64,000 nucleotides of DNA from Syntrophotalea acetylenivorans (GTDB lineage Bacteria > Desulfobacterota > Desulfuromonadia > Desulfuromonadales > Syntrophotaleaceae), in NCBI RefSeq assembly GCF_001887775.1, contig NZ_CP015519.1, positions 1,426,001 to 1,490,000 of the forward strand. The letters are read 5' to 3'. A model generated the notes under the pieces. It ran no database searches, was not told the origin of the DNA, and saw only the letters and a list, made by a program, of their open reading frames with translations. The position numbers were made by a program, and so were the translations under genes. Within the stretch, counting starts at the first letter, position 1. Each line of letters starts with the position of its first letter. Shown one piece after another: positions 1-64,000 of this stretch.

Positions 1-2
1 CC

Positions 3-1460
3 CTTCCGGCCCTGGCTGAAACCCAGGCCCAATTGCAGAAATTAAAACAGCGCTCTGAGGAACTGGTCGCCGGCATGCAAGAAGCCAGCAGCATCTACGC
101 CACCAGAACCATGCCCGCCCTGGAGCAAGTCAAAACTTTGCTCGGTTCGGTGATCAAAACCGCCGATGACAATATTATGACCGACGATGAGATGCTGCAT
201 GCCGCCAGCGGTACCCGCACCGGCAATATCGTGCTGGTGGCTATTGCCCTGCCCCTGGGTATTTTCTTTGCCTGGATTATCGCCAAAGGCATTATCGGGC
301 CCATGAAACAAAGCTGCGCCATGATCGAAGAGATGGAAAAAGGCCATCTGAACATGCGACTCAACCTCACCCGTCAGGATGAAATCGGCCAGATGGCCCA
401 GAGCATGGACCGCTTTGCCGACAGCTTACAAGAGGAAATGGTCGGTTCGTTGCAAAAACTTGCGGCCAGTGACCTGACCTTTGAGGTCACCCCCAGAGAT
501 AGTCAGGATACCATTCGCGGCGCCTTGAAGCAGCTGGGGCAAGACCTCAATTCTCTGGTCGCCCAGATTTTTACCTCGGGAGAACAGATAGCTACAGGTT
601 CTTCCCAAGTAGCCGACGGGAGTCAATCTCTCTCGCAAGGGGCCACCGAGTCGGCCGCTTCTGTGGAGCAAATTACCGCTTCGATGACGGAGTTGGCCTC
701 TCAGACCAAACAAAACGCGGACAACGCCACTCAGGCAAACCAACTTGTCGTTCAAGCCAAAGAAGCTGCAGAAAAAGGTAATCATCAGATGCAGGATATG
801 GTTGCGGCCATGGCTGAGATCAATGAAGCCGGTCAGAACATCTCTAAGATCATCAAAGTAATCGACGAGATCGCCTTCCAAACCAACCTGCTGGCGCTGA
901 ACGCCGCAGTCGAAGCGGCCCGTGCCGGCCAACACGGTAAAGGATTCGCGGTCGTCGCCGAAGAAGTACGCAATCTGGCCGCCCGCAGCGCCCAGGCGGC
1001 CAAGGAGACTGCAGAACTGATCGAGGGTTCGGTACAAAAAACCGCCAACGGCACTCAGATCGCGGGTCAGACGGAGATTGCCCTCAAAGAAATCGTCACA
1101 GCGGTGATCAAGGCAACTGATCTGGTCAGCGAAATTGCCGCGGCATCAAACGAGCAATCTCAAGGCATCGGCCAGATCAACCAAGGCCTTAATCAAATCG
1201 ACCAAGTGACCCAGCAAAATACCGCCAATGCCGAAGAGAGCGCAGCGGCAGCCGAAGAGCTGTCGGGTCAGGCCGAGCAACTGCGTCAGATGCTGTCCCG
1301 GTTCAAGCTTAGCGACCAAGTGAGTGTAACGAGAAACATAGTTGACAGCGCCGCTGACACACCTTCATTCATGCCCGGTTCTGGGTTAGCATCAACCACA
1401 GTTCAGCCTCCGGCACAACCTGTTATTGCCCTGGATGACAGCGAGTTCGGAAAATACTGA
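3..1460 (+). CDS. methyl-accepting chemotaxis protein, 5' end outside window
   Basis: This is the C-terminal part of a chemoreceptor that passes ligand signals to CheA/CheW. The frame is open to the window edge, so the N-terminus and first membrane segment lie outside; a TTG at 33 is internal and not a credible start. The fragment has a short periplasmic tail, one membrane helix (about residues 75-97, [18 protein letters not shown]), a HAMP domain and a long cytoplasmic coiled coil. The conserved hairpin tip reads [18 protein letters not shown] (about nt 876-930), followed by [15 protein letters not shown], which is diagnostic of the MCP signalling domain. The protein ends in a proline/serine-rich tail without a CheR-tethering pentapeptide. 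The ligand cannot be inferred. A strong terminator follows. Confidence 0.95.
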
Positions 1461-1485
1461 CCGCCATATCTCCATCATTGTTAGT

Positions 1486-1515
1486 AAAAAAGGCAGCCCT
1501 TTGGCTGCCTTTTTT
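1486..1515. terminator. bidirectional Rho-independent terminator
   Basis: A perfect 8-bp stem, AGGCAGCC/GGCTGCCT with loop CTTT, is flanked by an A run on the left and a T run on the right. It can therefore terminate both the chemoreceptor gene and the convergent MFS gene. Confidence 0.9.
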
Positions 1516-1565
1516 ACATAACTTTTTGGAAAACACCCAGACAGGTATGGGCAACTAGCTGACCA

Positions 1566-2975
1566 TCAGAGCTCTGCTTTTCTGCCCGGTTTCCATGCGA
1601 ACAAAGACAGCCTCCCCAGAGAACAGCCAATTCCGATCACCGAGAGAATACAAAAAAACAGCATATCGCTTCGCATGCTGCGCATGAAAGAAGGAATGGA
1701 GGCCGAAGATATGGCCTCCCCGTCCATGAATAAAGAGAAGCTGAGGGTAACGACAATCATACTGAAGGTCATTCCCAGGGAACGCATGGTTCCGGTCAAG
1801 CCGGACGCCACACCGAGATAACGTTTGTCGAGGCAGCCCATGATAACGCTGGTATTGGGGGTAGAAAAGAACCCGTACCCCAACCCCAGCAAAAGCAGAG
1901 TTCCAACCACCAGAGATAAGTGCATATCAAGATCGATATTGGCGGCTAGCAGTAATCCACAGCAACACAGAGTCATGCCGAGAGTTGCGATCCGGGCAGC
2001 AGGAAAGCGATCGGCCAGGCGGCCGCCAACAGGCGCCAGCAGCATCTGTACCAGCGGTTGCAGCATCAACAGCAGACCGGCGTCCCGTGGGATCATCCCT
2101 TTTGCATACTGCAGGTAAAGACTCAAAAAAAAGACCACGCCGAATGTCGAACCGTAGTTGATAAAAGCAGCGACATTGCTCAGCGCAAAAATACGATTTC
2201 CGGTCAGCAGGTCGATATCTAATATGGGATAGCGGCAGCGGCGTTCCAAGGCTACGAATAACCCCATAAACAATATCCCCAACAAGAGCAAACCGACCGC
2301 CCAACCACCGGCATCAAGGCGAGAGCCGCCCAAAGTTATTGCCGAGATTGCCAGGGCATAAACCAGACTCCCACCCCAGTCAAAGGGTTCGCCGGCTGCT
2401 TCATGCCATTCTGAGCGCATACGTACCAGGGTCAACCACGAGGACAGCAGGCCCAACACCACACCGGGCACAAAGACCGCGCGCCAGCCGAAATAGCTGG
2501 TCAGCAGCCCGCCGATAGGCGGCCCGCAGGAGATTCCGGCGTAGACGGTGCTAATGGCGATACCAAGCACTCGGCCACGCTTTTCAGAAGGAAAGACCGA
2601 CACCACCAGTGCCAGGCTACTGGCATTGACCATGGCTGATCCGACGCCCTGCAACAACCGCATAGCAATCAGCATTTCGATACTCAATGACAGGGCGATT
2701 AGTGCGGTGGCGAGGGTAAATAGAAAAATCCCCCAGATGAAGACTCGCCGTCGACCATAGACATCACCGAATCGTCCCATGGGCAACAGAAACACCGCCA
2801 CTGAAAGAACATACAATGTTTCGACCAGGCCGACCTGCAGAGCACTGGCCTGCAAACTTCGGCCGATGGTCGGCAAAGCCACCGCCACAGCAGACAACAT
2901 GAAAGGCATGAGAAACAGGGCCGAGCAGACCACGAACAGCACTGCGCCTGGAGAAACGCGGGCAGTGCGACTCAT
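1566..2975 (-). CDS. MFS drug exporter, DHA2 (EmrB/QacA) type
   Basis: This is a proton-driven inner membrane exporter of about 469 residues with roughly 14 predicted membrane helices, the size of the DHA2 drug:H+ antiporter family. Visible family motifs are GRFGDVYGRRRVF (motif A, loop 2-3), RLLQGVGSAMVNAS (helix 4) and GISCGPPIGG (motif C, antiporter signature in helix 5). The frame extends to 3110, but the ATG at 2975 (MSRTARV) has a GGAG about 8 nt upstream and directly precedes the first hydrophobic segment, so I place the start there. No EmrA-type adaptor or regulator is adjacent. The substrate is unknown; multidrug export is inferred from the family. Confidence 0.85.
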   Translation of the reverse strand: MSRTARVSPGAVLFVVCSALFLMPFMLSAVAVALPTIGRSLQASALQVGLVETLYVLSVAVFLLPMGRFGDVYGRRRVFIWGIFLFTLATALIALSLSIEMLIAMRLLQGVGSAMVNASSLALVVSVFPSEKRGRVLGIAISTVYAGISCGPPIGGLLTSYFGWRAVFVPGVVLGLLSSWLTLVRMRSEWHEAAGEPFDWGGSLVYALAISAITLGGSRLDAGGWAVGLLLLGILFMGLFVALERRCRYPILDIDLLTGNRIFALSNVAAFINYGSTFGVVFFLSLYLQYAKGMIPRDAGLLLMLQPLVQMLLAPVGGRLADRFPAARIATLGMTLCCCGLLLAANIDLDMHLSLVVGTLLLLGLGYGFFSTPNTSVIMGCLDKRYLGVASGLTGTMRSLGMTFSMIVVTLSFSLFMDGEAISSASIPSFMRSMRSDMLFFCILSVIGIGCSLGRLSLFAWKPGRKAEL

Positions 2976-3132
2976 CGAGTGGCTCCGCTGCTTACTCGAA
3001 CGAACTGTAAAAAAATAGAATGCCAGCCTGTAAGAATCATTCCCTGCCCCTTTCTTGCAGGCAGGCAACAAAAATTCCTGATTCCGACCCGCGGGAGGTA
3101 CCTCTTTCATGAACCGCTCAACCGACCGGTTA

Positions 3133-3480
3133 TCAGAAGGTCACCACTGTATAGCCTTGCTGCTGCAACTCACCCAAAGGAGGATGACCACTCATACCTT
3201 CCAGTAGCGGCAGATTGGCAGCCTGCACCGCCTCAAGCGCGCCGAGCTTGGCCGAGCAGGCCTTACAGGCGCCACGGATCAACCCGGCCTGGCGGGCTTT
3301 GCCGTAGAGTTGATGAAAGGCATTGTCCGGCTTTTCCAGTTCAGCCACCAGTTTAACCGACTGACCTTCGAAAATGATCGTCGCTTCCTGGCCCCGATCT
3401 ATCATATCCAGAGCGTTTAGCAGGACGTGCGCAAAACAGAGCAGTTCGCCGTTGAATACAACCAAAGCATTTTTGTTCAT
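3133..3480 (-). CDS. DsrE-like small protein
   Basis: This 115-residue soluble protein resembles DsrE/DrsE-like families: an alpha/beta fold starting with a strand (NALVVFNG), helix LCFAHVLLNALDMI, a second strand ATIIFEGQSV, and a C-terminal YTVVTF. A CKAC pair (about residues 72-75) is the usual cysteine position of sulfur-relay or redox members, but no partner Dsr/Tus genes are near. The start ATG has a strong Shine-Dalgarno sequence (AGGAGG). It lies in a leftward group with the PsiE-like and DUF4405 genes. A role in sulfur trafficking or redox is only a family-level guess. Confidence 0.7.
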   Translation of the reverse strand: MNKNALVVFNGELLCFAHVLLNALDMIDRGQEATIIFEGQSVKLVAELEKPDNAFHQLYGKARQAGLIRGACKACSAKLGALEAVQAANLPLLEGMSGHPPLGELQQQGYTVVTF

Positions 3481-3631
3481 GTGCCCTCCTGAGCAAATTG
3501 AATAGCGGAAGTTTCAACAAAACACACCAGTCCAAATACGTAAAAGTTTAGCGAAACAACCGCCCGTAATGGCTCGCTCGGTGCAGGAGCAACCCGGTGT
3601 AGTGGCGAGCAGGTGATCGGCTTTCTAGCCT

Positions 3632-4114
3632 TTACCGATCAGTATCTGGCTCACGGGCACCCTCCTTCATGATTTTACAGGCTTCTGGCGGCGAATGTGT
3701 TACAGGGATCTTCCAGTGCAAAGCTCGCCGCACCAAAAAATAAGCGATACTTAGGGATAAAATAACAGCGGACATCCCATACAACATCTCGGAAGAGGTC
3801 TCTTTGTAATCGAGAATGATAATTTTTCTGGACACGGCAACAAGTGCCACCAGCACGACCACCTTGGCTGGGACCCTATGTTCTTGCAGATACGCCCTGA
3901 TACTTTCCAGAAGTTCCAGGCCGATCAAAACCATAAGAAAGAAGCCGAAGACTTCCAGCATTTCCTTTACGTCAAGAAGATACTTTGGTGGCTTCATGAG
4001 TTCCTGAAAAAGAATAACTCCCAATTCAATTGTCGATACGAAAACCGCCAGCATCATGAGACCGAGCAACACGACAATAATTAGTTTTTCAAAAAGGGTC
4101 AGGGCCTTTTCCAC
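3632..4114 (-). CDS. PsiE-like (phosphate-starvation-inducible E family) membrane protein
   Basis: This 160-residue inner membrane protein has four hydrophobic helices and the PsiE-family pattern: VSTIELGVILFQEL, a helix with VLIGLELLESIRAYL, and AVSRKIIILDY. E. coli PsiE is induced by phosphate starvation but its biochemical function is unknown. The start is GTG at 4114. Its Shine-Dalgarno sequence (GAGGAGG) lies inside the last codons and stop (AGGAGGTAA) of the upstream DUF4405 gene, only 3 nt away, so the two are almost certainly translationally coupled. Phosphate control here is not supported by any visible pho box. Confidence 0.8.
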   Translation of the reverse strand: MEKALTLFEKLIIVVLLGLMMLAVFVSTIELGVILFQELMKPPKYLLDVKEMLEVFGFFLMVLIGLELLESIRAYLQEHRVPAKVVVLVALVAVSRKIIILDYKETSSEMLYGMSAVILSLSIAYFLVRRALHWKIPVTHSPPEACKIMKEGAREPDTDR

Positions 4115-4117
4115 CTT

Positions 4118-4960
4118 TTACCTCCTCTCTTTGTCTTCAGCGACTTGCCTGATTTTGCCGTAAACGTCGATCGGACTCAATTTGTTCAGCTCCGCAATCT
4201 GACGCAGATTCATCCCTTCCCGGAACCGGATATTTTCTTCCGCAAGCACCTTCCTGACAAGGTCCATATTCAGACCGTACTGGGCGCACAACCCTTCCAA
4301 CGTCAGCCTGCCCGCTCCCTGACGGGGCCGTTGCGGCATTCGCTCCCCTGACTGCATATCGGTGAAGCTTTCCAGCATGGCCAGATAAATGGCCTGGGGA
4401 GCGACGCCGTTGGCGACGGCGACTTCCTTGAGGGATTGAGAGTCGGACTCGACGGCGAACCCTGCGGCCGCCAGAGCTTTAATAGCGTCTTCAAGGTCGA
4501 TATCCAAATGGCGGGTAAAGGCCCTGAGGGTAGACAGCTCGGCGTGACCGTAGGGCGGTTCACCGTATTTCCGGGCGGCCGCCTCCTTGATCCCGGCATT
4601 GATGGCGATAATATTCGAAAAAGGCGACATCTCCGTATAGGTCCCCACCACAAAAAACGCCGTCACCAGCAGGGCGATGTTGAAGTTGACGGTAAAAACT
4701 TTTAACTGCCGACGTTTATCCTTCAAGTAGAGAGTGATACTCTGCCAATTGTAACAGGTATGCAGCGCCAGGGAGATCAGGAACAATATCCCCACATTGA
4801 TATGAATAGCGGCCCATTGCTCTTTGGACAGGCCCCACAATTTCCAGTTGGCCCAATAGGCCACCCGCCCCTGGGGAACGATGTAAAGCACGGCGCTGGT
4901 AAGGAGAATAAAGAACAGAGACACAAAAGCGGTCAGGGAAGCAATGCGTTTCAGATTCAT
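4118..4960 (-). CDS. DUF4405-type membrane protein, putative b-type haem protein
   Basis: This 280-residue protein has three membrane helices in the first ~110 residues (about 8-28, 50-70 and 89-108) and a soluble helical C-terminal half. Helix 2 carries two histidines 14 residues apart (H53 in AAIHINVG and H67 in LALHTCYNW), as expected of DUF4405/cytochrome-b561-like proteins that ligate haem b. The soluble half contains two similar helix-turn segments, SLKEVAVANGVAPQAIY and NLRQIAELNKLSPIDVYG, an internal repeat that looks like a small helical adaptor. The ATG start has AAGGA 9 nt upstream. Electron transfer is inferred from the histidines; no partner dehydrogenase or reductase is visible nearby. 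Confidence 0.75.
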   Translation of the reverse strand: MNLKRIASLTAFVSLFFILLTSAVLYIVPQGRVAYWANWKLWGLSKEQWAAIHINVGILFLISLALHTCYNWQSITLYLKDKRRQLKVFTVNFNIALLVTAFFVVGTYTEMSPFSNIIAINAGIKEAAARKYGEPPYGHAELSTLRAFTRHLDIDLEDAIKALAAAGFAVESDSQSLKEVAVANGVAPQAIYLAMLESFTDMQSGERMPQRPRQGAGRLTLEGLCAQYGLNMDLVRKVLAEENIRFREGMNLRQIAELNKLSPIDVYGKIRQVAEDKERR

Positions 4961-5235
4961 CGGTTTAGTCCTTATTCATTTAGATGTGGGTTAATTATTG
5001 GAGGTTCGCACTGCCCTGGTGTTTTTTTTCGAACAGCTCCGGAAAAGTTTCCGATTACAACTCCGCCCGACTTAACCGAAACTGGCTATGCCGGCCGGAC
5101 ATCCGGGGAGGTCTGCAGGTAAAATTTCGTCCATTTTGGCATTCCGCGCAGCGCCCCGATACCATTTGCAGTCAGGCAAATGAAAATGCTAGGTTGAAAC
5201 CATCCTCCGCTACCGCTATGAAAGGAACAGAAAAC

Positions 5236-5517
5236 GTGCTGCAGACCTATTTTCTGATTATCCGCGCCACTCCTTCGGAAAAAAACCACAACCGCCTGAC
5301 TGTGCCGTGTGTTGAAGCGCACTTTTGGGTGCGGGAAAAATCTGCCGAGGGCGCCATGCAGCGTGCCAGGTTTTACCTGGAGCAGAAGGATTGGATTACA
5401 GAGGCAATCGAGTTACAGCCAACCCTGACCAGTGCCATGGAGTATCTCCCGACCGAAACCGAAAGGGCAAACTATCGCGAGGCACAGCGTTTCGGCATCG
5501 CCATGCGGATCAAATAA
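5236..5517 (+). CDS. conserved-looking hypothetical protein
   Basis: This is a small soluble protein of about 93 residues. The frame is open well upstream, but the GTG at 5236 has AAAGGAA 9 nt upstream and gives a clean N-terminus (MLQTYFLIIRATPSE). An ATG at 5218 is the alternative start. The composition is balanced and protein-like: alternating strand/helix, with VEAHFWVREKSAEGAMQRA and YREAQRFGIAMRIK. I do not recognise the family. It sits alone between the DUF4405 gene (opposite strand) and the efflux operon, and no terminator is visible after it. Confidence 0.6.
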   Translation: MLQTYFLIIRATPSEKNHNRLTVPCVEAHFWVREKSAEGAMQRARFYLEQKDWITEAIELQPTLTSAMEYLPTETERANYREAQRFGIAMRIK

Positions 5518-5832
5518 TTGTTTGTTTTAGACTCACTGAAAATGGACCAATGTCCGCCCGTACCGTCACCTCAGCAAGCATGCGGATTGTCGCTCTTCAC
5601 GGCGAAGCATGACTGGCCGGGACCGCAAAACCTTTTCCTGTCGAAAGTTCATTAACACACCCTACTCCTGCTCCCAAGTAAGATCAATACTTCGGAAAAC
5701 ACCTCCGTTACATAAAACCAACACTTCCTTATTTCTTCCCTATTTCCTGCACAGTGACCCACTATTTTACCGGAGTACGACCCGACTCGACCCACAACCT
5801 TTAACTTCGAACAGAGCTGGTTCACCATACCC
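5518..5832. other. 315-bp upstream region of the efflux operon
   Basis: No coding sequence or RNA gene is evident. The region is moderately AT-rich with pyrimidine tracts and should hold the efflux operon promoter, but I cannot point to a convincing -35/-10 pair. No regulator gene (TetR, MarR or similar) is adjacent. Confidence 0.5.
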
Positions 5833-7280
5833 ATGAGTATTCGACGTCATAGATTGGCCTTACTTTTTCCCCTCATCCTCACCCTTACCGCCTGCATCGC
5901 GGTCGGACCGGATTACGCTACGCCACAGGTGAAACTTCCTTCCTCCTGGAACGGCGCGGTTTCGGCAGTCAATACGGCAACGCAACCTGCGGAACACACC
6001 GCCCTGCACCGATGGTGGAAGGAAATGAACGACCCGTTGCTGAACGAGCTGGCAACCGAAGCGTTGGCGGCCAACCTCGACTTGGCCACCGCCAAGGCAC
6101 AACTACGAGAGGCCCGCGCGCAACGAGACATTGCCGCAGCAGAACTCGGTCCGTCGGTTGATGCATCAACCTCGGCTTCCCGCAGCCGGTCGAGCGAAGA
6201 AAGCGGTTCAGGCAATACCCGTGAATTATACAATGCCGGCTTTGATGCGAGTTGGGAAGCCGATGTCTTCGGCGGGTTGCGCCGCGGCGTTGAGGCCGCA
6301 ACAGCCGAACTCGAGGCAAACGTCGAGGTTTTGCGCGACACCCAGGTCTCTCTGGTCGCCGAGGTGGCTCTCAACTACGTAGAGCTGCGCACCGCTCAGC
6401 GCCGCCTGAAGATTGCCGAAGAACGAATAGTCTCTTTGGAAGACACCCTCCAGCTTGCCCGCTGGCGGCTGCAAGCCGGACTGGTCTCTGAACTCGATGT
6501 CACCCAGGCCCGCACCGAACTGGAAAATACACGCGCCAGCTTGCCACCCCTGCGTACATCGATAACCGAGGCCAGCAACCGGCTGGCAGTACTTCTGGGA
6601 CGCACCCCGGCGAGCTGCAGTCCCGCCTGACAGCAACGTCCAGCATTCCACTGACCGGCCGTGCGGCGCTCATCGGCATACCAGCCGACATTCTGCGCCA
6701 GCGCCCCGACGTTCGGAGCGCCGAACGCAAACTGGCGGCTCAGACCGCACGGCTGGGCGAAGCGGAGGCAGAACGATACCCGAGTTTCAAGCTTACCGGC
6801 TCCATCGGCCTGGAGGCCCTCACCCTTTCTGCACTGGGCAACGGCAGCTCGGCACTCTACTCGCTGCTCGGCTCCATTACCGCACCGATCTTCGATTCCG
6901 GACGCATCAAGGCCAACATCGAAATTCAAGACGCATTGCTCGAGCAGGCTCGGCTGAATTATCAAGCAACTGTGCTGACAGCCCTGGAAGAAGTGGAGAA
7001 CGCCTTGGTCGCAATCTCCAACAACAACGAGCGACGACAAAAACTGGCCCAAGCCGCAGACTCTGCCCGTGAAACCCTGAAGATAGCCGAGGACCGTTAC
7101 TCCAGCGGGCTGACCGACTTTCTCACCGTGCTCGACAGCCAGCGATCCCTGCTCAAAATTGAGGATGACCTGGCCAACGGCACCGGCGAACTGACCGGCG
7201 CCCAAATCCGACTCTTCAAGGCCCTTGGCGGCGGCTGGTCGCCTACCTCCCCCACGACAGATAGCGAGAATGCGTCATGA
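5833..7280 (+). pseudogene. outer membrane efflux lipoprotein (NodT/OprM type), frameshifted
   Basis: This is a TolC-family outer membrane factor, the exit duct of the tripartite pump encoded downstream. It begins with a lipoprotein signal peptide with lipobox LTAC (cysteine near residue 20), followed by two OEP repeats. The first frame stops at 6630 after LLGRTPASCSPA. The second half (ELQSRLTATSS, then IPADILRQRPDVRSAER and ITAPIFDSGR) continues in another frame to 7280. Adding one G in the run at about 6608-6611 restores RTPGELQSRL and gives a normal length of about 482 residues. Either a real one-base deletion or a sequencing error is possible. The stop overlaps the adaptor start (ATGA). 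Confidence 0.85.
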
Positions 7281-8572
7281 GCACTAAAGAATTTGCCCCT
7301 ATCGACAATGTCCGCGAAACACTCCAGAACTCCCAAAGCCGCGGTGTTCGACCCCGCCGCAGAACCGTCGCCGTTATAGCTTTCGCGGTGTTACTGCTGA
7401 TCGCGGGCTATGTATGGCTGCGCGGCAACGGCGATCCCCATAAAACCCACTACCTGAATCAAAAGGCGACCCGTGGGACCCTGGTGGTCAAGGTCACCGC
7501 CACCGGCAATCTAGAACCGACCAATCAGGTGGAGGTCGGCAGCGAGATGTCCGGCACCATCGCCACGGTTTACGTCGATGACAACGACCGAGTAACCAAG
7601 GGCCAGGCGCTGGCCGTGCTCGACCTGACCAATTTCAAAAATGCGGTGGCCCGATCGCAAGCCGCCGTCGCCGTTGCCAAAGCCAGCCTGCAACAGACCC
7701 AGGCCACTATTGAGGAAGCAGGTTCCAAGCTTGCCCGTTACCGGGAAGTCTTTCACCTGTCCGGCGGCAAGGTGCCGTCAAAGACCGAAATGGAAGCGGC
7801 CGAAGCCGAGTTTGCCCGTGCCGAAGCCAACGTAGCAAGCGCTCGGGCCAACATTGCCGAGGCCGAGGCCACCCTGAACAGCGACCAAACCGATCTCGAC
7901 AAGGCCACCATCCGCTCGCCGATCGACGGCGTGGTGCTGGAGCGGTCGGTCGACCCCGGTCAGGCGGTGGCCGCGTCGCTGCAGGCCGTAACCCTGTTTA
8001 CCCTCGCCGAAGACCTCTCCCAAATGGAACTTGAGGTGGATGTGGACGAAGCCGACGTCGGCCAGGTGAAGACCGGGCTCAAGGCCAGCTTCACCGTCGA
8101 CGCCTGGCCCGAACGAACCTTCAAGGCGACCATCACCCGCGTCGGCTTAAATGCCTCCGACGGCGACGGCGTTATCTCCTACCCCACCGTGCTGCAGGTT
8201 GCCAATGACGACCTCAGCCTGCGTCCGGGAATGACCGGCATCGCCGAAATAACCACCATCACCCGCGAGAACGCTCTGCTGGTCCCCAACGCCGCGCTGC
8301 GCTTCAGCCCCCCGGCCCAGACGGCGAACAAGACCTCCCGCAGCAGCCTGCTCGGCTCCCTGATGCCGCGCCCCCCCGGTCGCGGCCAGCAGGATAAGCC
8401 CCAGACTGCCGCCAAAGACAGCGGACAGACGGTCTGGATACTGCGCGAGGGCCAAGCCGTACCGCTGCAGGTCACCACAGGAACCAGCAACGGCCAGGTC
8501 ACCGAAATCCTCGGCGACCCGTTGCAGGAGGACATGGAAGTCATCACCGAAACAGCGAGCGCCCAATCATGA
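7277..8572 (+). CDS. efflux periplasmic adaptor subunit (MacA/RND-adaptor family)
   Basis: This membrane fusion protein of 431 residues should link the ABC permease to the outer membrane factor. An N-terminal membrane anchor (about residues 28-48) is followed by a split lipoyl domain (VEVGSEMSGTIATVYV and TIRSPIDGVVLERSVDPGQ), a long alanine-rich alpha-helical hairpin (about 118-210), a beta-barrel and a membrane-proximal domain. A proline/glutamine-rich insertion near residues 345-375 (MPRPPGRGQQDKPQ) is unusual. It overlaps the preceding gene by 4 nt and the following ATPase by 4 nt, so the operon is tightly coupled. The substrate is unknown; MacA-type systems export macrolides, peptides or lipids. 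Confidence 0.9.
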   Translation: MSTKEFAPIDNVRETLQNSQSRGVRPRRRTVAVIAFAVLLLIAGYVWLRGNGDPHKTHYLNQKATRGTLVVKVTATGNLEPTNQVEVGSEMSGTIATVYVDDNDRVTKGQALAVLDLTNFKNAVARSQAAVAVAKASLQQTQATIEEAGSKLARYREVFHLSGGKVPSKTEMEAAEAEFARAEANVASARANIAEAEATLNSDQTDLDKATIRSPIDGVVLERSVDPGQAVAASLQAVTLFTLAEDLSQMELEVDVDEADVGQVKTGLKASFTVDAWPERTFKATITRVGLNASDGDGVISYPTVLQVANDDLSLRPGMTGIAEITTITRENALLVPNAALRFSPPAQTANKTSRSSLLGSLMPRPPGRGQQDKPQTAAKDSGQTVWILREGQAVPLQVTTGTSNGQVTEILGDPLQEDMEVITETASAQS

Positions 8573-9276
8573 GCACCTATACGCCTTTGATCCAACTGTC
8601 CTGCATTACCAAGACTTACGGCCGCGGTCAGGCAGCGTTCCAGGCCCTGAAAGGGATCGACCTGACTATCGAAACGGGCGATTTCGTCGCTGTCATGGGA
8701 CCCAGCGGGTCCGGTAAATCCACCACCATGAACATCCTCGGCTGCCTCGACACTCCCAGCGGAGGAAGCTATCAATTCCAAGGACTGAACGTTGAGGGGA
8801 TGTCGCGCAACCAGCGGGCGCTGCTGCGTCGCCATTTTCTCGGTTTCGTCTTTCAGGGCTTCAACCTGCTGCCCCGCACCACCGCACTGGAGAATGTTGA
8901 GCTGCCCCTGATCTACCGCGGCGAGCCGGTTGCCGGACGCCATGCTGCGGCCCGCGCCGCTCTGGAGAAAGTGGGGCTGCAGGGTTGGGAACATCACACC
9001 CCGGCCGAACTGTCCGGCGGCCAGCAGCAGCGAGTCGCCATTGCTCGTGCCATTGCCACCTGTCCGGAGGTGTTGCTGGCTGACGAGCCCACCGGCAATC
9101 TCGACAGCCAAACCAGCCGGGAAATCATGGAACTGATCAGCAACTTCAACCGCGAGCAGGGCATCACCGTGCTCATGGTCACCCACGAGTCCGACATGGC
9201 GCACTACGCCAAACGAGTCGTCCGTTTCGTCGACGGCCGGATCGACCAGGACTTTCGCAACGGGGAGGTGGTCTGA
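8569..9276 (+). CDS. ABC transporter ATP-binding protein (MacB/LolD-like)
   Basis: This is the cytoplasmic ATPase of the efflux operon, 235 residues. It shows Walker A GPSGSGKST, Q-loop FQGFNLLPRTTALENVELPL, signature LSGGQQQRVAIARA, Walker B VLLADEPTGNLD and an H-loop in VTHESDMAHYAKR. These are typical of the MacB/LolD/FtsE group that powers mechanotransmission rather than transmembrane transport. The start ATG overlaps the adaptor stop and the stop TGA overlaps the permease ATG. In E. coli MacB the ATPase and permease are fused; here they are separate genes. Confidence 0.93.
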   Translation: MSTYTPLIQLSCITKTYGRGQAAFQALKGIDLTIETGDFVAVMGPSGSGKSTTMNILGCLDTPSGGSYQFQGLNVEGMSRNQRALLRRHFLGFVFQGFNLLPRTTALENVELPLIYRGEPVAGRHAAARAALEKVGLQGWEHHTPAELSGGQQQRVAIARAIATCPEVLLADEPTGNLDSQTSREIMELISNFNREQGITVLMVTHESDMAHYAKRVVRFVDGRIDQDFRNGEVV

Positions 9277-10478
9277 TGTGGTGGAACACCTTTCTGCTCG
9301 CCCTGCGCTCCATTCGCCGCAACTTGATGCGTTCTTTCCTGACCATCCTCGGCATCGTCATCGGTGTCGCCGCGGTTATCACCATGGTCACCCTCGGCAA
9401 CGGCGCCACCCGGTCGGTGTCCGAGCAGATCTCCAGCATGGGCAGCAACCTGCTTATGGTGATGCCGGGCCAGCGTTTCGGACCCGGCTCCGACGAGGCG
9501 GCAAAGTTCAAAAGCGCCGACGTCGAAGCCATTCGCAACCAGATCAGCGGCGTCAAGCTGGTCTCGCCGGTAGTGAACAAGTCAGCGGTCGCCGTCTACC
9601 AGGCCGACAACTGGTCCACAATGGTCTCCGGCAGCAATGGGGATTACTTCGATGTGGGAAATTGGGAGCTGGAAGCCGGCAGGGTCTTTAACGAAACGGA
9701 GCAGCGCAGCGGTAAGGCGGTGTGCGTAATCGGCGAGACGGTGCGCGAGAAGCTGTTCGGCGGTCAAAATCCGGTGGGCGCCGACATTCGCATCAAACAG
9801 TTCTCCTGCCAGGTCATCGGCCTGCTCAAATCGAAGGGCCAGTCGGCCATGGGAAGCGACCAGGACGACACGGTGGTCATGCCCCTGCGCACCGTCCAGC
9901 GCCGCCTCGCCGGCAGTCAGGACATCGGTCGCATCATGGTTTCGGTAAGCGACAGCGATTCCATCGACACGGTCACGACCCAGCTCACTCTATTGCTGAG
10001 AGAGCGACGCAACATCGACGAGAACGAAGACGACAACTTTAAGGTGATGGACACCCGGCAGCTTGCAGAAACCCTCACCAGCACCACCAAGATCCTCACC
10101 ATGCTGCTCGGTGCGGTAGCGGCGGTCAGTCTGCTGGTGGGCGGCATCGGCATCATGAACATCATGCTGGTGTCGGTGACCGAGCGAACCCGCGAGATCG
10201 GGACCCGCCTCGCTATCGGCGCACTGGAAAGGGAAGTGCTGATGCAATTCCTCATCGAGGCGGTGGTACTGTCCAGCCTCGGCGGCCTGACCGGCATCGT
10301 GCTGGCGACCGGGGCCTCCCTGTTTCTGGCCGGGCTGATGGGCATCCCCTTTCTGTTCGACCCGGGCATCAACCTTGTGGCCTTCCTGTTTTCCGCGGCC
10401 ATCGGCGTGATCTTCGGCTTTTTCCCGGCGCGCCGCGCGGCCGGCCTCAATCCCATCGATGCCCTGCGCCACGAATAG
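9276..10478 (+). CDS. ABC transporter permease (MacB type)
   Basis: This 400-residue MacB/FtsX-fold permease has one N-terminal membrane helix (FLTILGIVIGVAAVITMVTL), a periplasmic MacB core domain of about 225 residues, and three C-terminal helices. GGIGIMNIMLVSVTERTREIG is the characteristic coupling-helix region, and the protein ends with FFPARRAAGLNPIDALRHE, standard for the family. It is the last gene of the efflux operon. An inverted repeat follows it before the convergent GNAT-kinase gene. Confidence 0.93.
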   Translation: MWWNTFLLALRSIRRNLMRSFLTILGIVIGVAAVITMVTLGNGATRSVSEQISSMGSNLLMVMPGQRFGPGSDEAAKFKSADVEAIRNQISGVKLVSPVVNKSAVAVYQADNWSTMVSGSNGDYFDVGNWELEAGRVFNETEQRSGKAVCVIGETVREKLFGGQNPVGADIRIKQFSCQVIGLLKSKGQSAMGSDQDDTVVMPLRTVQRRLAGSQDIGRIMVSVSDSDSIDTVTTQLTLLLRERRNIDENEDDNFKVMDTRQLAETLTSTTKILTMLLGAVAAVSLLVGGIGIMNIMLVSVTERTREIGTRLAIGALEREVLMQFLIEAVVLSSLGGLTGIVLATGASLFLAGLMGIPFLFDPGINLVAFLFSAAIGVIFGFFPARRAAGLNPIDALRHE

Positions 10479-10485
10479 CAGGCTG

Positions 10486-10524
10486 TTGAAAAACCGCCTT
10501 GAAGCCCACGGAAGGGCGGTTCAA
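10486..10524. terminator. convergent inverted repeat, possible terminator
   Basis: TTGAAaaACCGCC...GGGCGGTTCAA forms a stable hairpin between the convergent efflux permease and GNAT-kinase genes. No clear T tract follows on either strand, so it may be a Rho-independent-like element or an mRNA 3'-end stabiliser. Confidence 0.5.
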
Positions 10525-10542
10525 CATCCTGACAACCGAGAA

Positions 10543-12507
10543 TCAGTCGATACAGGCCAGGCCGCTAAACTCATCGTCGGACGCGGTAATGAACTCGTCA
10601 ATTCGATCCTCCGGCAAGTTGGCCATCTCACCGAGAGTCGTGGTCTTCAGGGTATCGATCTCCCACTCGGTAGTGTTGTAGGTGGTGTGATAAAAAGACA
10701 AACACTTCTCTTCCTTCAGCCCCATCTCCAGAAATTGGCGGGCCCCCTGACGAATCAACCTCAACTTGCGACGGATGTCAGACAGTCCAACCACAGTCCA
10801 GACCCCCAACACGATGGGGCTCTCCAGGTTCTTCACATCGCCGACAAATTCACCGCGCAGTAGATCATTACGATCCACCCCCAGATAGGGGACGAAATCC
10901 ATATGCTCGGCAAGTTTGCGTTCGCTGGAGAAGAAGCGACCGCTGACAGGGTCGAGGGTAAAAATGATATGGTGCTGGATGTCCTGGCCATAGCTCTTGA
11001 ACAGCATGCCTTTGAAAGCATCAAAATCGAATTTCTTGGCCAGAAAGGTCTCGTTGCGCTTGATGCGCTTGAGGATGGTCGCCAACCAGATCTTGATAAT
11101 CTGTTGGTCGATACGGCACTTGTCCAGCTCCTGCTTGAGATACTGCCAGTTGTGCCCGCCGTAGCGGTAAAGCAAAACGGTGCGGTAGATATCGCGCACG
11201 TTGTTATAGCGGCTGAACTGGTTGATCAGGTCGTAGCTGAAGATCTCCATCTGCCGCAGCTGCCAGATAAACACCGCCACCTGAATTCGGCTGCTGCGTG
11301 CAGTCACCAACACCCGCTGAGAAATCTTGAACAACGAGATGTAGCGGGATTCGAGCACCGCCATCAGGTTGCTGCTGCTGCGGGTGCTGCGTTTCAGGGC
11401 GATGGTCCAGCGGGTAAAGCGGCCCGGTTCGCTCTCCACCACGATGTTGTTCCTGCCGAAGGAGGAGAATATCTGCCGGGTACCGAGCCCTTCCCCCTCC
11501 TTAGTGGTCTTGCCTACGAACAGCGGCAGGCCGTCCTCCCCCTTCTCCAACCGCTCCGGTTCGATGCCGAGGCCGTTGTCCTCGATGATCAGCGTCACCC
11601 CTTCCGGGTGCGGTTGCAAAATAATATCGATCAGTCCCCGCCGGCAGGCACCGGCGATGGCGTCCAGGGCATTAGAGACGATGTTGATCAGCGCCCGGCT
11701 GTAGTTGATATAGTTGCCGGCCACCTCCGGCACGTTGCCGCCCAGGGTCAGCCGAATGTCGCAAGCCACCGCCGCGGTCTCGATCACCGGAATGACCCGT
11801 TCCTGAATCAGCTCCTTGATGTCCACCTTGTGCATCTCGGAGATCTTGTCCTCGTAGACGTTCAAGGTGTTGAGCAGCGCCGTCGTCTCCCGGTTAACGT
11901 CCTCCACTACCTTATGGAAGTTATCGACGGAAATCACCCCGATCATGTCCAGCAGCACTTTAAGGGATTTGCGCGCGTCGTGACGCACCCGGCTCAGCTG
12001 CTCCGCCAGGGAAAAATCCTTGCCGCGCAGCCGGGTCATGCGCTCGGCAATAGTCTGCGCCTGCCCCGCCAGCAGAGAAAAAGTCATCTTGCGATAGACG
12101 GTGCTCTCTTCATACTTAAAAGCCCGCGCGGTGTAAAAGGACACCACGCTGCCGAGCTTTTCCCATACATAAAGGTAGATGGTGCTCTCGGGGGGCACCT
12201 CTCGGGCCAGCTTTTCGACAAAGGCCGAACCGATACCCTTGCCCCGACCAAAAGGACTGGTCACCTGAGTATAGATGTGAAAGCGAGTCTGCTTTTTATT
12301 GGAATAGACTACCATGTAGCCGAGAATCTCCCCCTCCTCGTCCCACACGTAGCTGTGCCGGTAATCCTTGTCGATCTTCTTGTCCTTGACGTAGGGCGAC
12401 GGGATCAGCACCGTATCGATGTTCAGAAACGGAATCTTGCGGATGCGCTGCTCGTCCTCCGGAGTCAAACCGCGGATATAGGGAAATTCAGGTTTTTCTT
12501 CAGCCAT
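10543..12507 (-). CDS. GNAT acetyltransferase-histidine kinase fusion
   Basis: This is a soluble 654-residue multidomain protein with no membrane helix. Residues 1-~145 form a GNAT fold; the acetyl-CoA motif is SPFGRGKGIGSAF (about 84-96). Residues ~165-230 form a dimerisation/phosphoacceptor segment with RHDARKSL (His near 176), resembling Spo0B-type H boxes. Residues ~265-375 are a HATPase with N box INIVSNALDAI, G1 DNGLGI and G2 EGEGLGTRQIF. The last ~270 residues are a helix-rich region I do not recognise. The ATG at 12507 is preferred over an upstream TTG (12531) because of the AAAGG site. No response regulator is adjacent. Whether the GNAT part is catalytic or a sensor is unknown. Confidence 0.8.
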   Translation of the reverse strand: MAEEKPEFPYIRGLTPEDEQRIRKIPFLNIDTVLIPSPYVKDKKIDKDYRHSYVWDEEGEILGYMVVYSNKKQTRFHIYTQVTSPFGRGKGIGSAFVEKLAREVPPESTIYLYVWEKLGSVVSFYTARAFKYEESTVYRKMTFSLLAGQAQTIAERMTRLRGKDFSLAEQLSRVRHDARKSLKVLLDMIGVISVDNFHKVVEDVNRETTALLNTLNVYEDKISEMHKVDIKELIQERVIPVIETAAVACDIRLTLGGNVPEVAGNYINYSRALINIVSNALDAIAGACRRGLIDIILQPHPEGVTLIIEDNGLGIEPERLEKGEDGLPLFVGKTTKEGEGLGTRQIFSSFGRNNIVVESEPGRFTRWTIALKRSTRSSSNLMAVLESRYISLFKISQRVLVTARSSRIQVAVFIWQLRQMEIFSYDLINQFSRYNNVRDIYRTVLLYRYGGHNWQYLKQELDKCRIDQQIIKIWLATILKRIKRNETFLAKKFDFDAFKGMLFKSYGQDIQHHIIFTLDPVSGRFFSSERKLAEHMDFVPYLGVDRNDLLRGEFVGDVKNLESPIVLGVWTVVGLSDIRRKLRLIRQGARQFLEMGLKEEKCLSFYHTTYNTTEWEIDTLKTTTLGEMANLPEDRIDEFITASDDEFSGLACID

Positions 12508-12892
12508 GATGCGGATTCGCCTTTCTTTCAAAAACTTCCGTAACTCACCAAATAAACAGTCGGATTCATTATAGTTGGTATCAAAATATTGTAACGCGGA
12601 TGTTGCTTAATTGCACTCTTTGCTTCACGTAGAAGCTGCAGCTGACCACAGTGGACAGCATTATTTTTCAGTTTGACAATCCATTTAAGCCAGACAAAGA
12701 TGATTTTTTATTTAATTGGCCCACAACTATCTAACTGCTTTTGCAGGTAAGCTGAAACGATAACAATAGCCAGGCGACATGCATGATATACATAAAACAG
12801 AGAGGCATTTAAGAACACCTCGGCGGTGGCATTGCAGCTGCCTCTTTGTTCGGTATTTATCACGGAGTTAACCCAAAAAGGAGAGACACCAC
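12508..12892. other. 385-bp divergent intergenic region
   Basis: The region lies between the divergent GNAT-kinase and VOC genes and has no coding content. It holds the minus-strand promoter listed separately. Near the VOC gene, AGAGGCA and TGCCTCT (about 12801-12847) are complementary and could pair across about 33 nt. I could not match this to a known riboswitch. Confidence 0.5.
12568..12595 (-). promoter_or_regulatory. putative sigma-70 promoter of the GNAT-kinase gene
   Basis: Read on the minus strand, GTTACA, a 16-bp spacer and a consensus TATAAT lie about 60 nt upstream of the ATG at 12507. Confidence 0.5.
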
Positions 12893-13309
12893 ATGCAACC
12901 CCGCATCAGCATGATCACTCTGGGAGTTCGAGAGCTCGCCGCATCGGTGAAGTTCTATGAAGAAGGGCTGGGCTTCCCGCGCATGGACTCTCCTCCCGAG
13001 GTGGCCTTTTTCACTCTCAACGGCACTTGGCTGGGATTGTACGGCCGGGACGCGCTGGCAGAAGACGCCACGGTATCGGCTGAAGGTTCGGGCTTTGCCG
13101 CTGTCTCATTGGCTCATAATGTCCCGTCGGAAGAGGAAGTAGACGAAGTGATGAATCAGGCCCTTGCGGCTGGTGCGACGCTGGTCAAGCAACCACAGAA
13201 GGTATTCTGGGGCGGCTACAGCGGCTACTTCAAGGACCCCGACGGCCACCTGTGGGAGATCGCCCACAACCCCCACTTTTGGGTGGGTCCGGTTGACGAG
13301 GACAATTGA
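12893..13309 (+). CDS. VOC-family (glyoxalase/bleomycin-resistance fold) protein
   Basis: This 138-residue single-domain vicinal-oxygen-chelate protein starts with RISMITLGVRELAASVKFYEEGLGF and ends with GYSGYFKDPDGHLWEIAHNP, the two halves of the paired beta-alpha-beta-beta-beta fold. The DPDGHLWEIA motif contains the usual metal-ligand glutamate. The start is well supported by AAAAGGAGAG. Members include glyoxalase I, antibiotic-binding and dioxygenase proteins; the sequence alone does not identify the substrate. It is a single gene, followed by about 240 bp without genes. Confidence 0.85.
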   Translation: MQPRISMITLGVRELAASVKFYEEGLGFPRMDSPPEVAFFTLNGTWLGLYGRDALAEDATVSAEGSGFAAVSLAHNVPSEEEVDEVMNQALAAGATLVKQPQKVFWGGYSGYFKDPDGHLWEIAHNPHFWVGPVDEDN

Positions 13310-13491
13310 CATGGAAATGGCCCCGTTGTCAGGACAGTTTGGCAGCCTAAACAAGGCGGATCGCCATGGGGTTCAGGCCGCCATGCAGCGCCATCAAGTC
13401 CCTATTTAGAAGATCAAAAAATATTTCATCCGAAGACCCAAATAAGGCTATTTTTCCGCTATAAAAATCGGTTATATTGCAACAAATTTTA

Positions 13492-13523
13492 CACCCCCTC
13501 TGGGCCTTGCCTTCGAGGGGGTG
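13492..13523. promoter_or_regulatory. strong hairpin upstream of the radical SAM gene
   Basis: A perfect 9-bp stem CACCCCCTC/GAGGGGGTG with a 14-nt loop ends 27 nt before the preferred ATG at 13551. It lacks a T tract on the plus strand. Read leftward it is followed by TAAAATTT, so it could be a weak terminator or a leader structure. Confidence 0.5.
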
Positions 13524-13550
13524 ATTTCGTCGGTTGGAGGTCAGGTGGCC

Positions 13551-14966
13551 ATGGAAATGTCGGCGAGTATGCGCGATCGGTTGATCGCGGCAAACCAGCG
13601 GGAATACGGGGAGCGCTATGAGCAGTTGCGCTTTCCTGCCCCAGCAGAAGCGCAACGGGCTCTGGCCCGCCGCGCCGAGTTGCTGGATGATTTGTACGGG
13701 CGGGTGGTAGTCGGTAACGGCGGCACCAAGCTCGATTGCACCGGCCTGTCGCCGGGTTGCCGTATTTGCGCCGAAGGGGGTTGGTCCTGCCTATTTATCA
13801 CCGGCCGCTGCAACTGTCGCTGTTTTTACTGCCCCACAGGCCAGACCGAAAACGACCTGCCAACCACCAATGCGGTGGATTTTCGTACTCCGGCCGACTA
13901 TGTCGGTTATCTAGAGCGCTTCGGCTTTCGCGGTGCCAGCATCAGCGGTGGCGAACCGCTGATGAACCCCAAACGTTCACTGGCTTATGTGCGTGCCATA
14001 AAAAAACACTTCGGTGACGCCATGTACGTCTGGCTTTACACGAACGGCACCTTGGCCGACGAAGACCTGCTCCGTCAGTTGGCCGATGCGGGGCTTGACG
14101 AAATCCGCTTCGACATCGGCGCTAACGATTATCAGCTCGACAAACTGCGACTGGCCGCCGGGGTGATCCCAACCCTCACCGTGGAAATTCCCGCCATCCC
14201 TGAAGATCTGCCGCGCCTCAAGGGGATGCTGGGCGAACTGCGCGACGCCGGGGTCATGCACCTTAACTTGCACCAGATGCGTCTCACTCCCTACAACTTC
14301 GAACATCTGGCCCAACGCGGCTACACCTTTCTGCACGGAGAGAAGGTAACGGTTCTCGAATCGGAACTGACCGCCCTGGAGGTGCTGCAATACAGCCTCG
14401 ACAACAACATCGGCCTGCCGGTCAACTATTGCTCTTTTGTGTTTAAAAACCGCTATCAAAGCCAAGCGGGTCGCCTGCGCAACAGTCGGTTCATGGTCAA
14501 GTCTTTCGAATCCGTCACCCAAAATGGCTATATTCGCACCCTGACCCTGCTTGGCGAAGCGGCGGTGGTAACTCGGCAGATCGAAAGTTTCAAAACAATG
14601 TCCATAGATGACAGTCTGTGGAACAAGGGGAATGGTCCTGATAAGCTTCTCATTCATCCGCAACTGATGGGAAAGATCGACAGTCGCGCCTTTCGCCTTC
14701 AGGTCGGTTATGCCAGCTGCCGTCAATTGCCATCAATCAGCTACCACAATCCTTTTGTGACCATCCCGGTAAGTCCGACGAAGTCAGTGATTATCGAGCG
14801 GGGCCGTGCCGCGGCCGACGTTGAATTGGGCGAGGAGGCGCAAGAGCGTTTCATATCGTTCTTCCTTTCCGGAGATAATTCATCACCAATGATCGCAGGC
14901 AACGACTCTTTGGCCGAATTGGTCCCCTTTGAACACGGCCGGCAGGGGTTGCAGGATTATTTCTAA
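13551..14966 (+). CDS. radical SAM protein
   Basis: This 471-residue enzyme is predicted to bind a [4Fe-4S] cluster and cleave S-adenosylmethionine. The cluster motif is CNCRCFYC (CxxxCxxC, about residues 88-95), followed by GGEP-type SISGGEPLMNP. The core barrel runs to ~residue 290 and a ~170-residue C-terminal region is unassigned. Additional cysteines just before the motif (CTGLSPGCRICAEGGWSC) could hold an auxiliary metal site. The frame opens at a GTG at 13521 inside a hairpin, but the ATG at 13551 has TGGAGG 10 nt upstream and is preferred. No substrate protein or partner maturase is adjacent, so the reaction is unknown. Confidence 0.85.
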   Translation: MEMSASMRDRLIAANQREYGERYEQLRFPAPAEAQRALARRAELLDDLYGRVVVGNGGTKLDCTGLSPGCRICAEGGWSCLFITGRCNCRCFYCPTGQTENDLPTTNAVDFRTPADYVGYLERFGFRGASISGGEPLMNPKRSLAYVRAIKKHFGDAMYVWLYTNGTLADEDLLRQLADAGLDEIRFDIGANDYQLDKLRLAAGVIPTLTVEIPAIPEDLPRLKGMLGELRDAGVMHLNLHQMRLTPYNFEHLAQRGYTFLHGEKVTVLESELTALEVLQYSLDNNIGLPVNYCSFVFKNRYQSQAGRLRNSRFMVKSFESVTQNGYIRTLTLLGEAAVVTRQIESFKTMSIDDSLWNKGNGPDKLLIHPQLMGKIDSRAFRLQVGYASCRQLPSISYHNPFVTIPVSPTKSVIIERGRAAADVELGEEAQERFISFFLSGDNSSPMIAGNDSLAELVPFEHGRQGLQDYF

Positions 14967-15109
14967 AAAACTTCACAGCCGACTCACGCCACAACGCCAT
15001 GTAGAATTCAATCCCTTCCCGCCCCCCTTTTGTCCAACATTGCTTGGCTTAAGCCCCTTATCCACCTATAATTGTTTTATCTTTTCCTTTTTGCAGGCGA
15101 TATCCGGAT

Positions 15110-16939
15110 ATGCCCTCTTTTTCTAAATCGAAGCTGCGCGACAAGCTGCTCCGCTGGTGGAGCACGCCACGCATCTTTAAATTCTTCCTGCTGCGCCTGC
15201 GTCTGGCCGCTACCTATCAGGCAGTGGACCGCTACACGGTGCTGTTCTGGGCTGGGCTGGTCGGGATACTCGGCGGCCTTTCCTCAGTACTGTTCCGCCG
15301 CCTGCTCGATCTGATGGCCTTTGTCCTGAGTGGTCGCCACGGCAGTATCGTGGAGATCTTCTCAGGCCTGCCGCCCTGGCAACGTCTGGCTACGCCAATA
15401 GTCGGCGGTCTGGTCGCCGGTGGGGTACTATACTTCGGCGGCCGCTGGCATTCACGCCGAAGCAGTTCTACCGATTTCATGGAAGCGGTAGTTCTCGGCG
15501 AAGGGACTCTGTCCTTTCGCTCCAGTATTGTGAAAATTCTTTCGGCAACTTTTTCGGTTACCTCCGGCGGCTCCATCGGTCGCGAAGGACCGATGGTGCA
15601 ACTCTCTTCCCTGCTCGCCTCTATGGTCGGTCGCACCCGCAAATGGTCGGTCGCACAACGGCGACTGATTCTTGCCTGCGGCGCCTCGGCGGGCATCGCC
15701 GCGGCCTACAACGCGCCCATCGCCGGGGCGCTGTTCGTCGCTGAGATCGTGGTTGGCTCCATCGCCATGGAAACCTTTGGCCCACTGATCTTTTCTTCGG
15801 TATTAGCCACCCAGACGGTACGTTTTCTGGCCGACAGCGATCCCCTGTACGTCATCCCCCCCTTTCACCTGCAATCGGGATTGGAACTGTTCTACTACCT
15901 GGCCCTTGGCCTGCTGGCCGGGCTGGTGGCCCCCTGGTTTTTGCGCGCCCTGCGCGGCAGCGAAAAGCTGTTCACTAAGACCTGTCTGCCAGCCTATCTG
16001 CGCCTTGCCCTGGGCGGCCTGGTGGTCGGGGTCCTGGCCCTGCGCTACCCGGAAGTGTGCGGCAACGGCTACAGCGTGGTCACCGGCATTCTGCAAGAGC
16101 AATGGCTGTGGTCGAGCCTGGTGGTTCTGCTGCTGCTGAAAGTGACCGCCACCTCCGCCAGTTTCGGTTCCGGTGCGGTGGGCGGGGTCTTTACCCCGAC
16201 CTTGTTCGTCGGCGCCAGCGTCGGTTATTTATTCGGCCATGCCTGTGAAGGTCTCGGCCTCGGCGGCCTTCCGGAACCGGGAGCCCTGGCCCTGACCGGC
16301 ATGGGCATGGTGCTGGCGGCCACCACCCACGCACCGCTTATGGCCATTATCATGATCTTTGAGATGACCCTCGACTACCAGCTGATACTGCCTCTAATGC
16401 TCGGTTGTGTGCTGGCTCATTTCACTGCCCTGGGTTTCGAGAGCGGTTCTATCTATAGCGCTTCCCTAAAGCGCAAAGGTGCCGATTATGCCCAGCGACA
16501 ACTGGCCTTGTTAAAAGTCGGCGGATTGATGAAATCCGATCCGGCACGGGTTCGACCGGATGCCCCCTTTAATCAGATAGCCAAGCATTTCGTCCTGCAT
16601 ACCTATCAATATCTTTATGTGGTAAATGAACAGGGGATCTACCTTGGCGCTGTAGGGCTGCAGGACATCAAACAATACCTCGGCAACTCTTTTTTGGATA
16701 ATCTGATTGTCGCTCAGGACCTGTTGACCGATGGCCCTCCGATCATCCATTACTCCGCTTCCCTAGAAGAAGCTTTGGAGAAGTTCAGCCATTACACAGG
16801 GGAGCGACTGCCGGTGGTCTCGGATGGCCCATCGCCCCGACTGCTGGGCAGCCTGGGTAAAACCGACCTGCTGCTGGCCCTGGCTGAGCGGGTGCCTGCC
16901 GCTGAGGGGCAGTTTGCCGACCAGACAAAGAAGGGGTAG
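15110..16939 (+). CDS. ClC-family chloride channel/transporter with CBS domains
   Basis: This inner membrane ClC protein of 609 residues has the conserved anion-pathway motifs GSIGREGPMVQ (gating glutamate in GREGP, about residues 153-163) and GSGAVGGVFTPTLFVGA (helix N region). About 11 hydrophobic segments span residues 40-445. A cytoplasmic CBS pair (about 465-595) probably binds nucleotide and modulates transport. Whether it is a channel or a Cl-/H+ exchanger cannot be decided from sequence alone. The start ATG has only a weak Shine-Dalgarno sequence. The K+ channel gene follows after 139 bp on the same strand. Confidence 0.93.
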   Translation: MPSFSKSKLRDKLLRWWSTPRIFKFFLLRLRLAATYQAVDRYTVLFWAGLVGILGGLSSVLFRRLLDLMAFVLSGRHGSIVEIFSGLPPWQRLATPIVGGLVAGGVLYFGGRWHSRRSSSTDFMEAVVLGEGTLSFRSSIVKILSATFSVTSGGSIGREGPMVQLSSLLASMVGRTRKWSVAQRRLILACGASAGIAAAYNAPIAGALFVAEIVVGSIAMETFGPLIFSSVLATQTVRFLADSDPLYVIPPFHLQSGLELFYYLALGLLAGLVAPWFLRALRGSEKLFTKTCLPAYLRLALGGLVVGVLALRYPEVCGNGYSVVTGILQEQWLWSSLVVLLLLKVTATSASFGSGAVGGVFTPTLFVGASVGYLFGHACEGLGLGGLPEPGALALTGMGMVLAATTHAPLMAIIMIFEMTLDYQLILPLMLGCVLAHFTALGFESGSIYSASLKRKGADYAQRQLALLKVGGLMKSDPARVRPDAPFNQIAKHFVLHTYQYLYVVNEQGIYLGAVGLQDIKQYLGNSFLDNLIVAQDLLTDGPPIIHYSASLEEALEKFSHYTGERLPVVSDGPSPRLLGSLGKTDLLLALAERVPAAEGQFADQTKKG

Positions 16940-17078
16940 CGGGTTATGTTTTTGAGGCTTTGGTTGCACCATGGCGTGAAGAAAGGGGTTTAATGACTGA
17001 GACAAAGAAGGGTAAACTGGCCCGGGATTTAAACTCCCTTTAGTTTTCTGTCCAGCCCAAAACCACGGAAGGCCACAA

Positions 17079-17921
17079 ATGACCTGGCTGAAAGATGAAC
17101 GTTACGAACCACCACCGCGGCGAAACCACTGGCGGATGAAGCTGCACGAAGTGATATTCGAAGCCGACACCCCGGCGGGCAAGGCCTTTGATGTGCTGCT
17201 TATCCTCAGCATCCTGGCCAGCGTGGTTGCGGTGATGCTCGACAGCATGGGTGCGGTGCGCCTGGAGTACGGGAGACTTCTTTACCTGATCGAGTGGTTC
17301 TTCACCTTGCTCTTCTCGGTTGAGTATATTCTTCGCTTAGTGTGTGTCGGCCGACCAAGCAAGTACGCGACCAGTTTTTACGGGGTAGTCGACCTGCTTG
17401 CGATCATTCCCACCTACTTGAGCCTGGTGTTGCCCGGAAGCCAGTATCTACTGGTGATCCGACTGCTGCGCATTCTTCGCATCTTCCGTATTCTGAAGCT
17501 GGTTCCTTATCTCGGAGAAGCGCGCCTGCTCATGCAGGCATTACGCGCCAGCGGTCGTAAAATAGCCGTCTTTCTCTTTACGGTACTGACGTTGGTCGTT
17601 ATCTTCGGATCGCTGATGTACGTTATTGAAAGCTCGGAAAGCGGCTTCACCAGCATTCCACGCAGCATCTATTGGGCGATCGTCACCCTGACCACGGTCG
17701 GCTATGGCGACATCTCTCCCCAAACGGTCTTGGGACAGACTCTGGCCTCCCTGGTAATGATTCTAGGCTACAGCATCATTGCCGTTCCCACCGGCATCGT
17801 GACGGTGGAGATGTCCCACGCCTTCGGCCGAAAGATCTCGACCCAGGCATGCCCCGAATGCAGTGCCGAGGGACACGATGACGACGCTCGCTACTGTAAG
17901 TTTTGCGGTTCTGCGCTGTAA
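17079..17921 (+). CDS. voltage-gated-type K+ channel with C-terminal zinc ribbon
   Basis: This 280-residue six-helix ion channel has an S4-like arginine ladder (VIRLLRILRIFRILKLV, about 127-143) and the K+ selectivity filter TVGYGD (about 206-211). After S6 (IAVPTGIVTVEMS) the short cytoplasmic tail ends in a four-cysteine zinc ribbon: CPEC, a 12-residue linker, then CKFCG. Kv-like bacterial channels usually have a longer coiled coil or RCK domain instead. The tail could be a redox or metal-responsive gate or an assembly module, which is inference. It follows the ClC gene and is followed by a terminator hairpin serving the opposite strand. Confidence 0.9.
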   Translation: MTWLKDERYEPPPRRNHWRMKLHEVIFEADTPAGKAFDVLLILSILASVVAVMLDSMGAVRLEYGRLLYLIEWFFTLLFSVEYILRLVCVGRPSKYATSFYGVVDLLAIIPTYLSLVLPGSQYLLVIRLLRILRIFRILKLVPYLGEARLLMQALRASGRKIAVFLFTVLTLVVIFGSLMYVIESSESGFTSIPRSIYWAIVTLTTVGYGDISPQTVLGQTLASLVMILGYSIIAVPTGIVTVEMSHAFGRKISTQACPECSAEGHDDDARYCKFCGSAL

Positions 17922-17993
17922 GGATTAATCCACAGCAACACCTTTTTTCCACATCAGGTCCGAAATCCTTCACGCCCCTTTCATTTTTTCAAA

Positions 17994-18029
17994 CATAAAA
18001 ACGGCCGCCCTCAATAAGAGAGCGGCCCA
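17994..18029 (-). terminator. Rho-independent terminator of the OmpR-family regulator gene
   Basis: GGCCGC..CTC/GAG..GCGGCC forms a hairpin which, read leftward, is followed by GTTTTTATG. It fits termination of the minus-strand regulator gene. Confidence 0.8.
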
Positions 18030-18074
18030 ATTTACGCACCTTGTTTTTACTCACTGCTTCAAATCTATTGTATT

Positions 18075-18770
18075 CTAGCCCCCCAACAGATAACCAACCC
18101 CCCGCACAGTCTTCAACATCTGAGGTTTTCGGGAAGGATCTCCCAACTTCTGGCGAATGCGTGAAATGTAGATGTCTACCGAGCGGTCATAACCGTTGTA
18201 TTGTACTCCGAGCAAATCTTCGTAAATCTTGTCGCGGCTGACCACCGCCCGGGCATTACAGGCCAAGTACCAGAGGAGATCGAATTCCCTGGAAGTCAGA
18301 TCAATAGACTGGCCTTCGACCCGGACTTCCCGCCGGCCCCCATCCACCTCCAGCGCTCCGAGGTTGAGGGTCCTTACCGGGGCGGCGAACGACCGCCTGC
18401 CGCGGCGCAGCAGGGCACGGATTTTTGCCACCAGCAGAGCGGGGCTTATCGGTTTGACAATAAAATCGTCTGCCCCCATTTCCAGGCCCAACACCTGATG
18501 CATTTCATCAACACAGTCAGCCATAACCAGCAACGGACCGGCATAGGTTTCCCTGATAGTCCTACAGACCGCGAGACGCTGAAGCGAGGGCAACGTGAGG
18601 TCAACCAGAATCAGTTCCGAGTTTTCTTCTGGAGTGGACGCTCCTTCAAGAGCCTCAGCCTTCAGCAGACAAACAGCAAAGCCTTCCCCCTCCAGACAAC
18701 CTACCAGGGGAGCAGCCAAACTACTGTCTTCGGATATCAATAAAATCGGACATTCTTTTTCCATAAGCAT
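18075..18770 (-). CDS. OmpR/PhoB-family response regulator (orphan)
   Basis: This DNA-binding response regulator of about 231 residues has a receiver domain with a single acidic pocket residue region SEDS, phosphoacceptor Asp in LVDLTLPS and Lys in IVKPISP, then a winged helix (LTSREFDLLWYLA, recognition region YNGYDRSVDIYISRIRQKL, end VRGVGYLLGG). No histidine kinase is adjacent on this strand; the Bae-like pair 1 kb away has its own regulator. The start is uncertain between ATG 18770 and 18764; the former has AGAAAG at suitable spacing. The regulon is unknown. Confidence 0.88.
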   Translation of the reverse strand: MLMEKECPILLISEDSSLAAPLVGCLEGEGFAVCLLKAEALEGASTPEENSELILVDLTLPSLQRLAVCRTIRETYAGPLLVMADCVDEMHQVLGLEMGADDFIVKPISPALLVAKIRALLRRGRRSFAAPVRTLNLGALEVDGGRREVRVEGQSIDLTSREFDLLWYLACNARAVVSRDKIYEDLLGVQYNGYDRSVDIYISRIRQKLGDPSRKPQMLKTVRGVGYLLGG

Positions 18771-18912
18771 ATACTGAACTTTCTGGTATTCAGCCTGCAA
18801 ATTGGTGTGGTGTAAGTGAAGCCCAGCCTTTTCCGGCCATCGGTCCCTTTACCAAAAACTTGTTGCATTTTTGTAACGGGCCAGAGACTTCGAAGCGTTG
18901 CCCCTATGTTTT

Positions 18913-19464
18913 CTAGTTTCCAGATTCCTGCATGTCAAAACGGGGTCCAAACCCTTCTGAACCATCGGGGCCTCCGCGACGCTTTTGGGGATGCGGACCC
19001 CGCAGTTTTTTCAACTTGTAAGCCAGGTCTGCCAGTTCCTGTTGTTCGGGTGTCAAGAGAGCATAAACCTGACTGCGGGTCCGGGCACGGCCGACCATCA
19101 GTTCGGCGTGTAACTGAGCCTTCTCGGCTGCCAGCTTACGCAAGACCTTTTCATCAAAGTTTTTGGGATTGCTCGCCAGGCGTAATTCCCGGTCGGTTTC
19201 TTTTATCTCGGCATGAACTTTTTCAGCCTGCTCACGGTTGGCCTCAAATAACTTTTTAGCCTCCTGGCGTTGCTCCTTACTCAGGTCGAAACTCTCGGCC
19301 AGGCGCTCCCAGTGACCACGCCTGGCGTCCATCCGACAGGGACCATTATCCGGGCTCGTCGCATCCGCCTTGCCGTCACGCTCCCAGGGGACCGCCAGGG
19401 CCGTCAAACTACCTCCCATTACCAGAACGCCGCACAGCACCATCAACCAGATTTTCTTTTTCAT
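18913..19464 (-). CDS. Spy/CpxP-like periplasmic protein (LTXXQ family)
   Basis: This 183-residue exported protein has a signal peptide (KKKIWLMVLCGVLVMGG) ending near ALA, followed by an all-helical periplasmic domain with LSKEQRQEAKKLFEANR and LTPEQQELADLAYKL, the two LTXXQ-type motifs of Spy/CpxP. E. coli Spy is an ATP-independent periplasmic chaperone induced by Bae and Cpx. Here the gene is divergent from a BaeS/BaeR-like pair, so regulation by that pair, and possibly feedback on the sensor as CpxP does, is a reasonable inference. The C-terminus is basic and glycine-rich. The start ATG is supported by AAGGAG 7 nt upstream. Confidence 0.85.
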   Translation of the reverse strand: MKKKIWLMVLCGVLVMGGSLTALAVPWERDGKADATSPDNGPCRMDARRGHWERLAESFDLSKEQRQEAKKLFEANREQAEKVHAEIKETDRELRLASNPKNFDEKVLRKLAAEKAQLHAELMVGRARTRSQVYALLTPEQQELADLAYKLKKLRGPHPQKRRGGPDGSEGFGPRFDMQESGN

Positions 19465-19730
19465 CTTTAATCTCCTTGTCGTTACGGGCAGCCAATCCAT
19501 GCACCAGCCCTTTGCTTGGCTTGTTGTCTATCAATCGGACCGGATAACAACCCCAGCGGAATACCATCTGCTTCCCTGCCGACAGCACTATGAATAGCGA
19601 ACGAATTTGCAGCAAATATGGAAGAAGTGTGAAAATAAGCCGTGATCAGACGAGATGGCTGGTATTGGCGTCCCGGAATGTGCTAGTAGAACGTATATAG
19701 CTTGCGAATCAGGAGCATTCAGAGAAAACG

Positions 19731-21185
19731 ATGAAAATCAGCATCAAATACCGACTTTTCCTGGCTTTCCTTGTCGCGACTCTTACTTTGGTGGCCAGCA
19801 TGTTTCTGGTCACCAAGTTGAGTTTTGACCGGGGCTTTTTGCGCTATATCAACAACGTTGAACAGCAGCGTATCGAACAACTGGCCAGCGAACTGGAACA
19901 GTCCTTTGCCGAAAACGGCAGCTGGGACTTTCTTCGCTACAACCCGCGAGCGTGGCGCCGGCTTATATTTGCCGCCAAGCCGGAAATCAATCTGGAACCT
20001 CCGCCTTTCGATAAACCGGTGAATCCCGCCGGCAGGTTCCCTGAAAGGGGTCCCATGCCGCCCCCTCCGCCTGTTTCCAGTAATCATTTTGAACGTCGCG
20101 TATTACTGCTGGATGCTGAGCAGAAGCGAATTTTCGGTCCGCGGCGCTATTCAGCAGACCTTGAACTGCTTTCCCTCAACGCCCAGGGAAATACGGTTGG
20201 CTATCTGGCGATCGTGCCGCCCCGGGCTCCGCGGGACCTTATCGATCCGCATCAGCAGCAGTTCTTTAAAAAACAACGCCGCTCATTCGCCATCATCGCC
20301 ATCGCTATGGCGGGGGCCGCTGCGCTGCTCTCAGTTCCCCTCTCCCGACGCCTGGTACGACGTATCACCGATCTGGCCGCTGCCACGCATCTGCTGACCG
20401 CCGGGCAGTACCAAACCCGGGTTCAGGCGACCGCCTCCGATGAACTCGGTCAACTGGCGCGGGACTTCAACAGCCTGGCCCTAACCCTGGAGAACAACGA
20501 GCAACTGCGACGACAATGGGTAGCCGACATCTCCCACGAATTGCGCACCCCCCTGGCAGTGCTTCGAGGTGAAATCGAAGCGCTGCAGGACGGCGTGCGA
20601 CCGCAAACTCCTCAGTCCATGTCTATGCTGCACGGCGAGGTCATGCACCTGAGTCGCCTGGTGGAAGACCTCTACCAGCTGGCCTTAGCCGACATCGACG
20701 CCCTCAGCTGCCGAAAAGAGCCGATCGACCTAAGCGAAATCCTGCAACAAACCGCCGATTCTTTTCGTGGAGAACTGGTCGCGCACGATGTGCGACTGAC
20801 CTGCGAATTTCCTGCAGGCAAAACCGTGTCCATGCTCGGTGACGACCGGCGCCTTCGCCAACTGTTCAGCAATCTGCTGGAAAACAGCCTGCGCTATACA
20901 GATAAAGGGGGAGAATTGCGCATAAGGATGACAACCGATGGACAACGGGCCGTCATCCATTTCGAAGATACCGCACCGGGCGTGGCGGAAGAAAAGCTGG
21001 AGCGGCTGTTCGACCGCCTCTACCGGGTCGAAAGCTCGCGCAGTCGAAACACCGGAGGAGCCGGCCTAGGCCTGGCTCTATGCAAAACCATCGTCGAGTC
21101 TCATGACGGAACCATCATCGCACGGCCTTCATCACTGGGCGGTCTGCGAATTGAAATCGACCTGCCGTTAAAGGGAATAACATGA
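19731..21185 (+). CDS. baeS: BaeS-like sensor histidine kinase
   Basis: This membrane-bound sensor kinase of 484 residues detects envelope stress. It has TM1 (about 8-28), a periplasmic domain with a proline-rich stretch (MPPPPPVSSN) and TM2 (about 181-205). HAMP, HisKA with SHELRTPLAVLRGE (His near 269) and HATPase with LFSNLLENSLRYTD, DTAPGV and GGAGLGLALC follow. The catalytic half closely matches E. coli BaeS from memory (LRGE..EALQDGV, VEDLYQLALADIDAL). The stop overlaps baeR by 4 nt. The divergent Spy-like gene supports a Bae-type role; the stimulus is unknown. Confidence 0.88.
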   Translation: MKISIKYRLFLAFLVATLTLVASMFLVTKLSFDRGFLRYINNVEQQRIEQLASELEQSFAENGSWDFLRYNPRAWRRLIFAAKPEINLEPPPFDKPVNPAGRFPERGPMPPPPPVSSNHFERRVLLLDAEQKRIFGPRRYSADLELLSLNAQGNTVGYLAIVPPRAPRDLIDPHQQQFFKKQRRSFAIIAIAMAGAAALLSVPLSRRLVRRITDLAAATHLLTAGQYQTRVQATASDELGQLARDFNSLALTLENNEQLRRQWVADISHELRTPLAVLRGEIEALQDGVRPQTPQSMSMLHGEVMHLSRLVEDLYQLALADIDALSCRKEPIDLSEILQQTADSFRGELVAHDVRLTCEFPAGKTVSMLGDDRRLRQLFSNLLENSLRYTDKGGELRIRMTTDGQRAVIHFEDTAPGVAEEKLERLFDRLYRVESSRSRNTGGAGLGLALCKTIVESHDGTIIARPSSLGGLRIEIDLPLKGIT

Positions 21186-21853
21186 TAAACCACAAGATTC
21201 TGGTCGTCGAGGACGAGGAACGTCTGGCGGGTATCCTGGCCGACTATCTGCACCAGGCGAATTTCGAGGCCCATTGTCTGGCAGACGGTACCGGTGTTGT
21301 GAGCTGGGTACGGGAAGAACAGCCGGCATTGATTCTGCTCGATCTGATGCTGCCCGGCCGTAACGGCATGGATATCTGTAAGGAGATCCGTACCTTCTCC
21401 GACGTGCCGATTATAATGGTCACTGCCCGGGTGGAAGAAATCGACCGCTTGCTAGGGTTGGAATTGGGCGCCGACGACTATATCTGCAAGCCCTTCAGCC
21501 CCCGAGAAGTAGTGGCCCGGGTCAAGGCCGTGCTACGCCGTTCTCAAGGACAGCAGGCCGTACAGGCTGAGGGGCTGACCCTAGACCAAACGACCTATCG
21601 TGCCACCCTCAACGGCCACGACCTTGCTCTAACCGCAGTGGAATTCAAACTGCTGCACTATCTGGCCGCCAACCCCGGTCGGCTCTTTTCCCGCCCTCAG
21701 TTGATGGAAAAAATCTATCCGGACCAGCGTATCGTCAGCGATCGCACCATCGACAGCCACATCAAAAAGCTACGCAAAAAGATCGCCTCTACGACACCAG
21801 ATCAGGAACTGATCCATTCGGTGTACGGAGTCGGCTACAAGTTCGAAGCCTGA
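21182..21853 (+). CDS. baeR: BaeR-like response regulator
   Basis: This OmpR-family regulator of 223 residues is cognate to the preceding kinase. The receiver has acidic pocket VEDEE, phospho-Asp in LLDLMLPGRNG and the strongly Bae-like segment RLLGLELGADDYICKPFSP. The winged helix ends with RTIDSHIKKLRKKI and VYGVGYKFEA. ATGA overlap with the kinase implies coupled translation. Likely targets, by analogy with E. coli, are the divergent Spy-like gene and efflux genes; no binding site was confirmed. A long inverted repeat follows the stop. Confidence 0.9.
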   Translation: MINHKILVVEDEERLAGILADYLHQANFEAHCLADGTGVVSWVREEQPALILLDLMLPGRNGMDICKEIRTFSDVPIIMVTARVEEIDRLLGLELGADDYICKPFSPREVVARVKAVLRRSQGQQAVQAEGLTLDQTTYRATLNGHDLALTAVEFKLLHYLAANPGRLFSRPQLMEKIYPDQRIVSDRTIDSHIKKLRKKIASTTPDQELIHSVYGVGYKFEA

Positions 21854-22285
21854 AAAATCAACTGTGGCATGCCCCACATGTGTGGACTTTAGTAGTGGGG
21901 CATTGCCACACATTGTTCATATGCAGTTACTGCCCCAGACTTAGGCGGCGTATCGAGCAGAAGGCTTTTGGAAGCCTAAAAAAACCCATCCTAAAAGTAA
22001 GTACCCAAAATCATTGAAAGATATTTGCAAACGAGAATTTTGAACAAGTCTTATCCCGCATTTAAAAGATCTGCTCCGCTATATTGGAACAACTATTGCG
22101 TTTAATCACAATCCAAAGATTGTGCAAGTTCACACCTTGGGAGTACGGAGAAATGCGGAAATGATTAAATCAAAAACAACGGCCCAAAACCTAACTCTCT
22201 CCTTGCCGGCCTTGTTCGGAAATCTCCTATTTGGCGAGGCCTTGGCCTCCATGCCTTCTTTCCCGACCAACAACGGAGGCGCAAA
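21854..22285. other. 432-bp region upstream of the PAS-GGDEF-EAL gene
   Basis: Besides the long inverted repeat there is a perfect CACAATC-CAAA-GATTGTG palindrome at 22107-22124 (possible operator or hairpin). A 46-codon frame (22161-22301) overlaps the downstream TTG start. I looked for a cyclic-di-GMP (GEMM) riboswitch core and did not see one. Confidence 0.5.
21864..21909. repeat. inverted repeat after baeR
   Basis: GTGGCATGCCCCAC and GTGGGGCATTGCCAC pair as a 14-15 bp stem with one bulge across 17 nt, immediately after the baeR stop. No T tract follows, so it may be an mRNA 3'-end stabiliser rather than a classical terminator. Confidence 0.65.
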
Positions 22286-24721
22286 TTGCAAAAAGAATTA
22301 AATAAACTGCGCCGCGAAAACCAATCCGTCCAAAACCTTTTCCAAAACATTCCCGATTTCCTTGTAGTTCTGGATCGGGATCTGCGCATTCAATACTGCA
22401 ACTGGCGAGGCTGCTACGCCAAGGTGCCTGAAGAGCACCGCGTGAGCGGAATCCGCTGCTACGAAGCCTTTTACCCGGAACAGGACGGCCCCTGCGACCC
22501 CTGCCCTGCGCAGACTGTTTTTGCCAGTGGCCAACCGACTACCCAGATCAAACATAATTCCAGGATCGGTTTTCTGGAGTCTCGCTGTTTCCCGATCTTC
22601 AACGAAAAGGGGCAAATTGTCTCGGTCGCCGCACAGATCTGCGATGTCACCGACCGGATTCAAGCCGATAAAGCCCTCAAAGAAAGCGAAAGAAAGCTGC
22701 AGGCGATCCTCCACTCCATACACGACCCTATCCGTGTGGTGGACAAGGAACTGAATATCGTCTGGGCCAACGAGGCGGCGCACAAAATCTTCGGCGAACC
22801 GATCCTCAGCAAGAAATGCTGCTCCATCTACAAGCTTGATATAAACCATTTCGATGTCTCTTGTTGCCCGACCAAGGCAGCCCTGGCCGACGGCAAAACT
22901 CATCAGCATATCCTCACCATCCCACTCGCCGACGACGAAGTGCATACTTTCAAAACCTCCTCCCACGTCATCGAATGGGACCAAGAGCGGCAACCGGCTG
23001 CGGTACTTGAGGTATTCTGGGACATCACCGAGATCAAGCGTACTGATGAAGCTCTGCGACGTAGCGAAACGCTTTTCCGCACTGTGGTTGAATCGAGCAA
23101 AGACGCCATGGTGGCCATCGACCGCAACGGCCTCATCACCCTCTTCAACCCCGGTGCGGAAAAGATCTTCGGTCGCTCCAGGGAAGAGATGCTGAACACC
23201 CCAGTGGAAGGACTGATGCCCGCCGCCTACCGTATGGCCCACAGCCAGTATATCCGAGATTTCTTTACTGGCACCAAACAGCCCGTGGCTATGGGCAAGA
23301 CCCTCGAGTTGCAAGCGGTGCGCAACAACGGCGATACCTTTCCCGTTGAGTTATCCCTCTCCCAGGGCCAGGCAGGCAGCGAGCCTTTCGTGCTGGCGGT
23401 AATTCGCGATATTAGCGAACGCAAGCTGATCGAGCAGCAATTGATTCACCAGGCCAATTACGACAGCCTCACCGGACTGCCTAACCGCACCCTGATTCTC
23501 GACCGCCTGAAACAGGCCGTCGCCTTTGAACAGCGCCATGAACGGCATCTGGCGGTGATGCTGCTCGACCTGGACAATTTCAAGGCCATTAACGACAGCC
23601 TCGGTCACGACGGCGGTAACCTGCTGCTAAAGGAGGTGGCCCAGCGGCTCTCGGAAACCGTGCGCGACACCGATACGGTCGGCCGCCTGTATGGTGACGA
23701 ATTCGTTATTTTGGCACGGGACATGGGCAGCACCGAGGGGGTGATGAGGCTGGTCAGCAAAGTGGCCCAGGCCTTTGACAAGCCTTTTTCCATCGCCGGC
23801 GGCGAGTTTCTGACCAGCTTCAGCACCGGCATTGCCCTGTTTCCTGGGGACGGCAGCGATGCCGACGAACTGCTGAAAAAAGCCGACACGGCCATGTACG
23901 CAAGTAAGAAAGGCGGCAAAAACCGCTTCAGTTTCTTCGCCCCCAGCATGGAAGAGAGTATCCGCCAAAGGCTGCAACTGGAAAAAATGCTTCAGCAGGC
24001 TGTGATGAACCGGGAATTCTTTTTGCACTACCAACCGCGAGTCGATACCGCCAGTGGCCGAATTATTGGCTTGGAAGCTCTGCTGCGCTGGACCCCCGAC
24101 GGACACCCCCCTATTTCTCCGGACCAGTTCGTGCCGATCCTGGAAGAAACGGGTGGGATCGAGGAAATAGGCGAGTGGATACTGGAAACGGTCTGTCGAA
24201 CAGCCAGGGCTTGGCAGCAAATGGGATTACCCTCGGTGCGAGTCTGGGTCAACATTTCGGGCAAGCAGTTTCAGGACAAATATCTGTTTGAAAAAATTGA
24301 AAAGATCCTCGCCGTTACCGGCCTGTCTCCCCGTTACCTGGGCCTGGAATTGACTGAGAGCGTCCTGATGCAAGACGTGGAAGTACATATCGCTAAACTG
24401 AAGCAACTCAAGCAACTTGGGGTGATGATCTCACTGGACGATTTTGGCACCGGCTACTCTTCGCTGAGTTATCTGAAAAGATTCCCCATCGACGAAATCA
24501 AGATCGATCGGTCGTTTGTTAACGGCCTGCTCACCGACGAAAACGATACGGCCATCGTCCGCACCATCCTCGCCATGGCCCAAAGCCTCGGCCTGCGGGT
24601 TGTCGCTGAAGGGGTTGAAACGCCAGGCCAGAGGGACTTTTTAACTGAGCAACACTGCGATGAAATGCAGGGATACCTCTTTAGCAAACCCGTCCCCCCC
24701 AATCGGTTGTCGACCTGCTAA
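22286..24721 (+). CDS. PAS-PAS-PAS-GGDEF-EAL cyclic-di-GMP protein
   Basis: This soluble protein of 811 residues has three PAS domains (about 10-125, 135-255, 262-380), then GGDEF and EAL domains. PAS1 contains CYEAFYPEQDGPCDPCP and PAS2 contains CCSIYKLDINHFDVSCCP, cysteine clusters shared with neighbouring sensors. The GGDEF motif is YGDEF, with the first glycine replaced, although the inhibitory-site RDTD is kept. The EAL side looks intact: EALLRW, NISGKQF, ELTESV, DDFGTGYSSL, KIDRSF and EGVET. A net phosphodiesterase with a regulatory GGDEF is the simplest reading. The TTG start at 22286 has GGAGG 6 nt upstream. Confidence 0.9.
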   Translation: MQKELNKLRRENQSVQNLFQNIPDFLVVLDRDLRIQYCNWRGCYAKVPEEHRVSGIRCYEAFYPEQDGPCDPCPAQTVFASGQPTTQIKHNSRIGFLESRCFPIFNEKGQIVSVAAQICDVTDRIQADKALKESERKLQAILHSIHDPIRVVDKELNIVWANEAAHKIFGEPILSKKCCSIYKLDINHFDVSCCPTKAALADGKTHQHILTIPLADDEVHTFKTSSHVIEWDQERQPAAVLEVFWDITEIKRTDEALRRSETLFRTVVESSKDAMVAIDRNGLITLFNPGAEKIFGRSREEMLNTPVEGLMPAAYRMAHSQYIRDFFTGTKQPVAMGKTLELQAVRNNGDTFPVELSLSQGQAGSEPFVLAVIRDISERKLIEQQLIHQANYDSLTGLPNRTLILDRLKQAVAFEQRHERHLAVMLLDLDNFKAINDSLGHDGGNLLLKEVAQRLSETVRDTDTVGRLYGDEFVILARDMGSTEGVMRLVSKVAQAFDKPFSIAGGEFLTSFSTGIALFPGDGSDADELLKKADTAMYASKKGGKNRFSFFAPSMEESIRQRLQLEKMLQQAVMNREFFLHYQPRVDTASGRIIGLEALLRWTPDGHPPISPDQFVPILEETGGIEEIGEWILETVCRTARAWQQMGLPSVRVWVNISGKQFQDKYLFEKIEKILAVTGLSPRYLGLELTESVLMQDVEVHIAKLKQLKQLGVMISLDDFGTGYSSLSYLKRFPIDEIKIDRSFVNGLLTDENDTAIVRTILAMAQSLGLRVVAEGVETPGQRDFLTEQHCDEMQGYLFSKPVPPNRLSTC

Positions 24722-25406
24722 CCTCCCAAAAACACCACAGGGCGCCACCTTCGATTTACTCGCAGCAGAACAACTCAACGCCTGCGTTCGGTTGAACGAG
24801 CCATCGTAGATTCCTGCCGCCAACCACTGCTTCCCATTTGACTCCGGAACAGGATAAGGCTGCCCTCTCCTGCGACCGAATCAGTATCCAGCAGCAAGCC
24901 ACGGCCAGAAAAGGAATATTTAAAATTTCATCAAATAATCGGGTGGAATGGACCCGCCCCTGTCTCTAAATTAGCCGAAACATATTAACCTTGAAATCTT
25001 TTCACCCGGAGACATTGTCTGTAAAAAATTTAAGCCAGCTAATCAGCCTGGCGAATTTAGGCTTCACCTTCGCCGCATTAATTAGAAACACACAACCTGC
25101 ACAATGCTTTATGTGTGTACGCCAATCTTTCTACCTGCTAAAAGAATCGTGCATTAGCCTGACCAAATCTCCCAGATGTGTATATATCGCCTGGCAAAAG
25201 GCTGTTTTTCTTCTACCGGCAACAAATTTGGCACCACGGACCTTTATTTATTAGCGCTTCAGTAATTTTTTGTTTTGGTCCGCAACGTATTGTCGTTACA
25301 ATGGGTTCCGGTAAATCCTGCTAGGCGACCAGACAGATTATAGCGACCAAACTGGGTTATGAATGCACGAGTCGAGTTGCATGAAACTCACGACATGAGG
25401 ACTTCC
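24722..25406. other. 685-bp intergenic region
   Basis: I see no credible gene. A short frame at 24991-25254 has poor composition and no convincing start. A weak GCCT/AGGC hairpin followed by TGTTTTTCTT near 25190-25213 could be a terminator. The promoter of the next gene should lie near 25260-25400 but is not obvious. Confidence 0.45.
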
Positions 25407-27185
25407 ATGACAACGGATGTTGACAAACCCCGGACGCAACTCAAGGCCGAACTGGCAGCAGCCCACCAGGAACTGGCAGCCCTTAGGCAGCAAATCGAAG
25501 CGGATCGCAAGGCACCGTCCATTGCCGCGCAGGTTCAAGACCTGAGTTCGGCTTGCCACACAGAAAACCAGAACGACCTTCAGCTGCGCCAGGCCAACCG
25601 GGATCTGCAACACTACAAGGGAATCGTTTCTTCCACCCCGGATCTGATCGCCCTGATCGACAGCGATTACGTCTGTCGGGTGGTTAACGACAGCTATCTA
25701 AACGCCTTTGCCCGCCAGCCCGGGGAAATCATCGACCGGCCCGTTGCCGAACTATTCGGCGAAGAGGACTTCGACAGCACTATTCGGCCCCACCTGGTTG
25801 AGGCTTTTAACGGTGATACGGTGCGATACGAGCGCTGGGTCACCTTTTCTTCCGGCGGCCGCCGACTGTGCGCCATCACCTTTCATCCGGTGCCGGAACC
25901 GGAGGGACCTATCTGTCACGTTGCCGCCAATATCCGGGATATCACCGAAGGCAAGCAGGCCGTGGTTGATCGTCAGCGAATTTTCGAAGCTTCTTTCGAC
26001 ATGCTCTGTTTCATCGGCATCGATGGCTGCTTCAAGGATCTCAATCCTTCCTGGACCCGCACCCTTGGCTGGAGCGTCGCCGAACTGCTTAACACACCTT
26101 GGCTGGATCTGGTTCATCCGGAGGATCGCCGAATTGCTGTCGAAGGTGAAGAGAGGCTGCTACTGAGGCAACAGACCGGCACCTGCGAATACCGGTTGCG
26201 CTGCAAGGACGGCCGCTATCGCTGGGTAGTCTGGAACGCCAGCGCCGATCTGGAGCGTCAGGAAATCTTTGCCACCATGCGTGATATCACTGACAGCAAA
26301 TTAATGCAGGAAGCGCTCAAGTCCTCGGTTCGAAAGTACCGAACCTTTTTCGATTCTGCCGGCGACGCGGTATTCGTTCACGATTTCTCCGAGCGTTTAC
26401 TGGATGTCAACCGAGTGGCCTGCGAACGTCTCGGCTACAGTCGGGAGGAGTTGCTGTCAATGCCGATGGACCGGCTCAAAAAGACCCAAACAGCCATCAG
26501 CTCCCCCCAACTGCTCGACAAAATTGAGGAGGACGGCCACGTCTCTTTCGAAGCCCACCATCAGACCAAAGACGGACGGGAACTGCTGGTCTGGACCAAC
26601 GCCAAGCGCACGGAATACGACGGCCTACCTGCCATCCTCAGCATCTGCCGCGACATCTCGGAGCGCAAACGCATAGAGAACGAGCTACGTAATCTGGCCA
26701 TCACCGACTCCCTGACCGGCGCCTGGAACCGACGTTACTTTATCAGCCGCGCCAAGGAGGAGCTGGCCCGTAGCCTCCGCTACACTCCCCCCTTCGCTCT
26801 GCTGATACTCGATATCGACTTTTTCAAGCTGATCAACGACACCTACGGTCACGATGTCGGTGATGAGGTTCTCAAAAGCCTGACTGAACGCTGCCGCATG
26901 GAACTGCGGGAAACCGACGTTTTCGCCCGTTTCGGCGGCGAAGAATTCGCCGCCCTATTGCCACAGATCAGTCGGGAGAATGCTTTGTTGACCGCGGAAC
27001 GCCTTCGCACCTCCATAGCCACCATGCCGATGGAGCAGATCAGCGAAACCTTTTCCATCACCGTCAGCATCGGCATATCTCTCTTTAACGGCCAGGAAAC
27101 TTCCATCGAAGAATTGATAAAACAGGCCGACCAGGCCATGTACCGGGCAAAAAAACAGGGACGCAACCGCGTCGAGTTCTTCTAG
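25407..27185 (+). CDS. PAS-PAS-PAS-GGDEF diguanylate cyclase
   Basis: This soluble diguanylate cyclase of about 592 residues has an N-terminal coiled coil (KAELAAAHQELAALRQQIEA), three PAS/PAC domains (about 70-185, 190-310, 315-435) and a C-terminal GGDEF domain. The active motif is GGEEF, preceded by the inhibitory site RETD, so the cyclase should be active and feedback-controlled. The frame opens at ATG 25359, but ATG 25407 has TGAGGA 6 nt upstream and is preferred. PAS1 here lacks the cysteine cluster seen in the neighbouring sensors. A hairpin follows. Confidence 0.9.
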   Translation: MTTDVDKPRTQLKAELAAAHQELAALRQQIEADRKAPSIAAQVQDLSSACHTENQNDLQLRQANRDLQHYKGIVSSTPDLIALIDSDYVCRVVNDSYLNAFARQPGEIIDRPVAELFGEEDFDSTIRPHLVEAFNGDTVRYERWVTFSSGGRRLCAITFHPVPEPEGPICHVAANIRDITEGKQAVVDRQRIFEASFDMLCFIGIDGCFKDLNPSWTRTLGWSVAELLNTPWLDLVHPEDRRIAVEGEERLLLRQQTGTCEYRLRCKDGRYRWVVWNASADLERQEIFATMRDITDSKLMQEALKSSVRKYRTFFDSAGDAVFVHDFSERLLDVNRVACERLGYSREELLSMPMDRLKKTQTAISSPQLLDKIEEDGHVSFEAHHQTKDGRELLVWTNAKRTEYDGLPAILSICRDISERKRIENELRNLAITDSLTGAWNRRYFISRAKEELARSLRYTPPFALLILDIDFFKLINDTYGHDVGDEVLKSLTERCRMELRETDVFARFGGEEFAALLPQISRENALLTAERLRTSIATMPMEQISETFSITVSIGISLFNGQETSIEELIKQADQAMYRAKKQGRNRVEFF

Positions 27186-27208
27186 CTCCCGATTGTTCAC
27201 CTGTTAAA

Positions 27209-27250
27209 GACGAAAGCCCCACCGAGAACTATCATCGGCAGGGCTGTTTC
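27209..27250 (+). terminator. probable terminator after the PAS-GGDEF gene
   Basis: AGCCC and GGGCT flank an inner CCGA/TCGG pairing, and the hairpin is followed by GTTTCGTTTT, shortly after the stop at 27185. Confidence 0.65.
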
Positions 27251-27321
27251 GTTTTGGACGATTGAAAACAGAAAACACTCAATATCGATCAAAAACGCCG
27301 GCGGCGCAAAAAACTATAGGA

Positions 27322-27405
27322 TGGCTAAGCAAAAATAAACATCCAGCATCTCGAAATCCTTTAAAAAGGCCGCAACCATAGAGGGGTTTTTGCGAGGCCG
27401 TCAAA
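27322..27405. repeat. palindromic intergenic repeat, copy A
   Basis: The left end TGGCTAAGCAAAAAT is identical to the left end of the element at 59044-59171, and the right end TTTTTGCGAGGCCGTCAAA matches its right end at 17 of 19 positions. The ends are imperfect inverted repeats of each other (GGCnnnGCAAAAA). On the minus strand the right end supplies the TGA stop of the PAS-GGDEF gene. It also forms a hairpin followed by TTTTT (27362-27400), so it can act as that gene's terminator. The interior differs from copy B. Confidence 0.75.
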
Positions 27406-28300
27406 TATCGCTGGTCAAACAGTTTTTACCCCTGTTTTTACTTTGATACATCAACTCATCAGCCCGCCCGACAAGATCGGTTAAAGAATCGCCGACTTGC
27501 GCCAAGGTTGCGCCAACCGATACCGTGACCCCCACGGAGCCATCTTCCTGTTGCAGCCGGGAACTCTCGATCAACATACGCAGCCGCTCGCCGATGGCTA
27601 TCAACTCTGCCCCTTCTATATTGCGCACAAGCCCGATAAACTCTTCCCCACCCCAGCGACCGAAAACATCGAAAGGCCGGCATATGTGCTTAAGGTTTCT
27701 GGCCACCATCTGCAGCACCTGATCGCCAAAACCATGCCCGAAATTATCATTGATATATTTGAAATTATCAATATCGATAAACAACAGACCAAACGGCCAT
27801 CCATACCGAGCTTGCTCTTGCAGATGGCTTTCGATCTCTCTCTCGAAATAATTACGATTGACCAACCCGGTCAAACTATCGACCAACGCCAGTTGTCGTA
27901 ATTCCTCCAACTGAAGCAGCACGCCGGTCTTTTCGCTGAGATCCTGGAACAGTTCAACCCCACCCATGACCCGACCATCGGCTCCGGGCAAGGGGCGAAT
28001 ACGCACGGCCACCGGCACCCTGTGCCCATGCTTATGGCGAAGATAGACCTCCGACTCGATGTTTACATTACCCTCGATCGCTCTGGACAGGGGGCAGCCA
28101 TTTTCACAGAGCGCGTTTCCTTGTGCATCGACATGGTTAAGGATATTGTCGTAGCAGTGGCTGCCCATCACCTCTTCGGCGCTGAATCCGGTAATCTCCT
28201 CAGCCGTGCGATTCCAGAAAGTTATTCTTCGCTGAGTGTCGACGAAATAGAGGCCATCATAAAGATGATCGAGAAGCTGCAAATAATCGGGTTGAGACAA
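27401..28300 (-). CDS. PAS-GGDEF diguanylate cyclase
   Basis: This 299-residue soluble protein has one PAS domain (about 1-125) and one GGDEF domain (about 135-297). The PAS domain carries CYDNILNHVDAQGNALCENGCP, here cited as CY at about 47-48 and CENGCP at about 63-68, the same cysteine pattern as in three nearby sensors. The active motif is GGEEF with inhibitory site RPFD, so it should be an active, feedback-controlled cyclase. The start is TTG at 28300 with AAGGAG 7 nt upstream. The TGA stop lies in the edge of the intergenic repeat (copy A), so the last residues may have been set by repeat insertion. Confidence 0.9.
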   Translation of the reverse strand: MSQPDYLQLLDHLYDGLYFVDTQRRITFWNRTAEEITGFSAEEVMGSHCYDNILNHVDAQGNALCENGCPLSRAIEGNVNIESEVYLRHKHGHRVPVAVRIRPLPGADGRVMGGVELFQDLSEKTGVLLQLEELRQLALVDSLTGLVNRNYFEREIESHLQEQARYGWPFGLLFIDIDNFKYINDNFGHGFGDQVLQMVARNLKHICRPFDVFGRWGGEEFIGLVRNIEGAELIAIGERLRMLIESSRLQQEDGSVGVTVSVGATLAQVGDSLTDLVGRADELMYQSKNRGKNCLTSDI

Positions 28301-28442
28301 AAGAAACTCCTTGCGGATGCATTCACTGGAAAACGGGGATCAGCTGAATACTCAAGTACCTGAATATCTTGTTTTTAATCATACGATTTTATCCAGCAAC
28401 ATTGCAATGCCACCCTCAAAAAAAGGGTTTAAGCTCCAACCG

Positions 28443-28473
28443 TTGATTTCCTGCTGATTTCTAGTGTTATAAT
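28443..28473 (+). promoter_or_regulatory. sigma-70 promoter with extended -10
   Basis: TTGATT, a 19-bp spacer and TGTTATAAT (extended -10 plus consensus TATAAT) lie 60 bp upstream of the small-protein ATG at 28533. The spacer is slightly long but the extended -10 compensates. Confidence 0.65.
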
Positions 28474-28532
28474 CAAGGAGAAACTGTATCTACCGCTACT
28501 CAGAGCGGTACACCCAGAAGCAGGAGGACATC

Positions 28533-28727
28533 ATGGCAGGTAAAATTTTTTATCGGGAACGCAAAAAGTTTGTAGACGGTGCAAAAACCCCTCGCTACAT
28601 CGTCAGTGCTGTCTCCGACGTAAATCTCAAGGTTTACAGCAAGCACATGCGTATGAGCGAACTGAAGCAAGTAGCCGAGGCATTGGGCGCTGAACTGGTG
28701 GCCCTGAAGCGGGGTCCTAAGCACTGA
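28533..28727 (+). CDS. small basic hypothetical protein
   Basis: This 64-residue basic protein (MAGKIFYRERKKFVDGAKTP start, VALKRGPKH end) has a beta-strand-rich N-terminal half and a helix SELKQVAEALGAELVALK. The gene is unusually well equipped for its size: an extended -10 promoter, a strong AGGAGG Shine-Dalgarno sequence and a strong terminator of its own. This indicates a real, probably highly expressed, monocistronic gene. A nucleic-acid-binding role would fit the charge but is only a guess. I do not recognise a named family. Confidence 0.8.
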   Translation: MAGKIFYRERKKFVDGAKTPRYIVSAVSDVNLKVYSKHMRMSELKQVAEALGAELVALKRGPKH

Positions 28728-28753
28728 CCTTAACTCAAACATGACATGAAATA

Positions 28754-28795
28754 AGCAAAAGGCCCTTACCTGCTGGTGAGGGCCTTTTGCTTTTC
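28754..28795. terminator. strong bidirectional Rho-independent terminator
   Basis: GCAAAAGGCCCT and AGGGCCTTTTGC form a perfect 12-bp stem with TTTTCG after it. It terminates the small-protein gene and probably the convergent ADP-ribosylglycohydrolase gene. Confidence 0.92.
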
Positions 28796-28857
28796 GCTGT
28801 CCCGTCCTGAAATCAGCTGCTATCGAACCTTACCGAAAAACTCCTGTGCATACGGTT

Positions 28858-29631
28858 CTACCCTTCGCCCAAAGTTGAACGAAATAGTCTGACTACATCC
28901 GTCAGCGGTTCATCCAGTCGAGCCCAGACCTGCTCCGCGATCCAGGCAGGCACTTCGCCATAAAACGCTTCGGCAATACCGCCAGTGATACAGGCGATAG
29001 TGTCGCTGTCGCCACCGATGGAAATAGCATTGCGAATGGCATCCTCAAAGTCATTCGCCTCAAAAAATGCCTGCAGAGCCTGAGGAACCGACCCCTGGCA
29101 GGTGACGTCAAACCGGTAAGAAGGTCGAATATCATCGAGGGTAAAATCGAAACGATAACCGAACCTCTCAACGATGAAGTCCCGAATATCCGCCTTGTTC
29201 TCACCGATGCGGGCCAGAAAAATAGCGGCAGCGGTTGCCTGTGCTCCCTTGATCCCTTCGGGGTGATCATGAGTGACTGCGGCGCTGTTGCGAGATTCAC
29301 TCAGGACCGTCGAAAGATCGTTAAAATACCAACCGACCGGGCTGACCCGCATAGCCGAACCATTGCCAAAGGAACCATAAGGTTGCCTGACTTCGCTGGC
29401 AGCCCACTGCTGAAACCGACCGCCGTAACCGGCGGTGGGATAGCGGCGATAGTACTCCTTGAGACTATCCGTAAAGGGAGTGCCGCTCAATAAGCTGTCA
29501 GCCAAAGCAACCGTCAGTACCGTATCGTCGGTAAAACAGCTGGCGTCGGTAAATAGATCGAAATCTTTGCTCTTGTGATTATGCCACTCGAAACGGGATC
29601 CGATGATATCACCGGCGATGGCACCAAGCAT
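28858..29631 (-). CDS. ADP-ribosylglycohydrolase family protein
   Basis: This 257-residue enzyme of the DraG/ARH fold is predicted to remove ADP-ribose from a protein or small molecule using two metal ions. It shows the N-terminal GAIAGDIIGSRFE, the metal motif FTDDTVLT (about 35-42) and the C-terminal GGDSDTIACITGGIAEA, both metal-binding sets intact. DraG itself reactivates nitrogenase reductase, but no DraT or nif genes are here, so the substrate is open. The ATG at 29631 has GGGAGG at good spacing; the frame extends to 29688 without a better start. It is divergent from the tungstate-type ABC genes. Confidence 0.9.
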   Translation of the reverse strand: MLGAIAGDIIGSRFEWHNHKSKDFDLFTDASCFTDDTVLTVALADSLLSGTPFTDSLKEYYRRYPTAGYGGRFQQWAASEVRQPYGSFGNGSAMRVSPVGWYFNDLSTVLSESRNSAAVTHDHPEGIKGAQATAAAIFLARIGENKADIRDFIVERFGYRFDFTLDDIRPSYRFDVTCQGSVPQALQAFFEANDFEDAIRNAISIGGDSDTIACITGGIAEAFYGEVPAWIAEQVWARLDEPLTDVVRLFRSTLGEG

Positions 29632-29782
29632 AACGCCTCCCTCATCTTGTGCGGTTCGGTTTGGTCCGAACCGTGGTCTTGTTATCAACCGTTATCGTTA
29701 CGAACGAATGACCAAGCAATATTTCACCCAACCAAAGCCAACAGGGTTTAAATTCCGCCATATAGCCTACTGCCAAACGGTA

Positions 29783-29812
29783 TTGACTTTCACCTACCCC
29801 TTTATATATCCT
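29783..29812 (+). promoter_or_regulatory. putative promoter of the tupBC-like genes
   Basis: TTGACT is followed 16-18 bp later by overlapping -10-like boxes TATATC/TATCCT, about 90 bp upstream of the TTG start at 29903. Confidence 0.45.
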
Positions 29813-29902
29813 AAGCAGCCTTCACAGAGGCAGCCATCATGCTGGCATTTTAACTTATTTAAGAATTTTGTCCGTTATCGTTTGACCGCAAGGAGCGTCC
29901 CT

Positions 29903-30589
29903 TTGGACTTTCTGCTCGAATCATTAATCCAGGCGCTACAGCTGATCCTTTCCTACGATCCCGAAGTTTACATGACGGTCTGGACCTCTCTGTACGTGTC
30001 GTCCATTGCCATCATCCTTGCTTCTTTGGTCGGCATCCCGACGGGCCTGCTTATCGGCACCTGCCAATTTCCTGGAAAACGCATCGTCATCACCCTGCTC
30101 AACACCCTGATGGCCCTGCCAACGGTAGTGGTCGGCTTGGTCTGCTATGGCTTCTTCAGCCGTATGGGACCTCTCGGCAGCTGGGGACTGCTCTTTACCC
30201 CCTGGGCCATGGTGATCGGCCAAGTCATTCTGGCCACCCCGATCATTGCCAACTATACCATTGGCGCCCTGAGTGCCGCTGATAAGCGAATCATACCCAC
30301 CGCCTTGACCCTTGGCGCCAGTTCTTTCCAGAGCTCCCTTCAATTATTACAGGAAATCCGCTTTGGTGCCATGGCGGCCATCATCGCCGGCTTCGGCCGA
30401 GTGGTCGCCGAGGTCGGAGTGGCAATGATGCTCGGCGGCAACATTCGCGGTTTTACCCGCACAATGACCACCGCCATTGCCCTTGAAACCAGCAAAGGGG
30501 AATTCGCTTTCGGCCTGGCTCTCGGTCTGTTCCTCATGACCGTGGCCTTGCTGGTCAACCTGTTCCTCAACCTGCTGCAGCAGAGGTAA
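29903..30589 (+). CDS. tupB: TupB-type ABC transporter permease (tungstate-like)
   Basis: This 229-residue inner membrane permease has about five or six helices. It matches the TupB pattern: DPEVYMTVWTSLYVSS at the start, NTLMALPTVVVGLVCYG, and the ATPase-coupling loop EIRFGAMAAIIAGFGRVVAEVG followed by MMLGGNIRGFTR. The frame extends to 29603, but the hydrophobic protein begins at the TTG at 29903, which has AGGAG 8 nt upstream. It is followed 3 nt later by its ATPase. No TupA binding protein is in the window, so substrate (tungstate, molybdate or another oxyanion) is family-level inference. Confidence 0.85.
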   Translation: MDFLLESLIQALQLILSYDPEVYMTVWTSLYVSSIAIILASLVGIPTGLLIGTCQFPGKRIVITLLNTLMALPTVVVGLVCYGFFSRMGPLGSWGLLFTPWAMVIGQVILATPIIANYTIGALSAADKRIIPTALTLGASSFQSSLQLLQEIRFGAMAAIIAGFGRVVAEVGVAMMLGGNIRGFTRTMTTAIALETSKGEFAFGLALGLFLMTVALLVNLFLNLLQQR

Positions 30590-30592
30590 GCC

Positions 30593-31288
30593 GTGAAGCC
30601 CATCCTATCGGTTCGCAATCTTCAAAAAAGCTATAATGGTCACGTTGTGCTCAATATCGAGGAGCTCGACTTCCTGCCAAACCGCCTTTACTCCCTGGTC
30701 GGTCCCAACGGTTGCGGCAAAAGCACTCTGTTGCAAATCCTGGCTTTATTAATGAAGCCCACAAGCGGTGCCCTGCTCTTTCAAGAACAGGCGATCCCGT
30801 GGAAACGTCGCGAATTACAGAAGATTCGCCGTCAGGTCACCCTGGTTCACCAGTCGCCATACCTTTTTCACCGCTGTGTTCGGTACAATCTCGCCTACGG
30901 TCTGAAGATTCGCGGTATTCATGGCGACGAACAACACCGGCGAATTCATGAAGCCCTGGACTTGGTTGGGCTATCCGGCTTCGGACGGCGAAACGCCCGG
31001 GAACTCTCCGGCGGCGAGCAGCAGAGGGTGGCCATTGCCCGCGCCCTTTTGCTGCAGCCCAAGGTACTGCTTATGGATGAGCCGACCTCAAACATGGATA
31101 AAAAAAGTATCGAAACTTTCGATTCGCTCATCCCGACCCTGATTGAACGAGAGATCACTATCATTCAGGCGACTCACCTGCCGGATCAACCGCAGCGTCT
31201 TGGCAGTGAAATTATCGCCATGGACCAGGGGCAACTCGTTAAATCTGACTCCCCCTCTACATCCGTCCTGCCTATCGCCCGGCAATAA
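30593..31288 (+). CDS. tupC: TupC-type ABC transporter ATP-binding protein
   Basis: This 231-residue ATPase partners the preceding permease. It has Walker A GPNGCGKST, Q-loop HQSPYLFHRCVRYNL, signature LSGGEQQRVAIARA, Walker B VLLMDEPTSNMD and the H-loop QATHLPDQ. The start is GTG at 30593, 3 nt after the permease stop, indicating coupled translation. It lacks the C-terminal TOBE/MOP domain of ModC-type ATPases, consistent with TupC. The following gene carries an extracytoplasmic binding domain of a different family, so it is not an obvious replacement for TupA. Confidence 0.88.
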   Translation: MKPILSVRNLQKSYNGHVVLNIEELDFLPNRLYSLVGPNGCGKSTLLQILALLMKPTSGALLFQEQAIPWKRRELQKIRRQVTLVHQSPYLFHRCVRYNLAYGLKIRGIHGDEQHRRIHEALDLVGLSGFGRRNARELSGGEQQRVAIARALLLQPKVLLMDEPTSNMDKKSIETFDSLIPTLIEREITIIQATHLPDQPQRLGSEIIAMDQGQLVKSDSPSTSVLPIARQ

Positions 31289-31420
31289 CACTTCCTTCCG
31301 TATCCAACTCTATATTCAAATAAATATGAAATCCGGCGGCAGCCTTAAAATTTTCTAGTATTATATAACCCTGCAACTCATCACATCCTGTCACAACATC
31401 AGCAAGTGAAAGGAAATAGA

Positions 31421-34400
31421 GTGAAAAGGGTTCTGTTCCTGCTATTGCCGCTGTTGTTTTTCACCGGTGAAGCTTCGGCCAAACGAAATATCCTGTTGCT
31501 GCATTCCTATCACCACGGCTACGAGTGGACCCATAACATCACCACGGCCATGGAAGCGGTTATCAACCGCGAAATTCCCGATGCCGAACTGTTCATCGAG
31601 GAAATGGACACAAAACGTCACCTCCCGGCAAAACTCTTCCCGCAACTTCATCAATTTTACAGCCAAAAATACGCCCGACACACTTTCGATATTATTCTCT
31701 GTTCCGACGACAACGCCCTCGACTTTCTTCTCACTTACGGCGACGACCTCTTTCCCGGTGTGCCTGTGGTATTCTGCGGCATCAATAACTTTAAAGACGG
31801 TCGTTTAGCCGGCCACCAAAACTTTACCGGGGTGGCTGAATCAAATGACTATGCTGGTAACCTGGAGATTGCCCTGACCCTCCACCCCGCCACGCGCCAT
31901 GTAGCCTTGGTTGGCGACCGGACACCCTCGGCTATGGCCAACCTTCAACGATTGCGCGAACTCGCCCCGCGTTACGACGACCGCATTGATTTCACCGAAT
32001 TGGTCGGCCTCAGCACCACGCAATTGAAAGAGGCCCTGATTTCACTGCCCACCGACACAATTGTTTTCGATTGCAACTTCTATAGGGCCGCCGAAGGCCG
32101 TTACTATACCGTCTCAGAAAGCAATGCTTTTATCAGCCGCTACAGCAAGGGCCCGGTTTACGTCTTTGGCGACCATTTAATCAAGGGAGGAGTTATTGGA
32201 GGATTGGTTGTCAGTGCTGGTCAGCAGGGCGAAACTGCCGCGCTACTGGCCTTGAGAGTCCTGCGCGGAGAACAGATAAGTGATATTCCAGTGGCCCGGG
32301 CCAGCCCTAACATCTATATATTCGATTATCGGGCTCTTAAACGTTTCGGTATCGACAGAAAACAACTTCCGCAGGGCAGCCGTCTGGTCAACGTACCTGC
32401 GACCGTCTCTGCGGCCCAGCGCCGAAAGCTCCTCATCGCCCTGGTATTGGCCACAAGTTTTGCCGGCCTGGCCTTATCCCTTACCATCGCCCTGTTACAA
32501 CGAAGACGGGCTTACAAAGCCCTGCGACAAAGTAAAGGAACTCTCAAAGCCATACTCGGCAGCATCAACGACCCCATGTGCATGATGGACCGGCAGAGGA
32601 AGGTACTCTGGGCCAATGTCCCCGCCAAAAGACTTTACGGCGAGCATGTAGTCGGCAAAAGGTGCTATGAAATCCTTCACCATCGTAGCGAACCTTGTTC
32701 CGGACCCTGCCCGGCTCTGCAAGCCTTTGCCGAAGGCAAAATCCATGACAAACAGACCTGCATTACCGACCCGCAGGGCCGCATACATCATCTTCACTGT
32801 ACCGCTAACGTCGCCCTGCGTGACGAAAAGGGAGAACCGTCAACAATCCTGAAAATCTACCGTGACCTCACCGCCATAAAACAGACCCAGAAGGACCTGT
32901 ACCTGGCCAAATATTCCATCGACAGCTCGATCACCCCTTTCGCCATGGCCAACCTCGAAGGCAATCTGTCCCATGCCAACCGAGCGTTTCTCGACCTGTG
33001 GGGTTACGACCAGCTTGAGGATATTCAGGGCCGTGACCTGCGTTTTTTTCACCACAACCCAAAGGATGTAGAGGCAGTGCTTCAACAGCTTGCCTGCAAG
33101 AGATCCTGGCAAGGTCAAATTAAATCCCGCCGCCGGGACGGTTCTCTGTTTACTGCCGAAGTTCTGGCCCATGTCGTCACCGATCCTGACGGAACCCCCC
33201 TTTGCCTGACCGGCTCCTTCGTCGACATCACCGACAAACTCCACAGCGAACGGGAAGTGCAGCGACTGGCCTATTTTGATGAACTGACGGGACTTCCCAA
33301 CCGGACACTGCTGGCCGATCACATGGATCTGGCTTTTAATCAGGCACGACGCTGCGATGAATTCGCAGCAGTGTTGCTATTGGACCTGGATAATTTCAAA
33401 CAGACCAACGATACCTTCGGCCACGCTAAAGGCGATCTGCTATTAAAACAAGTCGCTCTTCGCCTACAATCAACCCTGCGGAAATGCGATACTCTGGCCC
33501 GATGGGGCGGTGATGAGTTCGTCTTGCTGATAACCGGCATGAAGAGCGAATTGGCCACAGCCAACGTTGCCAAAAAAATACTTGATCTTTTGACCGAACA
33601 ACCCTTTGAACTCAATGGAAGCGAGATCTTCACCTCGGCCAGCGCAGGCATCGCACTCTTTCCTCGTGACGGCAATGACAGCGAAACCCTCCTTAAGCAT
33701 GCTGATATTGCCATGTACGAAGCAAAGCGGGACGGTCGCAATGATTTCCATTTTTTCTCTAAACAGATCCAGCAAAAGGCAATGGTCCGTCACCGGCTCG
33801 AAACCAACATGCAAAGGGCTCTACGCCTGGAGGAGTTCCATCTGGTATACCAACCTCAAGTTAATTTATGCTCCGGCCAAATAGTCGGCGTCGAGGCCTT
33901 GGTGCGTTGGCAGAGCGACAACCTGGGAATAATTCCCCCTTGCGAATTTATCCCTATTGCAGAAGAAACCGGTTTGATACGCCCATTGGGCGAATGGATT
34001 TTACGCACAGCTTGTCAGCAAGCGGTGACTTGGCAGCATACAAACCATCCGCCCCTGAGATTGGCGATCAATTTATCCGTATGTCAGCTTGGCCAACCCA
34101 ACCTGGTAGAGCTCATCGTTAAAATTCTCAGGGAGACAGGCCTGCCACCGCAGTTATTGGAATTAGAAATTACCGAAAGCGTGTTTATGAAACAGAAAGA
34201 ATCGGCGACGCTGATCCTCGGACAACTACAACAGCTGGGCATTCAGATCGCCATCGACGATTTCGGTACCGGCTATTCATCCTTGAGCTATCTTAAAAAC
34301 GTCCCCATCGATCGCATCAAGATCGCCCAGGAGTTTGTCCGTGATATTCCGGAGGACCCGGATGATGTCGCCATCGTTCAAGCCATTATCGCCATGACCT

Positions 34401-34600
34401 CTCGCCTGGGGTTGAAGCAGATCGCCGAAGGTGTTGAAACTATTGACCAGCTGGACTTTCTGCGGCAACATGGATGTCACGACATGCAGGGCTATTACTT
34501 CGCCAAGCCGATGCGTGCAAAACAATTGATGGATTTTCTAAGCAAGGCGGCAACGGAAAACCTGAATACCCTTGTTGAGGGAAACTACCCTGCACCCTGA
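31421..34600 (+). CDS. membrane receptor: periplasmic binding domain-PAS-PAS-GGDEF-EAL
   Basis: This protein of about 1059 residues has a signal peptide (VLFLLLPLLFFTGEASA) and a periplasmic binding domain resembling ABC_sub_bind (PF04392), about 20-325. A membrane helix (about 340-362), two PAS domains, GGDEF and EAL follow. PAS1 has the cysteine cluster CYEILHHRSEPCSGPCP. The GGDEF motif is intact (GGDEF, inhibitory site RKCD). The EAL domain has EALVRW, NLSVCQL, EITESV and DDFGTGYSSL, but the KID motif reads KIA, so phosphodiesterase activity is doubtful. GTG 31421 has AAAGGA at good spacing and is preferred over GTG 31406. It is a transmembrane sensor coupling a small ligand to c-di-GMP. 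Confidence 0.9.
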   Translation: MKRVLFLLLPLLFFTGEASAKRNILLLHSYHHGYEWTHNITTAMEAVINREIPDAELFIEEMDTKRHLPAKLFPQLHQFYSQKYARHTFDIILCSDDNALDFLLTYGDDLFPGVPVVFCGINNFKDGRLAGHQNFTGVAESNDYAGNLEIALTLHPATRHVALVGDRTPSAMANLQRLRELAPRYDDRIDFTELVGLSTTQLKEALISLPTDTIVFDCNFYRAAEGRYYTVSESNAFISRYSKGPVYVFGDHLIKGGVIGGLVVSAGQQGETAALLALRVLRGEQISDIPVARASPNIYIFDYRALKRFGIDRKQLPQGSRLVNVPATVSAAQRRKLLIALVLATSFAGLALSLTIALLQRRRAYKALRQSKGTLKAILGSINDPMCMMDRQRKVLWANVPAKRLYGEHVVGKRCYEILHHRSEPCSGPCPALQAFAEGKIHDKQTCITDPQGRIHHLHCTANVALRDEKGEPSTILKIYRDLTAIKQTQKDLYLAKYSIDSSITPFAMANLEGNLSHANRAFLDLWGYDQLEDIQGRDLRFFHHNPKDVEAVLQQLACKRSWQGQIKSRRRDGSLFTAEVLAHVVTDPDGTPLCLTGSFVDITDKLHSEREVQRLAYFDELTGLPNRTLLADHMDLAFNQARRCDEFAAVLLLDLDNFKQTNDTFGHAKGDLLLKQVALRLQSTLRKCDTLARWGGDEFVLLITGMKSELATANVAKKILDLLTEQPFELNGSEIFTSASAGIALFPRDGNDSETLLKHADIAMYEAKRDGRNDFHFFSKQIQQKAMVRHRLETNMQRALRLEEFHLVYQPQVNLCSGQIVGVEALVRWQSDNLGIIPPCEFIPIAEETGLIRPLGEWILRTACQQAVTWQHTNHPPLRLAINLSVCQLGQPNLVELIVKILRETGLPPQLLELEITESVFMKQKESATLILGQLQQLGIQIAIDDFGTGYSSLSYLKNVPIDRIKIAQEFVRDIPEDPDDVAIVQAIIAMTSRLGLKQIAEGVETIDQLDFLRQHGCHDMQGYYFAKPMRAKQLMDFLSKAATENLNTLVEGNYPAP

Positions 34601-34629
34601 GTATCACTCCGGAACTAAAAGGATTCTGT

Positions 34630-36048
34630 ATGCCTCAAGGGGATATCGGCCTCATCGGCCTGGCCGTCATGGGTCAAAATCTGGCACTCAATATCAGCGA
34701 CCATGGCTTTTCCGTCGCAGTCTATAATCGCACCACCAGCAAGACGGAGGCCTTTTTAAAAGGCTCGGCCGCCGACAGCAGCATCATCGCCACCACTTCT
34801 CTGACAGAACTGGTAAACGCTCTTAAACCACCCCGCAAGATACTGCTGATGGTTAAGGCCGGTGAGGCAGTCGATGCCCTGCTTGAGCAACTTACTCCCC
34901 TGCTGTCACCAGGGGATATTGTTATCGACGGCGGGAATTCTCATTATCAGGATACGACTCGGCGCTGCAGCCAGTTCGCAGAGCAGGGCCTGTGTTTTGT
35001 CGGCTGTGGCATCTCCGGCGGCGAAGAAGGGGCACGGCACGGACCGGCATTGATGCCAGGCGGGCATTCCAACGCCTGGCCCGAGCTGCAACCGATATTC
35101 GAGGCCATTGCCGCCCGGGTAAAGGGCGAACCCTGTTGTCGATGGATGGGAGAAGGCGGCGCAGGTCATTATGTCAAGATGGTCCATAATGGCATCGAGT
35201 ACGGCGACATGCAGCTCATTGCCGAGGCCTACCAGCTGATGCACGACGGCCTTGGCCTGTCGGCAACAGAGCTGCAAACCATCTTCCAGGACTGGAACCG
35301 GGGGCCTCTCGATTCCTACCTTATTGAAATTACCGGGAAGATCCTTGGAGTCATGGACAAGGACGGTCAGGCCCTGCTCGACAAGATTCTTGATGCTGCA
35401 GGTCAGAAGGGTACCGGCAACTGGACCGTGGCCAGCGCCCTGGAACTCGGCGTACCTTTGACCCTGATCGCCGAGGCGGTCTTTGCCCGCGCCCTTTCGT
35501 CCCGTCACCAGGAGCGGCAGGTTGCGGCTCAACAATTGGGAGCTTCCGGGAAACGCCTGGAGGCTGCCGAGCATGAGGTTATTGCTGCGGTTCACGACGC
35601 TCTGTACGCCGCTAAAATCATCTCCTATGCCCAGGGATTCATGCTGCTGCGAGCTGCAGCAGAAACTTTCGGCTGGGACCTAAACTATCGCGACATCGCT
35701 CTGACCTGGCGAGGCGGCTGCATTATCCGTAGTGCGTTCCTCGACGATATCGCCCGCGCTTACGACCAACAACCAGAACTTACAAACCTGCTGCTGAACG
35801 AGTTTTTCAGCGACGCCCTCAGCCGAAGTGAAACCCACTGGCGACAAACCATTTCACTCGGCAGTCACCATGCTATCCCTCTGCCCGCCATGGCCGCAGG
35901 CCTGGCCTTTTTCGACGGCTATCGCTGCCCTCGCTTGCCGGCCAACCTGTTGCAAGCTCAACGGGATTTCTTCGGTGCCCATCAGTACGAACGCCTCGAT
36001 TCGCCACGGGGAACCTTTTTTCACAGCGACTGGAACGATCAGCCATGA
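34630..36048 (+). CDS. gnd: 6-phosphogluconate dehydrogenase, decarboxylating
   Basis: This enzyme converts 6-phosphogluconate and NADP+ to ribulose 5-phosphate, CO2 and NADPH. It has 472 residues, the length of the classical homodimeric enzyme. It shows the Rossmann motif [13 protein letters not shown], the catalytic region [20 protein letters not shown], the [19 protein letters not shown] segment and the family signature [11 protein letters not shown]. The Shine-Dalgarno AAAGGA precedes the ATG. Its stop overlaps zwf by 4 nt, forming the oxidative pentose phosphate operon gnd-zwf-pgl. Confidence 0.97.
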
Positions 36049-37526
36049 AAGAACCATGCACCATCATCATCTTCGGCGCTACCGGCGACCTGTCCCGGAA
36101 CAAATTGCTGCCGGCCCTCTACCACCTGGAAGCTGCCGGCCGCCTGCCCGAAGGAACCCGTATCGTGGCATCCGGCCGTCGTCCCTGGCAACCGCAACAA
36201 TGGCAACAGGAAGCGCGTCAGGCGATTGTCGATAAAGCCCGAGGAGGCATTGACGAAGCAACCTTCTCCCGCTTTATCGAACGCAGTGAATATTATCGAG
36301 GCGACCTTGACCAAGGGGACCTCTACCAGGAGCTGGCAGAGCTGATGACCAACCGCCAGCGCTTTTCTGCCAATATCATCTTTTATATGGCTGTCAGTCC
36401 AAGCGCTTATGGCCCGATTGTCGAGCATCTGAGCAACGTCGGGCTGTTACAGGAAGAAGAAGGCTGGCGACGGATCGTTCTCGAAAAACCCTTTGGCTAT
36501 GACCTGAAAAACGCCACTGAATTACAAAGCCAACTAAGCCGGTTCCTGGAAGAGAAACAGGTCTATCGCATCGATCACTATCTCGGTAAAGGAACGGTAC
36601 AGAACATCCTGGTATTCCGCTTCGGCAACGTACTCATGGAGCCGCTGTGGAACCGCAATTACATCGACCATGTGCAAATCACCCATGCGGAACCGCAGGG
36701 CGTCGGCAGCCGGGCCGGCTTTTACGACAACGCCGGGGCAGTGCGCGACATGATTCAGAGCCACCTGTTGCAGCTGTTAACCTTCGTTGCCATGGAAGCT
36801 CCCATCTCCATGGATGCCGAAGCCCTGCACGATGAGAAGCTCAAGGTGCTGCGCTCCATTCGCCCCCTGGCTACCGAAAATCTTGATCGTTGTGCGGTCC
36901 GTGCGCGCTATAGCAGCGGCACGGTTGCCGGTCAGCCGGTCCAGGCTTATCTGCAAGAGCCCGGTGTTTCTCCGGACAGCCGTACCGAAACCTATGCCGC
37001 CCTTAAGCTCTTTATCGACAACTGGCGCTGGTCCGGGGTCCCCTTTTACTTGCGTACCGGTAAACGGCTCGCCGAGAAACAATCGATGGTGTCCATCTGC
37101 TTCAAACACCCTCCGCAACAGTTTTTCCGCGCCAGCCACATACGATGCGAAGCATCGAATTGGCTGTTAATGGGCATCCAGCCCGACGAATGCCTGCGTG
37201 TGGAAATGACCGTCAAGGCACCAGGGCTTGAGATGGCCACCCGCCGTACCGGCCTGGATGCCAGTTACCGCCGCACGGATGAAGTGGCTAACGATGCTTA
37301 CGAAGAACTGCTGCTCGACATCATGAAGGGGGATCGCTCGCTCTTTTTAAGCTATCGAGAGGTACAGAGCGCCTGGCAGGTTGTCGACCCGCTCTTGCAA
37401 GGCTGGGCGGCGCAAAAGGACGAAATTCCCGAGTATGCCGCCGGCAGTTGGGGCCCGGTAGAAGCCGACCGGCTGTTCGACGAGAAGTGCCGCTTCTGGC
37501 GCAATTCCCTTGAGCTATTGCCCTGA
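36045..37526 (+). CDS. zwf: glucose-6-phosphate 1-dehydrogenase
   Basis: This is the first enzyme of the oxidative pentose phosphate pathway, 493 residues. The N-terminal Rossmann motif is [19 protein letters not shown]. The substrate-site motif reads [13 protein letters not shown]: the catalytic His-Tyr-Leu-Gly-Lys run is kept, but the glutamate that normally follows the lysine (GKE) is glycine here. Other signatures ([23 protein letters not shown]-like [23 protein letters not shown]) are normal. The ATG overlaps the gnd stop. Activity is likely since the key His and Lys remain; the Glu-to-Gly change may be a lineage trait. Confidence 0.96.
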
Positions 37527-37554
37527 ACCACCAGTGTCCTGTTTGGTTAGTCGT

Positions 37555-37673
37555 GTCAAGTAATTCTGAGAAATTTTGGTTGTTGTCAAGGCGCGCCGAC
37601 GCAGGCCTAGCCCGGGCTAAACCGAGGAGGTGCAACGCAGACAGCGGCCAAAAGGACCAGAATTAGAAGACAG
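37555..37673. repeat. palindromic intergenic element between zwf and pgl (copy C)
   Basis: The element has imperfect terminal inverted repeats (TAATTCTG..TTTTGG and CCAAAAGGACCAGAATTA). The interior contains CAAGGCGCGC, a perfect AGCCCGGGCT palindrome and GCAACGCAG. CAAGGCGCGC and GCAACGCAG also occur, in the same order, inside the element at 59044-59171, so these are related modular repeats with different ends. Confidence 0.7.
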
Positions 37674-37706
37674 GATTAACCGCACAGGGCACTAGGAGGA
37701 TAAGGG

Positions 37707-38396
37707 ATGAAAACTGTTCACTGGGAACTGGCAAAGGATGAGGAGGAGGTGGCTGCCCGGGCCTGCCGACAGGTTCTGCTGGCCGCCAATCAGGCCATTG
37801 CGGCACGCGGCCGATTTCGCATTGTCCTGGCCGGTGGCCGGACTCCCGAACAAACCTACAGATTGCTCAGCGAGATCGACACCGACTGGCACCGCTGGCA
37901 GATCTACTTTGGAGACGAACGTTGCCTGCCCGTAGACGACCCGCAACGCAACAGCTTAATGGCAAGCCGGGTTTGGCTCAACCGCGTGGCCATCTTGCCG
38001 GCCAACATTCATGCGATACCCGCCGAACTTGGCCCCCTAAAAGCTGCCCAATCCTACGAGCCACTGGTGCGTGAGGCCCTTCCCTTCGACCTGGTACTGC
38101 TCGGTCTTGGCGGCGACGGGCACACCGCCAGCCTCTTTCCTGACATGCCGGTCCAAAAGAAGACCCTGGTACAGCCGGTGTTCCATGCCCCCAAAGCACC
38201 CTCGGAACGGGTTACCCTGAGTGCCGCCGCCCTGAGTCAAAGCCAAGATATTCTCGTATTGGTTAGCGGCGAGGAAAAAAGGCAGGCCCTCGCCGCCTGG
38301 CAAAGAGGCGAGAGTTTGCCCATCAGCACTCTGCAACCCCTGGGTGATATAACCGCTATCTACGACCGCGAAGCCAACCCGGGATCACCGGCCTGA
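37707..38396 (+). CDS. pgl: 6-phosphogluconolactonase
   Basis: This enzyme hydrolyses 6-phosphogluconolactone, the step between Zwf and Gnd. It has 229 residues of the Pgl/NagB-like fold, with FRIVLAGGRTPEQTYRLL, IYFGDERCLPVDDPQRNS and the signature LGLGGDGHTASLFPD. AGGAGG precedes the ATG. A palindromic element of about 120 bp separates it from zwf but the order gnd-zwf-pgl is kept. The 3' end overlaps the convergent PHP gene by 37 nt. Confidence 0.95.
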   Translation: MKTVHWELAKDEEEVAARACRQVLLAANQAIAARGRFRIVLAGGRTPEQTYRLLSEIDTDWHRWQIYFGDERCLPVDDPQRNSLMASRVWLNRVAILPANIHAIPAELGPLKAAQSYEPLVREALPFDLVLLGLGGDGHTASLFPDMPVQKKTLVQPVFHAPKAPSERVTLSAAALSQSQDILVLVSGEEKRQALAAWQRGESLPISTLQPLGDITAIYDREANPGSPA

Positions 38397-39250
38397 CGTT
38401 GGGTGGCAGCGGACCGCAAGTCCTCCACGCACCGATAAGGCACCCGTAAGTTGCCCCGCAAACCACCAATTACCAGCTCCTCCTCATGTCCACCATGAAA
38501 ATCGGAGCCACCTGTTATCAGCAACCTACGGCGATTAGCCTCACTTAAAAGCCAGTCGATATCGTCGTTACTGGCTTGATTACTGTAAACCTCGATACCT
38601 TCCAGACCACAATCCACAAAATCATCAAACAGTTGCGCCAGCACCTTCCGATCCCGGCTGATATAAGCGGGGTGGGCCAAGGAGGTTACGCCGCCAGCTC
38701 GTTGAATAAGGGCTATCGCCTCCTCGATAGGGAAAAACCGTTTCGCCACATTGCAAGGCACCAGATAACGATCAAAGGCCTCGTCTTTAGACCGGACATG
38801 ACCTTGGGCCATGAGTTCCAAGGCAATATGAGGACGGCCCAGTGTGCCTCCGGCTCGCTGGCGAATAGCCGCGAAGTCCAAAGGAGCGCGCCCTTCGGCT
38901 GTCAGACGCTGATTAATTCGTGTCACGATCTGCTCGTTACGGCCATTGCGAAAATCACGGAATTCCGCCAGGGCAGCACACAGCTCCGGATGGTGCGGAT
39001 CGAAACAGTAGCCGAGCAAATGAATATCTTGAAAACTCTGCCAGACCACCGACAACTCTACCGCAGGCAAAACCTCCACAGCGCAACTATGACCTGCAGC
39101 CATCGCCTCGTCGATGCCATCGACATTATCGTGGTCGGCAATGGCGACTGCCAAAAGTCCGGCAGCGGCTGCTTTACGGACCACCTCCCCCGGAGGCAAG
39201 GCCCCGTCGGAACAGTTGCTGTGCAGATGCAAGTCGATCCAGCGTGACAT
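38360..39250 (-). CDS. PHP-domain phosphoesterase (RNase AM/YciV-like)
   Basis: This 296-residue PHP-superfamily metal-dependent phosphoesterase has DLHLHSNCSDG (motif 1), IADHDNVDGI (motif 2), the glutamate in LPAVELSV, GRPHIALELM, TSLAHPA and GSDFHGG, giving a complete trinuclear metal site. Relatives hydrolyse 3',5'-nucleoside bisphosphates or trim RNA 5' ends. The frame opens at 39358, but the ATG at 39250 has GGAGAG at correct spacing and starts the PHP domain directly. It is convergent with pgl. Confidence 0.9.
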   Translation of the reverse strand: MSRWIDLHLHSNCSDGALPPGEVVRKAAAAGLLAVAIADHDNVDGIDEAMAAGHSCAVEVLPAVELSVVWQSFQDIHLLGYCFDPHHPELCAALAEFRDFRNGRNEQIVTRINQRLTAEGRAPLDFAAIRQRAGGTLGRPHIALELMAQGHVRSKDEAFDRYLVPCNVAKRFFPIEEAIALIQRAGGVTSLAHPAYISRDRKVLAQLFDDFVDCGLEGIEVYSNQASNDDIDWLLSEANRRRLLITGGSDFHGGHEEELVIGGLRGNLRVPYRCVEDLRSAATQRQAGDPGLASRS

Positions 39251-39498
39251 ATTCTCTCCGTTAACAATGAAAATACTGCCTGTCCCTTTGCCTTGTTCGG
39301 GCTGTTTAAAACACCTGAGGGGCATGACAACTATACAGATTTTGACAAAACTTACCACTGGTTGCCATGTTACGATCTTCCGGAGATTCTAACACGGCAC
39401 CCCGCTTCGTGATACCAAAACTGCTGCCGAAGGTCCGCTTGACCGCTACCGTTATTCCATGTAGATTTATTCGCGCCAACACCTGTAAAGGATACCGC

Positions 39499-40455
39499 AT
39501 GAGCCCATTGCTCGACGTCCGCAACCTGATGACTTACTTTTTCACTACCGCCGGTCTGGTCAAGGCAGTGCGAGGTCTCGAATTCAGCATCGACCGGGGC
39601 GAAACCCTGGCGCTGGTCGGTGAATCGGGCTGCGGCAAGTCGGTCACGGCCCTGTCGCTGTTGCGGCTGGTGCAACCCCCGGGGCGGGTCGTCGAGGGAG
39701 AACTACTGTTTCAGGGCGAGGATTTACGCCGCCTGCCACCCAACGAAATGCGTCGGGTCCGGGGCAATAGAATCTCCATGGTCTTTCAGGAGCCGATGAC
39801 CGCCCTCAATCCGGTGTTGACCATCGGTGAACAAATTGCCGAAGTGCTGCGCCTGCACAGAGCGGCCAGCAGGCAGGAAGCTTTAACCGGCGCCGCTGAC
39901 CTGCTGCAACAGGTCGGTATCGGCGACCCCCATCTTCGCCTTCGGGAATATCCTCACCAACTCTCCGGAGGCATGCGCCAGCGTGTTGTCATCGCTATGG
40001 CCCTGGCCTGCGCCCCTGACCTTCTCATAGCCGACGAACCGACCACAGCTCTGGATGTGACCATTCAGGCCCAGATTCTGGACCTGCTCGAGCAACTGAA
40101 GGAACAACAAAAAATGGCGACTCTGCTGATCACACACGACTTGGGCATCGTGGCTGAGACAGCGGACAAGGTGGCGATCATGAATGCAGGACTGATCATG
40201 GAGTATGCTCCAACGGCCACATTGTTTTCCCGGCCAACTCACCCTTACACCCAAGGGCTTCTGGCTTGTATCCCACGCCTTGGCGACAAACGTCATCGGC
40301 TGCCGATTATCACAAACAGATCACAATCAGGTGAAACACCCGTGGGCCAATCTTTCCTCGACGGTCTCAATCCCCCCTTCGCCCCAGTACGCAACAAGCT
40401 ACCGTCCCTGGTGGAAATAGAACCGAACCACTTCGTACGTTGCTGGAGAGATTAA
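39499..40455 (+). CDS. dppD: oligopeptide/dipeptide ABC ATPase, DppD/OppD type
   Basis: This 318-residue ATPase of the peptide/nickel uptake family has Walker [14 protein letters not shown]-loop [18 protein letters not shown], signature [15 protein letters not shown], Walker [13 protein letters not shown] and the oligo-HPY region [11 protein letters not shown]. The C-terminus lacks the usual cysteine cluster (GC..RCP...C); only the final Cys of HFVRCW remains, where most homologues bind an iron-sulfur cluster. The start ATG at 39499 has AAAGGA upstream; the open frame extends to 39367. The partner ATPase begins directly at its stop. No permease or binding protein is adjacent. Confidence 0.9.
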
Positions 40456-41442
40456 ATGGAACCGTTGCTTGAGGTCCGAGGCCTCGCCAAGTCGTTTTTA
40501 ACCTCCCCCGGCCCTCTTGGCGGAAAGCGCCGTGTTCTCAAAGCGGTGGACGGAGTCTCTTTTGCCTTGCGACGCGGTGAAACCCTCGGTCTGGTCGGCG
40601 AATCGGGCTGCGGCAAGTCGACTACCGGCAAAACTCTTCTGCGCCTGCTGGAACCCGACGCAGGGGAAATATTATTTCGCGGTGAAAACATTCTGCAACG
40701 CTCTACCCGCTCCATGCGCAGCCTACGCCGTGAAATGCAGATGATCTTTCAAGACCCTTACGCCTCTCTCAACCCCCGCCACCGCATCGGAGATATTATC
40801 GGTGAGCCGCTACGCATCCACCATCTGGCCAAAGGCCGCGCCCTGCGCCAGGAAATATTGCGGCTGCTGCAGATCGTCGGTCTGAAAGAAGAACACATCG
40901 ACCGTTATCCCCATGAATTTTCCGGCGGCCAGCGCCAGCGAATCGGTATCGCTCGCGCTCTGGCTGTACGCCCCAGCTTGATCGTGGCCGACGAGCCGGT
41001 TTCGGCCCTCGATCTGTCCATCCAGGCACAGGTCGTTAACTTGCTCCAGGACGTACAGGAAGAGTTTGAATTAACCTATCTATTTATCGCTCACGATCTG
41101 TCGGTGGTGGAACATATCAGCGATCGGGTCGCCGTTATGTACTTGGGCCGTATCGTTGAACTGGCTGACGCGACGGACCTTTACCGGGCCCCGCGACATC
41201 CCTATAGCGAAGCGCTTCTTAACGCCGTGCCGACGCCGGACCCGGGGCGCCGCCATGCACGACGCCTGCTGCAAGGAGAGCCGCCCTCGCCTCTTGATCC
41301 ACCCTGCGGTTGTCATTTTCATCCCCGCTGCCCCTATGCCCGTGATCTCTGCCGCCAACAGTCACCCACTCTACTCGACGCAGGCGGCGGTCATCTGGCA
41401 GCCTGTCACTTCAGCTCAGAGGTTGGGCGTTTTCGACATTGA
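40456..41442 (+). CDS. dppF: oligopeptide/dipeptide ABC ATPase, DppF/OppF type
   Basis: This 328-residue second ATPase of a peptide-type importer has [17 protein letters not shown] (Walker A), [18 protein letters not shown] (Q-loop), [15 protein letters not shown] (signature) and [12 protein letters not shown] (Walker B). In contrast to its partner, its C-terminus keeps the cysteine set [15 protein letters not shown]...C expected for an iron-sulfur site. The ATG directly follows the preceding TAA. The permeases (DppB/C) and binding protein (DppA) are not in the window, so they must be encoded elsewhere or the pair serves another transporter. Confidence 0.92.
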
Positions 41443-41535
41443 CCGGGCGTTTTTGGTCGCCAAACAATTCGACTTTGGGTATCATGAGGCCGTCTTAGTC
41501 CCATTTCATTTCACCCTAAAGCGCCCTGTGGAGCT

Positions 41536-43878
41536 ATGCCTCAAACATCCGGAAAAAAACTTGGGGTCACCACCCTCGAGGATATCAGTGCCCTGATCCT
41601 GCAGTCCCACGACCTGAACGAGACGCTGAACAATATCGTCGCTCTGGTCGCCCGCCGTACTGCAGCTGATGTCTGTTCCATCTATCTTCTCGAAGAGAAT
41701 GAAACGACCTTGCGCCTCTCAGCCACCCGCGGACTGTCTCCGGAATCGGTAGGCCAGGTTACCATGGAACTGGGCGAAGGCCTCACCGGCCTGGTGGTTG
41801 AAGAAGGCCGAATGGTCGCCACAGAAGAGGCTCAGGATCACCCCCGCTACCGTTACTTTCAGGAAACGGGTGAAGAGCAGTTTCATTCTTTTCTCGGCAT
41901 TCCATTGATGGACCGCAAAAAGACCATTGGCGTACTGGTTATTCAGACCCGTGAACCACGGAGTTTTACCGCCGCCGAAACCAGTACCCTGTCGGCCATT
42001 GCCTTTCAAGTCGCCTCCATCGTCATCAATGCCCGGCTGCTCGACTTTATTCATCAAAAAGAGCAGGAAGCTCAGACTTTTGCTCTGGCCTTGGAAAAGA
42101 GCCGTCAGGCCCTGCAACCTGTCACCGAAACCACCCCCTCTGGTCAGGAGGGCCCCTTACGGGGTACGGTCGCCTATCCGGGACTGGCATCGGGAGCAGC
42201 CCATGTCATGGTGGATAGTGGCGGTTTTGCCGATTTTCTCGAAGAGGACCAGGTCGACCCCGAAGAGGAACTGGAGCGTATTGAACAGGCCCTTGAAAAG
42301 ACCCGTATTCAAACAATCTATCTGGAAAAACGGGTAGCAGAAAAACTGTCACCCGACGATGCCTCGATCTTTCATACTCATCTGATGATCTTAGAGGACC
42401 GGGCCTTCCTGCAGCGTATTCAGCAACAGATCGAGGAACGCCATTGTGCCGCCTATGCTCTAAAAAAGGTCGTTGACCACTATATTGGTGCCTTTGAGCG
42501 TATGGATGACCCCTATCTGCGCGAACGGGCCGCTGACATGAAGGATATCGGTCGGCGCCTGGCAGCCAACTTGAGCGGCCGTGAAGATCAGGTTCTGCAC
42601 CTAAAGCATCCCGGCATTCTGATCGCAAAGGAAGTTCTGCCTTCGGACATGGCGGCTCTTGATCACGAGCAGATTCTCGGCATTGTGACCGAATCGGGAG
42701 AAAAAAACTCCCACGCCGTGATCATGGCAAAGGCTCTCGGCATCCCGGCGCTGGTCGGGGTCAAAGGCGTCGTGAAACGAATCGCTCCGCAAGAACCGGT
42801 GATTCTCGACGCCAACTCGGGTTGCCTTTATGCCTCTCCACCAACGGCGATCATTGAGGAATACGACCGCCTGGAAGAGGAAGCAAGGAATGAATCGCAC
42901 CGTCTTGAGGAATTCGCCCGACTTCCCGCCGTCACAAAGGACGGCACACCGGTGGTACTGCGAGCCAACATCGGGCTGGTCAGCGACATGGCCGTCGCCC
43001 AACGCAATGGAGCTGAGGGGGTCGGCCTCTACCGCACCGAGTTCCCTTATATGATTCGCGGCGATTTTCCCACTCGCGAAGAGCAGTACCGTCTGTACGC
43101 CCGAGTGGTCGAAGGCTTTGACGGTCAACCGGTCACCATTCGCACCCTCGATATCGGCGGCGACAAGGGGCTCCCCTATTTCAGTCCTCCCCCGGAAGAA
43201 AACCCTTTTATGGGCTGGCGCTCGGTCAGGGTGTCCCTCGACAACCGGGATATTTTTCGCACCCAGATCGAAGCGATCCTGATGGCCGCCTGCCACGGCC
43301 CGGTCAAGATGTTATTTCCTATGATCAGCGGCCTGGAAGAAATCCGAGCTTGCCACGAAGTCATTGCCGAGGCACGTCAGACTCTGTCCGCCGAAGGGAT
43401 AAAGTTTGTAGAGAAAATTCCTGTCGGGGTGATGATCGAGGTGCCGGCGGCGGTTAAGATGGCGGGGCAACTGGCCAAAGAAGTGGACTTTTTTGCTCTG
43501 GGAACCAACGACCTGATTCAATATATGCTGGCGGCCGACCGTAACAATCCACTGGTCAACAAGTACTACGACCCCTTACATCCGGCCGTTCTGCTCGTTT
43601 TGCAGGAGGTAGCTGAGGTGGCCGCGCAGCAACAAAAAGGCCTTTGCCTGTGCGGAGAAATGGCCACTGACCCAGCTCATATTCTGATGTTGCTCGGCAT
43701 GGGAATCCGGGAATTCTCCATGGCAGCCCCATTCATCCCGCGCATCAAGGCCTTCTTGCGAGACCTGTCCCTGAACACCGCGGAAGCGGCCGCAAAAAAA
43801 GCACTGTCCATGACGGACAGCGCCCAAATACGCCATTATCTGCAACAAGTATTGAACAATAATCTGGGCGGTGCCTAA
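41536..43878 (+). CDS. ptsP: phosphoenolpyruvate-protein phosphotransferase PtsP (GAF domain + enzyme I)
   Basis: This 780-residue nitrogen-type enzyme I takes phosphate from PEP and passes it to NPr in a regulatory phosphotransfer chain. An N-terminal GAF domain (about 15-165) is followed by the HPr-binding/PEP-utiliser N region, the phospho-His domain (GEKNSHAVIMAKALGIPAL, His near 396) and the PEP-binding barrel (LYRTEFPYM, GVMIEVPAAVKMA, CGEMATDP). The ATG has no strong Shine-Dalgarno sequence. npr and ptsN are not in this window. The convergent Cache-GGDEF gene overlaps its stop by 4 nt. Confidence 0.93.
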   Translation: MPQTSGKKLGVTTLEDISALILQSHDLNETLNNIVALVARRTAADVCSIYLLEENETTLRLSATRGLSPESVGQVTMELGEGLTGLVVEEGRMVATEEAQDHPRYRYFQETGEEQFHSFLGIPLMDRKKTIGVLVIQTREPRSFTAAETSTLSAIAFQVASIVINARLLDFIHQKEQEAQTFALALEKSRQALQPVTETTPSGQEGPLRGTVAYPGLASGAAHVMVDSGGFADFLEEDQVDPEEELERIEQALEKTRIQTIYLEKRVAEKLSPDDASIFHTHLMILEDRAFLQRIQQQIEERHCAAYALKKVVDHYIGAFERMDDPYLRERAADMKDIGRRLAANLSGREDQVLHLKHPGILIAKEVLPSDMAALDHEQILGIVTESGEKNSHAVIMAKALGIPALVGVKGVVKRIAPQEPVILDANSGCLYASPPTAIIEEYDRLEEEARNESHRLEEFARLPAVTKDGTPVVLRANIGLVSDMAVAQRNGAEGVGLYRTEFPYMIRGDFPTREEQYRLYARVVEGFDGQPVTIRTLDIGGDKGLPYFSPPPEENPFMGWRSVRVSLDNRDIFRTQIEAILMAACHGPVKMLFPMISGLEEIRACHEVIAEARQTLSAEGIKFVEKIPVGVMIEVPAAVKMAGQLAKEVDFFALGTNDLIQYMLAADRNNPLVNKYYDPLHPAVLLVLQEVAEVAAQQQKGLCLCGEMATDPAHILMLLGMGIREFSMAAPFIPRIKAFLRDLSLNTAEAAAKKALSMTDSAQIRHYLQQVLNNNLGGA

Positions 43879-45944
43879 TATTGGCCAGATTCTTCCTCTT
43901 GCCCTTCAAGCTGGGCCAAGCGTAAATTTTCTTGCGCCTTCCACTCCATCTCCGCGGCAAAGAATTGAAAATTGTTGCGCCCCGACGCCTTGGCTTGATA
44001 CATGGCGACATCGGCATGCTTAAGCAATGTTTCGACATCCTTGCCGTCCCTGGGAAAGAGGGCGACACCAATACTGGCAGAACAATTGATACGCTCTCCT
44101 CCCAATTTCATGGGCTGAGATAATACCTTGAGCAGTTTCCCGGCAATTTCCACTACGTTATTCCCCGGGCCGAGATGAGACAGAATAATGACGAATTCAT
44201 CTCCCCCGAAGCGGGCTACCACATCGCTTTGCCGCAAACAACCTTCAAGACGCCGGGCAACGACTTGCAGCAACTGATCACCCGCCGAATGCCCCAGGGT
44301 ATCGTTAACCATTTTGAACTGATCCAGATCGACAAACAGAACCGCCCCCGGTCGTTTTGAATGGAGACAGGCATTTACCGTGGCAAGGAGGCGCTCCTCA
44401 AACAATACGCGATTGGGCAACCCGGTCAGGGAATCGTAATAGGCCAGCCTTTTGATCTCTTCCGCACTGGCCTTGACTTGCGTGAGATCCTTAAGCAAAT
44501 GAACAACCGAAGGTTCACCATCGGCACCCTCATGAACCAAAGTAGTGGTCTCCTCAAAAATACCAGGCAAACAGGTATCGATAAGTTCAGCCTGTCCTGG
44601 CCGGCCACTGGCGAGGGTCAAGCGCCCGGGGCAATAATCAGGAGGCTGATCGCTGCCGTGAATCAAGCGGTAACAGGGGGTGCCGATAATTTCATCGCCA
44701 GGCAGTTTAAACAACTCGCTGGCAGCTCGGTTAAGTCGCTGGATACGGCACTTTTTATCGACGACAAAAATTGCATCCTGCACCGAATTAAATGTTTGTT
44801 CCCAGTTCCGGGCCGCATCCCGCAGTTCTACCAGGCTTTTACCCAGCCGTTGGTGTTGCTCTCGCAGGGTTTTAGCCAACCCGCCGATCTCACCACCGGC
44901 ATAATTTTGTTCCAAATCCGCTAAGGTTTTATCGACATCGCCCGCAGCAATGGTGGCAGCTTCCGGCGCATCGAAGGTGAGTTGCTCTGCAGCCTTCTGC
45001 AACCGGATAAGGGGAAAAGTCACTCGACGAATGGCCAGGGCACCGATCGCCGCGGCAAAAGCGGCACTGGCCAACAACACCCACAGAACCTTGATTCTAG
45101 CCAACCGCAGTGGAGCAAAAGCCTCGACGGAAGATTGTTGGGCGGCCACCACCCAGTCCAGGCTTTGAATGCGGGCAAAAGCCGCCAGCATGGCCACCCC
45201 CCGTGAGTTGACCGTTTCACCGGATCCTTCCATTCCCTGCAAGGCCTGATCATAGAGATGATTGGCACCGACGGGGACATCCCTTTTGCCGATGCGCTGC
45301 GCCAGAGGATGAAGAATCATCAACCGGGAACTGTCATAAACATAGATATAGCCGGTTTCACCGAAGTGACGTTGCGTAATGCCGCCCAGAGCACGGGGAG
45401 AAGCGAGCTGCACGGAACATCCGAGCAAGCCAAGCAGCTCTTTGTCCTGGCCCCACATAGGAGCCGTAAAGGTCACAACCAGCTGACCTGTGCGGGAAGA
45501 GACATAAGGATGCCCGATAATGGCACGCCGTTCCTGCACAGCCCGTTGATAATATTCTCGAAAGGCAAAGTTTTTGCCATGCAGCTCAGAATGCACGGGA
45601 AAATCGGCCTGCAGGTCCCCTTGGGGGGTGAGAACAAATAGACCATTTTCGAATTTCGGATAGAGTTTTTTTAATTGGCGAAGATAGCTTGCCAGACTGG
45701 CAGGTTCCCTGCCCTGCAATAAATGGCGAGGCAATTGGGCGGCCATTGCTTCGGTATCCTGCAATGTCTCGTCAAGATAACGATCGATGGCTTCAGCATT
45801 GGAGCGGGCAAGGGATTCAGCGCCCTGCAGAACAGATCGACGCAGAGATTGATGAAGAAGGGAGAGGGAGAAAAAGCCACTGGCAACAACACCAAGGACC
45901 ACCACCAGGGCCATAAGCAAAGCTGTTTTGCTGCGAAGATTCAT
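43875..45944 (-). CDS. Cache-HAMP-PAS-GGDEF membrane diguanylate cyclase
   Basis: This membrane sensor of about 689 residues has TM1 (LLMALVVVLGVVASGFF), a periplasmic dCache-like domain (about 40-285), TM2 (about 290-310), a HAMP-like segment, PAS and GGDEF. The PAS domain has CYRLIHGSDQPPDYCP, a reduced form of the local cysteine pattern. The cyclase motif is GGDEF with inhibitory site RQSD, so it should be active. ATG 45944 directly precedes TM1; the frame extends to 46049, and the Shine-Dalgarno sequence is weak for either. It overlaps the convergent ptsP by 4 nt. Cache domains usually sense small organic ligands. Confidence 0.9.
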   Translation of the reverse strand: MNLRSKTALLMALVVVLGVVASGFFSLSLLHQSLRRSVLQGAESLARSNAEAIDRYLDETLQDTEAMAAQLPRHLLQGREPASLASYLRQLKKLYPKFENGLFVLTPQGDLQADFPVHSELHGKNFAFREYYQRAVQERRAIIGHPYVSSRTGQLVVTFTAPMWGQDKELLGLLGCSVQLASPRALGGITQRHFGETGYIYVYDSSRLMILHPLAQRIGKRDVPVGANHLYDQALQGMEGSGETVNSRGVAMLAAFARIQSLDWVVAAQQSSVEAFAPLRLARIKVLWVLLASAAFAAAIGALAIRRVTFPLIRLQKAAEQLTFDAPEAATIAAGDVDKTLADLEQNYAGGEIGGLAKTLREQHQRLGKSLVELRDAARNWEQTFNSVQDAIFVVDKKCRIQRLNRAASELFKLPGDEIIGTPCYRLIHGSDQPPDYCPGRLTLASGRPGQAELIDTCLPGIFEETTTLVHEGADGEPSVVHLLKDLTQVKASAEEIKRLAYYDSLTGLPNRVLFEERLLATVNACLHSKRPGAVLFVDLDQFKMVNDTLGHSAGDQLLQVVARRLEGCLRQSDVVARFGGDEFVIILSHLGPGNNVVEIAGKLLKVLSQPMKLGGERINCSASIGVALFPRDGKDVETLLKHADVAMYQAKASGRNNFQFFAAEMEWKAQENLRLAQLEGQEEESGQY

Positions 45945-46238
45945 GATTACAGGCCCAAATGATGCTGAACTGCTAAAAGGATGTTGGGCTAAACGGGCCT
46001 GATCGAACAATTGTCTGTTCGAACCCTGGTTTCCGAGAATTTCAAACAAAACAGCAAGGCTATTTGGCTAAAATTGTCGGAGACTTGAGCCGGCCAGACG
46101 GATTTGCAGGAGTTTCATGGTAGGTCCAACGATGCCCGGGCCGGTGAAAACGAAGCGAACCGTCTACACCGACCCGGAACAAAAATCCGACCATATTCAA
46201 TTTGCCGTTGAGTACAGCGTTAAGTTAGCCGCAGTCGG

Positions 46239-48890
46239 TCAGCTACAGATTTTGCTCAAGCTTTCCTGCAAGATGGCCCTTTTTTCCCTGGCCTCCTGCA
46301 ATTTACTGCGATTCTTTTCCAGCACTTCCGGGGGAGCCTTGGCCAGGAAAGCCTCATTTTCCAGTTTCTTGCTGAACATGGCCACGTCCTTCTCGACCTT
46401 GGCAATCTCCTTCTGCAAGCGCTTCTTTTCTTCTTCCAGGTTGATCAGCCCGGCCAGGGGCAACAAAATCTCCACCTCGCCGGCAACCTGAGTAGCTGCT
46501 TGTTCCGGATGTTCGGCTCCCATACCGAAACACAGGTCATTGAGTTTGGCCAGGGCACGAATGTAGTTTTCACCCTCAGCCACCACATTAACGGCAGCGT
46601 CACTTTTACAATCGAGTACCGCAGGAATCTGCTTGCCGGGCGCCACATTCATTTCACCGCGAATATTACGGATGCCCTTGATGACCTCCATGATCAATTC
46701 CATCTTCGCCGCGCCTTGCGGGTTGGACGGAAAAACGTCGGCATTTGTATATGTGGCCAGCATGATCGACGAGGTCGGTCGTTCACCGGGCAGCACTTGC
46801 CAGATCTCTTCGGTGATAAAGGGCATGATGGGATGCAGCAGGCGCAGCAACTGCTCCAGCACGGTGAAAAGAACCTCCTGGGCCACCTGACGGCGAGCCA
46901 CGTCCTCTCCGTAGAGATCTTCTTTACTCAGCTCGATGTACCAATCGCAGAATTCATGCCAGATAAAGGCATAGAGAGCCCCTGCCGCGTCGTTGAATTT
47001 ATAATCGGCCAGAGCCTGTTCCGTCTGTCCGGCAACCACGTTTAACCGGGTGAGTATCCACTGGTCGGCCAGCGACAGCTTGGCTTGAGCAAGATCGATG
47101 GTTCCCGGCTTAAAGTCTTCCAGGTTCATCAGAGCAAAACGGCTGGCGTTCCACAATTTATTGACAAAGTTCCGGTATCCGGCAATCCGTTCCAGGGACA
47201 GCTTGATATCCCGTCCCTGAGCGGCAAAGGCCGCCAGGGTGAAGCGGAAGGCATCGGTCCCGTATTCGTCGATAACCGTCAACGGGTCGATAACATTGCC
47301 CTTACTCTTGCTCATCTTCTGACCGCTGGCATCCCGCACCAGGGCATGAATGTAGACCTCTTTGAAAGGTACTTCATTCATAAACTTGAGGCCCATCATC
47401 ATCATCCGCGCGACCCAAAAAAACAGGATATCAAAGCCGGTTACCAGACAGGATGTGGGATAAAATTTATCCAGAGTGGCTGTCTTGTCGGGCCAGCCCA
47501 TGGTCGAAAAAGGCCACAACGCAGAGGAGAACCAGGTATCTAATACATCGGTCTCCTGGCGCAATTGGCTGCCGCCGCAATGGCTGCAGACCGTAGCATC
47601 CTCACGGGTAACAGTGATCTGATCACAGTCGGCACAAAACCAGGCAGGGATGCGATGTCCCCACCAGATCTGGCGGCTGATGCACCAATCGCGGATATTG
47701 TACATCCACTCGAAATAGGTCTTTTCCCACTGTTGAGGGATAATTTTGGTACGCCCGTCCTCGACGGCGGCGATAGCCTGCTTGGCCAAAGGCTCTACCT
47801 TGACATACCACTGCAGGCTCATGTAAGGCTCGATGACGGTCTTGCAGCGATAACACTCGCCGACCGCATTGAGATGCTCCTCGGTGCGTTCCAGCAGGTC
47901 GCCCGCCTCCAGGTCGGCCAGTACCTTCTGCCGGGCGGCGCTCCGTTCCAATCCTTCGTAAGCGCCACCGTTGGCATTGACCACGCCCGATTCATCAAAA
48001 ATATTGATAAATTCAAGGTCGTGGCGTTTTCCCATCTCGAAGTCGTTGAAATCATGAGCCGGAGTGATCTTCACCGCACCGCTACCGAATTCTTTGTCGA
48101 CATAATCATCGGCGATAATCGGTATTTCGCGACCGACCAGAGGCAACACAACGCTCTTGCCGATCAGATCGGCATAGCGCTCGTCTTCGGGATGAACCGC
48201 CACAGCGGTGTCACCGAGCATGGTTTCGGGGCGCGTAGTGGCCACAACCAACACCTGGTCGCACCCCTTAACGGGGTAACGCAGATGCCAAAGCTGACCC
48301 TTTTGATCTTCGTGCTCCACCTCAAGATCCGAAAGAGCCGTGTGACACCGTGGGCACCAGTTGATTAAACGGTTGTCACGATAAATCAGTCCCTCTTCGT
48401 AGAGAGTGACGAACACCTCGCGCACCGCCTTGGATAAGCCCTCATCCATGGTAAAGCGTTCCCGCTCCCAATCGCAGGAAGCACCGAGCCGCTTAAGCTG
48501 ATTGATGATCTGTCCACCCGATTCACCCCGCCACTGCCAGACCCGCTCAACGAAGCCATCGCGGCCCAAATCATGGCGGTCCCGCCCCTCCGCAGCTAAT
48601 TGCTTTTCCACCACATTCTGGGTAGCAATACCGGCATGGTCTGTGCCGGGCTGCCAAAGAACTTCCGATCCGCGCATGCGCATCCAGCGGGCCAGGATAT
48701 CCTGCAGGGTATTGTTCAAGGCGTGCCCCATGTGAAGCACACCTGTTACATTGGGTGGGGGAATAACTATAGAATAGCCAGGCTTTGAAGAAGCCTCATC
48801 GGCGTGAAACCTCCCGTCTTTTTCCCAGGAATCATACCACTTCCGTTCCACCTCGGAGGGCTCGTAACCTTTGGCAAGTTGTGCTTTCAT
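46239..48890 (-). CDS. valS: valyl-tRNA synthetase
   Basis: This class I aminoacyl-tRNA synthetase charges tRNA-Val. It has 883 residues, the usual bacterial length. The ATP-binding HIGH motif appears as PPPNVTGVLHMGHALN (about 39-54), KMSKS as QKMSKSKGNVIDP (about 527-538), and the editing domain has VATTRPETMLGDTAV. The C-terminal coiled coil (LEEEKKRLQKEIAKVEKDV) is typical of ValRS. The start ATG lies at 48890. A terminator separates it from the upstream response-regulator gene on the same strand. No T-box is seen in the short leader. Confidence 0.98.
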   Translation of the reverse strand: MKAQLAKGYEPSEVERKWYDSWEKDGRFHADEASSKPGYSIVIPPPNVTGVLHMGHALNNTLQDILARWMRMRGSEVLWQPGTDHAGIATQNVVEKQLAAEGRDRHDLGRDGFVERVWQWRGESGGQIINQLKRLGASCDWERERFTMDEGLSKAVREVFVTLYEEGLIYRDNRLINWCPRCHTALSDLEVEHEDQKGQLWHLRYPVKGCDQVLVVATTRPETMLGDTAVAVHPEDERYADLIGKSVVLPLVGREIPIIADDYVDKEFGSGAVKITPAHDFNDFEMGKRHDLEFINIFDESGVVNANGGAYEGLERSAARQKVLADLEAGDLLERTEEHLNAVGECYRCKTVIEPYMSLQWYVKVEPLAKQAIAAVEDGRTKIIPQQWEKTYFEWMYNIRDWCISRQIWWGHRIPAWFCADCDQITVTREDATVCSHCGGSQLRQETDVLDTWFSSALWPFSTMGWPDKTATLDKFYPTSCLVTGFDILFFWVARMMMMGLKFMNEVPFKEVYIHALVRDASGQKMSKSKGNVIDPLTVIDEYGTDAFRFTLAAFAAQGRDIKLSLERIAGYRNFVNKLWNASRFALMNLEDFKPGTIDLAQAKLSLADQWILTRLNVVAGQTEQALADYKFNDAAGALYAFIWHEFCDWYIELSKEDLYGEDVARRQVAQEVLFTVLEQLLRLLHPIMPFITEEIWQVLPGERPTSSIMLATYTNADVFPSNPQGAAKMELIMEVIKGIRNIRGEMNVAPGKQIPAVLDCKSDAAVNVVAEGENYIRALAKLNDLCFGMGAEHPEQAATQVAGEVEILLPLAGLINLEEEKKRLQKEIAKVEKDVAMFSKKLENEAFLAKAPPEVLEKNRSKLQEAREKRAILQESLSKICS

Positions 48891-48944
48891 GAACTATGAA
48901 TCCTTCCGGAATTGCTGTTGCGGACGCAGCGTCCACTTGATATC

Positions 48945-48983
48945 GGACAAAAAGAAATGGGGATTTTAGCAATCCCCATTTCT
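48945..48983 (-). terminator. Rho-independent terminator of the acidic response-regulator gene
   Basis: A perfect 12-bp stem GAAATGGGGATT/AATCCCCATTTC is followed on the minus strand by TTTTTGTCC. It lies between the regulator stop (49022) and the valS start. Confidence 0.92.
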
Positions 48984-49021
48984 ACCGTCAATAGTCGTCA
49001 TTTGCCGAGAAGATTTAAAAA

Positions 49022-50623
49022 TCAATCCTGGGCGGCGGTAATGCGATGAATTTCTTGTTTGATCAGACTTTCCGCCAGATCGGGAACCACTTCCCAGGCG
49101 ATTCTTTCCAGCATCGTGTTGGCCAAACGTTCGATGACCTTACCCGCCACCTGCTCAACGATGGCTGTGAGTTCTTCCTCGGAAAGCGATTGCACATGCT
49201 CGACTACGGTCTCTTTGCTGACCGGTTCGGCACCGGCAACTGCCAGCTCGGCCTCAACAACAGGTACAGTTTCAGCTTCCTCGTTGCCAGCCAGCTTGGA
49301 GATCAGGCCCTCGCTACGGAAATATCTCAAACCACTGACCTCGGAGGCAGCCGACTCAACAACAGGCGCTGGTTTCTCCTTCTGGGGCTCGACCAGTTTG
49401 GAGATCAGACCGTCGCTGCGGAAAAAGTTCAGGCCATCGGCCTCGGGAGCAGACGGTTCGGCAATCGCTGCGGGTTCCGGCGCTGCTTCCGGTTCCACTT
49501 CGATCTCCGGCTCTGCTGCGACTTCCGGTTCTGGGGCGACTTCCGGCTCGGGAAAAATATCGACGGCCTCTTCGTCACTCTGCGCAGAGACTTCCTCGGC
49601 AAATTGAAGTCCGCTAGCCTCTGCGGCCTGCTCCTCAGCGTCGGCAGGCTCCTCGAAGGTTTCCTCGGTAATTTCGAATCCGAACGGCTCTTCGACCTGC
49701 GTGGACTCTGCTTCATCCTCCGCGCCCATGGCAAGACTATCGGTGGTAGATTCGGCTGCCGTCAACTCGGCTTCCGTTGCCGATTCTTGGAGTGTAATGA
49801 ATTCGAAGGTATCTTCCTCTTCCTGGGGAAGGTCTTCCGAAGCGTCCTCGATCAGCAAGTCGCTTTCATCCAAAAACAGCACTTCTTCTTCGGCCACTTC
49901 ACCCGCAACATCGGAAACGGCTAAATCAGCGTCAGCGAAATCCACCTCGTTTATTTCGCCAAAGTCCGGAGCATCGATCTCGACGTCTGGTTCAAGTCCT
50001 TGTTCTTCAACCAGGGCAAGCGATTCTTCCTCTTGCTCAAGCAAGGGTTCATCATCCCAGAGACCATCCGCTTCCAACTCGACTTCGTCAATAGCTTCGC
50101 TCTCACCAACCGTTGCTTCGGCCAAAAACTCTTCGGTGCTTTCAGGGGCCAGGGTATCCGCTTCGAGGTCAGCCCACATATCCGGCTCAACAGCGGAAGG
50201 TTCTTGCACAGCGCTACTCTCACCTGCAGCTTCAGGCAGAGAAACTTGTGATGCAGAGCGGGCAAGAGCGCCGTCGATCTGCTCGATCAGCGCCATCGAT
50301 TCAAATGGTTTGGCAATCCAACCATCGGCACCGGCAGCCAAGGCCTTGCTTTCGTCAAAGGCCTCAAAAGTACCACTCAGCAATAATACGGGCACCCCGG
50401 CAAGGGCAGGATCCTGTTTGACAGCGGCACACAGCTCATAACCATTTTTCCCCGGCATATAAACATCGGCCAAAACGATATCGGGTCTATCGGTTTGAGC
50501 CATAGCAAAAGCCGTATCGCCATTATCTGCAACATGGAGAGCATAATCGTCATCGGCCAGAATGATCTTTACAACCTTCTGTATCGTAACGCTGTCGTCA
50601 GCGAGCAGCACTTTTTTACTCAT
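49022..50623 (-). CDS. response regulator with long acidic linker and helical C-terminal module
   Basis: This 533-residue protein has an N-terminal CheY-like receiver (about 1-125: LLADDSVTIQKVV, phospho-Asp in VLADVYMPGKNG, Lys in IAKPFES). A glutamate-rich low-complexity linker follows (about 130-470). Within the linker are two copies of a short motif: DGLNFFRSDGLISKLV and SGLRYFRSEGLISKLA. The C-terminal helix pair (LTAIVEQVAGKVIERL, IAWEVVPDLAESLIKQEI) recurs in deltaproteobacterial response regulators. There is no DNA-binding or enzymatic output domain, so it probably works by protein-protein contacts. A start ATG with AGGAGG at 50623 and a terminator downstream make it monocistronic. 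Confidence 0.85.
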   Translation of the reverse strand: MSKKVLLADDSVTIQKVVKIILADDDYALHVADNGDTAFAMAQTDRPDIVLADVYMPGKNGYELCAAVKQDPALAGVPVLLLSGTFEAFDESKALAAGADGWIAKPFESMALIEQIDGALARSASQVSLPEAAGESSAVQEPSAVEPDMWADLEADTLAPESTEEFLAEATVGESEAIDEVELEADGLWDDEPLLEQEEESLALVEEQGLEPDVEIDAPDFGEINEVDFADADLAVSDVAGEVAEEEVLFLDESDLLIEDASEDLPQEEEDTFEFITLQESATEAELTAAESTTDSLAMGAEDEAESTQVEEPFGFEITEETFEEPADAEEQAAEASGLQFAEEVSAQSDEEAVDIFPEPEVAPEPEVAAEPEIEVEPEAAPEPAAIAEPSAPEADGLNFFRSDGLISKLVEPQKEKPAPVVESAASEVSGLRYFRSEGLISKLAGNEEAETVPVVEAELAVAGAEPVSKETVVEHVQSLSEEELTAIVEQVAGKVIERLANTMLERIAWEVVPDLAESLIKQEIHRITAAQD

Positions 50624-51451
50624 TCATGCCTCCTTATTTACCGGCAAATGAGCCAACGGGATTCAGCACATTCGGACCGGGTCGGCAATAGTTTGGTGCG
50701 GCACACCAAACATGCCAGATATTGGCATACACTTTTGAAACATTTATCGTTGGTCAATGCAAACCGTTAAATGCCTTCGACATTCTAAAACAGTCAGAAA
50801 AATTTACCAGGCAAGAGAGGCTCACAAAGGGGCTGAAAAACGCCTCAAAGCTAGCATAGCCCCTCGACCCTGTCAAGTATTTCAACCGGAGAATTCAGGG
50901 AGTTATGGAGCTTTGCGAGCCATTGAAACACCCCTGAAAAGCGCCACTTAAACAATCGCTAAACTTCCCCGAGGAACCATTTTCACCCCATCGCGAAGGG
51001 AGGACAGAGTGACCACATCGCATTACATACAAACGTTCCAGAAAAACTATCTTTACACCGCCAAAAGTTATGAACATGCAGCAAGGTTTCTCTACACCTG
51101 TAATCAACATTATTATTAACGAATTCCACCGCAAACTTATTTATGTAGAGTGATTTTCAAGTCTGGAGTAAGTCAGATTTTCTTCCCATCAATCAAGCAC
51201 TCTAAAAACCACCTCAACCATTTCGACAATTACTAAAACCGAAACAATATAAAAGAACGAAAATATCGTCATTAAATAATAAAAGGTGTTGACCAAGCTA
51301 TGCAACAAAACCCTGCTTATACGAAAAACAGTTAAATTTGAATTTAATATACAACCTACATAATTTTTCTCTTGATTTTAATATTTTTTATAGTATTAGT
51401 AATCTAACAACAATAATCATTTACTAATTCGGATCAACAGGAGGACCCTTC
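50624..51451. other. 828-bp intergenic region, AT-rich on the right
   Basis: No credible gene is present between the divergent response-regulator and mucR-like genes. The right half (about 51100-51450) is markedly AT-rich compared with the rest of the window and holds the mucR promoter. Such a long AT-rich leader suits binding by a nucleoid-type or MucR/Ros regulator (autoregulation is known for MucR/Ros), but no specific repeat could be fixed by eye. Confidence 0.5.
51372..51399 (+). promoter_or_regulatory. putative promoter of the mucR-like gene
   Basis: TTGATT, a 16-bp spacer and TATTAG lie about 50 bp upstream of the ATG at 51452, in a very AT-rich context. Confidence 0.45.
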
Positions 51452-51892
51452 ATGGCTACCTTGCTCGAAATGGCTGCTGAAATTGTAGCTGCGCACGCAT
51501 CGACTACTCCCATGTCCAAAGAAGAACTTATTCAAGAGATATCAGACCTCCATAAAGCTTTGAGCTGTCTTGAAAAAGGTGAGGAAGTCGGCAGCGAAGC
51601 AGTTGCCGAAGAGGCCTCTACCGGCCCGGTCGTTACCCGCAAAAAAGCATTTGGCAAAGATAAAATTGTATGCATGATCTGCGGCAAGGCCATGAAAACC
51701 CTCGCTCGACATCTCAAATCAGCTCACGGCTTAACCGCTTCCGAATATCGAAAGCAGTTCGATATTCCTCGCACCCAACCCCTTGCGGCTCGCGCCTATT
51801 CTGAAAGCCGGAGACAAATGGCTGTTGATCGCGGACTCGGCGAGAACCTGGCGAAAGCACGTGCAGCCCGCCTTAAAGCTAAAAAGAAATAG
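51452..51892 (+). CDS. MucR/Ros-family zinc-finger transcriptional regulator
   Basis: This 146-residue DNA-binding protein has a helical N-terminal oligomerisation region (LLEMAAEIVAAHAS), an acidic linker, a single C2H2 finger (CMICGKAMKTLARHLKSAH, about 71-89) followed by GLTASEYRKQFDIP, and a basic lysine-rich tail. This is the typical Ros/MucR arrangement. In alphaproteobacteria such proteins are global silencers of AT-rich DNA and repress their own gene. AGGAGG precedes the ATG and a strong terminator follows, so it is a stand-alone gene. Its targets here are unknown. Confidence 0.93.
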   Translation: MATLLEMAAEIVAAHASTTPMSKEELIQEISDLHKALSCLEKGEEVGSEAVAEEASTGPVVTRKKAFGKDKIVCMICGKAMKTLARHLKSAHGLTASEYRKQFDIPRTQPLAARAYSESRRQMAVDRGLGENLAKARAARLKAKKK

Positions 51893-51910
51893 CAAGACAT
51901 GGTCCTGCAT

Positions 51911-51941
51911 AAAAAAAGCGCCCAAACCGGGCGCTTTTTTT
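51911..51941 (+). terminator. Rho-independent terminator of the mucR-like gene
   Basis: AGCGCCC/GGGCGCT stem with a 5-nt loop, preceded by seven A and followed by seven T, 20 nt after the stop. Confidence 0.95.
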
Positions 51942-52124
51942 ATGTTATGTTTTCGTACTCCAGCAACATATTGCGACCTCGTCAATGTTTTTGAAGTTAG
52001 TCATTTTCAACAGCCCGACAGGAAGACCAAGACCTGCCGTCTACATTTTCACTTGACCCTTGGCTGTCTTTCACCATAATAAAAAGCATAGGAAAATCAA
52101 CAGGCTTGATAAGGGCTATTCTTC

Positions 52125-52895
52125 ATGAAACGTCTTCTGGTCGGCGATAGTCGCGAAAAACTTCTGGCTACCCTTGAAACCATTCTTCGGCATTGGGGGT
52201 ATCGCACCCTGGTATCTTCTAACCAGCAAAGACTCACGTCTCTGGTCAAAGAAACAACCCCGGATTTGTTAATTTTCGGCGAGCAGATCCTCCAGGACAC
52301 CTCCTCAGCGATTAGACAAACGGTTATTGAGAAAGTGGCCGCCGGAACGCCGCTGCTGGTAATGACCGACAATTTAAAATCCCCAACTCTGGAAATCCCG
52401 TACGAAACACTACCTGTTCCCGTAGATATTTTTCATCTTTTTGAAAAAGTACAGAAATATCTGGAAGAATACCCCCGCAAAAACATTCGTCTGGCATTGC
52501 AACTGCCCGGTATGCTCTGCCTAGGCAAAAGCTGTCATCTTGCCGAAGTTTTGAGCCTCAGCACACGGGGATTATTCGTCAAAACCGGCTTTCGGCTGCA
52601 AAAGGGAGACAACTTTCGTATAGTCTTTCCGCTGATCGGGATGAAAAAGGAACTGGAGGTGGGTGGACGGGTTCTTTATAGTGTCCGGCCCGATCCGGAC
52701 AACAACTTCCTGCAGGGAGTGGGGGTGGAGTTTACCGATATCAGCCAGGAGACCCTCGAAGCGCTACAGGGCTTTCTTGAAGGGTGCCTGCTTGACGGCT
52801 TGCCTGGACAAACCGGCGAAAAACTTGTTGCAGAAAATACCTCAAAAGACAGCGCGGAAAAACCGACCCTGCATCTGATCAATCCCGCCGCATAA
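52125..52895 (+). CDS. PilZ-domain protein with degenerate receiver
   Basis: This 256-residue protein has an N-terminal receiver-like fold (MKRLLVGDSREKLLATLE) whose phosphoacceptor site is lost: the expected DLVLLD strand reads DLLIFGEQ. A C-terminal PilZ domain follows (about 122-225), with RKNIR (RxxxR-type) and SLSTRGLFV (the [DN]xSxxG position, here SxSxxG), so c-di-GMP binding is plausible but not certain. It ends in a short polar tail. The gene stands alone, downstream of the mucR-like gene. It is the only obvious c-di-GMP effector in a window with five cyclase-type proteins. Confidence 0.8.
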   Translation: MKRLLVGDSREKLLATLETILRHWGYRTLVSSNQQRLTSLVKETTPDLLIFGEQILQDTSSAIRQTVIEKVAAGTPLLVMTDNLKSPTLEIPYETLPVPVDIFHLFEKVQKYLEEYPRKNIRLALQLPGMLCLGKSCHLAEVLSLSTRGLFVKTGFRLQKGDNFRIVFPLIGMKKELEVGGRVLYSVRPDPDNNFLQGVGVEFTDISQETLEALQGFLEGCLLDGLPGQTGEKLVAENTSKDSAEKPTLHLINPAA

Positions 52896-52993
52896 AAAAT
52901 GCCTTCTCAGCCATCCCCGGCAAACAAATCTCATCCTGCCTACTATCGAAGACACAGCCAGACAGCCAGCCCCACCACCTAGCAAGAACAATC

Positions 52994-54175
52994 TTACGAA
53001 TACAAACTTGAGGCAAAGCTCTGACCGTGTTCCATGGTCAAACCATACAGTTCCGCAATTGTTGCGGCGACATCGGTAAAACTTTGACGCACCCCCAAAG
53101 ACGTACCTGCCGCCAGGCAAGGATGCCAGCAAAGCAGCGGCACGCTCTCACGGCTGTGATCCGTCCCCGGGATGGTCGGATCGCAACCATGGTCGGCCGT
53201 CATGATCAGCAGGTCAGTGGGCAGCAACGCCTCCAGCAAGCGAGGCAACCAACGGTCAAACTCTTCCAGGGCTTGACCGAAACCGGTCGCATCGAGGCGA
53301 TGCCCATAGAGCATGTCAAAATCGACCAGGTTAGTGAATACCAGACCTTGTTTCAGGGACGACAGGGCAGAAAGAGTCTGCTCCATGCCTTCGGCGTTAC
53401 TGTGGCTCTTGAATGAACTGCTTATGCCTCGACCGGCAAACAGATCACTGGTTTTGCCGACTCCATAGACCTCCAATCCAGCCTCTAAAAATTTATCGAG
53501 CAAGGTGAGGCCATTGGGCGGAAGGGAGAAGTCCCGGCGGCGAGTGGTGCGCTTAAAGGTGTCGGCAGCATCCCCGACAAAGGGGCGGGCAATGACACGG
53601 GATATGCGATAAGGATCGAGCAGGCGACGCACAATGCGACAGATCTCGTAAAGACGCTCGATGCTGATGATCTCCTCATGGGCAGCGATCTGAAACACCG
53701 AATCGACGCTGGTGTAGACGATCGGGCGGCCGCTACGGAGATGCTCTTCGCCAAGCTCACGGATAATCTCGGTGCCGCTGGCTGCAACATTGCCTATAAC
53801 CTCAACCCCAATGGCTCGGCTGACGGCTTCGATGATTTCAGCGGGAAACCCCTGGGGATAAGCAGGAAAAGGTTGCTGTTGAACCAAACCGGCGATCTCC
53901 CAATGGCCGGTGGTAGAATCTTTACCCGCCGATGCCTCCAGCATGCGGCCATAGGCCCCAACCGGATGGGCTTCCGGCGCCACACCAGCCACAGGTACGA
54001 TATTGCCTAGCCCGAGGCGGGCCAGATTGGGCAGATCGAGACCACCACAATACTCGGCGACATGACCTAAAGTATCGGCAGCAGCATCACCATAGGCTGC
54101 GGCATCGGCCAAAGCGCCGACACCGACACCGTCCAGGGTGATAAGCACCGTTCGTTGCACTGGCTGCCCTTTCAC
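52994..54175 (-). CDS. deoB: phosphopentomutase
   Basis: This enzyme interconverts (deoxy)ribose 1-phosphate and 5-phosphate in nucleoside salvage. It has 393 residues of the alkaline-phosphatase-like metalloenzyme family. Metal-binding motifs are LDGVGVGALADAAAYGDA (with ADTLGHV), the catalytic threonine region GKDSTTGHWE, and MTADHGCDPTIPGTDHSRE. Its ATG overlaps the deoC stop by 4 nt, so deoC-deoB are co-translated and act in sequence. It is the last gene of the leftward secA-argJ-deoC-deoB run. Confidence 0.97.
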   Translation of the reverse strand: MKGQPVQRTVLITLDGVGVGALADAAAYGDAAADTLGHVAEYCGGLDLPNLARLGLGNIVPVAGVAPEAHPVGAYGRMLEASAGKDSTTGHWEIAGLVQQQPFPAYPQGFPAEIIEAVSRAIGVEVIGNVAASGTEIIRELGEEHLRSGRPIVYTSVDSVFQIAAHEEIISIERLYEICRIVRRLLDPYRISRVIARPFVGDAADTFKRTTRRRDFSLPPNGLTLLDKFLEAGLEVYGVGKTSDLFAGRGISSSFKSHSNAEGMEQTLSALSSLKQGLVFTNLVDFDMLYGHRLDATGFGQALEEFDRWLPRLLEALLPTDLLIMTADHGCDPTIPGTDHSRESVPLLCWHPCLAAGTSLGVRQSFTDVAATIAELYGLTMEHGQSFASSLYS

Positions 54176-54891
54176 GACGGCGCTCCCCGTAAAATTTCAT
54201 GCATGATAGCGACGGCGTTACTGGTGCCGATACGAGTCGCTCCGGCGGCCAAAAACGCGCGACAAGCTGCCAGATCCCGAATCCCCCCGGCGGCTTTAAC
54301 ACCAATTTTCCCCTGTACCCGCTCAGTCAGCAAACGCACATCCTCCAGGGTCGCTCCGCCACTGCCAAATCCTGTGGAGGTCTTGACATAACCGGCCCCG
54401 GCACGCACCACGGCCTCGGCTAAGTCTCCCTTGAGGTCGTCGTTTAGATAGCAACACTCGATTATCACCTTTACCACGGCAGGCCCGGCAGCTGACACTA
54501 TCGCAACAATCTCCTCCTCGACCTGCTCGATCGATTCGTCCAGGGCGTGGCCAAGACTGATCACCATATCAAGCTCGGATGCACCGTCAGAAACCGCCTG
54601 CTTTGCTTCAAAAACCTTGCTGGCCGTCGTCTGGTAGCCAAGGGGAAAACCAATAACCGTGCCGACGGCTACAGTCGAACCGCTCAATTGCCCAACAGCC
54701 AGGGGCACAAACCGGGGCGGCAGACAGACCGAAGCAAATTCCCAGCGTCGAGCCTCTTCACAGAGAGTGCGAACTTGCGCAGTCGTTGTATTCGCCTTAA
54801 GGAGAGTATGATCCAGATATCGAGCTAAATCTAAAGTTTTGCCCGCATCGGTTTCAAGTCCGGTAGTCGGCATTGATTTTAACGTATTCAT
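54172..54891 (-). CDS. deoC: deoxyribose-phosphate aldolase
   Basis: This class I aldolase cleaves deoxyribose 5-phosphate to glyceraldehyde 3-phosphate and acetaldehyde; 239 residues. The start of the barrel is YLDHTLLKANTT. The catalytic pieces are ELDMVISLG (proton relay Asp), VIIECCYLND and the Schiff-base lysine in VKTSTGFGSGGAT. The frame begins inside the end of argJ (38-nt overlap); ATG 54891 has no visible Shine-Dalgarno sequence and ATG 54873 is an alternative start. The overlap implies coupling to argJ translation. Confidence 0.95.
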   Translation of the reverse strand: MNTLKSMPTTGLETDAGKTLDLARYLDHTLLKANTTTAQVRTLCEEARRWEFASVCLPPRFVPLAVGQLSGSTVAVGTVIGFPLGYQTTASKVFEAKQAVSDGASELDMVISLGHALDESIEQVEEEIVAIVSAAGPAVVKVIIECCYLNDDLKGDLAEAVVRAGAGYVKTSTGFGSGGATLEDVRLLTERVQGKIGVKAAGGIRDLAACRAFLAAGATRIGTSNAVAIMHEILRGAPS

Positions 54892-56059
54892 AGGTCAGGT
54901 CGGAGGTATAATAATCAGCACTGGCATCGCCCAGCGCCAGATCGACAGTCACGGTAAATTCTGCCTGTTTCAAAACTTCTGTGGCCTTTTCTTCCAGCTC
55001 CTGACCGGTGCTGATTCCCTGGCAGACCACGGGCACATCGTCAAAGCGGATCTCGACCTTCTCGGAGTCGACCTCGGCTCCCGAATAGCCGACGGCCGCG
55101 ATAATTCTTCCCCAGTTGGCATCCTCTCCAAAAAAGGCTGTTTTCACCAGGGAAGAAGTCGCCACGCTGACAGCGGCCTTCTTCGCGTCCTCGTCGCTGG
55201 CCGCGCCAAGAATACGGATTCGCGCCAGCTTCGTTGCCCCTTCCCCGTCCCTGACGATCATCTTGGCCAGTTCAAGCAACACCCCGGTCAACTCTTCAAC
55301 GAAACGCTCCCCTTCTGCGGTACCGCTGCATATTTCCCGGTTACCGGCGGCGCCATTGGCCAGCAGCAGCACCATATCGTTGGTGGAGGTATCGCCATCA
55401 ACAGTAATAATATTGAAGGAGTTATCCACGGCCCGCCGCAATGCTTCCTGCAGCAAAGCCGGCTCCACCTGGGCGTCGGTCAATACAAAGCCGAGCATAG
55501 TCGCCATGTTGGGATGAATCATCCCCGCGCCCTTGGCCACACCAAGCAAACGATAAGGGGCCTTGGCCACTTCTCCGCGGCAAGAAGCCAGCTTGGCAAA
55601 AGAATCGGTGGTCATAATCGCCTGGGAAACCGCATCGGCAGCATCGGAAGTCAGATTCTGGGCCAACAACGGGATATGCTTCTCAAACGAATCCATCGGC
55701 AGTGGCGCTCCGATGACGCCGGTCGACGAGACCGCCAGGTAATTCTCAGGGATTTGCAAAGCGGCCGCAGCCAGCTCAGAGCAACGCTTCGCATCGCGCA
55801 AGCCGGGAGCCCCGGTACAGGCATTGGCATTGCCACTGTTGACCAGCACTGCCTGACACAGGCCTTCGGCGACCCTGGGCTCGGTTAGCTGCAGTGGCGC
55901 AGCTTTGATTTTATTGGTGGTAAAAACCCCGGCACAACGAGCCGGAACTTCGGAATAGATCAGGGCCAGGTCGAGGCGCCCGGACTTGCGAATGCCCGAT
56001 GCCCCCGCCGCGAATTTAAATCCCGCTATTTTTTCAGCCTGGTTGGTCGTTATCTTCAT
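54854..56059 (-). CDS. argJ: bifunctional glutamate N-acetyltransferase/amino-acid acetyltransferase
   Basis: ArgJ makes N-acetylglutamate and recycles the acetyl group in arginine synthesis. It has about 401 residues of the self-cleaving OAT family; the autocleavage site is in GMIHPNMATMLGF, where the Thr of MATML becomes the nucleophile. Also visible are VNSGNANACTGAPGL, TVDGDTSTNDMV and the C-terminal DLTYEYVKINADYRT. Of three in-frame ATGs (56077, 56065, 56059), the last has GAGGAG 7 nt upstream and is preferred. It lies 45 nt after secA on the same strand. A short ArgA-like gene is 4 kb away. Confidence 0.96.
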   Translation of the reverse strand: MKITTNQAEKIAGFKFAAGASGIRKSGRLDLALIYSEVPARCAGVFTTNKIKAAPLQLTEPRVAEGLCQAVLVNSGNANACTGAPGLRDAKRCSELAAAALQIPENYLAVSSTGVIGAPLPMDSFEKHIPLLAQNLTSDAADAVSQAIMTTDSFAKLASCRGEVAKAPYRLLGVAKGAGMIHPNMATMLGFVLTDAQVEPALLQEALRRAVDNSFNIITVDGDTSTNDMVLLLANGAAGNREICSGTAEGERFVEELTGVLLELAKMIVRDGEGATKLARIRILGAASDEDAKKAAVSVATSSLVKTAFFGEDANWGRIIAAVGYSGAEVDSEKVEIRFDDVPVVCQGISTGQELEEKATEVLKQAEFTVTVDLALGDASADYYTSDLTYEYVKINADYRT

Positions 56060-56104
56060 TGCCATACTCCTCGGCATGAACTTGAATGAATCATTGCGGC
56101 GCCC

Positions 56105-58795
56105 TTACGCCCCGCAACACTTTTTGTATTTTCGTCCACTGCCGCAAGGACACGGATCATTGCGGCCGACCTTGGCATCCTGACGCGTCATCGGCTTGCG
56201 CACCTGATCCTCGCCCCCGGCACGATTTAACTCTATTCGCCGCTGGCGCTGCTGCTCCTCCATCCGCTCGACATCTTCCTCCCGGGCGAGCTGAATACGG
56301 AACAGCTTTTCGATGACTTCCTGGCGAATGCGCCCCATCATCTCCATGAACAGCCCGTAGGCCTCCCGTTTGTACTCTTCCTTGGGATTCTTCTGGGCAT
56401 AGCCCCGCAGGCCGATACCCTCTTTAAGATGGTCGATGGACAGCAGATGGTCCTTCCACTGCGCATCGATGGTTTGCAGCAGCAATACCTTCATCAAATG
56501 CTCGAATACCGGGGTAGAAAACTCTTGCTCCCGTTCTTCCAGACGTTGATGTACCTGATCTTTCAGGTTCTGAATCAACTGCACCTGAGTGAGCTGTGCA
56601 TCGACCTCTTCCGGAACAGTGAAGAGCATGTTGAACAGGCTGTAAATATCTTCACTCAAGCTGTTCCAGTTCCAATCCCTGGGGGACGTCTTTTCCGGAC
56701 AGAAAGTCGCCACCGTATCCTCGATCAACTCATCAACAATACCAATAACGATATCCCGCAGGTTTTCTCCGGCCAGAACCTCCTTGCGCTGGGTGTAGAT
56801 TACCTTTCGCTGGGTGTTCATGACATCGTCATACTCGATCAGGTGTTTACGGATTTCAAAGTTATGTCCTTCAACCTTTTTCTGGGCATTCTCGATAGCC
56901 TTGGAAATCATCCCGTGCTCAATGGGCTCCCCTTCAGGAATCTTTAAACGATCCATGACATAGGCCACACGATGGGAACCGAAGATCCGCAGCAGGTCAT
57001 CTTCGAGGCTCAGGTAAAAATGACTCTCACCCGGATCGCCCTGACGTCCGGCACGGCCACGCAACTGATTATCGATACGCCGCGATTCATGACGCTCAGT
57101 GCCGAGGATATAGAGACCGCCGGCCTCCAATACTTCGGCCTTTTCCTTGGCGCACTGGGTCTGGTACTTGGCCAGCAACTCCGCCAAGGCAGCTTCCGGA
57201 TCCTCGGCCGTCGCCGCTTCCCGCTGAGCCAACAACTCCGGGTTGCCGCCGAGGACGATGTCGGTACCGCGGCCGGCCATGTTGGTAGCGATAGTCACCG
57301 CGCCCTTGCGACCCGCCTGAGCGACAATTTCAGCTTCTTTTTCATGATGCTTGGCGTTCAGCACATGGTGGGGAACACCGCGCTTTTTTAACAGGCTGGC
57401 CAAAATCTCGGAATTTTCAATGGAAATGGTACCGACCAGCACCGGCTGGCCCTTTTCATAACGCCCGGCGATATCCTCGACCAGGGCGTTGAATTTTTCC
57501 TTCTCAGTCTTGTAGATAACATCGGACTGATCTTTACGGACCATCGGCCGATTGGTGGGGATCACCACCACATCGAGCTTGTAGATCTCGTGAAATTCAG
57601 CCGCTTCGGTATCGGCGGTACCGGTCATACCGGCCAACTTGTCGTACATACGGAAATAATTCTGGAAGGTGATGGTAGCCAGGGTCTGATTCTCGCTTTC
57701 GATCTTTACCCCTTCCTTAGCCTCCACCGACTGATGCAAACCGTCGCTCCAGCGCCTTCCGGGCATCAAGCGGCCGGTGAATTCATCAACGATCATCACC
57801 TCGCCGTCTTTGACAACGTAATCGACATCGCGCTTGAATAATACATGAGCCTTGAGGGACTGATTCACATGGTGCAGAATTTCGATATTGCCCGGCTCAT
57901 AAAGGTTATCGATGTTGAGCAACTTCTCAACCTTGGCCACACCCTGTTCGGTAAGCATGGCACTCTTGGCCTTTTCATCAACGGTGTAGTCGCCAGTATA
58001 TTCCTTAACCGTCTGACCGATCTTTCCGTCACGATGTTCAATGAGCTCGCCCATTTTCAGCATCGGGATAATACGATTGGCGGTATAGTAAAGCTCGCTC
58101 GAGTCCTCACTCGGCCCGGAGATAATCAGCGGAGTCCGCGCCTCGTCGATAAGGATCGAGTCAACCTCATCGACGATCGAATAATAGAGGGGACGCTGCA
58201 CGTAATCGTCCAGAGAAAACTTCATATTATCGCGCAGATAATCGAAGCCGAATTCATTGTTGGTCCCGTAAGTGATGTCGCAGCTATAGGCTTTTTTGCG
58301 CTGCTCGTCGGTCAGCCCATGGACGATACAATCGACCGTCAAGCCCAGAAAACGATGGACCTGGCCCATCCATTCGGCATCGCGGCTGGCCAGATAATCG
58401 TTGACCGTGACCACATGGACTCCCTTGCCCGGCAGGGCATTGAGATAAGAGGCCAAAGTCGCCATCAAAGTCTTACCTTCACCGGTCTTCATTTCAGCAA
58501 TCTTGCCCTGATGCAAAACCATGCCGCCAATCAACTGCACATCGAAATGACGCATACCCAGGACCCGTTTGGCCGCTTCGCGCACCACGGCGAAAGCCTC
58601 GACCAACAGATCATCCAGGGTCTCTCCCTGCGCCAAGCGCTGACGAAACTCATCGGTTTTGGCGGCCAATTGTGAATCGTCCAGACCGGTATAATTCTCT
58701 TCGATGGCATTGATCTTTTCGACCAACACCCGCAAACGCTTCAATTCGCGTTCATTTTTACTTCCGAAAAGCTTCTTCAACAAACTGTTAATCAT
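56105..58795 (-). CDS. secA: preprotein translocase ATPase SecA
   Basis: SecA drives export of unfolded proteins through SecYEG. It has 896 residues, full length. The Walker A region is [11 protein letters not shown] (about 103-113), followed by [29 protein letters not shown] (DEAD motif), [14 protein letters not shown] and the helical scaffold. It ends in the zinc-binding SecB/phospholipid tail [16 protein letters not shown]. The ATG has a GGAG upstream. The leader contains an AT-rich inverted repeat. argJ, deoC and deoB follow in the same direction. Confidence 0.98.
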
Positions 58796-58861
58796 CTATA
58801 TATTCTCCATAAGTATTTAATTTCGTATGAAATTTTCGACCATCGAGAAACCCGAACGGAC

Positions 58862-58900
58862 CTATGATAAAAATTTAAAAAACAACAAATTTTATCATAG
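58862..58900. repeat. AT-rich inverted repeat in the secA leader
   Basis: CTATGATAAAAATTT and AAATTTTATCATAG pair over 14 bp with one bulge across about 10 nt. It lies 67-105 nt upstream of the secA start and could be an operator or a leader hairpin. Confidence 0.6.
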
Positions 58901-59009
58901 CGATTCACGACCGACAAGGTGAAAGCAGCGCCATCCTAAAAGGGCAATAGAACCAAAGGCATTACCAACCGAAAGACTTTCTCCGGAAACCTGTCAGACA
59001 GCCTCAAGG

Positions 59010-59037
59010 AAAAAGCCCCGGTAAACCGGGGCTTTTA
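59010..59037. terminator. bidirectional Rho-independent terminator
   Basis: AAAAGCCCCGG-TAAA-CCGGGGCTTTT is a perfect 11-bp stem. It lies downstream of the M23 peptidase gene on the minus strand, just beyond repeat copy B. Confidence 0.92.
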
Positions 59038-59043
59038 GGTAGC

Positions 59044-59171
59044 TGGCTAAGCAAAAATCGCCAAGTGCAAGGCGCGCAATTGTCTGGGAATGAGACGTAC
59101 GCAGGTACGTCGCAGTGAGAAGACCAATTGCAGCAACGCAGCAATTGGTGAGTTTTTGCGACGCCATCAAA
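59044..59171. repeat. palindromic intergenic repeat, copy B
   Basis: The ends TGGCTAAGCAAAAAT and TTTTTGCGACGCCATCAAA match copy A at 27322-27405. The interior holds CAAGGCGCGC, a perfect GACGTAC-GCAG-GTACGTC palindrome (59093-59110), paired CAATTG blocks and GCAACGCAG. The right end supplies the TGA stop of the M23 peptidase gene. Confidence 0.8.
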
Positions 59172-60036
59172 GATATCGTTTTGGATTGACAGGAACACCG
59201 TTGAGGCGCACCTCGTAGTGGAGATGGGAACCGGTCGAGCGCCCGGTATTGCCTACTGCAGCAATCTTCTCACCCCGCTGGACACGCTGCCCGACCTTAA
59301 CCAATATCTTGGAATTGTGCGCATAATAAGTCTGGTAACCATAGCCGTGGTCGAGGACCACAATCTTGCCGTAATCGGACAAAGACGCCACCTTACTGAC
59401 GACACCATGCGCCGTAGCCAGTACCGGCGTTCCGGTTCGCGCGGCGATATCATAGCCATGATGCAACTTGCGCCGACCGGTAAAAGGAGACAAACGTCGA
59501 CCGAACCCAGAGGTTACCCAGCCCTTGGTGGGCCACCCTTTCGGCTTAGCCGCCAGCATTGAATTCTGGTCATTGAAAAAGCTCTGGATCTCTTCCAGGC
59601 TTTGTCGACGCAAATCGATGTCGCGCCGTATCTGATCGATATGCTGCTGAAGCTCAGAGAGTTCGCCAGCCGCATCGACTTCGATCGGCCCCCCCAGACC
59701 GGCCGGAGTATCGGGAGCTGGCCTGGACAATTCCGCCATTAAACGAACCTTGGCGTCATTTTGCGCAAGGACAACCATCTCGCGACGCAGATTCTCAAGA
59801 TCGACGGACAGAGATCGAATGAGTTCCTGCTGACTACCGTTTTCGGCTCGCAGATGCTGCAACTCGCTCCGGTCCAGGCTCGTCCGGCAATAATCAAAGC
59901 CCAACCAGGCAATACCCAGCAAAGCAGCAGCCATAACCCCTGCAACCAGCTGCAGACTACGGATTCCAAGACGGAAGCGCCGCACTCGATGGGAACCGTC
60001 AGGAATGACGATAATGGACATCTTCTGTTCAGCCAA
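59167..60036 (-). CDS. M23-family metallopeptidase (membrane-anchored)
   Basis: This 289-residue cell-wall peptidase or amidase activator has one N-terminal membrane helix (LVAGVMAAALLGIAWLGF, about 31-48), a periplasmic coiled coil (about 60-155) and a C-terminal peptidase_M23 domain. Zinc ligands are visible: HHGYDIA (HxxxD) and SHLHYEV (HxH), so it is likely catalytic rather than an EnvC-type activator. The start is TTG at 60036, with AAGGAG 8 nt upstream; an ATG at 60021 is too far from it. The stop codon lies within the conserved edge of repeat copy B, so the end RYL may be affected by the repeat. Confidence 0.92.
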   Translation of the reverse strand: MAEQKMSIIVIPDGSHRVRRFRLGIRSLQLVAGVMAAALLGIAWLGFDYCRTSLDRSELQHLRAENGSQQELIRSLSVDLENLRREMVVLAQNDAKVRLMAELSRPAPDTPAGLGGPIEVDAAGELSELQQHIDQIRRDIDLRRQSLEEIQSFFNDQNSMLAAKPKGWPTKGWVTSGFGRRLSPFTGRRKLHHGYDIAARTGTPVLATAHGVVSKVASLSDYGKIVVLDHGYGYQTYYAHNSKILVKVGQRVQRGEKIAAVGNTGRSTGSHLHYEVRLNGVPVNPKRYL

Positions 60037-60229
60037 GAGTGTACTCCTTCAACAAGCAGCGGGAAATCTGCTTGATTTAAACCTCAACGGAACCATCAAA
60101 ACCCAGACCGCTATTCAAGAGATAGACAGCCTATCCCATTAGCCCAGAATTGAGGTAACGGCTCTAATTAATAGGAAAAATTCAGTTCTCTGTCAAGGCG
60201 TTAATCCGCAAGCCGCCAAAGAAGACTGA

Positions 60230-60682
60230 CTACAGGACAATTCGCATGGCAATTTCGTCACAATCCGGAAACTTGGGACACTTGACGCAATCGCTCCAGA
60301 TCTTCTGCGGCAGTTCTGCCTTCTCGATATAATGAAAACCCATCTTCTCAAAGAATAGCGGCTGATAAGTCAGGGCAAAAACCTTTTTCAGTCCCAATTC
60401 CCGCGCTTCATCAAGACAAGCCTGCACCAGCTTCCGACCGATTCCCTTTTTCATCTGGCCTTCGGCAACGGCCAGAGAACGCACTTCCGCCAGATCTTCC
60501 CAACAGATCTGCAAACTAACCGCCCCCAAGATCTCGCCGGCGACCTCATAAACATAGAAGGAACGAATCACTTCATAGATATCCGGCAAGGAACGGGACA
60601 ACATCAATTCCTGCTGGGCATAGGTTAGCAGCAACTTATGAATGGCTTTAGCGTCGGGTATGCGTGCTTTACGAATGGCCAT
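60230..60682 (-). CDS. argA: GNAT acetyltransferase, short ArgA-like N-acetylglutamate synthase
   Basis: This 150-residue GNAT enzyme probably acetylates glutamate for arginine synthesis. The acetyl-CoA motif is MKKGIGRKLVQACLDEA (Q/RxxGxG/A type), with VRSLAVAE before it and YQPLFFEKMGFHYIEK after. The C-terminal CVKCPKFPDCDEIAM, a cysteine-rich tail, is typical of the short NAGS-like proteins also found fused to ArgH. ArgJ in the same window can also make acetylglutamate, so the two may be partly redundant. Exact substrate is inferred from family. Confidence 0.8.
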   Translation of the reverse strand: MAIRKARIPDAKAIHKLLLTYAQQELMLSRSLPDIYEVIRSFYVYEVAGEILGAVSLQICWEDLAEVRSLAVAEGQMKKGIGRKLVQACLDEARELGLKKVFALTYQPLFFEKMGFHYIEKAELPQKIWSDCVKCPKFPDCDEIAMRIVL

Positions 60683-60730
60683 TATCCAACTCTCGCTTGG
60701 TGTTTATATAACAGGTGGCACCGCAGGAAA

Positions 60731-62400
60731 CTATAACTGAGGCGCCGATTGAGCAATGATCTCGCGTGCATGCTCCAGCGTGCGTTCGGTTACTTGAGCT
60801 CCACCCAGCATGCGAGCCATTTCCTCAATCCGCTCTTCACCTTCTAGAAGCACCAGGCCCGTGCAGGTGCGCCCATCCCTTTCTTGCTTTTCCACCCGGT
60901 AGTGCTGATCGGCAAAGGCAGCCACCTGGGGCAAGTGCGTGATACAGAGCACTTGGGCTTCTTGAGCAATAGCCTGCAACTTCTGTCCGACGGCGCTGGC
61001 TGCTACCCCGCCGATGCCGGCATCGACCTCGTCAAATATGAGCGTAGGGATATGCTCAGCCCCCGGTGCCGCTCGGCGCAAAGCCAGCATAATCCGCGAC
61101 AATTCCCCCCCGAAGCAATCCAGGCCAGAGGTTTGGAATCTTCGCCGAGATTGGCGGCCAGATAAAATTCACCCCGCTCCAAGCCACCAGGACCCGGTTG
61201 CGGCAAGGCAAAAAGACGCATCTCAAACTGGGCCTTGGGCATGGCCAGCTCGGTTAGTTCCTTCTCGACTGCTTCCCGTAAAGCCTCGGCAGCAGCACGC
61301 CGTTTGGTTGAAATGACATCGCCCTGTTGCTGCAACTGCAAGCGCGCCCATTCAAGACGCTTCGCCAACTCCTCCCTGGTGGCGTCGGCATGCGCCAAAG
61401 CTTCACTCTCTTGAGCAATATCATTCCGGTAGGCTAACAGCCCGTCAATGGAACCGGCATACTTACGCTGCAAGTCGGCCAGCAGAGCAAGACGCTTCTC
61501 AACCTGATTAAGGCGGGCAGCATCAAAAGAAACCTTGCCGGCATAACTGCGCAACTGTTCGGCGACATCCTCCAACATATACAGAGAGGAACGCACCGTT
61601 TCAGCCAAAGGCGACAACTGGGCATCGACCCCCGCGCTGTTTTCCAGTTCGGCGGCCACGGCATCGAGATGAGTACAAACTGCTTGCTCGGCCCCATACA
61701 GAGTCTCATAGCCGGTCAAGGCCGAACGCGACAAACGCTCGCCATGCTGAAGCAAGGAACGCTCGGCGAGCAACTCCTCATCTTCCCCTGCTACCAGTTC
61801 CGCCTCATCGAGCTCGCGCAACTGAAAACTCAACAGGTCCAGACGCTGCAGACGGCCAGCCTCAGCATCCTGTAGCTTTTGCAGCTCTTGCTCCAACTGC
61901 TGAATATCGTCATAAGAGTGACGATAAGTGTCCAATTCCGGCTGCAAACCAGCGTAACTATCGAGGAATGCCAGATGACTGTCCGCCCGCTGCAACCCCT
62001 GGTGTTCATGCTGGCCATAAATATTCATCAACTGGCTGGTCAAAGGCTGCAATTGGGCCAGCTTTGCCAAACTGCCATTGATATAAATCTTATTGCGGCC
62101 GTTGCGATTAACGACTCGCTTGATCAGTAATTCTTCTTCATCATCGAACCCGCCAGCAGCGAGCGCCTGACGCACCGCCGGTTTTCCCTGTAAATCGAAG
62201 ACAGCTTCCACCACCGCTTCTTCGCTGCCGGTACGAATAAGATCGACACGGGCCCGATCCCCAAGCAACAAGGCAACCGCATCGATGATGATCGATTTAC
62301 CGGCACCGGTTTCGCCGGTCAGAACATTAAAACCGCTGGAAAAACCGACCTCTAGAACGTCGATAATCGCAAAGTCCCTAATGTGAAGATCCGTCAACAT
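60731..62400 (-). pseudogene. recN: DNA repair ATPase RecN, frameshifted
   Basis: RecN is an SMC-like ATPase acting in double-strand-break repair. The N-terminal part (61103-62400) has Walker A GETGAGKSIIIDAVALLLGD, coiled coil, then reads out of frame after IASGG. The C-terminal part resumes as LSRIMLALRR with Walker B TLIFDEVDAGIGG and CITHLPQVAAFAD. Restoring an eighth G in the run at 61106-61112 rejoins IASGGELSRIM and gives a normal length of about 556 residues. As written, both halves lack a complete ATPase. A real one-base deletion, slippage site or sequencing error are all possible. Confidence 0.9.
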
Positions 62401-62429
62401 GGCGTTTCTCTCAGTTGCAACACGGCGGT

Positions 62430-63299
62430 TTATCGTTCTCCCCAGCCCAACTTGGTGCGCAGTACTTCAAAATAATTTCGGGAGGGACTATCGACCAGCA
62501 GCGTACCCCGCCGAGCCTTACAAACCTGGATGATATCACCGGCCTGCAAATCCACTGCGACTTGACCATCGGCGGTAAAAACCACATGTTCGGCCTTACT
62601 TTTGACTTCGATTCGAATCGTGGCATCATCCGAAACGATCAGTGGCCTGTTGGCCAACATATGCGGACAGATCGGCGAAATAACAAAACAGTGTAACCCC
62701 GGTGAGATAATCGGACCACCGGCAGAAAGATTATAGGCCGTAGAACCTGTAGGTGTAGCAATAACCAGGCCATCGGCTTTAAAAGTTGTCAGATAAGCAT
62801 CATCGACGGAGACTTCCATATCGACGATACGAGCGATTGCACCCTTATTGAGTACAACGTCGTTAAGGACCCGAAAGCGTTTGAGCTCCTGGCCTTCACG
62901 AAAAATCACCGCCTCCAACATCATTCGCCGGGACAACTTGAAATCGCCCTGAAGGACTCTTTCCAAACAGGGAAACATCTCATCGCGGGTAATTTCGGTC
63001 AAAAACCCGAGGCTACCTAAATTGACGCCCAAAATGGGTATATCCCTATCGCCATTATGCCGCGCTACTTGCCGGGCCACAGAAATCAAAGTACCGTCGC
63101 CACCGAGAACAACGATCAGATCAACCATGGATGGAATCTGCCGCCGTTCATACCCTGGTCCCTGCCCGGGCAACTGACGGGCCAACGCTTCTTCCAGAAA
63201 GACCTCTTGCCCCCTTTTAGCGAGCCAGTCGACTACATCGCCAGCGACACGAACCGCATCGGGATGACTGCATTTAGCATAGATTCCGACCCCTTTCAT
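62430..63299 (-). CDS. nadK: NAD kinase
   Basis: This enzyme phosphorylates NAD to NADP. It has 289 residues from the ATG at 63299 (MKGVGIYAKC), which has GGGAAGG upstream; the frame itself extends to 63356. Family motifs are LIVVLGGDGTLIS, GVNLGSLGFLTEI, the NE/D position in RVLNDVVLNKG and TPTGSTAYNLSAGGPI. The gene lies 29 nt upstream of recN in the same direction, the usual nadK-recN neighbourhood. It complements the NADPH-producing zwf-gnd genes elsewhere in the window. Confidence 0.96.
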   Translation of the reverse strand: MKGVGIYAKCSHPDAVRVAGDVVDWLAKRGQEVFLEEALARQLPGQGPGYERRQIPSMVDLIVVLGGDGTLISVARQVARHNGDRDIPILGVNLGSLGFLTEITRDEMFPCLERVLQGDFKLSRRMMLEAVIFREGQELKRFRVLNDVVLNKGAIARIVDMEVSVDDAYLTTFKADGLVIATPTGSTAYNLSAGGPIISPGLHCFVISPICPHMLANRPLIVSDDATIRIEVKSKAEHVVFTADGQVAVDLQAGDIIQVCKARRGTLLVDSPSRNYFEVLRTKLGWGER

Positions 63300-63457
63300 A
63301 CCTTCCCTTTCCGCCACTCTCGGCATGCCGCCGAAGCTAGCACAGCCTTCAAACAAAGTCCATCACTTTCAACAACTTATAGCAAGTCCAGCTTGTTGTG
63401 AACTTGCCTTTTGTGCTAGAGTCGAAACCATCCTCAAAACCATTATTCGGAACTACC

Positions 63458-64000
63458 ATGGATCTCTTTGAAGCAAACCAGGAACCCAATTCCGCCACCC
63501 CTCTGGCTGAGCGCATGCGCCCCAGAACTCTGGAGGAGATGGTGGGACAAGAACACCTCCTTGGCCCCAACAAAATACTGCGCCGGCTGATCGAAACCGA
63601 CCAACTCTCCTCGGCAATCTTCTGGGGACCGCCCGGAACCGGCAAAACCACCCTGGCTCAAGTTATCGCCAACAGCACCAGCAGCCGATTTGTATTCTTT
63701 TCCGCGGTCCTGCAGGGAGTCAAAGAAGTTCGGGAACTGGTTAAACAGGCCCGGGAGGAGCGAGCTTACCACAGTCGCAAGACCCTGCTGTTCGTCGACG
63801 AGATTCACCGTTTCAACAAAGCTCAGCAGGATGCCTTTTTGCCCTACGTGGAACGGGGCGATATTATCCTGGTCGGCGCTACCACGGAAAACCCTTCCTT
63901 CGAAGTGAATTCGGCGCTGCTCTCCCGCTCCAGGGTCCTGGTCCTGCACGCTCTCGAAGCAACACAAATCATAACTTTACTGAAACGTGCCCTGACAGAC
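63458..64000 (+). CDS. rarA: replication-associated recombination protein RarA, 3' end outside window
   Basis: RarA (MgsA) is a AAA+ ATPase acting at stalled replication forks. The first 181 codons are present and open to the window end. The N-terminus [20 protein letters not shown] is followed by [16 protein letters not shown], Walker [12 protein letters not shown] (about 55-65), Walker [21 protein letters not shown], sensor-1 [21 protein letters not shown]. It is divergent from nadK with about 160 bp between them. Confidence 0.95.

Follow-up and report, generated by a model that had tools for sequence, protein, structure and literature searches.

A Syntrophotalea acetylenivorans gene that joins a GNAT domain, a histidine kinase and a family-specific C-terminal region: a possible acyl-CoA-responsive kinase

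What would a protein do that carries an acetyltransferase fold, a histidine kinase and a further conserved region in a single chain? The question is raised by a gene in a 64,000-nucleotide stretch of the Syntrophotalea acetylenivorans genome (NZ_CP015519.1, positions 1,426,001 to 1,490,000), referred to below as the window. Acetyl-CoA stands at the centre of metabolism in Desulfuromonadales that oxidise acetate and in their relatives. If the reading favoured below is correct, a GNAT domain has been reused as a sensor, and a kinase that reads acetyl-CoA through this fold would tie central metabolism directly to two-component signalling.

Domain order of the GNAT-kinase protein

The gene is read from the minus strand, with an ATG at 12507, a last codon that ends at 10546 and a stop at 10543-10545; an in-frame TTG lies upstream of the ATG, at 12531. 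In the given frame the plus strand of 10543-12507 contains a stop and is not open. The GNAT-kinase is not a chance frame, since its C-terminal part is encoded in 51 of the 277 genomes of the window's taxonomic class, at 50-100% identity. Besides the full-length copy (Table 1), the genome of S. acetylenivorans gave five other matches at 25-32% identity, which cover kinase residues, and of the ten Acetyltransf_1 matches listed from this genome none but the GNAT-kinase lies in a frame of more than 300 aa.

Table 1. Features of the GNAT-kinase gene and protein, in window coordinates
Feature	Position	Strand	Remarks
GNAT - DHp - HATPase - C-terminal region, whole gene	10543..12507	-	654 aa; one full-length copy in genome
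N-terminal GNAT domain, residues 1-149	12061..12507	-	Pfam match 46-125
P-loop R88-x-x-G91-x-G93	12229-12246	-	inside GNAT domain
Helical linker and dimerisation/phosphotransfer helices (predicted), residues 150-225	11833..12060	-	RHD motif, H176
HATPase_c catalytic domain, residues 226-375	11383..11832	-	N275/N279; G1 D310-N-G-x-G314; G2 G338-E-G-x-G342
C-terminal region, first half, residues 376-510	10978..11382	-	predicted helical
C-terminal region, second half, residues 511-654	10546..10977	-	predicted alpha/beta; conserved AEHxDF and RGExxGD motifs

A preliminary description, made from the sequence alone, had proposed that a GNAT domain, a histidine kinase and an unassigned C-terminal region share one chain, and both Pfam searches and motifs bear this out. 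Acetyltransf_1 (E 2.5e-7) and HATPase_c (residues 270-373, E 2.1e-9) were matched above cut-off in the window protein, in which Pfam found nothing past residue 373 at E up to 1, and the two domains were matched in 8 of 8 family members scanned. The motifs fall where they had first been placed: RGKGIGSAF at residues 88-96, RHDARKSL at 175-182, the N box at about 275-279, DNGLGI at 310-315 and GEGLG at 338-342.

The P-loop consensus of GNAT proteins is given as Q/R-x-x-G-x-G/A in the available excerpt of PMC4964394, and such a loop, together with the Acetyltransf_1 match, places the N-terminal domain in the GNAT superfamily. Its best NCBIfam profiles are PRK10562 and RimI, and among PDB sequences it matches Naa60 (5icv, E 0.004). 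The HATPase_c match and the N, G1 and G2 boxes similarly mark the protein as a probable histidine kinase; solved relatives of residues 151-377 are sensor histidine kinases (4jas, 3dge and KinB, 3d36), and the best NCBIfam profile of the protein is AtoS (NF008468), at 50.5 bits against a cut-off of 646. HisKA was not matched by Pfam in the window protein. The phosphoacceptor His of the invariant RHD motif appears to sit on a two-helix dimerisation and phosphotransfer (DHp) element, with helices predicted at 167-190 and 194-224 at low pLDDT (low confidence over 162-225), and the full-length model, for which 8 sequences were the input, was poor (pLDDT 57.6, pTM 0.33). In the window protein and the 8 members Pfam matched neither Response_reg nor Hpt at E up to 1, and the protein does not appear to be a hybrid histidine kinase with a C-terminal receiver (REC) or HPt domain.

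For the C-terminal region (residues ~376-654) the preliminary description had suggested profile searches and structure prediction; these yielded a two-half model and did not find a known family or fold. Pfam gave no match to the region in the window protein and 8 members. Four weak PHROGs matches of single members (best E 0.026) and one match of the C-terminal profile to PDB sequences (E 0.73) were not usable, and a comparison with the family's own kinase part gave nothing usable. The model of residues 378-654 (pLDDT 72, pTM 0.64) consists of a helical half and an alpha/beta half, and Foldseek returned no match to it at E 0.001 or better. Stay-Green (SGR, 7y5y) was matched weakly by Foldseek (E 0.084) and was aligned to residues 499-630 by VIA-align (Z 6.8, rmsd 3.8, 119 aligned), which is below that tool's trustworthy level; other VIA-align rows were gelsolin and cofilin-like, at Z of about 5 or less. 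These similarities may reflect a common arrangement only. PF12638 (SGR) matched 0 of 345 genomes in a search in which no control matched either. The region is probably a conserved domain found in the GNAT-kinase family alone, and the searches run found no relative of it.

Conservation and inheritance in the class

Conservation was counted over 46 aligned full-length members, with six partial or odd rows excluded. The core of the CoA loop (K90, G91, I92 and G93) is identical in all 46, as are R175, H176, D177, N275, N279, D310, N311, G312, G314, G338, G340 and G342; the GNAT loop and His176, whose conservation in homologues the preliminary description had set as a test, are thus both kept throughout. 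The P-loop consensus R-x-x-G-x-G is matched exactly, with Arg at residue 88 in 44 members and Lys in 2. Within the G2 box residue 339 varies, with Glu in 33 members, Lys in 11 and Thr in 2. Such retention of kinase residues in 46 of 46 is as would be expected of an active kinase.

Two positions of the GNAT domain have a bearing on catalysis. Residue 125 is Phe in 45 of the 46 and Tyr in the window protein alone; 45 members have Leu at residue 118 and the remaining one has Ile. We take 125 to be the usual place of the GNAT general-acid Tyr and 118 that of the canonical Asn, from the general GNAT motif and from the alignment with Naa60 (PDB 5icv, E 0.004). The N-terminal stretch of a GNAT domain usually shapes the acceptor site, and in this family that stretch (LNID..IPSP) is strongly conserved. 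According to the available excerpt of PMC4964394 the conserved Tyr general acid is present in 62% of characterised GNATs, so that many GNATs do without it and a Tyr at 125, common rather than universal, does not decide membership. Its loss in 45 of 46 members leans towards a non-catalytic domain, with the window protein keeping the Tyr.

The mean majority fraction is 0.77 for the GNAT domain, 0.76 for the linker and DHp helices and 0.73 for the HATPase, and in the C-terminal region it is 0.71 for the first half and 0.73 for the second (0.58 over the last 30 residues). By this measure the C-terminal region seems to be conserved about as much as the other parts of the protein, and it holds invariant polar residues, for example R530, E534, H535, D537, R551, E553 and D557.

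GNAT domain and C-terminal region are inherited together in one chain. The family GNAT profile matched 51 of the 277 class genomes at E 1e-4, the same number as hold the C-terminal part (in 2 of the latter an extra short match is a fragment), and of 53 genomes with one part or the other, 49 have both. One discordant genome, G001, carries the GNAT domain and a piece of the kinase at the end of a contig, with no C-terminal match; a second, G506, carries the C-terminal end and part of the HATPase, also at a contig end. The third, G014, is rated 100% complete, and its copy is judged to be decayed because a 75-aa N-terminal remnant sits inside a 207-kb contig (L114, about 3030-3200); the gene has probably been lost there by decay. 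The fourth, G533, has a TIR domain instead of the GNAT domain. As the four amount to contig ends, a remnant and a TIR fusion, neither module was seen as a clear intact stand-alone gene among the 277 genomes.

In G533 (L089:8348-9862) the C-terminal part, from mid-HATPase onwards, follows a TIR domain (TIR_2, E 3.8e-20; PADLOC models PDC-S66 and ThsB) in the same reading frame. The family part of this protein is 70-78% identical to relatives in its genus, and a search of the genome for the other, GNAT end found none. The fusion may be genuine, or the draft genome may be misassembled at this place.

Within the window's own genus, one genome (G004, 99% complete) has neither the GNAT nor the C-terminal part. 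In a tree of the 46 members the family label changes 9 times, against a least possible 6 and a mean of 29.5 after shuffling, and members of the window's family cluster with part of another family; transfers within the class, besides losses, are therefore likely. Samples of the phylum gave 2 positives in 297 genomes with a single-protein query and 2 in 395 with the C-terminal profile, in each case the genome of S. acetylenivorans itself and G082, a member of its class. A pattern scan of 84,980 species, which reaches close relatives only and is compatible with a wider occurrence, found 9 loci titled Desulfuromonadales, Desulfuromonadaceae, Geobacteraceae, Pelobacter or Desulfuromonas. Some weaker matches elsewhere begin within the GNAT domain, at about residue 106. 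Of six such loci retrieved, five were read by eye (L030-L034, two of them starting near 103-106) and resemble ordinary histidine kinases that lack a GNAT domain; the sixth, L029, gave no match.

Genes around the GNAT-kinase

The window gene is flanked by a convergent MacB-type permease gene (9276-10478) and a divergent glyoxalase-like gene (12893-13309), both read from the sequence. No response regulator adjoins it, in agreement with the preliminary description; the nearest one seen in the window, again read from the sequence, is at 18075-18800. It is of OmpR type and, with a Spy/CpxP-like gene and a membrane histidine kinase (18075-21185), likely forms an envelope stress system. At 5833-7280 the outer-membrane-factor gene of a MacAB-type efflux operon is split over two frames near 6591-6630, and is therefore a broken gene or the result of a sequencing error.

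Across 47 loci no stable response-regulator partner was found. A REC gene lies within two ORFs of the GNAT-kinase at 8 of the 47, and the frequency of REC genes at this distance (9 of 168) is not significantly above that further out (12 of 402; p = 0.22). In six relatives, all of one genus, a citrate synthase gene lies 85-224 bp upstream on the same strand (identified by Pfam in one of the six and by clustering in the others); three relatives have a rubrerythrin gene upstream (Pfam in one, clustering in the others), and two have hybrid kinases directly upstream. Two loci from different families (L077:5635-9979 and L102:3641-8031) share a pair of upstream genes, co-oriented with the GNAT-kinase, that encode HDOD-HATPase and REC-PAS-GGDEF-EAL proteins; the pair hints at a connection with c-di-GMP in these lineages. 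The neighbouring signalling genes were named from Pfam matches.

In five members, all of one family, nif genes occur within three ORFs: a nifD search placed nifD about 1.7-3.2 kb from the GNAT-kinase at L064, L065 and L066, and at L070 and L071 genes read by eye as nifEN are within two ORFs. At L070 a REC-ANTAR regulator gene (8214-8813) also lies convergently beside the GNAT-kinase, near the nifEN gene. Nitrogen fixation was considered as the function and dropped, because nifD is found nearly throughout the class (217 of 277 genomes: 46 of the 51 holders of the GNAT-kinase and 171 of the 226 others) and five holders have no nifD match.

A few neighbours match defence-type models (AbiEii, PDC-S24, SoFic and others), each model in one protein. 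The immediate neighbours gave 7 PADLOC model-protein matches in 74 proteins and a control set 11 in 73, and are thus not enriched; the window protein itself matched 0 PADLOC families at E 0.01. The C-terminal part as query found no relative in phages, and the C-terminal profile gave 41 pattern matches in viral contigs, of which 0 were confirmed. With the whole protein as query plasmids gave no relative, in a search that was not very sensitive, as no other kinase was matched either.

Candidate functions and known systems

The reading that we favour, with somewhat less than even confidence, is a cytosolic sensor histidine kinase with acyl-CoA input through a GNAT-fold sensor. It seems the likeliest because a conserved CoA loop is always paired with a conserved kinase and the usual GNAT acid is lost in nearly all members. 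The input would be an acyl-CoA bound at the GNAT P-loop, in the simplest case acetyl-CoA or the acetyl-CoA/CoA ratio; binding would reorient the helix connecting the GNAT domain to the phosphotransfer helices and in this way start or stop ATP-dependent phosphorylation of His176. From there the phosphoryl group would pass to a response regulator encoded elsewhere, and residues 376-654 would form a second, family-specific module for further input or output. We infer the ligand, the direction of the signal, the partner and the role of the C-terminal region. Phe at 125 with Leu or Ile at 118 would fit binding without catalysis, and citrate synthase, an acetyl-CoA enzyme, encoded upstream in six relatives may also count in favour, within one clade only; its limitation to one genus is equally a point against. 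Also against an acyl-CoA sensor, catalysis may persist, with Tyr at 125 in the window protein and many GNATs lacking that Tyr, no response-regulator partner is conserved (p = 0.22), and a plain sensor kinase does not account for the C-terminal region, which is conserved about as much as the other parts.

The main rival, which we consider unlikely, makes the GNAT domain the output: a kinase-like ATPase module would switch it by ATP binding or His phosphorylation, and the C-terminal region would be the sensor. This would suit the fully conserved core of the CoA loop, the strong conservation of LNID..IPSP, the Tyr retained at 125 in the window protein and the absence of a fixed response regulator; however, Phe replaces the usual general-acid Tyr in 45 of 46 members, the canonical Asn is gone, and the full phosphoacceptor motif in 46 of 46 goes beyond the needs of an ATP switch. 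The available excerpt of PMC8556138 cuts both ways, since fused regulatory domains control known bacterial GNATs (types I-III) and none of its five GNAT types includes a histidine kinase fusion; a search of its available text for the term histidine kinase gave 0 hits. Of the alternatives in the preliminary description, acetyl-CoA sensing and kinase-regulated acetylation, either may hold; Phe125 in 45 of 46 leans to sensing, and the window protein has Tyr.

Improbable as well is a pathway contained in one protein, in which the GNAT domain (acyl-CoA) and the kinase would act in cis on the C-terminal region, an enzyme or binding module that would serve as output, as the preliminary description had suggested it may, and make a response regulator unnecessary. 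The confinement of this region to the family and its presence in all 46 full-length members, its many invariant polar residues and the lack of a stable partner gene are what such an arrangement would predict, but receivers are the usual route by which histidine kinases act, a REC gene lies within two ORFs at 8 of the 47 loci, and no activity can be named for the region because a known fold or family was not found. Slightly less probable again is the specific form in which one chain would lead from metabolite to output without a response regulator, by way of a GNAT sensor that binds acyl-CoA, the histidine kinase and a C-terminal effector of undescribed fold. A role in stress response or anti-phage defence, as the product of a mobile single gene, is very improbable: the patchy distribution (51 of 277, with absence from the nearly complete G004), the changing neighbourhoods, the disagreement between gene tree and taxonomy (9 label changes, where the least possible is 6), the one fusion to a TIR domain resembling those of defence proteins and the scattered AbiEii, PDC-S24, SoFic and other models next to it would fit, but the window protein has no PADLOC match at E 0.01, the neighbour matches are not above control (7 in 74 against 11 in 73), and plasmids, phages and viral contigs gave no relative.

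The possibility that the family had already been characterised, named in the preliminary description, found no sign in the literature, Pfam, NCBIfam or PDB sequences; the literature consisted of open-licence papers, in which the lack of any description of a GNAT-histidine kinase fusion is a weak absence. GnfR is a REC-ANTAR-type regulator, and one relative (L070) resembles the GnfK/GnfR pair in the regulator gene convergent with its GNAT-kinase gene. GnfK and GnfR are nif regulators of Geobacter sulfurreducens (available excerpt of PMC7962754), whereas nif adjacency is confined to few relatives of the GNAT-kinase and no nif gene lies beside the window gene.

The N-terminal domain is like GNAT acetyltransferases in its R-x-x-G-x-G P-loop and Acetyltransf_1 match, and unlike them in the Phe that takes the place of the general-acid Tyr in 45 of 46, the loss of the canonical Asn and the fused kinase. 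As far as the available excerpt of PMC8556138 goes, bacterial GNATs are sorted into five domain types, none with a kinase, and types I-III carry acyl-CoA synthetase-like, cAMP, ACT and NADP regulatory domains; the GNAT-kinase shares with types I-III the combination of a GNAT domain and a regulatory module in one chain, and differs from all five in that the module is a complete histidine kinase. Compared with sensor histidine kinases, it has no Pfam match to PAS, GAF or HAMP and a GNAT domain in the place of the sensor, and its HATPase is followed by about 280 residues that Pfam matches to neither receiver nor HPt; with those built on HATPase_c cores it has in common the RHD phosphoacceptor, the N, G1 and G2 boxes and the order of phosphoacceptor and then HATPase.
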